Made by a program: the position numbers and the translations under genes. Source: Alteromonadaceae bacterium Bs31 (GTDB taxonomy: Bacteria > Pseudomonadota > Gammaproteobacteria > Pseudomonadales > Cellvibrionaceae). Taken from it: DNA of 42,727 nucleotides. Under the pieces are notes generated by a model that did not search any database, had not been told where the DNA came from, and saw only the letters and a list, made by a program, of their open reading frames with translations. This document shows positions 1 through 42,727 of this stretch, one piece after another (positions within the stretch are counted from its first letter, which is position 1; each line of letters starts with the position of its first letter). The stretch lies in the NCBI GenBank assembly GCA_900177435.1, contig FXAI01000006.1, forward strand, positions 289,521-332,247, read 5' to 3'.

Positions 1-180
1 GTTGGTGTTCCGGGTTCGCCTGTTGGTGTTCCGGGTTCGCCTGTTGGTGTTCCGGGTTCGCCTGTTGGTGTTCCGGGTTCGCCTGTTGGTGTTCCAGGTT
101 CGCCTGTTGGTGTTCCAGGTTCGCCGGTTGGTGTTCCAGGTTCGCCTGTTGGTGTTCCAGGTTCGCCGGTTGGTGTTCCG
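1..180 (-). repeat. 21-bp tandem repeat encoding TGEPGTP heptads
   Basis: Eight full 21-bp units (1-168) and a 12-base partial ninth are visible, and the array continues past the left edge. In the minus-strand frame each unit encodes TGEPGTP. The units differ at only two positions, and both changes are silent (CCC/CCT for Pro, ACA/ACC for Thr). Units 1-4 share one Pro codon; units 5-8 have the other and alternate the Thr codon, suggesting a 42-bp duplication. The repeat behaves as a coding stalk or linker. Confidence 0.9.
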
Positions 181-1859
181 GTGGGAACAGAAGGCCCACC
201 TGTCGGCGTTGGCGTTACTGGCTCTATAGTAGGCTCTGCACTTGGAGGCGAGGTAGGTTCAACATAACTGGGGTCATCACATATAATGCGCGAATCATCA
301 ACATCTGGAGCGACATTTGGGTCGATGGCATTAAAGGGAAATTCCACACCCTTATGTGGCTGACTTAAGGCTATTTCCGTGTACTCAACGCCAGATTTGG
401 CTCGTACTATAGGAAGTCGGCTATCGCCATTTGGATCATAAACCCAGATTCCGTAGGAGTTGTCCACATTTTGGGCCTTATCGCTACCAGTACAGAAATC
501 GCTTACGCCGCCTTCTACTGTCTTACATTGGGACCAACTCACCAGCAACCGTTGAGAGCCATCTCGGTAAGGTGCTACGGCACTAAACCAGCCAGCCATA
601 GATACCTGGTTGGGGAACAGGCTTACGTCTTCGCTAATTACCGGTTGCATTGCCATATTGGCAAAAACTTTGTCAGCGTCACCTTGTGCAGGATCCATTA
701 ACTCCATGACGTTTCCGCCAAGGAAGCTGTTGTAACGATGCTTGAGCAAAGCGACTAAACGACCGCTTTCACTTTGTATAATTTCATCCAGATGCAGTAG
801 GCTTTCTTCAGAATTTTTAGTGGTAACAGTCTGGTACAGCTGCTCCAGCTCGGACCCATCCGCGTTAATTCTCAGCAGCGTGTAGTGATTCGTTGCCAAA
901 ACCGGACCAAATGGGGTTTGTTGCGCATAAGCGCATTGCTCAGGTGCACCCCAGGAATCGGGTTTTTCCATTCCTGCGGGGTATTCACTCTTAAACAGTT
1001 CAGTCGCAGACATTTTACTGAGTGAATTAGCGCCCGCGTCCCCACCATTGCACTCGCGAACAAATTCATAACTGCGCTTCCAGCGAAGAAAAGCCACGCG
1101 ACCGTCAGACAAACTGGCGGGTTTGGTGTCGTGTTGATTTCCGTAGGTGATTTGAACGATGTTCTCACCGGCTGAATTCATGGAGTGAAGTAATGACGGC
1201 CGCTCATTTGCGCCCACTTTGTAGCAATCAGGTTGATCGGCAGGAATTTGATTAAGCGTTGGGTTGTTTGGATTTCCAGCTGCCCTGTCTGAGGAGAATA
1301 CGATCATGCCATCGTCGGCGTAAGCTGGATTGGTATCCTCGCCACTGTTGGCTAAATTGTCCTCTGCTATCACGCGGCGAACACGGCCTGTAGCAAATTC
1401 GTATTCGTAAATATTCCAACTGTTATCAGTACTATGCCCGCTTGGGCCATGGGCCGCGAATAAAACTTTGGAACCATCGTAGCTTACATTTAGGTCCTTT
1501 ACGTCGTAGGCATCACTTTCAAAATAGTCTCGAAGCACATCTCGGTTTACACCATTTACATCAAGGCTCGAACGTCGAACCAATTTTGCGCCAGGGTTGT
1601 ATTCGTAGGGGGAGTAGACGTCCAGAGGCGAGCTGTTTTCATCAAACAGCTTGGCAGACAGCTTTTCAGCGGCCTGCTCCGCGCTTTGCTCTGTATTACG
1701 TTCCACGAAGACAAATGGGGTGTCGTCGGTTATATAGGTTTCTGCTGACGCTGCGTTCTGAGACGCGGGTTCACCGCTACCGCCCGAACAGGCTGCCAGT
1801 GCGGAGACGAGAGAAACCAGAGCGATACGACTCGACTGCGATCTGATTTGATTAAACAT
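1..1859 (-). CDS. Large beta-propeller (PD40/HzsA-like) lipoprotein, 3' end beyond window
   Basis: An uninterrupted minus-strand frame starts at the ATG at 1859 and runs off the left edge (619 codons visible). The N-terminus is a lipoprotein signal peptide with lipobox LAAC, so the cysteine near residue 24 should be acylated. Residues about 120-480 carry propeller-like phrases (SYDGSKVLFA, DDGMIVFSSDR, LSDGRVAFLRW) typical of PD40/TolB-like blades. The overall pattern resembles lipoproteins annotated as related to the hydrazine synthase alpha subunit; that name reflects the fold only, and no catalytic role is claimed. From about residue 540 the chain becomes a Pro/Thr/Gly/Glu linker and then near-perfect TGEPGTP heptads to the window edge. 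It is monocistronic as far as seen, 398 nt downstream of the Agl/Glt-like operon. It is likely a surface or periplasmic protein with an extended stalk; the function is unknown. Confidence 0.8.
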   Translation of the reverse strand, partial: MFNQIRSQSSRIALVSLVSALAACSGGSGEPASQNAASAETYITDDTPFVFVERNTEQSAEQAAEKLSAKLFDENSSPLDVYSPYEYNPGAKLVRRSSLDVNGVNRDVLRDYFESDAYDVKDLNVSYDGSKVLFAAHGPSGHSTDNSWNIYEYEFATGRVRRVIAEDNLANSGEDTNPAYADDGMIVFSSDRAAGNPNNPTLNQIPADQPDCYKVGANERPSLLHSMNSAGENIVQITYGNQHDTKPASLSDGRVAFLRWKRSYEFVRECNGGDAGANSLSKMSATELFKSEYPAGMEKPDSWGAPEQCAYAQQTPFGPVLATNHYTLLRINADGSELEQLYQTVTTKNSEESLLHLDEIIQSESGRLVALLKHRYNSFLGGNVMELMDPAQGDADKVFANMAMQPVISEDVSLFPNQVSMAGWFSAVAPYRDGSQRLLVSWSQCKTVEGGVSDFCTGSDKAQNVDNSYGIWVYDPNGDSRLPIVRAKSGVEYTEIALSQPHKGVEFPFNAIDPNVAPDVDDSRIICDDPSYVEPTSPPSAEPTIEPVTPTPTGGPSVPTGTPTGEPGTPTGEPGTPTGEPGTPTGEPGTPTGEPGTPTGEPGTPTGEPGTPTGEPGTP

Positions 1860-1906
1860 GATGCATACTCCAAACAGTGTTTCGTTTATGACGCTTGCAT
1901 TCATCT

Positions 1907-1926
1907 TGTGCATAACCTGTGCATAA
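1907..1926 (-). promoter_or_regulatory. Tandem TTATGCACA boxes upstream of the lipoprotein gene
   Basis: Two copies of TGTGCATAA (plus strand) lie at 1907-1915 and 1918-1926, exactly 11 bp apart, so they sit on the same DNA face. Read on the minus strand they are TTATGCACA, which fits the relaxed DnaA box TTATNCACA. They lie about 48-67 bp upstream of the lipoprotein start codon, where an operator would be expected. Whether DnaA or another factor binds is unknown. Confidence 0.35.
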
Positions 1927-2196
1927 CTATCTGCCCCACTTCCACACAGAATTATGTGCTGCTCTACGTCCTGTGCTTGCCCTCAAGAGGTGCAAGTACG
2001 CCATAAGGATGGCATTACTGAGGCGCAAAGGCTGGAACAAAGTCGCAAATGTACAAATTTTCTCGTAACACTGACTGAACTTTGAACAAAGTGTGCTGTA
2101 TACAACAGTAGTTTTGTGAAGCAATTTGTCTGTAAAGCGAGCGCTTATTATGAATTTTTACTCAAGGATCACAGTAGGATTTTTATAAAACCTCAA

Positions 2197-2220
2197 GCCT
2201 GGAGCTGACTTAGCCCAGGC
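2197..2220 (-). terminator. Hairpin downstream of the Agl/Glt-like operon
   Basis: GCCTGG (2197-2202) pairs with CCAGGC (2215-2220), and an inner GCT/AGC extends the stem. On the minus strand it is followed by a loosely T-rich stretch (TTGAGGTTTTAT). It lies 36 nt after the last stop of the operon. It is a plausible but weak intrinsic terminator. Confidence 0.4.
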
Positions 2221-2256
2221 ATAATGCCAAGCACCGAGATCAAACAGAGCACCCTG

Positions 2257-3225
2257 TTAGCTTGGAAGGAAAACGAACTTGTATTCTACTTCTGTTTTTG
2301 ACACTTCTTTTGCACCAAAATTAATTGCGCTAATGCGTTCCAGTATTCTTTGCTCCAAGTCTGTAAGACCTAGCTCACTCGCGAGCAATGAAAGCTGCGA
2401 TATGGAACCGTCCGGCTCTATCACCAGATAAAAAGTGAATTTACCCGCTAACTCCGGGTTCTCATTCAAAGCTTTTTGGTAGAGCGAATGGACGCTACTC
2501 TTGGTGCGTTCCAACGTACGTCGAATACTTTCCATGTCTCGCTGCCCTTTCTTGTAGGAGCCGTGACTGGCCAAAGTACTCACTGGGGCATTCCCCATAC
2601 CCAAACCATCTACTGAGGTAGATTCGTAAGCAGCAAGGCCTGGTGCACTATCCGATAACATCGCATCATCTACTTCAATACCATCGCTTCGCCGCACTGC
2701 ACCGTCCTTACCGAGAAATTCCCTTTCATTTCTCCTTACTTCACCCTGGGTGCTCGTAGTTACATTTCGGCTCTGCAAGCGAGCCAGATCCAGTGAGCCC
2801 CTAAGCGCTGTAAGCTGAGAAGAAAGCTCATTTAAACCGCGGGAATGCTCTGAAGCGTTGGGGCCATCCTGCTTAACTTTTTCTCGTGGTTTTTGCTGTG
2901 CCATCTTTGGGCTAGGTTGAGGTTGTTCAGCTTTTACATTCTCAACCGGCTTCGATTTTACAGGCTTAACCGGCGTTTTCGGCAAGGGTGGTGGCGGCAC
3001 AGGTTCTTCAATAGGATCCATCATTACCGTGGTAATCACCTCAGTACTTTCTCGCTCATCATAACTAAGCTCAAATACAGGTAACCACGGTATAGCAATC
3101 AGCAAGAGTAACAGAGGTAGGAGTATGCGCTTTAGAATACGCTGAAATTTCTCTTCCTGCTTCTCGTCTTGGCTCCACGCCAACTGTAGGTCAAGTGCTA
3201 AGGGTTGCATTATTGCAGCTGACAT
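2257..3225 (-). CDS. TonB-like energy-coupling protein, AgmX/PglI C-terminal domain (GltG-like)
   Basis: 322 aa. A cytoplasmic N-terminus is followed by one membrane segment (about residues 33-50), then a Pro/Lys-rich periplasmic stretch (about 72-110) with a PPPPLP run, as in TonB proteins. The C-terminal ~100 residues have the AgmX/PglI-type pattern: basic helix, GKFTFYLVIEPDGSI, a conserved leucine-rich segment, and a final INFGAKEV/EYKFVF strand. It is the last gene of the operon, 5 nt after the second ExbD gene. By analogy with GltG/AgmX of Myxococcus and with TonB, it probably couples the proton-driven ExbB-ExbD complex to periplasmic or outer-membrane partners. A dedicated TonB for transport is possible, but no TonB-dependent receptor gene is nearby. 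Confidence 0.75.
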   Translation of the reverse strand: MSAAIMQPLALDLQLAWSQDEKQEEKFQRILKRILLPLLLLLIAIPWLPVFELSYDERESTEVITTVMMDPIEEPVPPPPLPKTPVKPVKSKPVENVKAEQPQPSPKMAQQKPREKVKQDGPNASEHSRGLNELSSQLTALRGSLDLARLQSRNVTTSTQGEVRRNEREFLGKDGAVRRSDGIEVDDAMLSDSAPGLAAYESTSVDGLGMGNAPVSTLASHGSYKKGQRDMESIRRTLERTKSSVHSLYQKALNENPELAGKFTFYLVIEPDGSISQLSLLASELGLTDLEQRILERISAINFGAKEVSKTEVEYKFVFLPS

Positions 3226-3230
3226 AACAA

Positions 3231-3764
3231 TTACCCTCCCACGCCATCGTCAGGAACAAACATGCCTTGCCCCTGTACATCTGCGGCTACCCGGTTAACC
3301 GCCAGTGAAATATTCAAAAAGCCCTGCTCTCGACAAGTGGCCATTACACTGCGCACCAGTGCGTAAGGCACATCACGGTGCCCCATAATCGTAAGAGATA
3401 AACCTTTTTCTTTTTCAAAGGCAGTTAGCTCAGTAATTTTTTCTTTATGCTCTGTGAGTGCTTGCTGCAGAGCTTCAATGAATTCGTCTGGTTTTTCCAA
3501 AATAGGGCCGATTTCAGCGATTGGTGTGCTGCCGACGAAAAGTTGCTCATCGCCTACCACAACCATTAAATCGGCGTGGGGCGCTTTACCCGAGCTGGAG
3601 TCTGGCAACTTCACGAACTCTGCCTGCTCAATATTTTTACTGTCACCTGAATTTAGCAGCAGGAAGAAAACAAGAATCGTAAAAATATCCATTAAGGCAA
3701 TCAGACTAAGCTTGGCAGAAGGTGCCTTGTTGTCTCTGCTATAAAAAGCGGTATTGGTTAGCAT
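3231..3764 (-). CDS. ExbD/TolR-family protein 2 (AglS-like)
   Basis: 177 aa with a short N-terminal cytoplasmic tail, one membrane helix (about residues 20-38) containing the family aspartate in the phrase IALMDIFTILVFF, and a periplasmic domain. The Asp is at residue 26, the position that carries protons in ExbD/TolR. Its ATG overlaps the stop of the first ExbD gene by one base (TGATG), indicating translational coupling. Two unequal ExbD/TolR proteins with one ExbB/TolQ is the composition of the AglRQS motor of myxobacterial gliding. It is also found in some MotA/TolQ transport clusters. The C-terminal region contains Pro/Gly-rich FVPDDGVGG. Confidence 0.8.
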   Translation of the reverse strand: MLTNTAFYSRDNKAPSAKLSLIALMDIFTILVFFLLLNSGDSKNIEQAEFVKLPDSSSGKAPHADLMVVVGDEQLFVGSTPIAEIGPILEKPDEFIEALQQALTEHKEKITELTAFEKEKGLSLTIMGHRDVPYALVRSVMATCREQGFLNISLAVNRVAADVQGQGMFVPDDGVGG

Positions 3765-4276
3765 CAGCTCTCATCCCCTAAAGATATTTCAGGAAAGAGT
3801 TCAACCTCAACCAAATTCGCGGCAACCACCGTTTTGTAGGATTTTACTGTTTGCATAGTTGAAATCAAATTTTGGTAGCTCACGCCAGGAATGGCCTTTA
3901 CCACTGCATTGCGCTTTTCTGGCAGTTGTTTTTTTACTGCTTGAAGGATGTAAGACAGTGTTAAATGATCGAAGCTTTCTACAGTTTCTCCACTCTCAAG
4001 CGTTTCAACTTTTAAGGGTATTTCCTGAATTACAACACCGGTGGGATAAATAACCTTAAAGCCTTTGTCGGTAACAACCACCTCCAGTTGTGATTGAGAT
4101 TCGTCGCTGTTATACAGCCCGCCCGTTAAATCAGGAAGTTTGACATCCAGCACAGTTACCTGAGTAAAGGTCATGCTGAGCAATAGCACGGGCACCAAAA
4201 CGATCATTAGATTCATGAACGAGGTTACGTCCAGTTCTGCATCGTCTGTGCCTTTATATGAGAATTTAAAATTCAT
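3764..4276 (-). CDS. ExbD/TolR-family protein 1 (AglQ-like)
   Basis: 170 aa. The single membrane helix begins right after the phrase AELDVTSFMNLM, whose Asp (residue 16) matches the essential proton-carrying Asp of ExbD, TolR and AglQ. The helix is followed by TVLDVKLPDL, typical of the periplasmic exit of this family, and a small periplasmic domain. It starts 10 nt after the ExbB-like gene stop and overlaps the next ExbD gene by one base. It is expected to form the stator with the ExbB-like protein in the inner membrane. Confidence 0.85.
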   Translation of the reverse strand: MNFKFSYKGTDDAELDVTSFMNLMIVLVPVLLLSMTFTQVTVLDVKLPDLTGGLYNSDESQSQLEVVVTDKGFKVIYPTGVVIQEIPLKVETLESGETVESFDHLTLSYILQAVKKQLPEKRNAVVKAIPGVSYQNLISTMQTVKSYKTVVAANLVEVELFPEISLGDES

Positions 4277-4286
4277 GGTTTAAAAC

Positions 4287-5171
4287 TCAAGCTGGTACCA
4301 TATTTCCATCATCTAATTTTTTTCCATCGTCTTTGTCATCAGCCGTGCTTTCGCCTGCCGGAACTTCTGCGCTGTCTTGCGCATTTTCTTGCTTAGGCTG
4401 TTCATGTATTTCATCTGATCCAGGCCCCGCAGACACCACTGGCACGGACTGTTGAGATACCGCAGGCTCAGCCGGTGGTGCAGCGAAGGGCGAACTTGCA
4501 TTTGGGTCGATGATTCGAGGTACACCGGCTTCAATAAAGCGGTGCAGGGTCATGATGTTAAGAAATTTTACAGCGGACATCTCAACACTGGTAATAATTG
4601 CCTTTGTTTTATTCTGCAAAATGGCATTGAGAATGAGCAATGGAATTGCGGCGATCAAACCGAAGGCTGTGGTATTCATCGCCACGGAAATGGAGGACGA
4701 CAACAGTGTGGATTTTTCCGCCGGGTCGGCGTTTGCTACTGCAGTAAAGGCGCCAATCAAACCGATAATCGTACCCAGCAAACCAAGCAAGGTGGCAATG
4801 TTAGCGAGAACGGCGAGATAACTGGTGCGCTGTTCAAGGCGGGGCATAACTTCAAGCATGCCTTCGCTCATTGCATTTTCCACATCGGCCCTCTGTCGAG
4901 ACACCTTCATCATATCCAAGCCGCAACCAATAATTCGCACTATAGGTGCAGTGTTTTCACGGGTGTACATCTGCATTTTTTCCATTTCGGTAGAACGCAG
5001 CAAAGGCAGGAATTCTGCAAAAGCCTTCCGATTACGCATTCTTTCCCAGTTAAGGAATGTCCAACGTTCAACAGCTATCGCCAGACCAATGCAAAAAACG
5101 ATGGCAATGGGGATAAGAAAAAAGCCACCTTCCTGAAAAAACTTAACGATAATACTGTATACATCTGTCAT
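4287..5171 (-). CDS. ExbB/TolQ/MotA-family proton-channel protein (AglR-like)
   Basis: 294 aa with the three-helix topology of the family: TM1 about residues 16-36, TM2 about 118-144 with the signature LGLLGTIIGLIGAF, and TM3 about 160-187 (NTTAFGLIAAIPLLI). A large cytoplasmic loop lies between TM1 and TM2. The last ~75 residues are an unusual acidic, Pro/Ala/Ser-rich tail not found in standard ExbB or TolQ. It sits 20 nt downstream of a small exported-protein gene and directly before two ExbD genes. It probably forms the proton-driven motor of the Agl/Glt-like complex encoded here. The absence of tolA/tolB/pal neighbours argues against the Tol system. Confidence 0.85.
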   Translation of the reverse strand: MTDVYSIIVKFFQEGGFFLIPIAIVFCIGLAIAVERWTFLNWERMRNRKAFAEFLPLLRSTEMEKMQMYTRENTAPIVRIIGCGLDMMKVSRQRADVENAMSEGMLEVMPRLEQRTSYLAVLANIATLLGLLGTIIGLIGAFTAVANADPAEKSTLLSSSISVAMNTTAFGLIAAIPLLILNAILQNKTKAIITSVEMSAVKFLNIMTLHRFIEAGVPRIIDPNASSPFAAPPAEPAVSQQSVPVVSAGPGSDEIHEQPKQENAQDSAEVPAGESTADDKDDGKKLDDGNMVPA

Positions 5172-5191
5172 AACGATTACTCTTTTCTGTA

Positions 5192-5518
5192 TTACTCAAT
5201 AGGGTCTTTGGTTTCGAGCTGCATCTCGTCGTAAATATTCATAGAACGAAGCACCACCTCACGATCTACGAGATCCAGCGTTTGGTCATACTTTACATCC
5301 AGATTCCACTGTAATTTATCCGGTGTGGAAGTACCCTTCCAAGGGATAAAATAACTTACTGCGGGTTGCTCTTTGTCTCCAACAAAAGTGGATTCCAGCC
5401 TGTAGTATGCACCAGGCTCCTCCTCCGTTTTGACTTCTTTAGCTTTTTGCTCATCTTCCGCCAGAACAATTGAACTGCTAAGCCCAATGCAACACAGCAG
5501 CATCAGTCTGTAATTCAC
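5192..5518 (-). CDS. Small exported protein of the Agl/Glt-like operon
   Basis: 108 aa with a clear signal peptide (cleavage likely after SIVLA, near residue 20) and a mature part rich in Glu/Lys and aromatic residues. No family is recognised. The start is a GTG that overlaps the stop of the preceding TPR gene in the sequence GTGA, so translation is probably coupled. Its position between the TPR lipoproteins and the motor genes suggests a periplasmic accessory part of the machine, comparable in place only to small Glt proteins of Myxococcus. Confidence 0.6.
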   Translation of the reverse strand: MNYRLMLLCCIGLSSSIVLAEDEQKAKEVKTEEEPGAYYRLESTFVGDKEQPAVSYFIPWKGTSTPDKLQWNLDVKYDQTLDLVDREVVLRSMNIYDEMQLETKDPIE

Positions 5519-6339
5519 TCTACATCTCCTGCCATCGACAGATTGTTGTCACCTGCACCAGCTTCAATACTGTAGGCAACGCCGGTTCTACCTCGCAACT
5601 CTTGCAACCAATGTGCTACCTTTTCGTCTTTCTTACTATTTAAAAACAGGTAGGCCTCCATATGCTGCTGTGCCAACATAGGCTTGTCCAAATATATATC
5701 GTAGAGAATAGCAAGGTTAAGGTGGGCCTCGGGAAAATCCTTCCACAACCCGAGTGTCTCCGCATAGACGTTTTGCGATGCTATAAACTCGCCGTTAATG
5801 CGCAGCACTTTGGCCAGCCGTAAATAGGCGTTTACATTTTCGGGGTTCACCTCAATCGCTTTTTCAAAGTGTGCCTGTGCGGCGCTAGTGTCATCTGATC
5901 TCAGGGCAATATCCCCTAGCATAACCCACGGCCCGGACAGCGCTTTGTCATTCTCCAGCAGCTCATTCAATTTGCTTGTCGCTACCTCATAGTCACCCGC
6001 CTTAAAAGCTCTGCGTGCGTCTATATACATTGCTACCGACTGCTTTTTTATCCGCCCTTTTTGCTCACCATAGGGATTGGCGCTTGTTTCATAGGGTAGC
6101 AGCACGCCATCTTTTCCAAATTCATCAACAGGCAGGAAGGTTCTGGTAACTATCAACTCAGGCGCCGGCTCTTCTTGGGCCAAGGTATCCTTGCTTGGGT
6201 TGCTCGTGCCGCAACCGACAGAAGCCACTAGAACCGTCAACAGGGTAGCAAAGCGTATAACACGCCAGCTTACCCCATTAGTCTGGGCTGTACCGCTGGC
6301 TTGTCTGGAACAAGCGCGCTTAACGTATTTCATCGCCAT
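5515..6339 (-). CDS. TPR lipoprotein, GltE/AglT-like
   Basis: 274 aa (272 if the ATG at 6333 is used). After a basic N-terminus and hydrophobic segment, a lipobox-like SVGC lies near residue 43, suggesting a lipoprotein with a long signal sequence. Residues about 105-230 contain tetratricopeptide repeats (for example LGDIALRSDDTSAAQAHFEK and VNAYLRLAKVLRINGEF). The gene overlaps the upstream 951-codon gene by 20 nt. In the Myxococcus gliding system, GltE/AglT is a TPR protein next to the TPR protein GltD/AgnA; gene order and size here fit that pair. Assignment to this exact orthologue is inferred. Confidence 0.65.
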   Translation of the reverse strand: MAMKYVKRACSRQASGTAQTNGVSWRVIRFATLLTVLVASVGCGTSNPSKDTLAQEEPAPELIVTRTFLPVDEFGKDGVLLPYETSANPYGEQKGRIKKQSVAMYIDARRAFKAGDYEVATSKLNELLENDKALSGPWVMLGDIALRSDDTSAAQAHFEKAIEVNPENVNAYLRLAKVLRINGEFIASQNVYAETLGLWKDFPEAHLNLAILYDIYLDKPMLAQQHMEAYLFLNSKKDEKVAHWLQELRGRTGVAYSIEAGAGDNNLSMAGDVE

Positions 6340-9175
6340 AACTCACTATTTGTTCGTCTTTGTTAAAACGCTCGGGGTATAGCTCACGCATAGCCTCGAA
6401 ACTCTTTTCAATCCATGGATTGAAATCTCCACCCCATGCACGACTCACATTAGCTGTGTGTACTTCCCTTGCCAGTAATTCAAAGGGTAAAGCCTGTTCC
6501 TCTATGATCTCTCTATAGGTCCTTCTATCATTCTCGGACATTCCTGAAGGAATGGGAGAATCTCTTAAGTCCTGCGCAAATATTTGGTAGAGCCGTCCTA
6601 TTTTGTAGCTCGACTCAGTCACAAACTCTAGGAAGCCATAATCCGCCGCAGACTGATAGCGCTGCAATGCACTCTGCAGTTTTTCATTCTTTCTTGGCAA
6701 GCTCTGCACCAGCGGTAACCTCAAGCGTGTTTTTCTAAACTCCGCATCAAAGTAATTGCCGTACTCCATATTTGCCCAAGCGCCAAGCCACCGACTTCTT
6801 TCAGTCCTCTGGCCGCCTCCCTGCTTATCTCCGTCAATAATTCGTCGCAACCAATAGAGTTTTTTACCTATATCACCCAGAGTTTGATAATTTGTAGCGA
6901 GGTGATAGCGTGCTTCCATGCGGGTATCAAAAGGTTGCTCATACGTGTAAGCGTATCTTTTAAACAGGGTGATAGCTGTGGTGTGGTTCTTATTTTTCTC
7001 ATACATCATTGCAGCAAGAAATAAGGCTTCGCGTTTTATTTCAGGATCTGGATCGTTTTTGCTTAAGCCCAAATACTCTTCTGCAGCCAGAGCCCATTGT
7101 TCGCTTTTTTCATAGGAAAACGCTAACTGTCGTGGAAATTCCAGCGCCATCTTGTGCTCTGGATAGAGCGCCTGCAGCTCTTTTAATTCTGGGATTGCTC
7201 GATCCCATGCCTCCAGCGACAACAACATGACTACAGCGTCATACTGTGCCGTTGCCCTGACCGTAGAGTTGGGCGCCAGCGACTTGATGCGCAAGAAACT
7301 GTCTGCTGCTTGTGCCATTTCGCCGCTATCAGCAAGTGTTTCAGAATGCTTATATACCGCGGAAGCAAGGCGCTCGGTGATAGCAGTATATTCTTCACTA
7401 CCTACAGCAACCAAGGTTCGTTGATTAGTATAGGCGGCCTCAGCTTGCTGATATTTGTTTAATTTAAAAAAGGAGTGGGCCATTATGCCATAGGCAGTTT
7501 TCTTCAACTCGGGATCAAGTGCCGCATTGTTGGCGATCAATGCCTCGGTAATAGTTACAGCCCGCTCGTATTGATCCAGGCTAAACATATATTCCGCCGC
7601 ACTGGTTAATACAGACGGAGATCGCTCATCGCTGTCGAATTTTTCAGAAAAACGCAACATGCTTTCCACTGCGTCTGACTGCCAGCGTTTCAATTCATCG
7701 CTACCATCAACTTTTTTCGCAATGATTTTTTCGTAGCAAATAATGGCTGCATAGCCGGAATCTGCGGCATGTTCTTTTGCGCTCTCGCCTAATGGCTGAT
7801 ACGCAACAAGTTCATAATCACCAACGGCCTCCTCAAAACGTTCTGCCTCAAACAACACTTCGGCCTTTAAGAAACGCATCTCATCAATACGTGAATCTTG
7901 CGGAAAGGTGTCTATATACTGCTGATAAAAAACGGAAGCCTTATCCAGGTAGACCAGTGCTTTCGATTCCATGTTGGCAAGCTTTCGTACAGCTTCTTTT
8001 TTCTGCTTTTTCTGTTCTATCTCTTCCAGCAAATCCTGGCCTGTTGCGTGATTGTGTTGTGCCAGTTCTTCCAGGTAGATTTTCAGCGTAGGCTGGATGT
8101 CATCACGTATACCTTGCACATTTCCCGCGTAGCTTGAATAAATACCATAAGCAGCGATATAAGATTCTTTCTCTATGAGAGACTGATTAGGGAAGCCGCC
8201 TTTTACATAGGTTTCTACCAGCTTTTCGTGTATGCCCGGCGCCTGCTCTGCATTGGGGTGCGCCATAACGAAGGATCGAAAAGACTCCGCCGCAAGCTCG
8301 TACAATTCTTTTTCAAGATAGTAATCACCCATGGTTTTGTAAATCATCCAAACATATTCTTTACTGGCTAACACTGCCACATCTTCAATAGCCGGTGCGC
8401 CACCAATTTTATCTACCGCCAGGCTTACAGAATGCAAGGTATCACTGACCATTGACTGATGCGCCTTGCTCAATTCATCAACAATCATAGTTTCAGAAAA
8501 TAATGAATCTAATACGAAGACAAAACCATCGATGCTTTTCCTGTATTTGGCTTGTTTGTATTGCGCCCAAGCCATCATATAATGGGCATTAACAATAAAC
8601 TTTTCGTTGCCCGACTGCGCAACTGACTGATAGGACTTCTCCGCTAAGGCATAGCGCTGATATCCAAATAAAATATCGCCTTTACGAAAATTTGCCTCGG
8701 CAATATTAATATAGTAAGGGTGCCTCAGGGTTAACTGATCCAACATTTTTAAGGCTTCGCGCTGATTACCTTCCATATCGTAGGCTTTAGCCAATTGGTA
8801 GAGCACTTCGGCATTGTCAGGCGAATCGGGGTATTTCTCCAAAATATCTCTGTAAGACTTAATTGCTTCTACATAATAACTTTTTGGCCTGCCAGTATCG
8901 TTACTCTGCTTTTGCACGCCTTCCATCATGTATACGTCTGCAATTCGGCGTTCAATTTGCTCTTTAAGGAGATCATCTTCAAACAGATGAAGCAGCTCGC
9001 GATACTCTTCGCGAACTTGTTGGTGGTCCATGCTTTCTACAGCCAGTTCTTCATCCTGCTCTGGTTCGTAACTGAGCTGCCCAAGTGTTTTCTGTTTGTT
9101 AGATGCACCACAGGCAGCAATCAACAACACAAAGCCACACACACATATTTTCTTAATAAAATAAAGGTTAGTCAT
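6320..9175 (-). CDS. Large TPR lipoprotein, GltD/AgnA-like
   Basis: 951 aa. The N-terminus has a lipoprotein signal with lipobox IAAC (cysteine near residue 22). Nearly the whole mature chain is alpha-helical repeat with many TPR signatures (for example YLEKELYELAAESFRSFV and EYMFSLDQYERAVTITEAL), probably 15 or more repeats. It starts 2 nt after the stop of the upstream TPR gene and overlaps the downstream one, so it is firmly in the operon. Large periplasmic TPR proteins act as scaffolds; the nearest functional analogue is GltD/AgnA of the myxobacterial Glt complex. Alternatives include a general assembly scaffold for outer-membrane proteins. The ATG at 9175 is supported by the signal peptide. 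Confidence 0.7.
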   Translation of the reverse strand: MTNLYFIKKICVCGFVLLIAACGASNKQKTLGQLSYEPEQDEELAVESMDHQQVREEYRELLHLFEDDLLKEQIERRIADVYMMEGVQKQSNDTGRPKSYYVEAIKSYRDILEKYPDSPDNAEVLYQLAKAYDMEGNQREALKMLDQLTLRHPYYINIAEANFRKGDILFGYQRYALAEKSYQSVAQSGNEKFIVNAHYMMAWAQYKQAKYRKSIDGFVFVLDSLFSETMIVDELSKAHQSMVSDTLHSVSLAVDKIGGAPAIEDVAVLASKEYVWMIYKTMGDYYLEKELYELAAESFRSFVMAHPNAEQAPGIHEKLVETYVKGGFPNQSLIEKESYIAAYGIYSSYAGNVQGIRDDIQPTLKIYLEELAQHNHATGQDLLEEIEQKKQKKEAVRKLANMESKALVYLDKASVFYQQYIDTFPQDSRIDEMRFLKAEVLFEAERFEEAVGDYELVAYQPLGESAKEHAADSGYAAIICYEKIIAKKVDGSDELKRWQSDAVESMLRFSEKFDSDERSPSVLTSAAEYMFSLDQYERAVTITEALIANNAALDPELKKTAYGIMAHSFFKLNKYQQAEAAYTNQRTLVAVGSEEYTAITERLASAVYKHSETLADSGEMAQAADSFLRIKSLAPNSTVRATAQYDAVVMLLSLEAWDRAIPELKELQALYPEHKMALEFPRQLAFSYEKSEQWALAAEEYLGLSKNDPDPEIKREALFLAAMMYEKNKNHTTAITLFKRYAYTYEQPFDTRMEARYHLATNYQTLGDIGKKLYWLRRIIDGDKQGGGQRTERSRWLGAWANMEYGNYFDAEFRKTRLRLPLVQSLPRKNEKLQSALQRYQSAADYGFLEFVTESSYKIGRLYQIFAQDLRDSPIPSGMSENDRRTYREIIEEQALPFELLAREVHTANVSRAWGGDFNPWIEKSFEAMRELYPERFNKDEQIVSYGDEIR

Positions 9176-9177
9176 CT

Positions 9178-10929
9178 TTATTGACTCTCCATCGCTTCAC
9201 TTTCCGACTTGACGTTTTCAAGCTCAAGTAAAGTTGCATCGAACAGACGGGCCTTGGCCAAACGTGACTGTGCCCAGTAATACCGCATACGCTCTTCATG
9301 GTTGTCCAGCTCCGCTCGAACCAGATTACGCATAACAGGCTCTAATTTTTCGATAAAATAGCGTGTCCGTGCTAATTCTTTTGTAATGCGCTTGTGATTA
9401 CCCTTAATTTCACCTGCATAACTGGCCGGCTGAACATAGGGCTGCTTAGCCTTTTTGAGACGATTAATTTTATCTTCCAGTACCAATAAATCATGCTCGG
9501 TGCGGTCGATCAAGACCTGAAAACGCTCCTTGTCGCTTTCTTCAAGAGTTAATGTGGTAAGTTTTATTTCTGCATCCTGATCTTGCAGTTTTTCTTTAAT
9601 TGTTTCACTCCGCGCCAGCAGCTGTTGCAGATCATCCTGCACATATTTGTCCTCTGCATTGGTCAAAACCAACTGGTGCTCTTCTATCTGTATCAGCCAA
9701 TAACTGAGATTTTGCTCTAGCGTGTAAAGTGCGGCGAGATCTTTCAGTGTTTCATTAAAAGGATGGCTGGACATCAGATCAATCAAGAACGGCGTTAGTT
9801 TTTTGTAGTCCACAGAAGCGTTCGCGCCATACCAATCACTCTCGTCCATTATCACTTCAAGGTTGCTGATAAACTCGCGCGGCACATCCTGCTTGGCGAT
9901 AATTTTTCTCGCATCCGCAAGCGTAGCCAAACCCTTCTTAAATGCTTTTTCAGCCATCAGGTTACTTTTCAGGGCTTTTCTCGAAGAACCCTGTTGTTCG
10001 TACAAGTGGGCCAGGAGCACTTTGGATTCCTGCACCTCAGGTATCGCTATAGAACGCTCATCCAGCAATAACAAGGCTGGTATCGCCTCGTTATAAAGCT
10101 TCATCTTAATGGCGGTCCAGGCGTATGAGAGCAAAGCCCGGTTAGAATAGAGTCCACTGGTGCGTATGCTTGTGAGGTAGCTCCAGGCTCGCGGCAAATC
10201 TCCAGCCTGGGTTGCCATTTGCGCAAGGCCATGCTTTGCCCTGTCAGCAAGAGCAAGTAACTCTCTGTCATCTCCCTCATAGACAGCCAACTCTTCGAGA
10301 TTTAGCACTGCGTCGAGCACTTGCCCTGCCCGCAACTGGGTCACAGCGAGGTTAAACAGTAAGTATGAATATTGAGGCAAACGGTTCGACAGATCGTCCA
10401 GAGCTTCGTTGACCGCCTCAAGATGCTCGCCATCATTTTTTACTAAAGAGGCCAGGTAATGGTATTCAATGTGAAGATCATCGGGCATTTGCCCCTGGAC
10501 TTTATCCAGAGCACGATTTGCACTCGCCTTGTCTGATTTGTTGTAGTAAAGCTTTGCCAAGTGATACCAGGCACGGTTCTTCACCTCTACACTACTTCGC
10601 GTATCCAGCAAGGCCTGAAAAAGCTGTAAGGCGTTGTCCGGCATACCATAACTCACCAACATGCCACCGTGTAAGATTCCCGCATGCGCAGTTTTAGCTA
10701 TGGGGTTTTCTACAGAGAGGGAGTAGCGATTTTCCACTAACGCTTCGAAGTATTGCTGCTGATAAAACTCGTATAGCACTGGGCCATACTCTAACTGGAA
10801 GGATGATTCCACATGAGATTTTAATTGTGCGAAGCTGGCCGGAGCAAATAGCAGGCATAAAAGCCCAAAGCCGAAGCCGGATGACCTTACCCAACGAAGC
10901 ACTGTTGTTATTATTGTGTTTTCAGGCAT
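9178..10929 (-). CDS. Periplasmic TPR and coiled-coil protein
   Basis: 583 aa from the ATG at 10929; an in-frame GTG at 10938 would add three residues. A signal peptide ends after ASFA. Residues about 40-350 form degenerate TPR repeats (WYHLAKLYYNKSDKASANRA and neighbours). Residues about 420-500 are strongly coiled-coil (heptads rich in Leu, Glu, Lys, Asp). No catalytic motif is seen. It lies 15 nt after the first gene of the operon and 2 nt before the large TPR lipoprotein gene. It is probably a periplasmic structural component that bridges partners of the ExbB/ExbD motor complex. It could equally be called a generic TPR protein. Confidence 0.65.
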   Translation of the reverse strand: MPENTIITTVLRWVRSSGFGFGLLCLLFAPASFAQLKSHVESSFQLEYGPVLYEFYQQQYFEALVENRYSLSVENPIAKTAHAGILHGGMLVSYGMPDNALQLFQALLDTRSSVEVKNRAWYHLAKLYYNKSDKASANRALDKVQGQMPDDLHIEYHYLASLVKNDGEHLEAVNEALDDLSNRLPQYSYLLFNLAVTQLRAGQVLDAVLNLEELAVYEGDDRELLALADRAKHGLAQMATQAGDLPRAWSYLTSIRTSGLYSNRALLSYAWTAIKMKLYNEAIPALLLLDERSIAIPEVQESKVLLAHLYEQQGSSRKALKSNLMAEKAFKKGLATLADARKIIAKQDVPREFISNLEVIMDESDWYGANASVDYKKLTPFLIDLMSSHPFNETLKDLAALYTLEQNLSYWLIQIEEHQLVLTNAEDKYVQDDLQQLLARSETIKEKLQDQDAEIKLTTLTLEESDKERFQVLIDRTEHDLLVLEDKINRLKKAKQPYVQPASYAGEIKGNHKRITKELARTRYFIEKLEPVMRNLVRAELDNHEERMRYYWAQSRLAKARLFDATLLELENVKSESEAMESQ

Positions 10930-10944
10930 AACAACCACGTGGTC

Positions 10945-11571
10945 TTACCAACGTTTCAATTTAAAGACAGGCTCCTGGATCGAGCCATCATCAATAACAG
11001 CCAGCTCAAGAAACTCGCTACCAATGCTTTTTTCAAACTCCAAATTAGCGGCGCGCTTGTAAGGCCGCCCATCTGCGCCAACGCCGGTAAAAAAAGCGGT
11101 AATTGAGTGTATGCCCTCATTCAGGTTGGTGACGTACAATTTGTGTACTCCCCCCCTCGCCAAAGCTGCTCGCTGCTTTTCTGAATACACATGACTGCTC
11201 ACCAGCTTGCCATCGATTTTCAGTTTCACGCCCTCTAACTGAAAAAATTGGCCCGTACTTAGAGACAGGAAAACGGTGTAGCGAGTATTCGAAGGGAAAA
11301 GCAGCTTCTCCTCCATCTTGCGCAGATCCTTGTTAAGCTCGATCACATCGTTCTTCAAGGACTGAATATTGCCGGCTATTGCACGTAAATCATTCAGGCT
11401 TTCCTGCTCACCCTCTACAGCTTGCTCAGCAAATTGCTCTGCATCGACATTCTCTACCCATGCTTTACTCTGCTCATCTGGGCTGGGTATATCTTGAGCA
11501 AACGCAGACTCTTGAGTAATTACACTAAAAAACACAACTAAATATATTGATTTCCTTAACAAAATTTTCAT
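10945..11571 (-). CDS. Exported protein, first gene of the Agl/Glt-like operon
   Basis: 208 aa from the ATG at 11571. A longer frame with ATG at 11610 exists, but the start at 11571 gives a clean signal peptide (MKILLRKSIYLVVFF, cleavage after SAFA) and is preceded by GAGACG. The mature part has a helical, probably coiled-coil segment (about 50-95 in this numbering), then a beta-rich domain with KLKIDGK, HKLYVTNLNEGIHSITAFF and a C-terminal FKLKRW. The beta part resembles small periplasmic Ig-like or PEGA-like folds, but no family can be named with confidence. It is divergent from the barrel gene at 11879, with which it shares a 300-bp control region. Confidence 0.6.
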   Translation of the reverse strand: MKILLRKSIYLVVFFSVITQESAFAQDIPSPDEQSKAWVENVDAEQFAEQAVEGEQESLNDLRAIAGNIQSLKNDVIELNKDLRKMEEKLLFPSNTRYTVFLSLSTGQFFQLEGVKLKIDGKLVSSHVYSEKQRAALARGGVHKLYVTNLNEGIHSITAFFTGVGADGRPYKRAANLEFEKSIGSEFLELAVIDDGSIQEPVFKLKRW

Positions 11572-11720
11572 TTGTCGTCTCATCTTGCACTGAAATTTTA
11601 GAAAATTCATACTTTATGGGCTTTCAAGGCCTTATTCTGGCTACAAGCCAGCCCGTAGTTTTAGCAAAGTTTGAAGTTTAGACGCTACCCTACTGTTTTT
11701 CTTGATGAATACACTAAAAA

Positions 11721-11739
11721 GTATGTAGATCAAACATAC
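11721..11739. promoter_or_regulatory. Inverted repeat in divergent control region
   Basis: GTATGT (11721-11726) and ACATAC (11734-11739) form a perfect 6-bp dyad with a 7-bp spacer, midway between the divergent operon (start 11571) and barrel gene (start 11879). TTGATG at 11702-11707 could be a -35 for the plus-strand gene. A shared operator is plausible; the regulator is unknown. Confidence 0.3.
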
Positions 11740-11878
11740 GCGAATTCATAAAATATTCCTATATGGAGTGCTAGCTCTCTCCTCATTCTGAGAACCAGCT
11801 AACATCACCGCCGAGAGCGATTTATTTATTATTTTTGTTCTTTCAATTGAGAAAGTTATAAACCAAAAAGGAATACCT

Positions 11879-12562
11879 ATGGCACGTAAGTCTACAAAAC
11901 AGGCTCTATACATTATAAAAAGTGGACTCGTCCTCTCTCTTATTGCCCTCCAGCCCTCAGTTCACGCTCAAAGCGGCGGCACTATTGGCGGTCTGTCTCA
12001 GGACAAAAAGGAAGCGGTTATCGAACCGGAAAAGCAACCAGAACCCGTACATTCGGCACAGATCGACACAGAACACTTCGAATTGGGCGCATATGTCGGC
12101 GTACTGAATGTAGAGGATTTTAATTCAAACCCGGTGATGGGGCTGTCTTTCGTCTACCATATCAACGATAAATTCATAGCGCAGGCGCTTTATGGCAGCT
12201 CCACTGTGAGCAAAGCCACATTTGAGAAACTCAGCGACTCAGATTTTCTCGCAGATGAGGACCGCAACTTTCGCTATCTGGAGCTCCTTGGTGGTTATAA
12301 ATTACTCGGTGGCCGGTCTTTTTTTGGATCTAATACTAAAGTTGACTCAGATCTTTATCTTAACGCCGGCTTTGGGCAAGTAAACTTTGCCGATAACAGT
12401 GAGACGGGATTGGTGATTGGCGGCAGTTACCGCCTGGTGATGACAGACTGGATGACCATGAGTGTTGATATCCGTGACCATATATTCAACCGGGAGTTTA
12501 TTGGCGATAGCAAAGTGACCCACAACACGGAATTCAGCGTTGGTATAAACGCTTTATTCTAA
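11879..12562 (+). CDS. Small outer-membrane beta-barrel protein (OMP_myx_plus-like)
   Basis: 227 aa with a signal peptide ending SVHA, a Pro/Glu-rich spacer, then alternating beta-strands from about residue 65 (FELGAYVGVLNVEDF through a final strand ending in Leu-Phe, the usual outer-membrane insertion signal). An AAGGAA ribosome site lies 6-7 nt before the ATG. The phrase YLELLGGYKLL and the strand pattern match the other two barrels in this window (13635-14243, 14213-15022). Such 8-strand barrels are frequent next to Agl/Glt-like clusters. Its stop codon overlaps the stop of the convergent gene by 4 bp. It probably gives the outer-membrane part of the machine; an unrelated porin-like role is possible. 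Confidence 0.7.
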   Translation: MARKSTKQALYIIKSGLVLSLIALQPSVHAQSGGTIGGLSQDKKEAVIEPEKQPEPVHSAQIDTEHFELGAYVGVLNVEDFNSNPVMGLSFVYHINDKFIAQALYGSSTVSKATFEKLSDSDFLADEDRNFRYLELLGGYKLLGGRSFFGSNTKVDSDLYLNAGFGQVNFADNSETGLVIGGSYRLVMTDWMTMSVDIRDHIFNREFIGDSKVTHNTEFSVGINALF

Positions 12563-13578
12563 CGATTTAAGGATTCTATGGTTTTGACAAGAAACGCCCT
12601 TCTGGCCTTATCAGAATTCTTACCCTGATAGGGTAGCAACAACCATTGCTGCCCACTCTCTATAGATGCACCTGGGGGCATTTCTGTGTAGGGTGAGTGT
12701 AGCTCCATCTCGATCAAACCCTCTTCCAGGGCCTGCTTCTGGTAGTCCATATAAAGTTCAACTTGAGCCTGCTCCGGGTGAATAGCTACATGCGGCTGCA
12801 AATCAAACTGAATAATAATAAGCTGCTTTTCGTCGAAAGCAGCCATCCAGCCTGCGGAGGGCTTGATAAAAAGCTTCCCGTTTCTACGAGTTTTACCTTT
12901 CTCTGGCGGCGGGGAATGAAGTGCCAGAATACCGTCCACCACAGAGAAGCTAAGCGGGCTCTCCTCCGGTTTGGTATCCCACATACGGATATCTTTTTCA
13001 TTTAGAACTGGCACGTATACTTTGGCATCGGCTTCAAGGCGCGTGTTAAACCACAGCCCCCAGGAAACGGTCGATTCACCCATATTTGTCGCAATTGCGC
13101 CCAAATTGAGGCCGTGTGGCTGCGCCGCCATAAGCTCAAACGTTTTCTCGATACGCACACCTGAAACCGGGCTAGCCGGCCCAAGCAAGTGAATCAGCCG
13201 TTTGTTATTTTTGAGGACCGTATTGCTTGCTTGAACTAGAAAGGGGTCTGGTGGCCAAGCGGCGGCGTTTTCAAATCGGCTCTTGTTTATAGTTTGTTGT
13301 CGCCACCACTGACTTTGCGGGGAAAGCCACACTATATGGCCCATATAGCCAATATTGTCTGACTGCGCTGTAACTTCAGGTTGTGGATTGGAAAAAACCT
13401 CATCGCCTACTTTTATAATGCTGGCATGCTCGTGCAGCGCAAATTCAAGCAGGCGCCCTCCCATCTGCGGAGATACGCGCACCACCACATTTTCGTTTTG
13501 CAGGTCAATGGTTTTTAATTCTGAGCAATGGGAAGCTACTGAAGCCAACAGCAAGGCTAGCGCAAGGCTGTATTTCAT
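12559..13578 (-). CDS. Exported DUF4380-like protein (aldose-epimerase-like fold)
   Basis: 339 aa with a signal peptide (MKYSLALALLLASVASHC; a cysteine at the end could be lipidated, but the lipobox is poor). The mature part starts with VVVRVSPQMGGRLLEF, the opening of galactose-mutarotase-like beta-sandwiches, followed by WLSPQSQWW and PPDPFL, phrases seen in DUF4380 proteins. This suggests carbohydrate binding or processing in the periplasm; the reaction is unknown. It converges with the first barrel gene (4-bp overlap of ends) and lies upstream of nothing obvious in its own direction, so it may be a single-gene unit inside the barrel cluster. Confidence 0.6.
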   Translation of the reverse strand: MKYSLALALLLASVASHCSELKTIDLQNENVVVRVSPQMGGRLLEFALHEHASIIKVGDEVFSNPQPEVTAQSDNIGYMGHIVWLSPQSQWWRQQTINKSRFENAAAWPPDPFLVQASNTVLKNNKRLIHLLGPASPVSGVRIEKTFELMAAQPHGLNLGAIATNMGESTVSWGLWFNTRLEADAKVYVPVLNEKDIRMWDTKPEESPLSFSVVDGILALHSPPPEKGKTRRNGKLFIKPSAGWMAAFDEKQLIIIQFDLQPHVAIHPEQAQVELYMDYQKQALEEGLIEMELHSPYTEMPPGASIESGQQWLLLPYQGKNSDKARRAFLVKTIESLNR

Positions 13579-13634
13579 CTGGCGAACACTCTGAACCGAT
13601 AGTTTTACTGAAAACCAATATCTCAGACTTGATT

Positions 13635-14243
13635 CTACAGCAGGTAGTTAAAGCCTATAGAAAAACCACCATTATGAGTGTTTTCTTTTTCTGCGATCAA
13701 GTTTGACTCGTATATGTAGTGTCTATAATCCGCTCTGACAATAAAGCGGCGTGCCAACGCAAATTCATAGCCCGCACCAAGCGTGTAGGTGAAACTGCCC
13801 TCACCGCCAAAATCCGTATCCCCTACTCCGCCAACCAGATAAAAGCCAGAAAGCTTGGCATTCCCCTCGCTTGGGAAAAATTCGGCCTGAAACAGCTTAT
13901 AACCCACTAACAGGTCGAAATGGTTGAATTTACGATCATCCCCATCAATAAGCTGCCCTTGGCTTTCCTCGAAGGAGGACAAACCTGCGTCAGCAATCAG
14001 GTAATTAAACTGCAAGAAAAAATCTTCTGTTGCAGCGAAGGTGAAATTGGCGCCAAGCGTATACTCACTGCCGAAATCCTGAATATTCAAGACGCCCGCA
14101 CTCACACCAAAGGAGAAAAATTCATTGTCGATACTGTCGGCATCACCGCTGACCAAAGCATCTTCTTGCGCAAGAGCCGGAAGAGAAAGACCAAAGATGC
14201 CAACGACAAGAATTAGAAGAATGTATTGAAACCGATTTTCCAT
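13635..14243 (-). CDS. Small outer-membrane beta-barrel protein (OMP_myx_plus-like)
   Basis: 202 aa. A signal peptide ends ALA before QEDAL. The remainder is a beta-barrel: SFGVSAGVLNIQDFG, HFDLLVGYKLF, TLGAGYEFALARRF, and a last strand GFSIGFNYLL. It shares the phrases GVLN-x-x-DF and LLVGYKLF with the barrel at 11879-12562, so the two are paralogues. Its start lies inside the 3' end of the upstream SH3-barrel gene (31-nt overlap), indicating translational coupling. It is likely to sit in the outer membrane with its partner. Confidence 0.7.
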   Translation of the reverse strand: MENRFQYILLILVVGIFGLSLPALAQEDALVSGDADSIDNEFFSFGVSAGVLNIQDFGSEYTLGANFTFAATEDFFLQFNYLIADAGLSSFEESQGQLIDGDDRKFNHFDLLVGYKLFQAEFFPSEGNAKLSGFYLVGGVGDTDFGGEGSFTYTLGAGYEFALARRFIVRADYRHYIYESNLIAEKENTHNGGFSIGFNYLL

Positions 14244-15022
14244 GCGCCCAGATCCACATCTTTTTCTTCAGTTGCTACTGTATATGATCGATATTCGAAT
14301 TTGATTAGGAAGTTTCGACCGAGATAGTAATTACAGCCCAAGCCATAATTTTGAAAGTCTGATTCCTCTATTTCCAGAGGTACCAATTTGGGCTGAGAGT
14401 CCACTTGCATATTACCCATGCCCAGCAACAAATAGGGTGAAAAGCGCCCGTGGGAAAAGGGTTCCAGCAGAAGGTTCAAGCCATAAAAATCACCGAGGAT
14501 ATCCTCTCCGTAGAGTTTGCCGTACTCACCTTCGATACCAAGCCAGCTAATGGCCCGATACCCAAGGGTTGCACTCCAGAATTCAGAAGCCTCTAATTCA
14601 CCGCTGGTAAAAGTACCCGCCGTTAACCCAACGCGAAAACTATTTTTTAAGTAGTCTCCATAGCTGACAGTTGGTAAATCAGCAGGTTCGCCAGTTACCT
14701 GAATAGTACGAGAGATCTGAGCTGCCGTTACCCAACCGGTGCGCCCATTGGCTAAACGAATTTCGTACCAGCCAGGACGACGAGCGAGGATAGCAATACT
14801 TTCGCCTTCTTCTATCGCATAAAAAACAGGATAACCTCTGCCAGGGCCGGAATGTACGTCGGCGTAAGCGTCAATTACCTGCAATCGAAGTGTTTGATCA
14901 TTTCCTTGCGCGAGGACTGCACTGGAAAGGATGGTGACGGAAAGGAGGACGGAGCACAATGCAACGCTCATACGCCCAACCAAGCCGGATAATGTGTTTA
15001 TTTTTGCTTTAATGAAGTCCAT
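14213..15022 (-). CDS. SH3b domain fused to outer-membrane beta-barrel
   Basis: 269 aa. A signal peptide ends after SSAVLA. Residues about 45-105 are a bacterial SH3 domain (DVHSGPGRGYPVFYAIEEG, WYEIRLANGRTGWV), normally a peptidoglycan or protein-binding module. Residues about 120-269 form a beta-barrel ending in the strand KIGFNTFF with terminal Phe. The fusion could anchor the barrel to the cell wall. It is the first gene of a two-gene unit with the 202-aa barrel. The start has ample signal-peptide support. In the Agl/Glt context it could link the outer membrane to peptidoglycan, which is inferred. Confidence 0.7.
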   Translation of the reverse strand: MDFIKAKINTLSGLVGRMSVALCSVLLSVTILSSAVLAQGNDQTLRLQVIDAYADVHSGPGRGYPVFYAIEEGESIAILARRPGWYEIRLANGRTGWVTAAQISRTIQVTGEPADLPTVSYGDYLKNSFRVGLTAGTFTSGELEASEFWSATLGYRAISWLGIEGEYGKLYGEDILGDFYGLNLLLEPFSHGRFSPYLLLGMGNMQVDSQPKLVPLEIEESDFQNYGLGCNYYLGRNFLIKFEYRSYTVATEEKDVDLGAWKIGFNTFF

Positions 15023-15130
15023 AGCCTGATTCTATCCCCAGCACTGCTGCAATTCATCGAATATTCGTTAAATTTGTGACTGAGGGCTGATTTTACAGCA
15101 AAGGAACCAAAACTTAAGTATTACTTAGGG

Positions 15131-15154
15131 AAAAAAGCACCACTCTAAGGTGCT
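15131..15154 (-). terminator. Intrinsic terminator overlapping a stop codon
   Basis: On the minus strand AGCACC (15154-15149), a 7-nt loop TTAGAGT and GGTGCT (15141-15136) are followed by five further T residues. The TAG stop of the lipoprotein gene (15147-15145) lies in the loop. The geometry is typical of a rho-independent terminator. Confidence 0.7.
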
Positions 15155-15699
15155 GCGCTTACGTTTAGTAAATTTGAGAGCGCTGAATACTCTTCACCAT
15201 TGTCCAACGTCACTTCCAGCAGAAACTGGTGCTCACCAGCCTCACTGGGCAGCGATGAAAACGTGAAATCGTGGCTTGAGCTAAACCAGGCGGTGTCCTT
15301 GAGAATCTGCTCTAGCGAATTACCGCCGTACGACAATAAATCGTTAAGGCTCTCTCCCGCCGAGTGAGACCCATCATAATCTGCAGTGCTGGAAATTTTT
15401 ATATCGCTTATCTGTTGCTCAAAAGGGGGGACACGGCAGGATAGCGCCTGAGCATCTGCAAACAAAGAGAACCTAGGAAAATATGAGCTTTTGTAGGTCG
15501 CACTCTCCTGTTTACTTTGAACACTAAGAGATAGCCATAAAGTATCCTCTACTTGCAACACATCTATGTCAAAGCCTGTAATTGACGGCCCGTTTGCATT
15601 TACATCATCACAATTACCCATGCCAGACCCACCCGGAGCGCCACCGCAGGACACAACAAAAACTGTAAGGGGAATAATTAAACACTTTAAACAATGCAT
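15145..15699 (-). CDS. Putative lipoprotein of unknown function
   Basis: 184 aa with lipobox VVSC (cysteine at residue 18) followed by a Gly-rich spacer. The mature part is beta-rich with phrases LWLSLSVQSK and GEHQFLLEVTLDNG, suggesting an Ig-like or CARDB-like fold. Two cysteines after the lipid anchor (near residues 30 and 88) might form a disulphide. It stands alone between the SH3-barrel gene and the menA promoter region, and ends in a strong terminator. No family is recognised. Confidence 0.6.
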   Translation of the reverse strand: MHCLKCLIIPLTVFVVSCGGAPGGSGMGNCDDVNANGPSITGFDIDVLQVEDTLWLSLSVQSKQESATYKSSYFPRFSLFADAQALSCRVPPFEQQISDIKISSTADYDGSHSAGESLNDLLSYGGNSLEQILKDTAWFSSSHDFTFSSLPSEAGEHQFLLEVTLDNGEEYSALSNLLNVSAAP

Positions 15700-16269
15700 A
15701 GTTTTTTCCTAAATTTGCTGTCCGATATTGATGTTAGCTTACAAATACAAAAAACATTAAGCTGTAAAATAGTGTTCTAGTGACACTAACTTAACGCCTA
15801 GGGACGCAGCATAGTATGAGAGCGTGAAAATTTTATTATTGAACGAGCACCCGGTTTATCACAATAACTTAAACACAGATCAAATTACACACGGCCAGCA
15901 GTTCTTAAATAATTTTTGCTTGAACCCGCCCTACTTAACACACAAGGAGAAAAGCCTTGGGTAGGGGCAATTTTAGGATAGACGAGAGACAAACAAAGGC
16001 ATGGTAATGTCTCTTTAGTTTTACCCGGAAAAGCAAACAGAAAACGAGGCCCAGGCACGTCTAACACCACTCAATGGCGCACACAGCTATACTTAACTCC
16101 CGAACTGGATTTGCGAGCAAGAAGCAAATAGATGCTTTGACCCTAAATAATTTACAATGATGGCATTTGGTTTACTATTAGTTCGGATAAATAGGCGCAG
16201 ATGTTTCTACTGCAGCCAAGCCCGGTAATCCTTACATCAGCAGGATAGAGATAACATCCACATAGCCAT
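15700..16269. other. 570-bp intergenic region with a nested hairpin
   Basis: No convincing gene; a 61-codon minus-strand frame at 15885-16070 has no recognisable features. The stretch must hold promoters for the lipoprotein gene (-) and menA (+). At 15928-15968 there is a nested structure: GCCCTAC pairs with GTAGGGGC (one bulged G), enclosing CAAGG/CCTTG with a 7-nt loop. It has no T-run, so it is not a typical terminator and might be a structured RNA or leader element. Nothing else stands out. Confidence 0.4.
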
Positions 16270-17175
16270 ATGAAGAGTGCTACAACTAACCCAAGCCGCC
16301 TAAGCAACTATCTGTTGGCCATACGGCCCAAAACACTACCCGCTTCCGTAAGCCCCGTTTTATTGGGCACCGCTGCGGTACCGCTAGACAGTATTAACTG
16401 GTTACTAGCACTGTGTGCGCTAGGCTGTGCGCTTTTTCTCCAAATTGCTGTAAACCTGGCAAACGATTTTTTTGATGCTCGCAGCGGTGTTGACTCCGAA
16501 CAACGTCTTGGACCAACCCGGGTAACCCACGCAGGGCTGGTATCGGAAACACAGGTCATTGTTGCACTATCACTCAGCCTTATAATCGCCAGCATTTGCG
16601 GGCTTGTATTAGTAGCCTACAGTGGGCCTCTATTACTGGCTATTGGCTTACTCGCTATTCTTGCTACATTTGCCTACAGCGGCGGGCCCTTCCCATTGGC
16701 ATCACATGGTCTTGGGGAGATAACTGTATTGGTATTTTTCGGGTGGGTTGCGGTGATGGGCAGCTACTACATACAAACCCATCACTTTAGCTGGCACGTT
16801 TTTGCGCTGGCAAATGCGCTCGGGATGATCCTCGCCGCCATAATGCTAATTAACAACATCCGAGACATCCCCAGCGACGCAGCTGCCGGAAAAAAAACGC
16901 TAGCTGTCTACCTGGGCGCAACAAGAAGTCGCAAGCTATTCGCAATACTGATGATTTTGTTGCCGATTTTTCATTGCCTGGCATTTCTGTTTTCCGCCAC
17001 ACCCAATATCCCAGGCATTCTGCTGCCGCTAATTATTACTATCCCCCTGTCTATTCAGGTGTGCCGGGAGTTAAGCCAAAGTGAAGGTCGCATGCTTAAT
17101 AGTCTGCTGGCCAAAACTGCGCAATTAAGTTTAATCTACGGTGCAGCCACCAGTGCAAGCCTTGTGTTTATTTGA
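16270..17175 (+). CDS. menA: 1,4-dihydroxy-2-naphthoate polyprenyltransferase
   Basis: 301 aa UbiA-superfamily integral membrane prenyltransferase. It attaches a polyprenyl chain to 1,4-dihydroxy-2-naphthoate to give demethylmenaquinone in the inner membrane. The N-terminus has AIRPKTLPASVSPVLLG, typical of MenA. The first metal-diphosphate motif is NLANDFFDARSGVD and the second is INNIRDIPSDAAAGKKTLAV. Eight or nine hydrophobic helices follow the family pattern, and length is usual. It is unlinked from the men cluster, lying about 13 kb from menI. It precedes the pyruvate-kinase-like gene by 58 nt and may be cotranscribed with it. Confidence 0.92.
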   Translation: MKSATTNPSRLSNYLLAIRPKTLPASVSPVLLGTAAVPLDSINWLLALCALGCALFLQIAVNLANDFFDARSGVDSEQRLGPTRVTHAGLVSETQVIVALSLSLIIASICGLVLVAYSGPLLLAIGLLAILATFAYSGGPFPLASHGLGEITVLVFFGWVAVMGSYYIQTHHFSWHVFALANALGMILAAIMLINNIRDIPSDAAAGKKTLAVYLGATRSRKLFAILMILLPIFHCLAFLFSATPNIPGILLPLIITIPLSIQVCRELSQSEGRMLNSLLAKTAQLSLIYGAATSASLVFI

Positions 17176-17233
17176 CAAACAAGCACAATACATTAGCTCA
17201 ACTTAGCCAAGCCTCATATTGAGACTAAACAGA

Positions 17234-18781
17234 ATGGACACCGAAAACAATAAGCGCCTAAAAACTGATGATATAAAAGAAATCGAACTGGCAAGTTTAC
17301 TGCAGCAACTCATCGAATTAAGACGCGATATGGTGGTATATGCAAGTGAGCGCCTGGAAGATTACAAAGAGTGCTACCCGGATAATACATATTCCGCAAG
17401 CGCATGGAACCTTGCCCTTTATCTTGCCCTGCGCCGGCACGATCTTCGCAACCTGCAATCCGAATTAAGCAGTAAGGGCCTCTCATCGCTGGGGCACGCA
17501 GAATCTCACATACTGCACACTATTAACAATGTCATTCGTTTATTAAGCCTCACACTGCAAACACAAACAGCCAGCACGCCCAATAACATTCCCACTGTCG
17601 ACTATCACCAAGGCATTCTGAAACTCAAAAACAATTCTAGTCAACTTTTTGGTGATCCATCAGGAAAGCGCAATGTCCGCATACTGGTCACGCTGCCCAG
17701 CCATGCGGCTACAGACTATGACTTTGTTAAAAGCTTACTGGAAGCGGGAATGAACTGCGCGAGAATCAATTGCGCGCACGATTCCAAGCCACAGTGGAAG
17801 GCAATGATCGCCAATGTACGCAAAGCGGAAACAGAACTAGGTATTAGCTGTAAAATCCACATGGATCTCGCAGGACACAAAATACGCACTGGGGCCCTTC
17901 ACAACAGCATTAAGAAAAATAGCATTAGTGTTTCTGCAGGCGAGAAAATTGTTTTTTCTCGAAAGGCCCAGGCTTGTGAAAAGGCCGTTAAGGGTGATAC
18001 TCCAGAGCAGAGTACGGCTGTAACCCTGGCTTGCACCTGCCCGGCGATATTTGATTTTATCGAGCCGGGCGAAGCCGTTTGGATTGACGATGGAAAAATT
18101 GGCACCATTATAGAATCCGCAGATGCTGACAAAGCAGTACTGCGTATAACGCATGTTGGCCCAAAAGGCGGGCGCATCAAAGCGGACAAAGGTCTAAACT
18201 TTCCCGAAACCGAACTAAAGCTACCCGCCCTAAGTGAAAAAGATTTAAAAGACCTTGATTTTGTTGCCAAAAACGCTGACATGGTGGGCTTTTCCTTTGT
18301 GCAAAGCTTGCAAGACATGCATCAACTAGTTAACGAGCTGAACAACAGAGACGCCAAACAGCTACCCATTATCGCAAAAATAGAAACCCGCAGAGCGGTA
18401 AAAAAATTACCGGAAATACTACTAGGCAGTATTGGCAGGCATGTTCTAGGTGTAATGATCGCGCGCGGCGACCTAGCGGTTGAACTTGGTGGCGAACGAA
18501 TGGCAGAAGTTCAAGAGGAGCTTTTGTGGATATGCGAGGCTGCCCATGTGCCTGTTATATGGGCGACCCAAGTATTGGAGAGTCTGGCTAAAAAAGGCCT
18601 TGCATCCCGGCCTGAATTAACCGATGCAGCCATGGGTGAGAGAGCCGAATGCGTTATGCTTAATAAGGGGCCATATATTCAAGATGCAGTTCGAAGCCTT
18701 GCAGATATCCTCTCACGAATGGAAGCCCATCAGCAGAAAAAACGCGCGCAGTTGCGTGCGCTCTCCTGGTGGAGACTATAA
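17234..18781 (+). CDS. Pyruvate kinase-like protein with helical N-terminal extension, no C-terminal regulatory domain
   Basis: 515 aa from the ATG at 17234; a TTG at 17219 would add five residues. The first ~145 residues are helical and unlike pyruvate kinase. The rest follows the catalytic barrel of the family: RILVTLPSHAA, NCARINCAHD (for NxARxNxSH), HMDLAGHKIRTG, a B domain with WIDDGKIG, KGLNFPE, IAKIETRRA with the catalytic Lys and metal-binding Glu, MIARGDLAVELG and WATQVLESLAKKGLASRPEL. The chain ends soon after the barrel, so the allosteric C-terminal domain is missing. Pyruvate kinase activity is plausible, but the degenerate substrate motifs (Asn-Cys for Asn-Phe-Ser) leave room for another enol-phosphate reaction. 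It follows menA. Confidence 0.75.
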   Translation: MDTENNKRLKTDDIKEIELASLLQQLIELRRDMVVYASERLEDYKECYPDNTYSASAWNLALYLALRRHDLRNLQSELSSKGLSSLGHAESHILHTINNVIRLLSLTLQTQTASTPNNIPTVDYHQGILKLKNNSSQLFGDPSGKRNVRILVTLPSHAATDYDFVKSLLEAGMNCARINCAHDSKPQWKAMIANVRKAETELGISCKIHMDLAGHKIRTGALHNSIKKNSISVSAGEKIVFSRKAQACEKAVKGDTPEQSTAVTLACTCPAIFDFIEPGEAVWIDDGKIGTIIESADADKAVLRITHVGPKGGRIKADKGLNFPETELKLPALSEKDLKDLDFVAKNADMVGFSFVQSLQDMHQLVNELNNRDAKQLPIIAKIETRRAVKKLPEILLGSIGRHVLGVMIARGDLAVELGGERMAEVQEELLWICEAAHVPVIWATQVLESLAKKGLASRPELTDAAMGERAECVMLNKGPYIQDAVRSLADILSRMEAHQQKKRAQLRALSWWRL

Positions 18782-18785
18782 ATCG

Positions 18786-19310
18786 TTAAAGTGACCCAGT
18801 GCGAATCAAATAAGGTTCGGGGTCTAAATAGAAAGCTTTCTTAAAACCTTGCGTGCTAGAGTCTACTTTCCACGGAAGCGGCAACAGGCTTAGAACAACA
18901 TAGTGTAAATGGGGAGGCTTTCCTTTTGCATTGCCTGTATCGCCAACACTTCCTATTGTTTCTCTACTGGAAATAAATAGTGGCAAGTCTGCTACTGTGT
19001 CGGCTAGGTGTGCGTAATAATGCAAACGCCACTTCGCACCCAAGCTCAATATAATCACCCCGCCTTTAGGGACGGATCCCTTATAAAGAATCATTTGATG
19101 TGTAGATGCCCTAACGGGCGTGTTGTGCTGCGCAAAAATATCGACACCTTTGTGCACACCCGAACTGCCCCAGGGTTCATACCAAAAGCTTTGCGCATTC
19201 CAATCACCTTTACTAGCCCCCAAGACGGGGTTTACCCGGTTTTCCGGGATAATAAACCCTACAAGAATAACAGTAAGTATACCAATTAACAGGTTTCGAT
19301 ATTTTTTCAA
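18786..19310 (-). CDS. M23-family metallopeptidase (LytM-like)
   Basis: 174 aa with an N-terminal membrane segment or signal anchor (about residues 7-22). The compact M23 domain carries zinc ligands His53 and Asp57 (HKGVD) and His136 (HLHY), plus the catalytic-type His101 (AHLAD). Family members cut peptidoglycan cross-bridges in the periplasm; all key residues are present, so it may be active. It is downstream of the alpha-galactosidase gene by 6 nt and probably cotranscribed, although the two functions are not obviously linked. It converges with the pyruvate-kinase-like gene (4-nt gap). Confidence 0.85.
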   Translation of the reverse strand: MKKYRNLLIGILTVILVGFIIPENRVNPVLGASKGDWNAQSFWYEPWGSSGVHKGVDIFAQHNTPVRASTHQMILYKGSVPKGGVIILSLGAKWRLHYYAHLADTVADLPLFISSRETIGSVGDTGNAKGKPPHLHYVVLSLLPLPWKVDSSTQGFKKAFYLDPEPYLIRTGSL

Positions 19311-19316
19311 AACAGC

Positions 19317-20570
19317 TTAGCGCTCCCACTTACCTGCTGGCACCAGGCGAAGCATAAGTACATCATGCCTTTTTATGTTTTGCTTAATAAACGCCTTAGT
19401 GTCCCCGGTATTTTCTTTATTCCATAAGTCTCGCCAGGTAAACACCTCTTCATTAAAGTTGATTTTTCGCTTACTTAATTCATCACTAACTTGTTCGTGG
19501 CGAAAACGAAATTCAAACTTGCTGTCATGATTATTACGGTTAAGCACGGCCATAGCCCACTCACCATTTGCCAGAGGCTTGAACCACACTTCCAAGCCTT
19601 TTTTCGCCTTGTATTTAAAGCCTTGTATGCCAAGCTTGTCCTGATTAACCGCTATAACTGCTTTGTTGGTGAGAATTTCTGTGGTCTGCTTTGACATATT
19701 TCGCAGATCATTGCCTGCAATCAGAGGGGCGGCCAGCATCGCCCACATTGAAAAATGCGCCCGATCTTCTTCCTGGGTCATACCATTACCCACTTCCATC
19801 ATGTCCGGGTCGTTCCATTGGCCCGGCCCTGCGTATTGTCGCAAGCCGTCCTGCATATCAAGGATTTGCAACACGCCCCAAGAGGACCACGTTCCGTGGT
19901 CATACTCGCAATCAAAGCATGCGTAAATATCACCGGTAGTCCGCCATAACTGACCAAGAGGTGCTGCCCATTCCCAGGGGTCGTTATCCCCCCACTCGCA
20001 GATGCTTAACACCATTGGCCGGCCAGCTTCACGAATAGCCCGGTTTATTGTCATATAGGCGCCCTCAGCGTTTAGCCCTTCTGTGGCACACCAATCGTAT
20101 TTCAAATAATCAATGCCCCACTCCGCATAGCGCCGTGCATCCTGAAACTCATAGCCCCTGCTGCCGGGCTTACCACCGCAAGTGGTCCACCCTGCGTCGG
20201 AATAAATCCCCAGTTTTAAACCTTTTTTGTGTACATAGTCTGCCAGGGCCTTCATCCCCGAAGGAAAACGTTTAGGGTCTGCTTGAATATTACCCTGCTT
20301 ATCCCGCTCGCCATGCCAGCAATCATCGATATTTACGTATTCATAGCCCACAGCTTTCATCCCGGATTTAACCATCGCGTCCGCCGTTGCTCTGATGAGT
20401 TTTTCGTCAACGTTGCACCCAAAATGATTCCAACTATTCCAGCCCATGGGTGGCGTTTGAGCCAAATGCTCAAATTTCTGTGCATTGGCATTGATACCCA
20501 GCAACAATAGGACTGAGAGCAGGCTTGTGACTATGTGCAAAACGTAATATGGCGTATGGATCGATTTCAT
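19317..20570 (-). CDS. GH27 alpha-galactosidase, secreted
   Basis: 417 aa. A signal peptide is expected to be cut after NANA (about residue 30). The GH27 barrel starts with TPPMGWNSWNHFGC; substrate-loop IDDCW and GIYSDAGWTTC follow. Asp159 in YLKYDWC is the nucleophile and Asp214 in WRTTGDI the likely acid/base. A C-terminal beta domain (about residues 320-417) completes the usual length. It hydrolyses terminal alpha-1,6- or alpha-1,3-galactose (melibiose, galactomannan or algal galactan side chains) in the periplasm or outside; beta-L-arabinopyranosidase activity also occurs in this family. It heads a two-gene unit with the M23 peptidase. No sugar-binding regulator is nearby. Confidence 0.92.
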   Translation of the reverse strand: MKSIHTPYYVLHIVTSLLSVLLLLGINANAQKFEHLAQTPPMGWNSWNHFGCNVDEKLIRATADAMVKSGMKAVGYEYVNIDDCWHGERDKQGNIQADPKRFPSGMKALADYVHKKGLKLGIYSDAGWTTCGGKPGSRGYEFQDARRYAEWGIDYLKYDWCATEGLNAEGAYMTINRAIREAGRPMVLSICEWGDNDPWEWAAPLGQLWRTTGDIYACFDCEYDHGTWSSWGVLQILDMQDGLRQYAGPGQWNDPDMMEVGNGMTQEEDRAHFSMWAMLAAPLIAGNDLRNMSKQTTEILTNKAVIAVNQDKLGIQGFKYKAKKGLEVWFKPLANGEWAMAVLNRNNHDSKFEFRFRHEQVSDELSKRKINFNEEVFTWRDLWNKENTGDTKAFIKQNIKRHDVLMLRLVPAGKWER

Positions 20571-20703
20571 GAGTTGATCTCTTGAGTCGTTTTTCTTATA
20601 TGGGGCATTTTACATGAATTCCACTATAAGAATTCGCGCCAATACAGCGCAGATATACAAGCTGTGCTATACATTTATCAGTTAACCCCGGATTCAGGCC
20701 GTA

Positions 20704-21315
20704 ATGAAAACACAAAAAGGCAATCCATACTTCGTCTACGCAGCCACTGTTGCCGCCGAGCTCCACAAAGCTACTCTGGTCGCTCGTGAAATATCTCTAA
20801 CCGCTAGTAATGCGCGCGCCCTCGCTCTGCGCGCCGGTCATGGGGCTGCAGGCTTTAGAGCACTGACTGAGTTTATTGATGAGCTGGCGCGTAAAACTGT
20901 AGCCGCATCCAGTGAAATAAACAGCGAAGCAATAAAAATGAGCCGCACAGCCTCCGAAACTGCTCGTACAGAATCCGCTCTCAAACGCTTTAAAATAGCC
21001 TGTGATAAAGCGTCTGAACACCAGTATTTAACAAGCATTTACCCAGCGCTTAAGCGAACAGAAGACGACTTTAAAGTACTTCAAGAGCGCTTTCACAAAC
21101 AAGTGTACCAACTAAGTGATCGTTTAAATGAACTGGGGCGAGAACTAAGAACCGCCACCGTACTGGCTGCTATGTCTCGCGTAGAAGCCTCCGCTTCGGG
21201 CAAAGAATTTGAGGAATCGCTCAACGTAATCGCACTAAATGTGGCCCAGGCCGCAGATAAAATTCAGACCCACGTAAAATATTCACAACAACTTTTTGGA
21301 AAAATTGCGGTATAA
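20704..21315 (+). CDS. Soluble chemoreceptor-like helical protein
   Basis: 203 aa, entirely helical, with no signal peptide or membrane segment. Residues about 25-75 read like a diverged chemoreceptor signalling tip: VAREISLTASNARALALRAG-x-x-AAGFRALTEFIDELA aligns with the MCP pattern in which NLLALNAAIEAARAG is followed by GFAVVAxEVRxLA. A long antiparallel helix returns at residues 110-200. There is no canonical PAS, HAMP or methylation helix. The gene is 3 nt upstream of an ODP-type gene, a pairing known from spirochetes such as Treponema denticola, where ODP senses oxygen and iron for a chemoreceptor. It is probably a cytoplasmic signalling partner of the ODP. Confidence 0.65.
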   Translation: MKTQKGNPYFVYAATVAAELHKATLVAREISLTASNARALALRAGHGAAGFRALTEFIDELARKTVAASSEINSEAIKMSRTASETARTESALKRFKIACDKASEHQYLTSIYPALKRTEDDFKVLQERFHKQVYQLSDRLNELGRELRTATVLAAMSRVEASASGKEFEESLNVIALNVAQAADKIQTHVKYSQQLFGKIAV

Positions 21316-21318
21316 ACC

Positions 21319-22056
21319 ATGCTAACAAAAAAAATATACGATGGCATAAACCATCAGTGGATTATGTTTGGCAGGGACCCGGAAAAACCCAAGGCCATTA
21401 TCGACACCAATCAATATATGGTGCGCACCCGCAACAATGCCTTATTAATGGACCCGGGAGGCATCGAACTTTTTTCAGCCATGCTGGCAAATGTGGTCAA
21501 ACAGGTTCCCGTTCAACAAATCAGCCATGTATTCGCCTCCCATCAAGACCCGGATATTATTTCTTCTCTCGGCCTCTGGGATAAAGCACTTGAAACCGCA
21601 ACCCTGCATGCGCCTTGGTTGTGGGAAGGATTTATTCGTCACTTTGGTATGGAGAATATTTCCTTTGATGCCATCCCGGATGAGGGCTCAACAGTCACGC
21701 TCGACAGCGTGACACTGCAATTTATTCCGGCTCACTACTTACACGCCTCTGGCAATTTTCATGTGTATGACCCCGCAGCAAAAGTACTGATGAGCGGCGA
21801 TGTTGGCGCGGCACTGGAGCCAATAGACGCGCCCCTATTTGTCGACGACTTTGACGAACATGTTAAATCCATGCACATGTTCCACCAGCGCTGGATGCCA
21901 TCCAACCTGGCTAAAAACGATTGGGTAAACCGAGTTCGCGCACTCGACATTGAATTGATGTGCCCACAACACGGTCGTATGTTTGCAGGCGATAATGTGA
22001 AACGGTTTTTAGACTGGTTTGAAGCTCTGGACGTGGGCACCGCCATCAAGCGATAG
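21319..22056 (+). CDS. ODP-type diiron metallo-beta-lactamase-fold protein (oxygen/iron sensor)
   Basis: 245 aa, cytoplasmic. It has the flavodiiron-like metallo-beta-lactamase core without a flavodoxin domain. The metal motif is His75-x-Asp77-x-Asp79 in SHQDPD, instead of the hydrolase HxHxDH, with further candidate ligands His139 or His142, Asp161 (MSGDVG) and His218 (PQHGRM). Replacement of the second His by an acidic residue and the short length fit ODP (oxygen-binding diiron protein) rather than a beta-lactamase or glyoxalase II. In T. denticola ODP binds Fe(II) and O2 and signals through a chemoreceptor. Here it follows a chemoreceptor-like gene by 3 nt. An alternative is a stand-alone NO/O2 reductase core. 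Confidence 0.72.
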   Translation: MLTKKIYDGINHQWIMFGRDPEKPKAIIDTNQYMVRTRNNALLMDPGGIELFSAMLANVVKQVPVQQISHVFASHQDPDIISSLGLWDKALETATLHAPWLWEGFIRHFGMENISFDAIPDEGSTVTLDSVTLQFIPAHYLHASGNFHVYDPAAKVLMSGDVGAALEPIDAPLFVDDFDEHVKSMHMFHQRWMPSNLAKNDWVNRVRALDIELMCPQHGRMFAGDNVKRFLDWFEALDVGTAIKR

Positions 22057-22071
22057 CAAGTACAGTAAACT

Positions 22072-22497
22072 TTACTCTTTTACCGGGCCACGATTAGCTT
22101 TAATGCCTGCACGTCTGTTCTTTTCCTGAAGACGCCTGTGCACCGATCCGCGACTTGGACGCGTAGGCACCCGCCGCTTGGGGCTGGCAATAAAGGGTAG
22201 TAAAAATTCCCGCAGCCTTACCAGGGCATCTGCTCTGTTCTTTTCCTGCGTACGAAAACGCTGGGCTTTAATTACCAATTCACCACTCTTGGTAAGGCGC
22301 CGATCACCACAGGCCCTTACCCGTGCTTTCATATCCTCCGGTAGCGCAGCTTTGTTTAAGTCAAAACGCAGCTGAACGGCTGAACTGACTTTATTGACAT
22401 TTTGACCGCCAGCGCCCTGAGCACGCATTGCCGAGAGCTCTACATCGGTTTCATAAACAAAGAGCCTATCGCTCAACTGTAGGGGGAATTCACTCAT
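22072..22497 (-). CDS. arfB: Alternative ribosome-rescue factor / peptidyl-tRNA hydrolase ArfB
   Basis: 141 aa from the ATG at 22497. An open frame reaches 22641 but lies inside cmoM. The usual ArfB length is 138-140, supporting the short start. The GGQ motif appears in RAQGAGGQNVNKVSSAV (Gly30-Gly31-Gln32), the hydrolytic motif of class I release factors. The C-terminal tail is very basic (KRRVPTRP, HRRLQEKNRR), as needed to enter an empty mRNA channel on stalled ribosomes. The start overlaps the cmoM stop (ATGAGTGA), indicating coupling. It converges with the ODP gene with a 15-nt gap. Confidence 0.92.
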   Translation of the reverse strand: MSEFPLQLSDRLFVYETDVELSAMRAQGAGGQNVNKVSSAVQLRFDLNKAALPEDMKARVRACGDRRLTKSGELVIKAQRFRTQEKNRADALVRLREFLLPFIASPKRRVPTRPSRGSVHRRLQEKNRRAGIKANRGPVKE

Positions 22498-23269
22498 AAC
22501 GACACAAATAATGAATATAGCGGGCCAGCTGCCAGAAAGGTTCTTTTTGCGAGTATTCAAGTTCTTTAGCAAAAACCTGTTCAGGCTCCCGCTTACGCTG
22601 TTCTGGATCGAGAATATAATCGTGAAAAACACGAATGCCACTCTTCACCAGTGTTTTAAAACCATGCGCCTCTAAGTGCTCCAGCATTACCTCCGGTTTT
22701 TGTGGGTGCCAGGGGGTTAAACTGCCGCGAAAAGAGCGAAAATTATCGGCATCAAATTTATAATTAGTGCGGAGCAGGTTTTTATATTCCAGCCCATTCA
22801 TATTATAAAAAGTAAAACTCAAATATGCGCCAGGCTTTAGCAGCTCACGCAAATACTTAAACAACGTAAACGGCTGGGCCATCCACTCAATCACGGCATG
22901 GCAAAGTACAAGGTCAAACTTTGCCTCACTTAAGGTGGAAGAGAGCATTTGCAGTGGGCATTGAATTATTTTTAAACGCGCTTCATCCTGTACAAAATTG
23001 TCTTTGGCAAGCTGCAGCATTTGCTCGGAAATATCGTTAAGTACTACGCTGGCACCGTATTGTGCCAATAAATGAGAAAATTGCGCCTGCCCTGCACCAA
23101 TATCCGCAATTGTTAAACCGGAAGAGTCAGCCAAAAAATGAGGAATGTGCTCGCGAAAATCCCGCTCCAGCACGCCAAGGCGGATTTGACCTTTTAGTGA
23201 GCCATAGATATTTCGGCGAAAACGCATCGCCAGATCATCAAAATTTCGATCACATTCGAGCGCTGCCAC
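22490..23269 (-). CDS. cmoM: tRNA 5-carboxymethoxyuridine methyltransferase CmoM
   Basis: 259 aa SAM-dependent class I methyltransferase. The N-terminal signature DRNFDDLAMRFRRNIYG with KGQIRLGVLERD is diagnostic for CmoM (formerly SmtA). The SAM site is IADIGAGQAQF, followed by NDISEQML. HAVIEWMAQP matches the family active-site segment. CmoM methylates cmo5U34 to mcmo5U in tRNAs, acting in the cytoplasm. The start is GTG at 23269, 3 nt after the stop of the MazG-like gene; the 3' end overlaps arfB by 8 nt. Length is usual. Confidence 0.9.
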   Translation of the reverse strand: MAALECDRNFDDLAMRFRRNIYGSLKGQIRLGVLERDFREHIPHFLADSSGLTIADIGAGQAQFSHLLAQYGASVVLNDISEQMLQLAKDNFVQDEARLKIIQCPLQMLSSTLSEAKFDLVLCHAVIEWMAQPFTLFKYLRELLKPGAYLSFTFYNMNGLEYKNLLRTNYKFDADNFRSFRGSLTPWHPQKPEVMLEHLEAHGFKTLVKSGIRVFHDYILDPEQRKREPEQVFAKELEYSQKEPFWQLARYIHYLCRYE

Positions 23270-23272
23270 AAC

Positions 23273-23842
23273 TTAGCGCTTGTGTTTTTTTAAATTAATC
23301 TCTTGCCTGAGCTTGTCGGAAGAATCCCTAACCACTTCCCTGCTATCTACGATTTTTTGAATAACGGAATCCCAATCGGTCTGTGCCGTAGTAGAGGCGT
23401 CTGTTGTTTTCTTCGCGGTATTCACTTGTTGCGGTATTGTCGCAGCCGGGGGTTTCTGCCAGGCTTTTTGTTTTTCTGCCCTTGGTGTTGAGGGCGAGCT
23501 GCCAGCACTCAAGCCCATCTCTTTTGCCAGTAGTTTTTCAATATAGGTTGCACGGTTACGCAATAATTTATCCTTGGTAATAACCCAGGGGTCAAGGTCC
23601 AACTTGTGACAAAGAACCGTGCAATAAATCATCAGGTCGGCCAGATCCGCCGCTATGGTCTCCATGCGTTTTGGGTCATCAATCATTTCTGCTTCAAGGT
23701 CAGACATCCACTGGAAATTTTCCAGTAACTTGGCCGACTCAACAGAAATGGCACTGGCGAGGTTTTTGGGCGAGTGATAGGAATCCCAGCCCATGGCTTC
23801 GGAAACCCGTCGGAATTCATTAAGGATTAAATCCTTATTCAT
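23273..23842 (-). CDS. MazG-like nucleotide pyrophosphohydrolase with C-terminal tail
   Basis: 189 aa from the ATG at 23842, with GGTGGAG 6 nt upstream. A GTG at 23854 is in frame but overlaps that ribosome site. Residues about 1-105 match the MazG-like/dCTP-pyrophosphatase helical fold: HSPKNLASAISVESAKLLE with a Glu pair, and MIDDPKRMETIAADLADLMIYC with metal-binding Glu and Asp residues. Such enzymes hydrolyse non-canonical or excess NTPs. The last ~80 residues are a low-complexity Pro/Thr/Lys stretch followed by a charged helix, not part of the enzyme core. It begins a three-gene unit with cmoM and arfB. Confidence 0.8.
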   Translation of the reverse strand: MNKDLILNEFRRVSEAMGWDSYHSPKNLASAISVESAKLLENFQWMSDLEAEMIDDPKRMETIAADLADLMIYCTVLCHKLDLDPWVITKDKLLRNRATYIEKLLAKEMGLSAGSSPSTPRAEKQKAWQKPPAATIPQQVNTAKKTTDASTTAQTDWDSVIQKIVDSREVVRDSSDKLRQEINLKKHKR

Positions 23843-24053
23843 GCAATTCTCCACCCTAGTGCTATTAGGGCTATTGTATTGGCTAAGTACTTGTATGCTA
23901 GAAAATGCTGCTACGCTTGGGTAGCTCTGTATAATGAGCCGCCTTTGTAGCGCTGGTTGAATTCTACCAGCCTTAAGATTACATTCGTTAAATTCTTCAT
24001 GAGTATGGCGCGATACTCATCATTAAAGTCATTCTTGATACCCTGAGGCTTAC

Positions 24054-26978
24054 ATGTCACAACGCAAAGTTGCACACCACCCCGCTTTTTCACTAAAACG
24101 CCAACAAAGGGTTGATTCGCTCAACCTGGATGTTCTCGAATTTGAACATAATGTGACCGGCGCTCAGCATATACACCTTCAGGCGGACTCAGACGAAAAT
24201 GTTTTTTTGGTGGCCTTACGTACCGTACCGGAAGACTCCAGCGGTGTAGCCCATATTCTTGAACATACCGCTCTGTGCGGCAGTAAAAAATACCCCGTGC
24301 GCGACCCCTTTTTTATGATGACGCGCCGTTCCTTAAACACCTTTATGAACGCCTTTACCAGCAGCGACTGGACGGCCTACCCCTTTGCCAGCCTCAATAG
24401 AAAAGACTTCAATAATCTGCTGGATGTCTATCTGGATGCTGTTTTTTTCTCCCGCTTGGACCCCCTGGACTTTGCCCAGGAGGGCCATCGCATGGAGTTT
24501 GAAGAGGCAAACAACCCGGATTCCCCCTTGGTCTATAAAGGTGTCGTTTACAATGAGATGAAAGGTGCAATGAGTTCAGTACCTTCTCAGCTATGGCAAA
24601 CCCTTACCAAACACCTGTTTCCCAGCAGTACCTACCATCACAACAGCGGTGGTGACCCCGCCTGTATACCCGACCTGAGTTATCAACAACTGCAATCTTT
24701 CTACAAAACCCATTACCACCCGAGCAACGCCATCTTTATGACCTATGGCGACATTCCTGCCGAAACACATCAGAGTAAATTTGAAGACCACGTTCTGCAG
24801 CACTTTGAGCGCCTTGATTACACGGTGAGTGTTGCTGATGAAAAGCGATACTTTGCTCCTATGCGCGTGCAGGAAGCTTACCCCTACAACGACGATGACG
24901 CTGAGCACCGCAGCCATGTTGTGTTGGCTTGGCTATTGGGTAAAAGTACCAATCTGGATGACTCACTAAAAGCACAATTGTTGTCCAGCGTATTACTGGA
25001 CAATAGTGCTACACCGCTCATGCACGCACTCGAAAGCTCCGAATTGGGTAATGGCCCCTCCCCTTTATGCGGCCTGGATGATTCGCAAAAAGAACTTTCC
25101 TTTATGTGTGGCCTAGAGGGTTGCGAGCAAAACAGCGCAGATGACATTGAGGCCATGATACTGGAAACACTAAAGGACGTAGCCGCAAAAGGCATTCCTA
25201 AAGAAGATGTAGAATCGGCTTTGCACCAGCTGGAGCTCCATCAACGAGAAATCGGCGGGGACAGCTACCCCTACGGGCTGCAACTTATCATGGCCGCGCT
25301 TAACACAGCTTCCCACCGCGGTAACCCGGTACAGTTATTAAATATCGACGAAAGCCTGAATATGTTGCGTAAGAATATTCAGTCTCCCGATTTTATTCAG
25401 AACCTTGTTAAAGAACTTATTCTCGACAACCCTCATCAAGTCAGGCTTACTCTGGTGCCTGATAGCGCTATTAATGCACGAAAAGAACAAGCCGAGAAAC
25501 AACAGCTGGAAGAAATACGGCAGGCTCTCAGCGAACAGGAAAAGGCGAACATCATTGAAAAAACAGAGGCGCTGGTAAAACGGCAGGACCAGCTAGACGA
25601 CCCGGAAATTCTTCCCAAGGTCACACTGGAGGATGTTCCAAAAAACGAAATTCACTTGCAGCCCGAAACGCTAAAGATAAAACAAAAGCAACTTACCCGA
25701 TACGCAGCGGGAACAAATGGCTTGGTTTATCAGCAGTGTATATACCAGCTGCCTGAAATCGATAGTTCACTCATTCAGTGGCTGCCGCTCTATACCAGTT
25801 GCATTCATGAGCTGGGTGCCGGCAAAAAAGATTACTTGGCAATGCAACGCTGGCAAGCCAGTGTCAGTGGCGGCTTAAGTGCGTTTAGTAGCATTCGCGC
25901 GGATGTGGGGGATGTAAATTCCGTTAATGCCCTGCTCACTTTTTCCGGCAAAGCGCTCACGCGAAATCACGATGCGCTGTGTGAGCTTATGAGCACAGTG
26001 ATTAACACTGCACACTTCAGTGAAACCAGTCGCATCCGCGAGTTGATTGCACAAATACGTGCGCACAAAGAACAGGGTGTTACCGGCAGCGGACACGGCC
26101 TCGCAATGCTCGCAGCCAGTTCGGGTTTAACCGCCAATACCGCACTTAGCCATCAATTAAGCGGTCTCGCGGCCATCCAAGCGGTAAAAAAACTGGACAG
26201 TGAAATTAATGAAGACAACGCACTCAATGCCATTGCAGACAAACTCGCACAGCTACACTCGCTGCTTACCAATACCGAATCGCAACTCTTGCTGATTAGC
26301 GAAGAAAACCATTTTGACCAATTCACCCACAATTTGGAAAAATACTTTAGCGCCGATAAAACCACTACCCCCTCTGCGTTCAACTGCGCGGCCCCCTCCG
26401 CCCAAGTAAAGCAGGCATGGTTAACAAATTCACAGGTGAACTATTGTGCAAAGGCTTACGCAACAGTCCCCGCCGAGCATAAAGATTCTGCGGCCCTCAT
26501 TGTACTGGCAGGCTTTCTGCGCAATGGTTTTTTACACAAGGCGATTAGAGAGCAAGGTGGTGCCTATGGTGGCGGCGCATCTAATGACAGCAGCAACGGC
26601 GCATTTCGCTTTTACTCCTACCGGGACCCTCGTATGGGCGAAACGCTGGATGACTTCGATCGCTCCATAGCGTGGCTGATGTCTGAGAAGCATACCAGCC
26701 AGGCGCTGGAAGAAGCCATCTTGGGAACCATCAGCTCAATCGACAAAAGCGAATCCCCCGCGGGTAGAGCTAAACGCCTGTTCCATGCGGAACTACACGG
26801 CCGCAACCTGCAATTCCGTCAACAGACGCGAGAGCGAATTTTGGCAACAACCATCGAAGACTTACAAAGAGTCGCCAGCACTTACCTTAGCCCGGAAAAA
26901 GCCAATATTGCCGTGGTTTCCGACTTTTCCGCTAAAGACAAAGTATCTAAATTGGGCTTGGATATTCACGAGCTGTAA
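24054..26978 (+). CDS. M16C-family zinc metallopeptidase (presequence protease/PreP-like)
   Basis: 974 aa, the usual length for the M16C group. The inverted zinc motif His67-x-x-Glu70-His71 is in VAHILEHTALCGS, followed by the PreP-type phrases YPVRDPFFMMTRRSLNTFMNAFT and GVVYNEMKGAMS. Four homologous M16 domains are expected, the third and fourth degenerate (AIREQGGAYGGGASN is the typical C-terminal R/Y substrate motif). No signal peptide is present, so it is cytoplasmic, where it would degrade short peptides. It is monocistronic; TGAGG lies 5-9 nt before the ATG. A hairpin follows the stop. Confidence 0.9.
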   Translation: MSQRKVAHHPAFSLKRQQRVDSLNLDVLEFEHNVTGAQHIHLQADSDENVFLVALRTVPEDSSGVAHILEHTALCGSKKYPVRDPFFMMTRRSLNTFMNAFTSSDWTAYPFASLNRKDFNNLLDVYLDAVFFSRLDPLDFAQEGHRMEFEEANNPDSPLVYKGVVYNEMKGAMSSVPSQLWQTLTKHLFPSSTYHHNSGGDPACIPDLSYQQLQSFYKTHYHPSNAIFMTYGDIPAETHQSKFEDHVLQHFERLDYTVSVADEKRYFAPMRVQEAYPYNDDDAEHRSHVVLAWLLGKSTNLDDSLKAQLLSSVLLDNSATPLMHALESSELGNGPSPLCGLDDSQKELSFMCGLEGCEQNSADDIEAMILETLKDVAAKGIPKEDVESALHQLELHQREIGGDSYPYGLQLIMAALNTASHRGNPVQLLNIDESLNMLRKNIQSPDFIQNLVKELILDNPHQVRLTLVPDSAINARKEQAEKQQLEEIRQALSEQEKANIIEKTEALVKRQDQLDDPEILPKVTLEDVPKNEIHLQPETLKIKQKQLTRYAAGTNGLVYQQCIYQLPEIDSSLIQWLPLYTSCIHELGAGKKDYLAMQRWQASVSGGLSAFSSIRADVGDVNSVNALLTFSGKALTRNHDALCELMSTVINTAHFSETSRIRELIAQIRAHKEQGVTGSGHGLAMLAASSGLTANTALSHQLSGLAAIQAVKKLDSEINEDNALNAIADKLAQLHSLLTNTESQLLLISEENHFDQFTHNLEKYFSADKTTTPSAFNCAAPSAQVKQAWLTNSQVNYCAKAYATVPAEHKDSAALIVLAGFLRNGFLHKAIREQGGAYGGGASNDSSNGAFRFYSYRDPRMGETLDDFDRSIAWLMSEKHTSQALEEAILGTISSIDKSESPAGRAKRLFHAELHGRNLQFRQQTRERILATTIEDLQRVASTYLSPEKANIAVVSDFSAKDKVSKLGLDIHEL

Positions 26979-26996
26979 TCTTGCTTCACTATTGTG

Positions 26997-27018
26997 GCCC
27001 TTTCTCCATACAGGGCCC
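26997..27018 (+). terminator. Hairpin after the M16C peptidase gene
   Basis: GGCCCT (26997-27002) pairs with AGGGCC (27013-27018) over a 10-nt loop, followed by CTTTCTC. It lies 18 nt after the stop codon. It is a modest intrinsic terminator. Confidence 0.5.
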
Positions 27019-27109
27019 TTTCTCCGCACATGGTCACAAATAGCTTAAAAGCTTGACCCGTTTATAGGTGTAGGCTTGACACTTTCCCTCGATCGAAAAG
27101 AGGTGGTAA

Positions 27110-27622
27110 ATGTTAACAGTTTCTCAACTGGCTAAACGCTGCAATATATCCAGAACAAGTGTTCTCTACTATGAACGGGAAGGACTCCTTCAGCCAACAC
27201 TCAGGTCGGCTAATGGCTATCGCTGGTATGGCGATTCTGAAATTGAACGACTGGAATCTATCGTAGCCTACCGAGCCTACGGCTTAGCTGTTAACAGCAT
27301 TGCCACCTTGCTCGATCAAACAGATGCCCCTTCTCAAGCGCAGTTGTTGAAAGATCACTTCAACCAGCTTGAAGGAGCCATTCAGCAACTTAGGCAACAG
27401 CAAAAAGCCATTGTGGCGATGCTGAAAGATCCACAACTATTGGAGGAAAACATGGTTACTAAAGATCGATGGGTAGACATTATGAAAGCCGCTGGCTTCA
27501 GTGAAGCGCAAATGCTCAGTTGGCACCAGAAGTTCGAGCAGATGGAGCCAGAAGAACATCAGAAGTTTCTTGAATCACTGGGTATCGAAGCCCAGGAAAT
27601 AGCCCAAATACGTAAACTCTAG
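27110..27622 (+). CDS. MerR-family transcriptional regulator
   Basis: 170 aa. The N-terminal winged helix (about 1-70) begins LTVSQLAKRCNISRTSVLYYEREGLL and has the MerR phrase NGYRWYGDSEIERLE. A coiled dimerisation helix follows (about 80-115, Gln/Leu-rich). The C-terminal ~55 residues (TKDRWVDIMKAAGFSEAQMLSWHQKFE) form an effector-like domain shared by a MerR subgroup and distantly resembling TipAS. There are no metal-site cysteines, so heavy-metal sensing is unlikely. GAGGTGG lies just before the ATG. The downstream DUF4914 gene, 278 bp away with its own promoter region, may be a target, but this is not shown. Confidence 0.85.
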   Translation: MLTVSQLAKRCNISRTSVLYYEREGLLQPTLRSANGYRWYGDSEIERLESIVAYRAYGLAVNSIATLLDQTDAPSQAQLLKDHFNQLEGAIQQLRQQQKAIVAMLKDPQLLEENMVTKDRWVDIMKAAGFSEAQMLSWHQKFEQMEPEEHQKFLESLGIEAQEIAQIRKL

Positions 27623-27634
27623 AGCACCCCGCCA

Positions 27635-27660
27635 GGGCGTTCTCCTTTGAACGCCCCTTT
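27635..27660 (+). terminator. Intrinsic terminator of the MerR gene
   Basis: GGGCGTTC (27635-27642) pairs perfectly with GAACGCCC (27649-27656) over a 6-nt loop and is followed by CTTTCTG. It lies 12 nt downstream of the merR-like stop codon, so the DUF4914 gene probably has its own promoter. Confidence 0.75.
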
Positions 27661-27786
27661 CTGACGGATCTTCTAATCACTCGCCTGAAGCGATCACTCC
27701 TTAGTCGGACTGTCTGCAAATCAGCCTTTGCGCACAATATTTGAGCTTCCACATCAATTCATGACCAATTTGGCATGACCAATAAT

Positions 27787-27814
27787 ATGATTTAAATCAT
27801 ACCTATCCGATAGG
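27787..27814 (+). promoter_or_regulatory. FNR-like palindrome and second dyad before DUF4914 gene
   Basis: ATGATTTAAATCAT (27787-27800) is a perfect 14-bp palindrome that differs from the FNR/Anr box TTGAT-N4-ATCAA by one base per half-site. One base later CCTATCCGATAGG (27802-27814) forms a 5-bp-armed dyad. Both are about 90-115 bp upstream of the GTG start, a plausible activator position. Binding by FNR/Anr is inferred from sequence only. Confidence 0.45.
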
Positions 27815-27885
27815 CATATACCCTAAACTGCGTCCCATGCGTTGTTCATGGCGTTAAGGGAGCCTTGAGCAGTATCTATTTTCAC

Positions 27886-27893
27886 TAAGGAGG
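27886..27893 (+). promoter_or_regulatory. Strong ribosome binding site fixing the GTG start
   Basis: TAAGGAGG lies 7 nt before the GTG at 27901, a near-perfect anti-Shine-Dalgarno match. It supports this non-ATG start over internal alternatives. Confidence 0.8.
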
Positions 27894-27900
27894 ATTTCCA

Positions 27901-29790
27901 GTGACACCTTTTCATCCGGCGCTACCGTTTTCCGTCCCCGTAGAAGTACAACACCTGCTTGATGCCTGCCCTCGCTACACTGTTGCCACAGACACAGAAG
28001 GGCTGGTGGAGCTTGCCACAAGAGATGCTGATGCCGAAGGCTGGCACGAAGTTGCTTACGATATTCCAGGCAAAGGCCGAATTGTAGATGCAAAAGTTTG
28101 CCGCACTCGTAACGCTGTATCCGCTAATTACACCGACCCCTATATGCGTCGCCGCGACCCCGATTGCTTGCTGATTGGAGACGACGGCCCTACGGACAAA
28201 AAACGTTTTACCGATCTGTACCATCAAAATTTTGATGACGTGCGACAAGAGACTTTCGATTGGCTGAAAGGACAGGAACTCTGTTTATTCGCCTTCTACG
28301 CCGGCGATGAAAATCACGGCTTACCAGCGTTGGTTGTGGCTCCCGCCAACGCTGGATTTTTCGCTCTCGGCTTAGCGATGCTGCAAGGCATCACGCCCAT
28401 CAGTAAATTAAGCGCAGATTTTCACCCAAAGGCGGTAATATACGTTGCGCCCACCTTCCGCTACACCCATTTTGACAACAAGCAATTGGTGGTTCACAAC
28501 CGAACTGATGAAATCCACGAATTGTTCAGTTATAACCTGTACCCAGGGCCCAGTGCCAAAAAAGGTGTATACGGTGTACTTATCCACCTTGGCGAACAGG
28601 AAGGCTGGGTAACCGCCCACTGCTCCACTGTCCAGGTGGTTACGCCCTATGACAATATTGTCACTATCATGCACGAAGGGGCTTCCGGTGGCGGTAAAAG
28701 TGAAATGTTGGAACACGCCCATCGTGAACACGACGGTCGTTTACTCTTGGGTAACAACCTCCTCACCGAGGAGAAAGTACACCTGGAGCTACCCCGCTCC
28801 TGTGACTTAAGGCCAGTAACCGACGATATGGCGCTGTGCCCCCCGGAACTGCAAACCGATGAGAAAAAAATTACTGTAGTTGATGCAGAAAATGCCTGGT
28901 TTGTTCGTGTGAACCATATCGAACAATATGGCACTGCACCGCAACTAGAGCATTTGACTATCCATCCACCTACACCGCTACTAACACTCAACATAGATGC
29001 GCAACCCGGTGCCACCACGCTCATCTGGGAACACGTTATGGACGCTCCCAACGAGCCGTGCCCTAACCCACGTGTAGTCATTCCACGTAAGTGCATCCCC
29101 GACGTAGTTGATGGACCGGTAACCGTCGATATTCGTAGTTTTGGTGTGCGTACGCCACCCTGTACCGCTGAGAACCCAAGCTACGGCATTATGGGCATGC
29201 TACAAGTACTGCCCCCCGCGTTAGCGTGGTTATGGCGACTGGTAGCACCGCGTGGACATGGCAACCCATCTATTGTGGACACAACAGGCGGGCTCGCCTC
29301 CGAAGGTGTTGGTTCCTATTGGCCTTTTGCCACCGGCCGCAGAGTGGACCAGGCTAACCTGCTGTTAAGCCAGATCCAACGCACGACCGACAACATGTTT
29401 GTGTTGATTCCAAACCAACACATCGGTTGCTGGAAAACAGGCTTTATGTCCCAGTGGATATCCAGAGAATATCTTGTACGTCGTGGTATGACCCACTTTA
29501 GACAAGATCAGCTATCTCCTGCAAGGTGCTCACTATTGGGTGAAGTACCCAATCAGATGGTTGTGGAAGGCATGGCTATACCGCCGCATTTCCTCCGCGT
29601 AGAAGAACAACCAGAAGTGGGTATAGCCGCTTATGACGAAGGTTCAGAGCAGCTGTATCGATTCTTCCACGATGAATTGACAAACTTCCTGGTAGAAGAC
29701 CTCTCCCCATTAGGCAGCAAAATTATTGAATGCTGCCTGGATCGAGGCTCCGTGGGTGACTACGCAGCCTTGCTGAAAAGTGGAGAATAA
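27901..29790 (+). CDS. DUF4914-like protein with PEPCK-type P-loop
   Basis: 629 aa from a GTG start with a strong ribosome site. The central phrase HEGASGGGKSEMLEHA (about residues 256-271) is a P-loop like the kinase-1a motif of phosphoenolpyruvate carboxykinases, and LLLGNN plus several Asp/Thr-rich turns follow. Size and overall pattern fit the DUF4914 family, which appears to share the PEPCK/HprK-like nucleotide-binding fold. The reaction is unknown; GTP or ATP-dependent phosphoryl transfer is a reasonable guess. It is not a normal PEPCK, which has other flanking motifs. It lies alone after a merR-like gene and behind an FNR-like palindrome, suggesting control by oxygen level. Confidence 0.6.
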   Translation: MTPFHPALPFSVPVEVQHLLDACPRYTVATDTEGLVELATRDADAEGWHEVAYDIPGKGRIVDAKVCRTRNAVSANYTDPYMRRRDPDCLLIGDDGPTDKKRFTDLYHQNFDDVRQETFDWLKGQELCLFAFYAGDENHGLPALVVAPANAGFFALGLAMLQGITPISKLSADFHPKAVIYVAPTFRYTHFDNKQLVVHNRTDEIHELFSYNLYPGPSAKKGVYGVLIHLGEQEGWVTAHCSTVQVVTPYDNIVTIMHEGASGGGKSEMLEHAHREHDGRLLLGNNLLTEEKVHLELPRSCDLRPVTDDMALCPPELQTDEKKITVVDAENAWFVRVNHIEQYGTAPQLEHLTIHPPTPLLTLNIDAQPGATTLIWEHVMDAPNEPCPNPRVVIPRKCIPDVVDGPVTVDIRSFGVRTPPCTAENPSYGIMGMLQVLPPALAWLWRLVAPRGHGNPSIVDTTGGLASEGVGSYWPFATGRRVDQANLLLSQIQRTTDNMFVLIPNQHIGCWKTGFMSQWISREYLVRRGMTHFRQDQLSPARCSLLGEVPNQMVVEGMAIPPHFLRVEEQPEVGIAAYDEGSEQLYRFFHDELTNFLVEDLSPLGSKIIECCLDRGSVGDYAALLKSGE

Positions 29791-29814
29791 ACTCGCTGGT
29801 TTCGCTTTCCTTAG

Positions 29815-29837
29815 CTTTTAAATACTTTTTTTAAAAG
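29815..29837 (+). terminator. AT-rich hairpin after DUF4914 gene
   Basis: CTTTTAAA (29815-29822) and TTTAAAAG (29830-29837) form a perfect 8-bp stem with a 7-nt loop, 24 nt after the stop codon. It lacks a GC-rich stem, so terminator strength is doubtful. Confidence 0.35.
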
Positions 29838-30037
29838 TCAGGTTTTAAGAGTAGGTAGAATGCCATGGACGGCTTTTTTTAATCCTCTGTAGGTCACTTC
29901 ACCCCTTGTGGCTGGTAAGGTGTACCGCTTGTTTTAGCTATCCCCTATGTGCACTATAAGTCTACCTGGTGTCTGATAACACGAGGTCATTCTATCCGTA
30001 TTAATTTTGCGTAAAGTAATACATTAATAAAAGCCCC

Positions 30038-30454
30038 CTATTTCACCACCGTGGTCAACCTGGAAACACAGACCGCCTCTCCCTGTTCATCGGCAACGCG
30101 AATATCCCACACCTGTATGGACCGACCGATGCGAATGGGCCTTGCGGTTCCCGTTACAACACCTTCTTTAACCGAACGTAAATGGTTAGCATTAATTTCA
30201 ACACCAAATACACTGGCCTCTCCCTCAACGGCTAGATAGCCTGCCAGGCTGCCCAATGTTTCCGCCAGTACCACCGAAGCGCCGCCATGAAGAAAGCCCA
30301 ATGGTTGACGAGTAATATTTTCAACCGGCATGGTGGCAGAAATATAATCATCGCCTATTTCACTTATCTTAATATTCAAGTGCTCAATAATGGAATTAGA
30401 GGCAAATTGATTTAACTGTTCGGGTGTGACGGTTGTTTTCTTCCAAATACTCAT
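30038..30454 (-). CDS. menI: Hotdog-fold thioesterase, probable DHNA-CoA thioesterase
   Basis: 138 aa hotdog protein of the PaaI/YdiI type. LGFLHGGASVVLAETLGS contains the HGG segment and catalytic Glu65; VEINANHLRSVKEGVV is the second conserved strand. Length is normal. It is the last gene of the men cluster and its ATG overlaps the menE stop by 4 nt. That context makes it the enzyme that hydrolyses 1,4-dihydroxy-2-naphthoyl-CoA to the free acid, the step between MenB and MenA. Without the context it could only be called a PaaI-family thioesterase. Confidence 0.85.
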   Translation of the reverse strand: MSIWKKTTVTPEQLNQFASNSIIEHLNIKISEIGDDYISATMPVENITRQPLGFLHGGASVVLAETLGSLAGYLAVEGEASVFGVEINANHLRSVKEGVVTGTARPIRIGRSIQVWDIRVADEQGEAVCVSRLTTVVK

Positions 30455-31788
30455 TGCGGCTTCATCCTCTGTGCAAGCGCTATCAGCGGCTGGCGTTTTA
30501 TTTTTATTCCCCTTGTATCTGGCAACTGGGCGTATAACCGTGGAACCAGATAACCAGGCACTTGCTTTTTTAATTGAGCGACTATGTTTTGCTGAAAATC
30601 GGCATCAACATCCAAACCATCCTGCCTGCTTATGAATGCAAAAGGCCTTGTACCAAATTCGGCATCGGGCACCGGCACCACAATAGCATTTTTAACACCC
30701 GGTAAAAGTGCTAGTTGTTTTTCGATTTCTTCGGGCTGAATATTCTTACCACCGCTAATGAATTGGTTATCCACCCGGCCAATTATTTGCCATTGATCAT
30801 CCTTAAACCGGGCGAGGTCGCCGGTAGCAAACCAGCCATCTCGGTAACCAGCAGGCTCAAAACCCTTCGCCCCCCAATAGCCAAGAAAAAGGCTTGAGCT
30901 ACGAACGCACAACTCTCCCGCGGTATTCAACTTTAGCTCAGTATCTCCTAGCAGCCGTTGCTTACCCAATTCCACTTCGGTAATCACTTGTGATGCGGTT
31001 TCAGACATACCGTAACTTGGCATGAGCGGTATACCCCACTGCCTGGCTGCGCGAATTAACGCTTTATCTATTGGCCCACCGCCAATTAACACAGATTTTA
31101 ATTGAGGCAGGCGAACAGCATGGGTCAATAATCGCTGTAGCTGAGTACTCACCATAGACGTATGGGTTATACATTGCCCCAGTAAAACCGATGGGGACTC
31201 CACACGCCCGGCTAACACCAGGCTCGTTGCCGACAGAACTGCCCGCAATACTTGCGCGAAACCACCGATATGATAAAGCGGCAAGCTCAGTAATGTTTTA
31301 TCGCCTTCTAGCAGTGGAATTATCTGATTGGAGGCTTTGGCATTCGCCTGGAGTGTCTCCCATGAGTGAAGCACCAGCTTGGGGTCTCCGCTGGAGCCCG
31401 AGGTAAAAATACCTAAACAGGCCGACAATGCACCCTGGTCAACACTTTTCCTATGGTAAAGCGCCTTAAGACACTGCAAACGTTCTTCAGGCAGCTGGCT
31501 ATCAACAGGCACGACCAAGGCCCCCGCTCTAATATGGGCAAACACCGCTACCATACTCTGCAAGGATTGCTCTACAGGCAGCAACACAATACCTTTATTT
31601 AGCGAACCCGCCCCGTCCAGAGCGAATGCTCTAGCAGCTACCAGCTTATCCACTTGGGCAAAGGTATAGGTGGTATTAGTATTTAATCTATCAGCCCGTG
31701 ATAAATCAGTACGTGTTGCATCAGCAACTATCAGAAAGGCTCGACTGGGTGCCCTCAACGCGGCTTGAGCAAGCGGACAATCTACCAT
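30451..31788 (-). CDS. menE: o-Succinylbenzoate-CoA ligase
   Basis: 445 aa ANL-superfamily adenylating enzyme. The phosphate-binding loop is GIFTSGSSGDPK (residues 126-137), followed by YGMSETASQ, TGDLARF and ISGGKNIQPEEIE, the usual order. A C-terminal Lys near the end (GIKIKRQPL) matches the catalytic lysine. It activates o-succinylbenzoate with ATP and CoA. The gene overlaps menC by 7 nt and menI by 4 nt, so it is cotranslated with both. MenE proteins are short for the family, as here. Confidence 0.9.
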   Translation of the reverse strand: MVDCPLAQAALRAPSRAFLIVADATRTDLSRADRLNTNTTYTFAQVDKLVAARAFALDGAGSLNKGIVLLPVEQSLQSMVAVFAHIRAGALVVPVDSQLPEERLQCLKALYHRKSVDQGALSACLGIFTSGSSGDPKLVLHSWETLQANAKASNQIIPLLEGDKTLLSLPLYHIGGFAQVLRAVLSATSLVLAGRVESPSVLLGQCITHTSMVSTQLQRLLTHAVRLPQLKSVLIGGGPIDKALIRAARQWGIPLMPSYGMSETASQVITEVELGKQRLLGDTELKLNTAGELCVRSSSLFLGYWGAKGFEPAGYRDGWFATGDLARFKDDQWQIIGRVDNQFISGGKNIQPEEIEKQLALLPGVKNAIVVPVPDAEFGTRPFAFISRQDGLDVDADFQQNIVAQLKKQVPGYLVPRLYAQLPDTRGIKIKRQPLIALAQRMKPQ

Positions 31789-32741
31789 CTCCAGCGCTCC
31801 ACTAAATCGAGGTTTTTGTGCACCAGTTTATGTTGATACTCGTCGGGAAAATATTTTAGCGTATCCAAACCATGAAACTCATCAGGCGATAGTTTTTGTG
31901 CGAAACGGGTTAATGCAGCCATTCCAATTGGCCCTTCAAAACTGCTGCTAATAATTGTTCTCCAACAGTTATTATTGGCAAGCTCTATATAGTGCTGCAA
32001 ACCCTGCCAACCCAGCATAGCCGGCTTTAAAATAAGCGCTTTAGGATTAAGCTTTTCCAGAAAAGAAATATGCGCTTGATAAAGACTCTCATCCAGCGCC
32101 AAAGCAATAGCGCTGAAGCTTTGCCACTCTTTATAATCAGCTGTATTTAGCAATGGATCTTCCAACCACTCAATACGGCTGCAATCTACCGTTTTTGACA
32201 GTTGTTCAATATCAGATTTAAGCCACTGCTGATTAGCGTCCAGGCGCAAGCAGCCAGTAAATGCTTTGCTCGATAATATTGTCTGTATGCGGTCAATATC
32301 CTCTTCTATGGAATTTTGGCCAACCTTTAGTTTAAGTACGGGCGAATCGAGTAAAATTTCATCGTCCAGTATCAGAGGACAAATATTTACAGGACATACT
32401 GCCGTTTTATCTAGCGAGCGTTCAAACAGGTCATTGAGAGGAAAAGATATACTGGGTAATAAGTGTTTATCGTTTGTTATCGTTTTTTTTAGCAAGGAAA
32501 GCGATGCACCTGTTAATTGCGCAAATACGCTTTTTAATTGCTCGATACAATCTTCCAGGGTGTTCTGGCTATAAGCGGGAAGCGGAGAGCACTCCAACCA
32601 ATACTCTTCTTTATTGGTGATGCACTGGAGCAGTAGCACACGCCTTTGCTCCAGTCGGGTCTCAGAAAGTTGCAGGGGGGATTTAAAAGGCAAGCGATAC
32701 TTAAAGAGTGAAACCGCTGTGAACGTTTCTTCAGTAATCAT
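31782..32741 (-). CDS. menC: o-Succinylbenzoate synthase
   Basis: 319 aa enolase-superfamily enzyme that dehydrates SHCHC to o-succinylbenzoate. Motifs occur in order: LKLKVGQ with the catalytic Lys pair, LRLDANQQW and WLEDPLL with metal-binding Asp and Glu, LALDESLY with the third acidic ligand, and ILKPAMLG with the second catalytic Lys. The N-terminal capping domain (about 1-95) starts with FKYRLPFKSPL. It lies between menB (34-nt gap) and menE (7-nt overlap). Confidence 0.9.
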   Translation of the reverse strand: MITEETFTAVSLFKYRLPFKSPLQLSETRLEQRRVLLLQCITNKEEYWLECSPLPAYSQNTLEDCIEQLKSVFAQLTGASLSLLKKTITNDKHLLPSISFPLNDLFERSLDKTAVCPVNICPLILDDEILLDSPVLKLKVGQNSIEEDIDRIQTILSSKAFTGCLRLDANQQWLKSDIEQLSKTVDCSRIEWLEDPLLNTADYKEWQSFSAIALALDESLYQAHISFLEKLNPKALILKPAMLGWQGLQHYIELANNNCWRTIISSSFEGPIGMAALTRFAQKLSPDEFHGLDTLKYFPDEYQHKLVHKNLDLVERWRW

Positions 32742-32775
32742 TGGTCTGAGCTGGCTCAGTGTCGCGAACCCTCAC

Positions 32776-33627
32776 TCAAGGCTGCCGCTTAAATTTGCTA
32801 AAATCCGGTTGTCGTTTCTCGAGGTAGGCATTGCGACCCTCCTGCCCCTCTTCGGTCATATAAAATAGCATTGTGGCATTGCCCGCCAACTCTTGGATAC
32901 CCGCTTGACCATCAAACCCGGCATTGAATGCGGACTTCAGCACCCGCAGGGCGATGGGGGATTGCTGCAACATCTCCTGTGCCCACTGCACCGTTTCAAT
33001 TTCCAGTTTCTCCAGCGTAACAACCGTATTCACCAAACCCATATCCAGCGCCTGTTTTGCATCATACTGACGACACATAAACCAGATTTCCTTCGCTTTT
33101 TTGGGGCCGATTAAACTGGCCATATAGCTGGCACCAAAACCACCGTCAAAGGAACCCACTTTAGGGCCAGTCTGGCCAAAGCGTGCATTTTCTGCGGCGA
33201 TGGTAATATCACAAACCAGGTGCAGTACATGCCCTCCGCCAATGGAGTAACCCGCCACCATGGCGATCACGGGTTTTGGAATGGAGCGAATCTCTTTTTG
33301 CAGATCCAATACGTTCAAATGATGAGTGCCGCCATCGTCCTGATAACCAGAATCACCTCGCACACGCTGATCGCCACCTGAGCAAAAAGCGAGATCTCCC
33401 TGCCCCGTTAGCACCACAACACCTACCGCTTCGTCAAAACGCGTATCGGAAAGTGCTGCACGTATTTCCATAACCGTCTTGGGGCGAAAAGCATTGCGAA
33501 CTTCAGGCCGATTTATCGTGATCTTCGCAATCCCAGCCGCCTTGTGGTAGAGAATGTCGGTATAACTACCGCTGCAGTCTTGCCAGTCCAAAGCGGGTTT
33601 GATGCTGCTTGTAGCCGGGTCTGTCAT
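32776..33627 (-). CDS. menB: 1,4-Dihydroxy-2-naphthoyl-CoA synthase
   Basis: 283 aa crotonase-fold enzyme closing the second ring of menaquinone from OSB-CoA. Strong family phrases: [46 protein letters not shown] (oxyanion-hole region) and [14 protein letters not shown] with the catalytic loop. The C-terminal [20 protein letters not shown] is typical. It is separated from menH by 195 bp containing a microsatellite, an unusually large gap in this otherwise overlapping cluster, so it may have an extra promoter. Confidence 0.94.
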
Positions 33628-33771
33628 ACAATCTTAACCTTAATTTTTATCATTCTATTGTAATGAATGCTACGTTCTGAAAACTTCGCAAGCCGTGTTG
33701 GCGAGTTTACCTGCCTATGGGAGCAATTAAAATAAAGTGATTAGCGTAAAGCCAGTGGATCTTAAGAGTGG

Positions 33772-33823
33772 CACTCACACTCACACTCACACTCACACTC
33801 ACACTCACACTCACACTCACACT
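33772..33823. repeat. (CACTCA)n hexanucleotide microsatellite between menH and menB
   Basis: Eight perfect CACTCA units (33772-33819) and four more bases. On the minus strand it reads (TGAGTG)n immediately after the menH TAA stop (33825-33823). Hexamer changes would not alter a reading frame. Such a pure array suggests recent slipped-strand expansion. Confidence 0.95.
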
Positions 33824-34587
33824 TAACAGGATGATGTTTTTCTTTTCAGGCTTAATAATATCTCATTTATCTGGCCCGCTAACCAATCAGCTTTTTCGAA
33901 GTGAATATTGTGGCCAGTATCGTCTGCCACATAATGACTTACGCCATCAAGCTTTTGCCCTATAGCAGTAAATTTTCTATCGAGTTTACCTGAAAAATAC
34001 CATACTGGGAGCTTAAGACGAGAAAGTAAGTCACCATAATTGGCCTGGCGGCCTAGACTCAACATTTCAAGCTGGTTCCCGAGCTGCTTTGCGCACAGTG
34101 CCTGCTTGCTGTTGATATGCTTTTCAATCTGCTCGACGCTCAGGTTGCAAAATACTGGCTGCCTATACCACTCAAGCAGTGTTTGTTTAAACTGTTCCCC
34201 CGTTTTAGTCGCTCGAAAACGACCCGCCCAATCAGTATCTTGCTGTAAGCGCTGAGCACGCTCCTTATCGCTACACAAACCGGGGTGGGCACTTTCCAGC
34301 ATCAAGCCTTTTAGAGCCTCCGGTTCGTTCTGCTGTAGGTACTGGCTAATGGCCATTGCTAATCGACCACCTAAAGAATAGCCGTATAAATAAAATTCCT
34401 TTGGCAGCTCGCGACGCTGCGCTTTAAACCAGCTTTCTACCAAGGCTGAAAAAGACAATGTGCCGTCACAATTGTAGGGAAGCTTGAGCACTATGCACCG
34501 AATGCCAGGCGACAACAAAGCGATCAAACTATCGAAATCCCGTGACTGCCCCATAAAACCAGGCAGCATTATCAAGACGGGGGTCAT
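33823..34587 (-). CDS. menH: SHCHC synthase (alpha/beta hydrolase)
   Basis: 254 aa. Alpha/beta hydrolase with nucleophile elbow YGYSLGGR (Ser71), an Asp in YFSGKLDRKF and the catalytic His in DTGHNIHFEK, completing the triad. MLPGFMGQSRDFDS is the oxyanion-hole loop expected for MenH. It removes pyruvate from SEPHCHC to give SHCHC, the substrate of MenC. The ATG overlaps the menD stop by one base (TAATG). The stop codon abuts the CACTCA microsatellite. C-terminal residues KRKTSSC may be variable because of that. Confidence 0.88.
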   Translation of the reverse strand: MTPVLIMLPGFMGQSRDFDSLIALLSPGIRCIVLKLPYNCDGTLSFSALVESWFKAQRRELPKEFYLYGYSLGGRLAMAISQYLQQNEPEALKGLMLESAHPGLCSDKERAQRLQQDTDWAGRFRATKTGEQFKQTLLEWYRQPVFCNLSVEQIEKHINSKQALCAKQLGNQLEMLSLGRQANYGDLLSRLKLPVWYFSGKLDRKFTAIGQKLDGVSHYVADDTGHNIHFEKADWLAGQINEILLSLKRKTSSC

Positions 34588-36260
34588 TATTTATCCGCCA
34601 ACAGCTGTAGAAGGCTTTTTAATTCGTCGGCATCACTGGACAAGCAGCACTCCAATACAGCGCTTGTTTTACTCGTGATAAAGTTGCCGAATATCTCTTC
34701 AAAACCCTCACGACTATCTGCACTATAATAATCAAGAGAAAATTGCTCACATATTTTTGAGAACTCATAACCATGAGGCATAGAAAAAAGCTGTTCGTAG
34801 GCCTCTTGTTCTAGCGCCGGTAAGAAAGAAAATATTTTTCCACCATCATTGTTTAGCACCAGAAATTTAACCGGTGCAGGTAAGGTAGCGGTTAAGGCCA
34901 GACTATTTAAATCATGTAAAAATGAAGTATCCCCTATAACTGCTAGCACCTGATCAAACCCGCCCAAACTTAAACCACACGCACTGGCAATTAAGCCGTC
35001 TATACCGCTGGCACCGCGATTGGCGAATACCCGAATATTTGCACCACACGAAGTCGCGTAGCTATCAAGCATACGAATACTTAAACTATTCCCCGGCATT
35101 AAGGCTACACGGCCTTTCATTTGACTTATCGCGAAGTGACAAACCGCTGCTTCATTCCACTGCTTCGACAATTGTTCTTCAATGACACCTCTAAGCAATT
35201 GATTCCTTTTTAGAATCTCACTTAGAGCAGGATGTTTGAATAGCTTACTTGGTATTTTTTGAACCAGCGCCTCAAAAACCACCCAATACTGTATGGCTTT
35301 TTGAGAGGGATCTAATGCCATAGCTTGCTGATCCACCAGATAATAGTTCGAGGGGGTATTTGCTAACCAGTCATTAATGCGCTTACTGACAATACGCCCT
35401 CCTATTTGAAAGACACAATCCGCTGTTATGAACTTGGAGTCGGCCAGTAGTATATCCGCTTGAGAAACAAGATTTACAAGGCTGCTGAATCTAAACTGGC
35501 TAGTAGTATCGGCAATTACCGGACACTCTAATTGCTTAAGCCAAGGCTCAATCGTGTCGGCCTCTTCTGGAGAAAGTGAACCAAGCACAACAACAAGCTG
35601 CGCGTAATCTAACGGTTCAAACTTGGAGAAAAATTCATTTTGCTCGGACTGAAAGCTATGCCCCTGCTGATGAACCGCGGCAAGGCTGGGCTTATTTTTC
35701 AGCCCCTCAATATATTCGTTTTTGCCAGCATATATCGGCTCATCGAACTGGCAGTTTACTTGAACTGGGCCATTTACACCTTGTAATTGCACAAGTTGCT
35801 CTTGTTGTGCCAGTAAGTCTGATTCAATATTCGGCAAGGTGAAATTTAGGCTTTTGGCGACGTTTTTGCCAAATAAGTGTTTCTGCTGAATTGCCTGATT
35901 AGCACCGCAATCCAATAGTTTATCTGGCCTGTCAGCAGAAAAAACCCACAGAGGTCTCGCGCACTGCTTGGCTTCTACAATAGCGGGGTACAAGTTAGCG
36001 ACGGCTGTACCGGACGTTGTAATGATCACGACGGGCCGTTTATTAACACGTGAAACAGAGAGGGCTAAAAATGCGAGACCACGCTCGTCAAAATGCGTGT
36101 GAAGTTGAATATCTGAAAAAAATGCTTTTGCATGAAAGCTGGCAAGTGCCAAAGGCGCACTGCGGCTACCAGGAGCAATGAAAAAAGCGCGTACACCCAG
36201 CTCATAACAGCAGCGGATTAAACCACCCGCCCAGTGAGCATTAGTGTACATTGTAGTCAA
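34587..36260 (-). CDS. menD: SEPHCHC synthase
   Basis: 557 aa thiamine-diphosphate enzyme that adds the succinyl semialdehyde unit from 2-oxoglutarate to isochorismate. N-terminal FFIAPGSRSAPL and THFDERGLAFLALS contain the catalytic Glu region; TSGTAVANLYPAIVEA is typical of MenD. The C-terminal ThDP site is VIGDTSFLHDLNSL with NNDGGKIFSFLP, both in the usual order. It overlaps the menF stop by 20 nt, or 11 if the ATG at 36251 is used. Length is normal. Confidence 0.93.
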   Translation of the reverse strand: MTTMYTNAHWAGGLIRCCYELGVRAFFIAPGSRSAPLALASFHAKAFFSDIQLHTHFDERGLAFLALSVSRVNKRPVVIITTSGTAVANLYPAIVEAKQCARPLWVFSADRPDKLLDCGANQAIQQKHLFGKNVAKSLNFTLPNIESDLLAQQEQLVQLQGVNGPVQVNCQFDEPIYAGKNEYIEGLKNKPSLAAVHQQGHSFQSEQNEFFSKFEPLDYAQLVVVLGSLSPEEADTIEPWLKQLECPVIADTTSQFRFSSLVNLVSQADILLADSKFITADCVFQIGGRIVSKRINDWLANTPSNYYLVDQQAMALDPSQKAIQYWVVFEALVQKIPSKLFKHPALSEILKRNQLLRGVIEEQLSKQWNEAAVCHFAISQMKGRVALMPGNSLSIRMLDSYATSCGANIRVFANRGASGIDGLIASACGLSLGGFDQVLAVIGDTSFLHDLNSLALTATLPAPVKFLVLNNDGGKIFSFLPALEQEAYEQLFSMPHGYEFSKICEQFSLDYYSADSREGFEEIFGNFITSKTSAVLECCLSSDADELKSLLQLLADK

Positions 36261-37638
36261 TAGCCGATACCTTGCTGCCTATCGCCTGCAACATAGATTC
36301 CAGTTTACTCTCCAATTCCTGCCACTCCTCTTGCGCATGTGAACCAGAGACTATACCTACACCAGAATATAACCAAAGCTTATTGCCCGCTAGCAGAGCT
36401 GAACGAATAGCTACACTCAATTCGCAGTATCCATGGCCGATAATGCCAACACTACCGCTGTACCAGCCACGGCATATTTGTTCAATATCATTAATAAGAC
36501 TCAAGGCTCTGGCGCTGGGATAACCACATATTGCCGGCGTGGGATGCAGGCAACGATACAAATCGCCTGTAGCACTATCTCCTGAAACTTTTACCGTCAA
36601 GGGCTGGCAGCGATGTTGCACACGGTTTAGTTTTAGTATCTTAACAGGCTCGCTATCCTCAATCAGTGTTGCGAATGGTGTCAAACTTTCCTTGATCGCC
36701 TTGGCAACTAATTTGTGTTCGTGAATGAGCTTCCCATCTTTGCGCAATACGCGTTCAAGAGCGAGATCTTCTACATGATTTTTACCTCTCCTCACTGTGC
36801 CCGCCAGTGCTTCTGTATGGAGAGTGCTAGCCTGTCGTTTCAAGAGCCGTTCTGGGCTGCAGCCGAAAAAACATTTACCGTCCATTTCCATTGCAAAACT
36901 AAAGCAATCGGGATTGGCCGTTTCTAAGGCCGCCAGAATTAACATGGGATCAGGAGAACTGGAAAGCTCCAGTGACACTTCTCGCGCAAGGACCACTTTT
37001 TGCAGGCTACCCTCTTCCACCTTTTGCAGTACTTCCTGAACCTGCTGCTGCCATAACTCCGCATCGACACTGTTCCGGCGAGACTTGATTTTTACCACCG
37101 GCGGCTCCGGCACTTCAAGAAATACGTGTTGCCGGCAAATGCTATGAATGGCGAGTTGCTGTTCCTGCCACTGGGCAAAAGAACTGGCGAAAACATTAAA
37201 CGCCAGCATATAGGCGCCGTCTTGCTGACGAATTTCTATAAGCGGCAACACAAACCTCGCACCGGGAAAGCCTTGCCACTGATACGCACCGGAGCGACCA
37301 CTAAATGAACAGCCACCAAGTAAAAATGCATTGCTTTTATCGACCAGCCTTTCTGCCTTGGCAAAAACATCGGGGATTGCAGAGGGAGAAGTCGCTTTTA
37401 ACTCCAGAGCTGTGCCAATTCCAGCCACACTCAGGCTTTGGTCGCGGCAGGAAAAATAATAGCGCTCACCACTTGGCAGGCTAGCTAGCCACTGCAGGCA
37501 ATCCTGAGCCTCGATGGGCACCTCTATTCGCAGTAATTCGTCGCCAATATAGCGACATAGACCTAAACGACGTAAAAGCATCTCCAGCCCGGAAGCCAGA
37601 GTGGACGCCGTGTAGTCGGTGCGATTAAGGGAGCTCAT
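36241..37638 (-). CDS. menF: Isochorismate synthase
   Basis: 465 aa chorismate-binding enzyme and first gene of the cluster. Conserved phrases: LQKVVLAREVSLE (with the general-base Lys), CFFGCSPERLL, EALAGTVRRGKN, HPTPAICGYP and GVGIVSGSHAQEEW. It converts chorismate to isochorismate in the cytoplasm. An EntC-type role is unlikely because menD follows directly. The ATG at 37638 has only a weak ribosome site (AGGA, about 13 nt upstream). A strong dyad lies about 43 bp upstream. Confidence 0.92.
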   Translation of the reverse strand: MSSLNRTDYTASTLASGLEMLLRRLGLCRYIGDELLRIEVPIEAQDCLQWLASLPSGERYYFSCRDQSLSVAGIGTALELKATSPSAIPDVFAKAERLVDKSNAFLLGGCSFSGRSGAYQWQGFPGARFVLPLIEIRQQDGAYMLAFNVFASSFAQWQEQQLAIHSICRQHVFLEVPEPPVVKIKSRRNSVDAELWQQQVQEVLQKVEEGSLQKVVLAREVSLELSSSPDPMLILAALETANPDCFSFAMEMDGKCFFGCSPERLLKRQASTLHTEALAGTVRRGKNHVEDLALERVLRKDGKLIHEHKLVAKAIKESLTPFATLIEDSEPVKILKLNRVQHRCQPLTVKVSGDSATGDLYRCLHPTPAICGYPSARALSLINDIEQICRGWYSGSVGIIGHGYCELSVAIRSALLAGNKLWLYSGVGIVSGSHAQEEWQELESKLESMLQAIGSKVSAIDYNVH

Positions 37639-37680
37639 ACAAAGGTAATCCTGTTTTTCGAAATCTTACACCGGCAGTCA

Positions 37681-37700
37681 ACTAATGTGCTGACATTAGT
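37681..37700. promoter_or_regulatory. Perfect dyad upstream of menF
   Basis: ACTAATGT-GCTG-ACATTAGT is a perfect 8-bp inverted repeat with a 4-bp centre, about 43-62 bp upstream of the menF ATG. TTGACT occurs twice nearby on the minus strand. An operator or leader hairpin are both possible; the regulator is unknown. Confidence 0.45.
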
Positions 37701-37925
37701 CAAACTTATGGGGACTTCCTCCTCATTCAAGGCCCTCATTCCCGCAATACCCCGGTATTAAGGGCATGCCAGCTAAAAGCTACACTAACGACAGTATAAA
37801 CGTGAATGATAGTACCAGTTAGCGTATTTGGGGTGTTTTAGCGCCGGGTTAATATTGTATAAACACTTCGTTAGGAAAGGGTATTCAGCTCAACATGCTT
37901 TACGCGCCCACACTTGCGAGCGTAT

Positions 37926-38300
37926 TCACACATCCAGGAGATCAGCTTTTAACTCTGAAGGCTCCATAACCCAAATGTCAGACCCTTTGTTTGGAAACAC
38001 ACCAACCTTCAACCCGTCACCTTCCAGGCCAGGAATCCACTTAGTGAAGAACTCCGGGAGGAAAATACATTTTGCAGAAAGCACCTGGCTTGAGTCACTA
38101 CTATGATACCGGGTGAAATCTGAATGCGGCCAAACAGGCAAATACTCTATAGCATGGTCTTCTGACTGAATTTTTAGAAACTCACTTTTTTCATTCACAA
38201 GAATCCACACCTCCCTTTCTTCTGCCACCATAGTCAGAAACGCTTCATACCGACCTTCGCAATCTAACTTTTCAATTTCTTCAAAATCCATATCATTCAC
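37926..38300 (-). CDS. DUF2750-family protein (cassette gene)
   Basis: 124 aa, soluble and acidic. The pattern FLTMVAEEREVWILVNEK, YLPVWPHSDFTRY, LPEFFTKWIPGLEGDGLKVGVFPN and VMEPSELKADL fits DUF2750 proteins, small bacterial proteins of unknown function. It is the leftmost of a row of unrelated small genes on the same strand separated by attC-like hairpins, so it is probably an integron cassette gene. CATAAC (38351-38356), just upstream of its start, resembles a cassette boundary. Confidence 0.75.
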   Translation of the reverse strand: MNDMDFEEIEKLDCEGRYEAFLTMVAEEREVWILVNEKSEFLKIQSEDHAIEYLPVWPHSDFTRYHSSDSSQVLSAKCIFLPEFFTKWIPGLEGDGLKVGVFPNKGSDIWVMEPSELKADLLDV

Positions 38301-38344
38301 AATTCACGCTCACTTGTATGTTTATTTACGCTTACGCATAGGTT

Positions 38345-38445
38345 TTTTTCATAACGAGATTGTAGAAAAACTAACACAGGTACAATAGCGCCGTAACGGA
38401 GTTCCAAGCCCAGCTTGCTGGCGAGCCTTGATGCGCTTCTTAGGG
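38345..38445 (-). other. attC-like site between DUF2750 and thioredoxin-like cassettes
   Basis: The coding-strand end reads CTACAATCTCGTTATG, a core-site-like GTTATG preceded by a segment repeated at 38979 and, in variant form, at 42374. A central imperfect hairpin (CAAGCCCAGC, TT, GCTGG-x-x-x-GCCTTG) resembles the centre of the attC at 40128-40214, with which it shares AGCTTGCTGGC. The left core site is degenerate (CCCTAAG). It is weaker than the other sites. Confidence 0.45.
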
Positions 38446-38448
38446 TTT

Positions 38449-38964
38449 TTACGTGTCATTTTGCATAGCAGTGAAATCAACTATGAGCGCAATATAGCCA
38501 GCGGATTCGGTAGACTTCATGAAAGCTTCAAGTTTTTTCCTTGCTGGATGACACGGAGGACACCATTCAGCAAAGTATTCCACAACTAAATACTTAGACT
38601 TGGGAATATCATTCGCCGCGAGCGGTTTCCCAGAAGAAGGCCGTAGTAAACCTGCAAAGTGCTCGTTTACATCTTGTCCATATACGATTTTTTTGCAATC
38701 TTCAGGCGGCTCATCCCCATCAGGTGGTGAATCACTTACACAACAGAATGACTGCCCTGATACTTCAGCTAGAGCCGAAAGTTCTTTCGGCCAGTCTTCT
38801 TTTTCTACCAGAATTCTATTATGATCGTACACAAGAATTCTGGGGAAAGTTAAGTTTTTTGTACTTAACATCCGATCTAAACTATAAGTACCAGTTATAA
38901 CTTCTTGTGCGTTTCCAAGAGAGGTAAACAGCAAAAAACCTATCACTATTATTGTTTTGTGCAT
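38449..38964 (-). CDS. Exported thioredoxin-like protein, C-terminal part of fold missing
   Basis: 171 aa with a signal peptide ending LGNA. The C-terminal third contains YLVVEYFAEWCPPCHPARKKLEAF, a thioredoxin/TlpA-like redox motif Cys-Pro-Pro-Cys. Only about 25 residues follow, so the second half of a normal thioredoxin fold (cis-Pro loop and two strands) is absent. Residues about 25-115 are unassigned, with a Cys-Cys pair (SFCCVSD) and another Cys near 89. It may be truncated by cassette rearrangement. It lies between two cassette boundaries. Confidence 0.6.
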   Translation of the reverse strand: MHKTIIVIGFLLFTSLGNAQEVITGTYSLDRMLSTKNLTFPRILVYDHNRILVEKEDWPKELSALAEVSGQSFCCVSDSPPDGDEPPEDCKKIVYGQDVNEHFAGLLRPSSGKPLAANDIPKSKYLVVEYFAEWCPPCHPARKKLEAFMKSTESAGYIALIVDFTAMQNDT

Positions 38965-39065
38965 TTAGTATTCCTGAACATAACGAGACTGTAGAAAAAC
39001 AATCAAACCCACAAGAGTTCTCCCACTCCAACTATTTTCTGATATTAAACTAAAAATATTCCAGA
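38965..39065. other. Cassette region without recognisable gene
   Basis: Between the thioredoxin-like gene and the decayed IS end. Holds the half attC at 38979 and AT-rich sequence with no supported gene or terminator. Confidence 0.5.
38979..39000 (-). other. Half attC-like cassette boundary
   Basis: CATAACGAGACTGTAGAAAAAC (plus strand), nearly identical to 38351-38372. On the coding strand it ends CTCGTTATG, a core-site-like GTTATG. No matching left arm is seen; the decayed IS end occupies the place where it would be. Confidence 0.4.
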
Positions 39066-39154
39066 TGGTGTTCCCCACCAAAAGTAGACACCCAACTCAT
39101 GCAGCAATAGCTGCAGCCTCTTCAAACGCAACAGGGCTAAGCCCGTCGTTCGCA
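39066..39154 (-). mobile_element. Decayed end of an IS3-family element
   Basis: TGGTGTTCCCCACCAAAAG begins a stretch strongly similar to the right end of the intact IS at 40565 onward. It includes the terminal repeat with AGTAGACACC and a coding remnant ending FEEAAAIAA and a stop, against FEERAAIAA in the intact copy. Only about 90 bp survive. The element is similar but not identical, so it is an older or different copy. It stops exactly where the next attC core site begins. Confidence 0.75.
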
Positions 39155-39256
39155 ATTTAACGCCTCAATAAGCTGCGTTTTAGTAGTTGGTTGTTTTGTG
39201 CTAATTTAGCACAAAATCAAGCTACGAAAAAAACGTCAGCTTGATTGACTTTTTAT
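39155..39256 (-). other. attC-like site of the SMI1/KNR4 cassette
   Basis: On the coding strand the right end is GGCGTTAAAT (core GTTAAAT, fitting GTTRRRY). The two arms pair for about 40 bases: GTCAATCAAGCTGACG against CTCAATAAGCTGCG (read from the other arm), with two unpaired bases. CGTTTT/AAAACG and GTAG/CTAC follow, then a perfect TTTTGTGCTAA/TTAGCACAAAA centre at 39194-39216. Imperfect arms with unpaired bases are characteristic of attC sites. The left core, overlapping the stop codon, is degenerate. Confidence 0.65.
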
Positions 39257-39642
39257 GAATTTTGGTCATATGATTTAGTCACCTTATCCCAGACTGCAGA
39301 AACACTGGCTTCGTAAGATTCATATTTTTCCTCAGATGGGTACCACAACACGCCTTGCTTAAGGGTATGATCGTAACCAATAAGACCTCCAATCCCATCT
39401 GACCCAATTATTATTAGGCGCTCCATGTGTGAAGTCATCCAACCCTCTTCCTGAGCTTGCTTATTTATTGCAACGATATCCGTTGACGTATTTCCTAAGT
39501 AAGAATAAAGAAGCTCACAGTGCTCACTAATAAAACCGTTCGATTTCAGGTATTTCGCACATACGTCGTCTGGAAGAGCTAGACCAATAATACCTTCTAT
39601 TTCATCAATTTCTTTGCTGGTTAGGTGTTTAAGCATATTCAT
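39253..39642 (-). CDS. SMI1/KNR4-family protein (cassette gene)
   Basis: 129 aa, soluble. LTSKEIDEIEGIIGLALPDDVCAKYLKSNGF is the typical start of the SMI1/KNR4 (SUKH) fold, followed by IGSDGIGGLIGYDH and VLWYPSEEKYESYEASVSAVWDKV. SUKH proteins often act as immunity proteins against polymorphic toxins, but many are orphan, and no toxin gene is seen here. It is a single gene between two attC-like sites, consistent with a mobile cassette. Confidence 0.8.
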   Translation of the reverse strand: MNMLKHLTSKEIDEIEGIIGLALPDDVCAKYLKSNGFISEHCELLYSYLGNTSTDIVAINKQAQEEGWMTSHMERLIIIGSDGIGGLIGYDHTLKQGVLWYPSEEKYESYEASVSAVWDKVTKSYDQNS

Positions 39643-39643
39643 T

Positions 39644-39755
39644 CATAACGTTTCGCTCAGTTGCATATTTGAAGGCGCCTTTTTGCTATAAAGGGGCGTA
39701 GCCGCTGCAAAAAAGATGCGTAGTATGCAGCGTCAGGCTGACACATTTGTTAGCT
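39644..39755 (-). other. attC-like site of the small membrane-protein cassette
   Basis: Coding-strand ends are AGCTAAC (overlapping the TAG stop) and GTTATG. The arms share GTCAG/CTCAG, TGCATA and TTTTTGC in the same order with mismatches, giving a long imperfect hairpin of about 110 nt. Size and end sequences fit an attC site. Confidence 0.6.
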
Positions 39756-40113
39756 ATTTTTCGCCCCTGCAAAATATTATATAACCATTTTTGACACATA
39801 ACATGTAAAAAACAACCGAGTAAATTACAAAGTTCAGAGCCCCATATAGGCCTACCTTATAGTTAATAATAATTACGTATACCAGCACTGTGAACACAAA
39901 GTAAACATTGTATACATGCCAACCTATTTTTGGGCGAAATATCAGGATACTAGTTACAAATAAAATGGCACAAATGTGCCAAGCAGCTATTTTTTGGTAT
40001 AGCCAGTGATACATTGGATCACCATCTATTAAGACCTGATAACCATAAAACGATAAAACCACCGACACCCATAAAAGTACGACGCTAATGCTGTTTAATA
40101 ATTTATTTTTCAT
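39754..40113 (-). CDS. Small integral membrane protein (cassette gene)
   Basis: 119 aa with four hydrophobic segments (about residues 7-27, 43-60, 64-83 and 86-108), no signal peptide and few charges. No family is recognised. Flanked on both sides by attC-like sites. AT-rich compared with the men region, as often seen in cassette genes. Function unknown. Confidence 0.6.
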   Translation of the reverse strand: MKNKLLNSISVVLLWVSVVLSFYGYQVLIDGDPMYHWLYQKIAAWHICAILFVTSILIFRPKIGWHVYNVYFVFTVLVYVIIINYKVGLYGALNFVIYSVVFYMLCVKNGYIIFCRGEK

Positions 40114-40127
40114 AACGTCATACTAAT

Positions 40128-40214
40128 CGCTAACGCCAAGCTTACCGGCGAACCAAGCAACGATTGGTGAGTCCAGGCCAGCTTGCTGGCCGACGGTAGA
40201 GCTTCTTGTTATGT
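40128..40214 (-). other. attC site, best example
   Basis: On the coding strand it begins ACATAAC and ends GGCGTTAGCG. The arms pair as AAGAAGCTCTACCGTCG against GCCAAGCTTACCGGCG, leaving an unpaired C, the extrahelical-base pattern used by integron integrase. A central self-complementary GGCCAGCAAGCTGGCC is included. The length of 87 bp is within the attC range. Confidence 0.75.
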
Positions 40215-40219
40215 CTAGA

Positions 40220-40546
40220 TTATTGAGCACTGGAATTTGAAATTGCAACTACGTATGACCATTTTTCGTAGCGATTGGAGCCACAGGCTTCGCCATCGTT
40301 TAATGCGATCTTGACTTCTCTATCAGCATGTAAAGCTGCCAGTACAACAGACATGGTCTCATCTAAACCGGAATCACTTTCGGTCATTTGTATGGCTGTG
40401 CCATCAGTAAACTTGAAATAAACAGTACCGCTGGATTTATGAGGCCAAATTTCACTGACCTTAGTCTCGCAATACACATATGCTTGTACATTTGCACCAT
40501 ATACAAGTGCAATGAATGTAAAAAATGTTTTTATGGAATTGATCAT
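40220..40546 (-). CDS. Small exported protein (cassette gene)
   Basis: 108 aa from the ATG at 40546, with GGAG 6 nt upstream; a longer frame from 40579 runs into the IS end and is less likely. The signal peptide ends NVQA. The mature part (TVYFKFTDGTAIQMTES) is a small beta-rich domain with two cysteines. No family recognised. Its upstream cassette boundary was probably disturbed by the IS3 insertion at 40565. Confidence 0.6.
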   Translation of the reverse strand: MINSIKTFFTFIALVYGANVQAYVYCETKVSEIWPHKSSGTVYFKFTDGTAIQMTESDSGLDETMSVVLAALHADREVKIALNDGEACGSNRYEKWSYVVAISNSSAQ

Positions 40547-40595
40547 CTTTACTCCTTTGGAAACTGGTGTTCCCCACAAAAAGTAGACACCTTAC

Positions 40596-41462
40596 TTATG
40601 CAGCGATAGCTGCTCTTTCTTCAAATTCAACAGGGCTAACCCCATCGTTTGCAGAATGTCTTCTTTTGCGGTTATAAAATATTTCGATGTAGCTAAATAT
40701 ACCCGAACGTGCGGCCTCTATCGACTGAAAGTTCTTTGCGTAGATCAACTCCACTTTCAATCTGGCGTAGAAAGACTCCATCACGGCATGATCCCAACAG
40801 TTGCCCTTGCGGCTCATACTACGCGTTATACCATGTCGCTCAAGAAACCCAACATACTCATTCGAGCGATACTGCGTCCCTCTATCAGAATGGACGATAA
40901 GACCCGAGCTTACTCCCCTAGCATCAATAGCCATTTGCATAGCCTCGGTAATCAGCTCGACCGTCATGGTCTCCCCAAAGCTCCAGCCAATGATCTTTCG
41001 TGAGTAAAGATCCATAACCGTTGCCAAATACAACCACTTCCTTTCTACCCAGATATAGGTGATATCTGTTACCCACTTCTGATTCGGCCTCTCTGTAGTG
41101 AAATCGCGCCACAGCAGGTTATCGGCGACGTTATGCATTGTGAGTGAATGTCCGCCGTAGTTGAAAGCCTTGCCATTACGGGCCACGATACCCTCTTCCT
41201 GCATGATTTTCGCAACATAGTTGACCGAACACGCGTGTCCCAGCTCATTCAGTTCCTGAGTGATCCTGGGGGCGCCATAAGCTGCCTCAAACTCTTCGTA
41301 GGTATCTTTAACCAGGCTTGTGACTTGCTCTCTACGCTGTTCAGTTCGGCTAACTGGACGCTTTCGCCAGCGATAAAAACCTGACGGGTGAACATCCAGA
41401 ACTCGACACATCAACCGTATATCAAATTGACCCACATGCTGCTCTATCAGCTCGTACTTCAC
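40596..41462 (-). CDS. IS3-family transposase OrfB (DDE integrase core)
   Basis: 288 aa with GTG start at 41462. Catalytic triad Asp133 (WVTDITYIW), Asp193 (HSDRGTQY) and Glu229 (MESFYARLK), with the D(35)E spacing of IS3. The N-terminal HTH_21-like region has SGFYRWRKRP. The frame is intact to NDGVSPVEFEERAAIAA. It overlaps orfA by 41 nt in another frame and is normally made as an OrfAB fusion by frameshifting. Confidence 0.92.
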   Translation of the reverse strand: MKYELIEQHVGQFDIRLMCRVLDVHPSGFYRWRKRPVSRTEQRREQVTSLVKDTYEEFEAAYGAPRITQELNELGHACSVNYVAKIMQEEGIVARNGKAFNYGGHSLTMHNVADNLLWRDFTTERPNQKWVTDITYIWVERKWLYLATVMDLYSRKIIGWSFGETMTVELITEAMQMAIDARGVSSGLIVHSDRGTQYRSNEYVGFLERHGITRSMSRKGNCWDHAVMESFYARLKVELIYAKNFQSIEAARSGIFSYIEIFYNRKRRHSANDGVSPVEFEERAAIAA

Positions 41463-41781
41463 TCTTGGTCTTTCGCGAAGAAGGGGGCGGCCACCCGTCA
41501 GAAACCTTTTTTAAGAATTCCATTTCCTCTCGTAGACGCTTGTTCTCACGCTTAAGTTTGCGAAGCTCCTCGCTCTCCTGCTTTGAATAGTCCACTCCAT
41601 CAACAGCATTAAATTGCTTATCCGATAGGCGGTTAAATTGACGTTTCCAGTTTGAGATTTGCTGCGCGCTAATACCGAGTTCCTTAGCAACCTGAGCCCG
41701 GGTCACTCCCGGTTTTTCTGAGCGTTTAACAGCCTCTTTTCGGAATTCTTCGGTGTAATGCTGGTGTTTCTTGCGTGCCAT
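41422..41781 (-). CDS. IS3-family transposase OrfA (helix-turn-helix), aberrant C-terminus
   Basis: 119 aa. HTH_Tnp_1 pattern: HYTEEFRKEAVKRSEKPGVTRAQVAKELGISAQQISNWKRQF, then a leucine-zipper-like coiled coil (LKRENKRLREEMEFLKK). After FLKK the frame gives SDGWPPPSSRKTK, unlike the usual FFAK-type ending. The usual ending (PFFAKDQE then a stop) occurs in a neighbouring frame. The normal slippery A6G is present at the FLKK codons. OrfB is +1 relative to this frame instead of -1, suggesting an indel of about 14 bp near 41485-41508. Confidence 0.8.
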   Translation of the reverse strand: MARKKHQHYTEEFRKEAVKRSEKPGVTRAQVAKELGISAQQISNWKRQFNRLSDKQFNAVDGVDYSKQESEELRKLKRENKRLREEMEFLKKVSDGWPPPSSRKTKSEVRADRAACGSI

Positions 41782-41840
41782 TTGGACACCTCCATACTAG
41801 TTGAATATAACTATACAGGGTGTCTACTTTTGGTGAGAGC

Positions 41841-41920
41841 GTTTTTGTGTTAAATGGAGCTACGCGATATACACAAAAACGAGCGTAGCAATATTTTTCA
41901 GGTGGAGCAATTTGTTAGGC
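41841..41920 (-). other. attC-like site interrupted by IS3
   Basis: On the coding strand GCCTAAC (41920-41914) overlaps the TAA stop of the upstream gene and is followed by AAATTGCTCC. Inside, GCTACGC and GCGTAGC pair across a 17-nt loop. The far end reads CATTTAACACAAAAACG and then meets the IS, close to where the GTTRRRY core would be expected. Confidence 0.55.
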
Positions 41921-42355
41921 TTTACCACTTAACACGCCCCATTTTTGCCCTAGACCAATAGCGTAAAGGAGGCCGAGCGCCAAGCAGATACTTGAACTTA
42001 CTAGCCAAAACGTTAGAGAGTTATCAGGGAACGCGGGCATGATAAAATAAAAACCCAGTGCACGGGCAATTAATAGCATCGAGATAAGCGCCAATACCAA
42101 ACGGACTAATGGTAATTTGAATATTACGCCCGAACCTGAAAAGGCATAAGCAGACCAAATTAAAAATATTAGCGAAATAAACCCTGTAACGATTGCCGGA
42201 TACGGATGCCCACTTTCAGCGAGCTTCGCCATCTGCTCTCCAGCCCCTAGAAATCGATACCAGTCGCCACCGAATACGATACAACCGACATGCAAAAAAG
42301 CCACTAATATTGTCAATACGCCAGCTACTTGTAATAGGTTTATTTTTTGATTCAT
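41915..42355 (-). CDS. Small integral membrane protein (cassette gene)
   Basis: 146 aa with four hydrophobic segments (about 8-28, 54-74, 81-105 and 114-136). Central phrase GGDWYRFLGAGEQMAKLAESGHPYPAIVTG faces the outside between helices 1 and 2. No named family; I recall similar orphans from integron arrays, unverified. The gene is bounded by GTTAGGC at 42380-42374 upstream and GCCTAAC at its stop, exactly the layout of one cassette. Confidence 0.65.
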   Translation of the reverse strand: MNQKINLLQVAGVLTILVAFLHVGCIVFGGDWYRFLGAGEQMAKLAESGHPYPAIVTGFISLIFLIWSAYAFSGSGVIFKLPLVRLVLALISMLLIARALGFYFIMPAFPDNSLTFWLVSSSICLALGLLYAIGLGQKWGVLSGKA

Positions 42356-42373
42356 TTCTCACTTCCTTAGCAA

Positions 42374-42392
42374 GCCTAACCAAGCTGTAGAA
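42374..42392 (-). other. Cassette boundary (attC right end) before 146-aa gene
   Basis: Coding strand TTCTACAGCTTGGTTAGGC: GTTAGGC is a consensus GTTRRRY core, and TTCTACA-x-CT repeats the segment next to the GTTATG sites at 38351 and 38979. The left arm of this site was not found in the ~150 bp before the IS1182 remnant. Confidence 0.5.
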
Positions 42393-42538
42393 TAATTAAC
42401 AGAAACAGACAGCGACACTGCATCAGCTCGGCCCAGACCAATGTTCTGCACTACCCGCTAATAATTCTAATACCGGCCTAAAACTCGCATAATTGGGCTC
42501 ATATCGCTTCAAAATCCCCTCAAACGTCTATTATTGGC
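42393..42538. other. Spacer between cassette boundary and IS1182 remnant
   Basis: 146 bp with no supported gene. It could hold the rest of an attC and the IS1182 terminal repeat, but no inverted repeat could be recognised without the other end of that element. Confidence 0.4.
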
Positions 42539-42727
42539 CTATACGGCGCTTCCTTCAACACGTCCATACCGCCATAGTTTTTCGATATTGTGCATAATGC
42601 AGCATATCGTCCATTGGCACGTAACTTTGGCCTTTCCGCGCAAAGTGAGCTTATTAATACCTTTATTGCTCGTAATGTTTCCAAATACCGGTTCGATTGT
42701 CCACATCCGCTTGGCGTAGTCGCTTCG
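42539..42727 (-). CDS. IS1182-type transposase, C-terminal 62 residues (partial at window edge)
   Basis: A minus-strand frame enters from the right edge and ends at TAG (42541-42539). The text KRMWTIEPVFGNITSNKG, LRGKAKVTCQWTICCIMHNIEKLW matches the C-terminal part of IS1182/IS5-group DDE transposases (EPVFG-x-I, R-G-x-x-KV-x-x-x-W, HN-x-x-K), including the catalytic Glu in EPVFG. Whether the rest is intact lies outside the window. Confidence 0.8.
   Translation of the reverse strand, partial: RSDYAKRMWTIEPVFGNITSNKGINKLTLRGKAKVTCQWTICCIMHNIEKLWRYGRVEGSAV

What the first reader, a model, noticed from the sequence alone, without database searches (positions are those of the whole stretch)
2257..11571. 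Agl/Glt-like trans-envelope motor operon in a non-myxobacterial genome
Seen: nine tightly packed genes encoding one ExbB/TolQ protein, two ExbD/TolR proteins with membrane Asp residues, a TonB-like protein with an AgmX/PglI-type C-terminus, three TPR proteins (two lipoprotein-like), and two further exported proteins. Known: in Myxococcus the AglR-Q-S motor with GltD, GltE and GltG drives gliding and spore-coat assembly, and gammaproteobacterial paralogous clusters have been described. Inference: this operon builds a proton-driven machine spanning both membranes, acting in motility, surface polymer movement or envelope assembly. What it moves is unknown. The coiled-coil/TPR protein, first-gene product and 108-aa protein have no named family and may be new parts.
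Basis: partly seen in the sequence, partly recalled or inferred. Interest (0 to 1): 0.72.

Follow-up and report, generated by a model that had tools for sequence, protein, structure and literature searches.

The report
Proton motor operon with surface adhesin
A bacterium that is not a myxobacterium carries a version of the machine that myxobacteria use to glide; one of its two motor axle proteins lacks the usual proton-binding acid, and it sits beside outer-membrane barrels and a likely surface adhesin, so how it works and what it moves can now be tested.

Summary
The nine-gene operon is real. It is a member of the Agl/Glt "core complex" that Luciano et al. 2011 described in gammaproteobacteria, so it is not new in kind. 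Gene 2 corresponds to GltC and gene 1 probably to their "additional gene".

The tools add three things. (1) The first ExbD (AglQ position) has Asn where the proton-binding Asp belongs, in 79 of 80 motors of this type; the second has Asp in 80 of 80. In M. xanthus the same change, AglQ D28N, paralyses the motor. (2) The operon is flanked by GltA/GltB-family barrels, which the 2011 paper restricted to Myxococcales and Bdellovibrionales, and by a large PD40-PKD-fibro-slime lipoprotein. In 38 relatives, fibro-slime proteins occur in 11 of 12 genomes with this subtype and 0 of 26 others. (3) Another paralogue's gltC-D-E set lies in a type VI secretion locus, in six families.

Best explanation: a one-acid proton motor pulls a trans-envelope TPR/TonB-like chain on an adhesin-bearing outer-membrane complex. 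Its identity is near-certain; the cargo is inferred.

The parts
10945..11610 (-). Gene 1: 221-aa exported protein; probably the 'additional gene' of Luciano et al.
   Evidence: aligned family A2; found in 37 of 40 further class clusters; no hit in 8 myxobacterial and Geobacter stretches; no named family; long helix then beta strands only in a poor model
9178..10938 (-). GltC counterpart: 586-aa exported TPR/coiled-coil protein
   Evidence: family profile hits a Myxococcus GltC (L176, 674 aa, itself NF033756 at 1092 bits) at E 1e-7; the window protein does not itself hit NF033756
6320..9175 (-). GltD counterpart: 951-aa TPR lipoprotein
   Evidence: Lipobox IAAC; profile hits Hyalangium GltD at 1e-66
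5515..6339 (-). GltE counterpart: 274-aa TPR protein, lipoprotein-like by eye (the lipobox pattern did not match)
   Evidence: NF033758 26 bits, cut-off 225; profile hits Hyalangium GltE at 2e-36
5192..5518 (-). 108-aa exported protein with G[DN]xEQPxVxYxxPW motif; possible GltF counterpart
   Evidence: alignment; found in 38 of 40 further class clusters; same place and size as GltF; profile comparison with GltF weak
4287..5171 (-). AglR counterpart (ExbB/TolQ family)
   Evidence: PF01618 90.3 bits; tree
3764..4276 (-). AglQ counterpart (ExbD family) with Asn at the canonical proton-binding Asp
   Evidence: PF02472 42.7 bits; FMNLMIVLVP
3231..3764 (-). AglS counterpart (ExbD family) with the canonical Asp
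   Evidence: PF02472 50.5 bits; LMDIFTILVF
2257..3225 (-). GltG counterpart: TonB-like, one membrane helix, Pro-rich linker, AgmX/PglI tail; no FHA domain found
   Evidence: NF033768 61 bits; NF033760 46.8 bits, cut-off 650; no Pfam hit
11879..12562 (+). Outer-membrane barrel, OMP_myx_plus (GltA/GltB family), divergent neighbour
   Evidence: TIGR04565 135.9 bits, cut-off 60; same family as Myxococcus GltA and GltB
13635..14243 (-). Second OMP_myx_plus barrel
   Evidence: TIGR04565 105.5 bits
14213..15022 (-). SH3 domain plus outer-membrane barrel
   Evidence: PF08239 and PF13505 over cut-off; TIGR04565 23.7 bits, below cut-off
3..1913 (-). N-terminal part of a surface-type lipoprotein: lipobox, PD40/TolB-like propeller, Pro/Thr repeats; continues beyond the window into PKD domains and a fibro-slime/PA14 domain across an assembly gap
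   Evidence: the two pieces were searched apart

Best explanation
It is an Agl/Glt core machine of the gammaproteobacterial kind, in a subtype (A) seen so far in one bacterial family, coupled to its own outer-membrane module. Working model: (1) AglR5 with an AglQ-AglS axle uses proton flow; in this machine only AglS carries the proton-binding Asp, so the axle is asymmetric. The residues are shown; the heterodimer and the work cycle are inferred. (2) Axle motion works on the TonB-like GltG, whose AgmX/PglI tail reaches the periplasmic TPR chain GltC-GltD-GltE with the 108-aa protein and gene 1. This is inferred from homology with AglR-GltG. (3) The TPR lipoproteins connect to GltA/GltB-family barrels. 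Linkage is shown; contact is inferred. (4) The barrels carry or expose the PD40-PKD-fibro-slime lipoprotein, which grips polysaccharide outside the cell and is pulled or moved. Near-strict co-occurrence is shown; cargo role and ligand are inferred. Likely outcome: active adhesion to, or displacement along, polymer surfaces rather than solute import. Identity as an Agl/Glt core: about 0.95. Asymmetric one-acid motor: about 0.7. Fibro-slime lipoprotein as the working surface part: about 0.5.
For: Nine-gene order is conserved in 12 of 12 subtype-A loci; the two barrels and the SH3-barrel are present in 12 of 12 and a PD40 gene in 12 of 12 (11; G013's, about 12 kb away), while two other neighbours tested (mutarotase, 184-aa gene) were found only in the window. 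Profiles reach myxobacterial GltD/E/G/C; motor tree. Asn/Asp split: 79 of 80 and 80 of 80; both Asp in 4 of 4 myxobacterial operons, and Asp in 12 of 12 other ExbDs. Fibro-slime: 11 of 12 subtype-A genomes, one copy each, 0 of 26 others, p 1e-8 uncorrected for kinship. Barrel family: 42 of 63 class genomes with GltD, 0 of 211 without; within 20 kb of a GltD in 30 of 42.
Against: No expression, interaction or motility data. In M. xanthus AglQ D28N kills the motor, so a native Asn could mean the two ExbDs do not form a mixed axle (AglS2 could be the motor). G012 has subtype A without a fibro-slime domain. The PD40 gene is 343 bases away and may have its own promoter. Subtype A is confined to one family in the genomes examined, so shared descent inflates the co-occurrence p-value. 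The PD40 protein of L010 lacks the fibro-slime domain, so adhesion need not be general. TPR profiles cross-match. 21 of 63 class genomes with GltD lack an over-cut-off barrel. Motility has not been demonstrated in Fibrobacter, whose fibro-slime proteins bind cellulose (PMC3079729, passages).
Confidence: 0.5

Rival explanations
1. An envelope or surface-polymer assembly machine like Nfs: the motor rotates or drags the outer-membrane complex to lay down, compact or anchor an extracellular polymer or surface layer, and the PD40 lipoprotein is a structural part, not an adhesin.
For: Agl-Nfs does this in M. xanthus spores (PMC3858216, passages). Core clusters are found in bacteria not known to glide (PMC3169522 section 12). 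PD40 proteins are linked to other subtypes too, and the one scanned (L010) has no fibro-slime domain.
Against: By eye, among the ORFs listed in the window, no polysaccharide synthesis or export gene adjoins the operon (no search was run for this). Fibro-slime/PA14 and PKD domains point to binding outside the cell.
Confidence: 0.3
2. A true gliding motility machine of the Myxococcus type.
For: Core, GltA/B-family barrels and an adhesin candidate are all present.
Against: No convincing MglA in 38 relatives (two weak hits at 2e-4 and 3e-4, in G016 and G012). GltJ model matched at 17.5 bits only, cut-off 450. GltH, GltI, GltK, AglZ and CglB were not searched.
Confidence: 0.15
3. A TonB-ExbBD-like energiser for uptake of large oligosaccharides through outer-membrane barrels, as proposed for a similar operon in Fibrobacter (PMC6851124).
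For: TonB-like GltG and barrels. The paper reports the FSU_2400-2403 operon and some TPR proteins raised on cellulose (passages).
Against: TonB, ExbB and ExbD equivalog cut-offs are missed by a wide margin. The barrels match a 161-position OMP_myx_plus model; large TonB-dependent receptors would be far bigger (recalled).
Confidence: 0.08
4. A second Tol-Pal-like system for outer-membrane constriction.
For: TolQ, TolR and TolB-like matches.
Against: All are below equivalog cut-offs (57.9 of 221 bits for TolQ). The ExbB tree separates it from four other ExbB/TolQ-type proteins of the genome. No Pal was noticed by eye among the ORFs read; none was searched for.
Confidence: 0.04

Closest known systems
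Agl/Glt core complex of gammaproteobacteria, Geobacter and Fibrobacter (Luciano et al. 2011, PMC3169522; sections 6, 7, 11, 12, 13 and passages read)
   Same: One cluster with gltC, gltD, gltE, gltG, aglR, aglQ, aglS plus one gene without myxobacterial homologue. Duplications were also reported there for two Marinobacter, Teredinibacter and Saccharophagus.
   Different: That paper limits gltA, gltB and gltF to Myxococcales and Bdellovibrionales. Here GltA/B-family barrels adjoin the core, a second small exported gene is nearly constant, and an adhesin-like lipoprotein is tied to this subtype. The sections and passages read do not mention the Asn or a type VI link; its supplements were not seen.
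M. xanthus AglRQS-GltA-K gliding machine
   Same: Homologous motor, GltC/D/E/G, and GltA/GltB-family barrels.
   Different: Asn at the AglQ Asp28 site; GltG without FHA; no convincing MglA.
M. xanthus Agl-Nfs spore-coat machine (PMC3858216, passages)
   Same: Same motor and Glt paralogues.
   Different: No spore-coat or polymer export genes noticed here (by eye only).
Tol-Pal and TonB-ExbBD
   Same: Same ExbB/ExbD superfamily and a TonB-like transducer.
   Different: Below all equivalog cut-offs matched; two unlike ExbDs; large TPR lipoproteins.
Motor-linked vWA transducers with paired tolR genes and a TPR gene (PMC12204202, passages)
   Same: TolQ-like protein with two unlike TolR-like proteins and a TPR protein.
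   Different: There the transducer is a vWA protein; here it is GltG with an AgmX/PglI tail.

Membership tests
Agl/Glt core complex (Luciano 2011, Group B) | gltC, D, E, G and aglR, Q, S in one cluster | tested here: met
   the GltC match is the weakest (1e-7)
Agl/Glt core complex (Luciano 2011, Group B) | Extra gene without myxobacterial homologue | tested here: met
   Gene 1: no hit in 8 stretches (not whole genomes) from Myxococcus, Hyalangium and Geobacter. That it is the very gene meant is inferred: the figure naming it was not readable
Agl/Glt core complex (Luciano 2011, Group B) | Motor groups with AglR rather than TolQ/ExbB | tested here: met
   100/96; long branches flagged; two MotA-like rows of the own genome (L205, L209) were left out
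Agl/Glt core complex (Luciano 2011, Group B) | GltG with AgmX/PglI tail | tested here: met
   NF033768 61 bits, cut-off 40
M. xanthus gliding machine | GltG equivalog (FHA plus tail, 650 bits) | tested here: not met
   46.8 bits; no FHA
M. xanthus gliding machine | Asp in both AglQ and AglS | tested here: not met
   Asn in the AglQ counterpart
M. xanthus gliding machine | GltA/GltB outer-membrane barrels | tested here: met
   Family level only: TIGR04565 135.9 and 105.5 bits; Myxococcus GltA and GltB are the same family
M. xanthus gliding machine | MglA | tested here: not met
   own genome none; 2 weak hits in 38
M. xanthus gliding machine | GltH, GltI, GltK, AglZ, CglB | not tested
   No query was run for them
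M. xanthus gliding machine | Drives surface motility | not testable with these tools
   -
M. xanthus gliding machine | GltF | tested here: inconclusive
   108-aa protein: same place and size, colinear motif; core profile score 12.5 against a best of 11.9 in 60 shuffles; full-length comparison 61% probability, signal peptides included
Tol-Pal | TolQ/TolR equivalog scores | tested here: not met
   57.9 of 221; 21.6 and 19.9 of 127.3 bits
TonB-ExbBD | ExbB/ExbD equivalog scores | tested here: not met
   ExbB 41.9 of 206.2 bits; ExbD 19.7 of 216 and lower

The most novel reading that the evidence does not exclude
Agl/Glt machines of this class run on an asymmetric axle, AglQ(Asn)-AglS(Asp), with a single proton site. 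They are a general-purpose envelope motor fitted with different heads: here a fibro-slime adhesin complex that grips plant or algal polysaccharide, elsewhere in the same genome a type VI secretion apparatus.
Probability: 0.35. Interest if true: 0.85.

Novelty: new variant of a known kind. Interest (0 to 1): 0.64.

Why it matters
Whether AglQ and AglS form homo- or heterodimers is stated to be unknown in PMC9389320 (passages), and whether a 5:2 motor needs both acids is, to my knowledge, open. A class of natural motors in which one axle protein lacks the acid makes both testable without engineered fusions. The linked barrels and adhesin give a concrete cargo candidate for a complex whose function Luciano et al. 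called unknown in 2011. They also suggest that outer-membrane parts belonged to the machine outside the deltaproteobacteria too.

Tried and rejected
Viral contigs and plasmids hold no relative of the GltD counterpart. Single-sequence structure prediction of gene 1 gave pLDDT 55.7, too poor for a fold search; none was run. PDB sequence searches gave only TolQ/ExbB/ExbD for the two motor proteins tried and nothing credible for gene 1. GltF identity of the 108-aa protein was tested and left open. Promoter-like sites were fewer than in shuffles (10, mean 15.4) and terminator-like sites little above them (15, mean 11.1); not used. The idea that the operon stands alone was rejected by the neighbour survey. 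In the class survey at most 3 GltD candidates per genome were scored. In one search I left out 5 small GltD fragments, 2 second pieces and all barrels below cut-off.
Full report
Observation. Nine minus-strand ORFs run from 11610 to 2257 with gaps between -20 and +20 bases. Pfam confirms ExbB (90.3 bits) and two ExbD (50.5 and 42.7 bits). NCBIfam gives the last protein the AgmX/PglI tail (61 bits, cut-off 40) and a weak GltG match (46.8, cut-off 650), and gives the 274-aa TPR protein a weak GltE match (26.1, cut-off 225; other TPR models score higher); the 951-aa protein's best named hit is tol_pal_ybgF (69.2, cut-off 90.1).

Relatives. In 38 related genomes the 951-aa protein has matches in 25. 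The source genome holds three such clusters at E 1e-3 or better (A: the window; B: contig C45; C: contig C25), and a divergent fourth (D: contig C41), found through its barrel. I fetched 40 stretches and mapped them with profiles started from the window genes. Subtype A occurs in 12 genomes. All 12 have genes 1-9, two OMP_myx_plus-type barrels and an SH3-barrel. A PD40 gene follows in 11 within the stretch; in G013 it lies about 12 kb away. Two other neighbours tested (mutarotase, 184-aa gene) were found in the window only, so the outer-membrane genes are kept while these are not. G024 (68% complete) has a cut subtype-A-like fragment and was counted as not A.

Link to Myxococcus. An MglA scan of named genomes gave Myxococcus sp. 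CA023, Hyalangium, Sorangium, Geobacter and Enhygromyxa as handles. Profiles of the window-type proteins hit Hyalangium GltD (1e-66), GltE (2e-36) and GltG (6e-28), Myxococcus GltG (2e-23), GltC (1e-7) and GltA (1e-6); gene 1, the 108-aa protein and PD40 hit nothing in the 8 stretches searched. TPR profiles cross-match, so the GltC line rests also on gene order. The Myxococcus GltC is NF033756 at 1092 bits, and the two genes beside it, of GltA and about GltB length and order, are both OMP_myx_plus (168 and 119 bits). OMP_myx_plus is thus the GltA/GltB family. The ExbB tree of 42 proteins puts subtypes A, B, T6, D and both Myxococcus/Hyalangium motor operons together, apart from 10 other ExbB/TolQ proteins (100/96), with A one clade (100/100). 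Long branches are flagged by the program, and two MotA-like rows (L205, L209) were left out.

What was known. Luciano et al. 2011 (PMC3169522; sections 6, 7, 11, 12, 13 and passages) describe this core in gammaproteobacteria, with duplications in Marinobacter, Teredinibacter and Saccharophagus, an additional gene without myxobacterial homologue, unknown function, and gltA, B, F, H-K confined to Myxococcales and Bdellovibrionales. The window operon belongs to that core.

New point 1, the proton site. Aligned on the canonical Asp, the first ExbD has Asn in 46 of 46 and the second Asp in 46 of 46 window-type motors (12 A, 24 B, 9 type-VI-linked, 1 D). In four myxobacterial operons both have Asp, and 12 other ExbDs of these genomes have Asp. 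A further 40 class clusters gave 34 with both ExbDs in the stretch: Asn 33 of 34, Asp 34 of 34; the exception is L256 (G054), a divergent motor with two Asp. Totals: 79 of 80 and 80 of 80. The Myxococcus AglQ-type protein (162 aa, as in Luciano's Table 1) has this Asp at residue 28. AglQ D28N is reported to abolish proton conductance and paralyse the machine (PMC3858216, passages; the original Sun et al. 2011 not read). A review (PMC9389320, passages) says that AglQ and AglS are predicted to carry the conserved aspartate and that it is not known whether they form homo- or heterodimers. A search on AglQ, AglS, aspartate, asparagine, heterodimer and stator (12 of 1268 listed) showed no title or abstract on this Asn.

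New point 2, the outer-membrane module. In 274 class genomes the GltD profile matches 63 and OMP_myx_plus passes its cut-off in 42; all 42 are among the 63, none among the 211 without GltD. The nearest barrel lies within 20 kb of a GltD in 30 of 42, at 23 kb in one, and in 11 only on other contigs. In the 40 further stretches, several cut by contig ends, 11 hold a barrel, 11 an SH3-barrel and 9 a PD40 gene. The lipoprotein downstream of the window operon has a lipobox, PD40 propeller, Pro/Thr repeats, PKD domains and a C-terminal fibro-slime/PA14 domain (107.5 bits, cut-off 45). Fibro-slime domains occur in 11 of 38 relatives, one each; all 11 are subtype-A genomes and in all 11 the domain lies downstream of the subtype-A gltG (about 16 kb away in G013); G012 is the A genome without one. 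Fisher p is 1e-8, without correction for kinship. A fibro-slime protein is tied to cellulose binding in Fibrobacter, where motility has not been demonstrated (PMC3079729, passages); F. succinogenes also has the core (Luciano). Fibrobacter proteomics found four fibro-slime proteins, three TPR proteins and a TonB/ExbB/ExbD operon raised on cellulose, four other TPR proteins lowered (PMC6851124, passages). No listed title or abstract ties fibro-slime to an Agl/Glt machine (15 of 360 listed).

New point 3, outside the window. Cluster C lies in a type VI secretion locus. gltC-gltD-gltE-108aa follow clpV, tssG, tssF, tssE and tssC in 9 of 9 C loci; these type VI genes are in 0 of 12 A and 0 of 20 B loci. 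In the source genome, at the far end of the same locus, after FHA, tssJ, tssK, tssL, tssM, tagF, a phosphatase and a kinase gene, is a complete aglR-aglQ-aglS-gltG operon. Such a motor operon lies 25.5-26.1 kb from gltD in 5 of 6 other genomes of the family whose flanks I read (not seen in G013). In other families it was seen in G165, G238 and G114 (gltG cut by the stretch), 13.1-26.6 kb from gltD; G276 shows only a cut aglR at the contig end, and in G174 none was seen. What lies between was checked only in the source genome. In the class survey 6 of 274 genomes, of six families, have GltD within 11 kb of tssG, out of 46 with tssG; in the 38 relatives 17 have tssG, and the nine with cluster C have it beside gltD. 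Type-VI-linked GltD is one clade (SH-aLRT 100), and so is its AglR (100/100). Searches list no title or abstract describing this (13 of 13, 11 of 11 and 15 of 18 listed).

Mechanism. Shown: gene content, order, residues, linkage, kinship. Inferred: complex formation, direction of force, cargo. The best model is a one-acid proton motor that pulls GltG and a TPR chain against barrels bearing a polysaccharide-gripping lipoprotein. The native Asn is either evidence for a mixed AglQ-AglS axle with one active site, or a sign that AglQ left the motor; a structure of the complex decides. Gliding of the Myxococcus type is less likely: MglA has no convincing homologue; several Glt parts were not searched.

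Verdict. The operon is a known kind. The asymmetric proton site and the subtype-specific adhesin module are new to me and were not found in the searches named. Hence a new variant of a known kind, with a higher interest if the one-acid axle or the type VI link is confirmed.

Noticed in passing
L055, L212, L213 (G000:C25:287000-318800); gltC-D-E side also in L057, L059, L061, L064, L066-L068, L082, L183-L187: An Agl/Glt paralogue is built into a type VI secretion gene cluster: gltC-D-E-108aa at one end, aglR-Q-S-gltG at the other. GltD beside tssG is seen in six families of the class and forms one clade.
   Followed up: partly
L011 (G000:C41:78000-97900): A fourth, divergent Glt cluster: GltD-like 1161 aa, GltC-like 504 aa, barrel, 793-aa GltG-like ORF, GltF-like 104 aa, two ExbD and ExbB.
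   Followed up: partly
L010 5379-10075 (G000:C41:43-48 kb); L001 2000-2524: An outer-membrane module with no motor gene found in the 20-kb stretch: PD40 plus hydrazine-synthase-alpha-like domain protein, SH3-barrel and OMP_myx_plus barrel, followed by a thioredoxin-like gene (by eye); may serve cluster B.
   Followed up: partly
L256 (G054): The only core cluster of 80 whose first ExbD has Asp; its second ExbD is also unusual, suggesting a swapped motor.
   Followed up: no
window 1-270; L083 about 6420-6521: The repeat region of the PD40 lipoprotein gene holds an assembly gap (about 100 N) just outside the window.
   Followed up: yes
L055 5783-7027 (+): A 414-aa protein with no Pfam hit, conserved in 8 of 9 Glt-linked type VI loci, opposite the 108-aa gene.
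   Followed up: no
window 40596-41462 (-): An integrase/transposase-like ORF of the IS3 type, recognised by eye only; no search was run.
   Followed up: no
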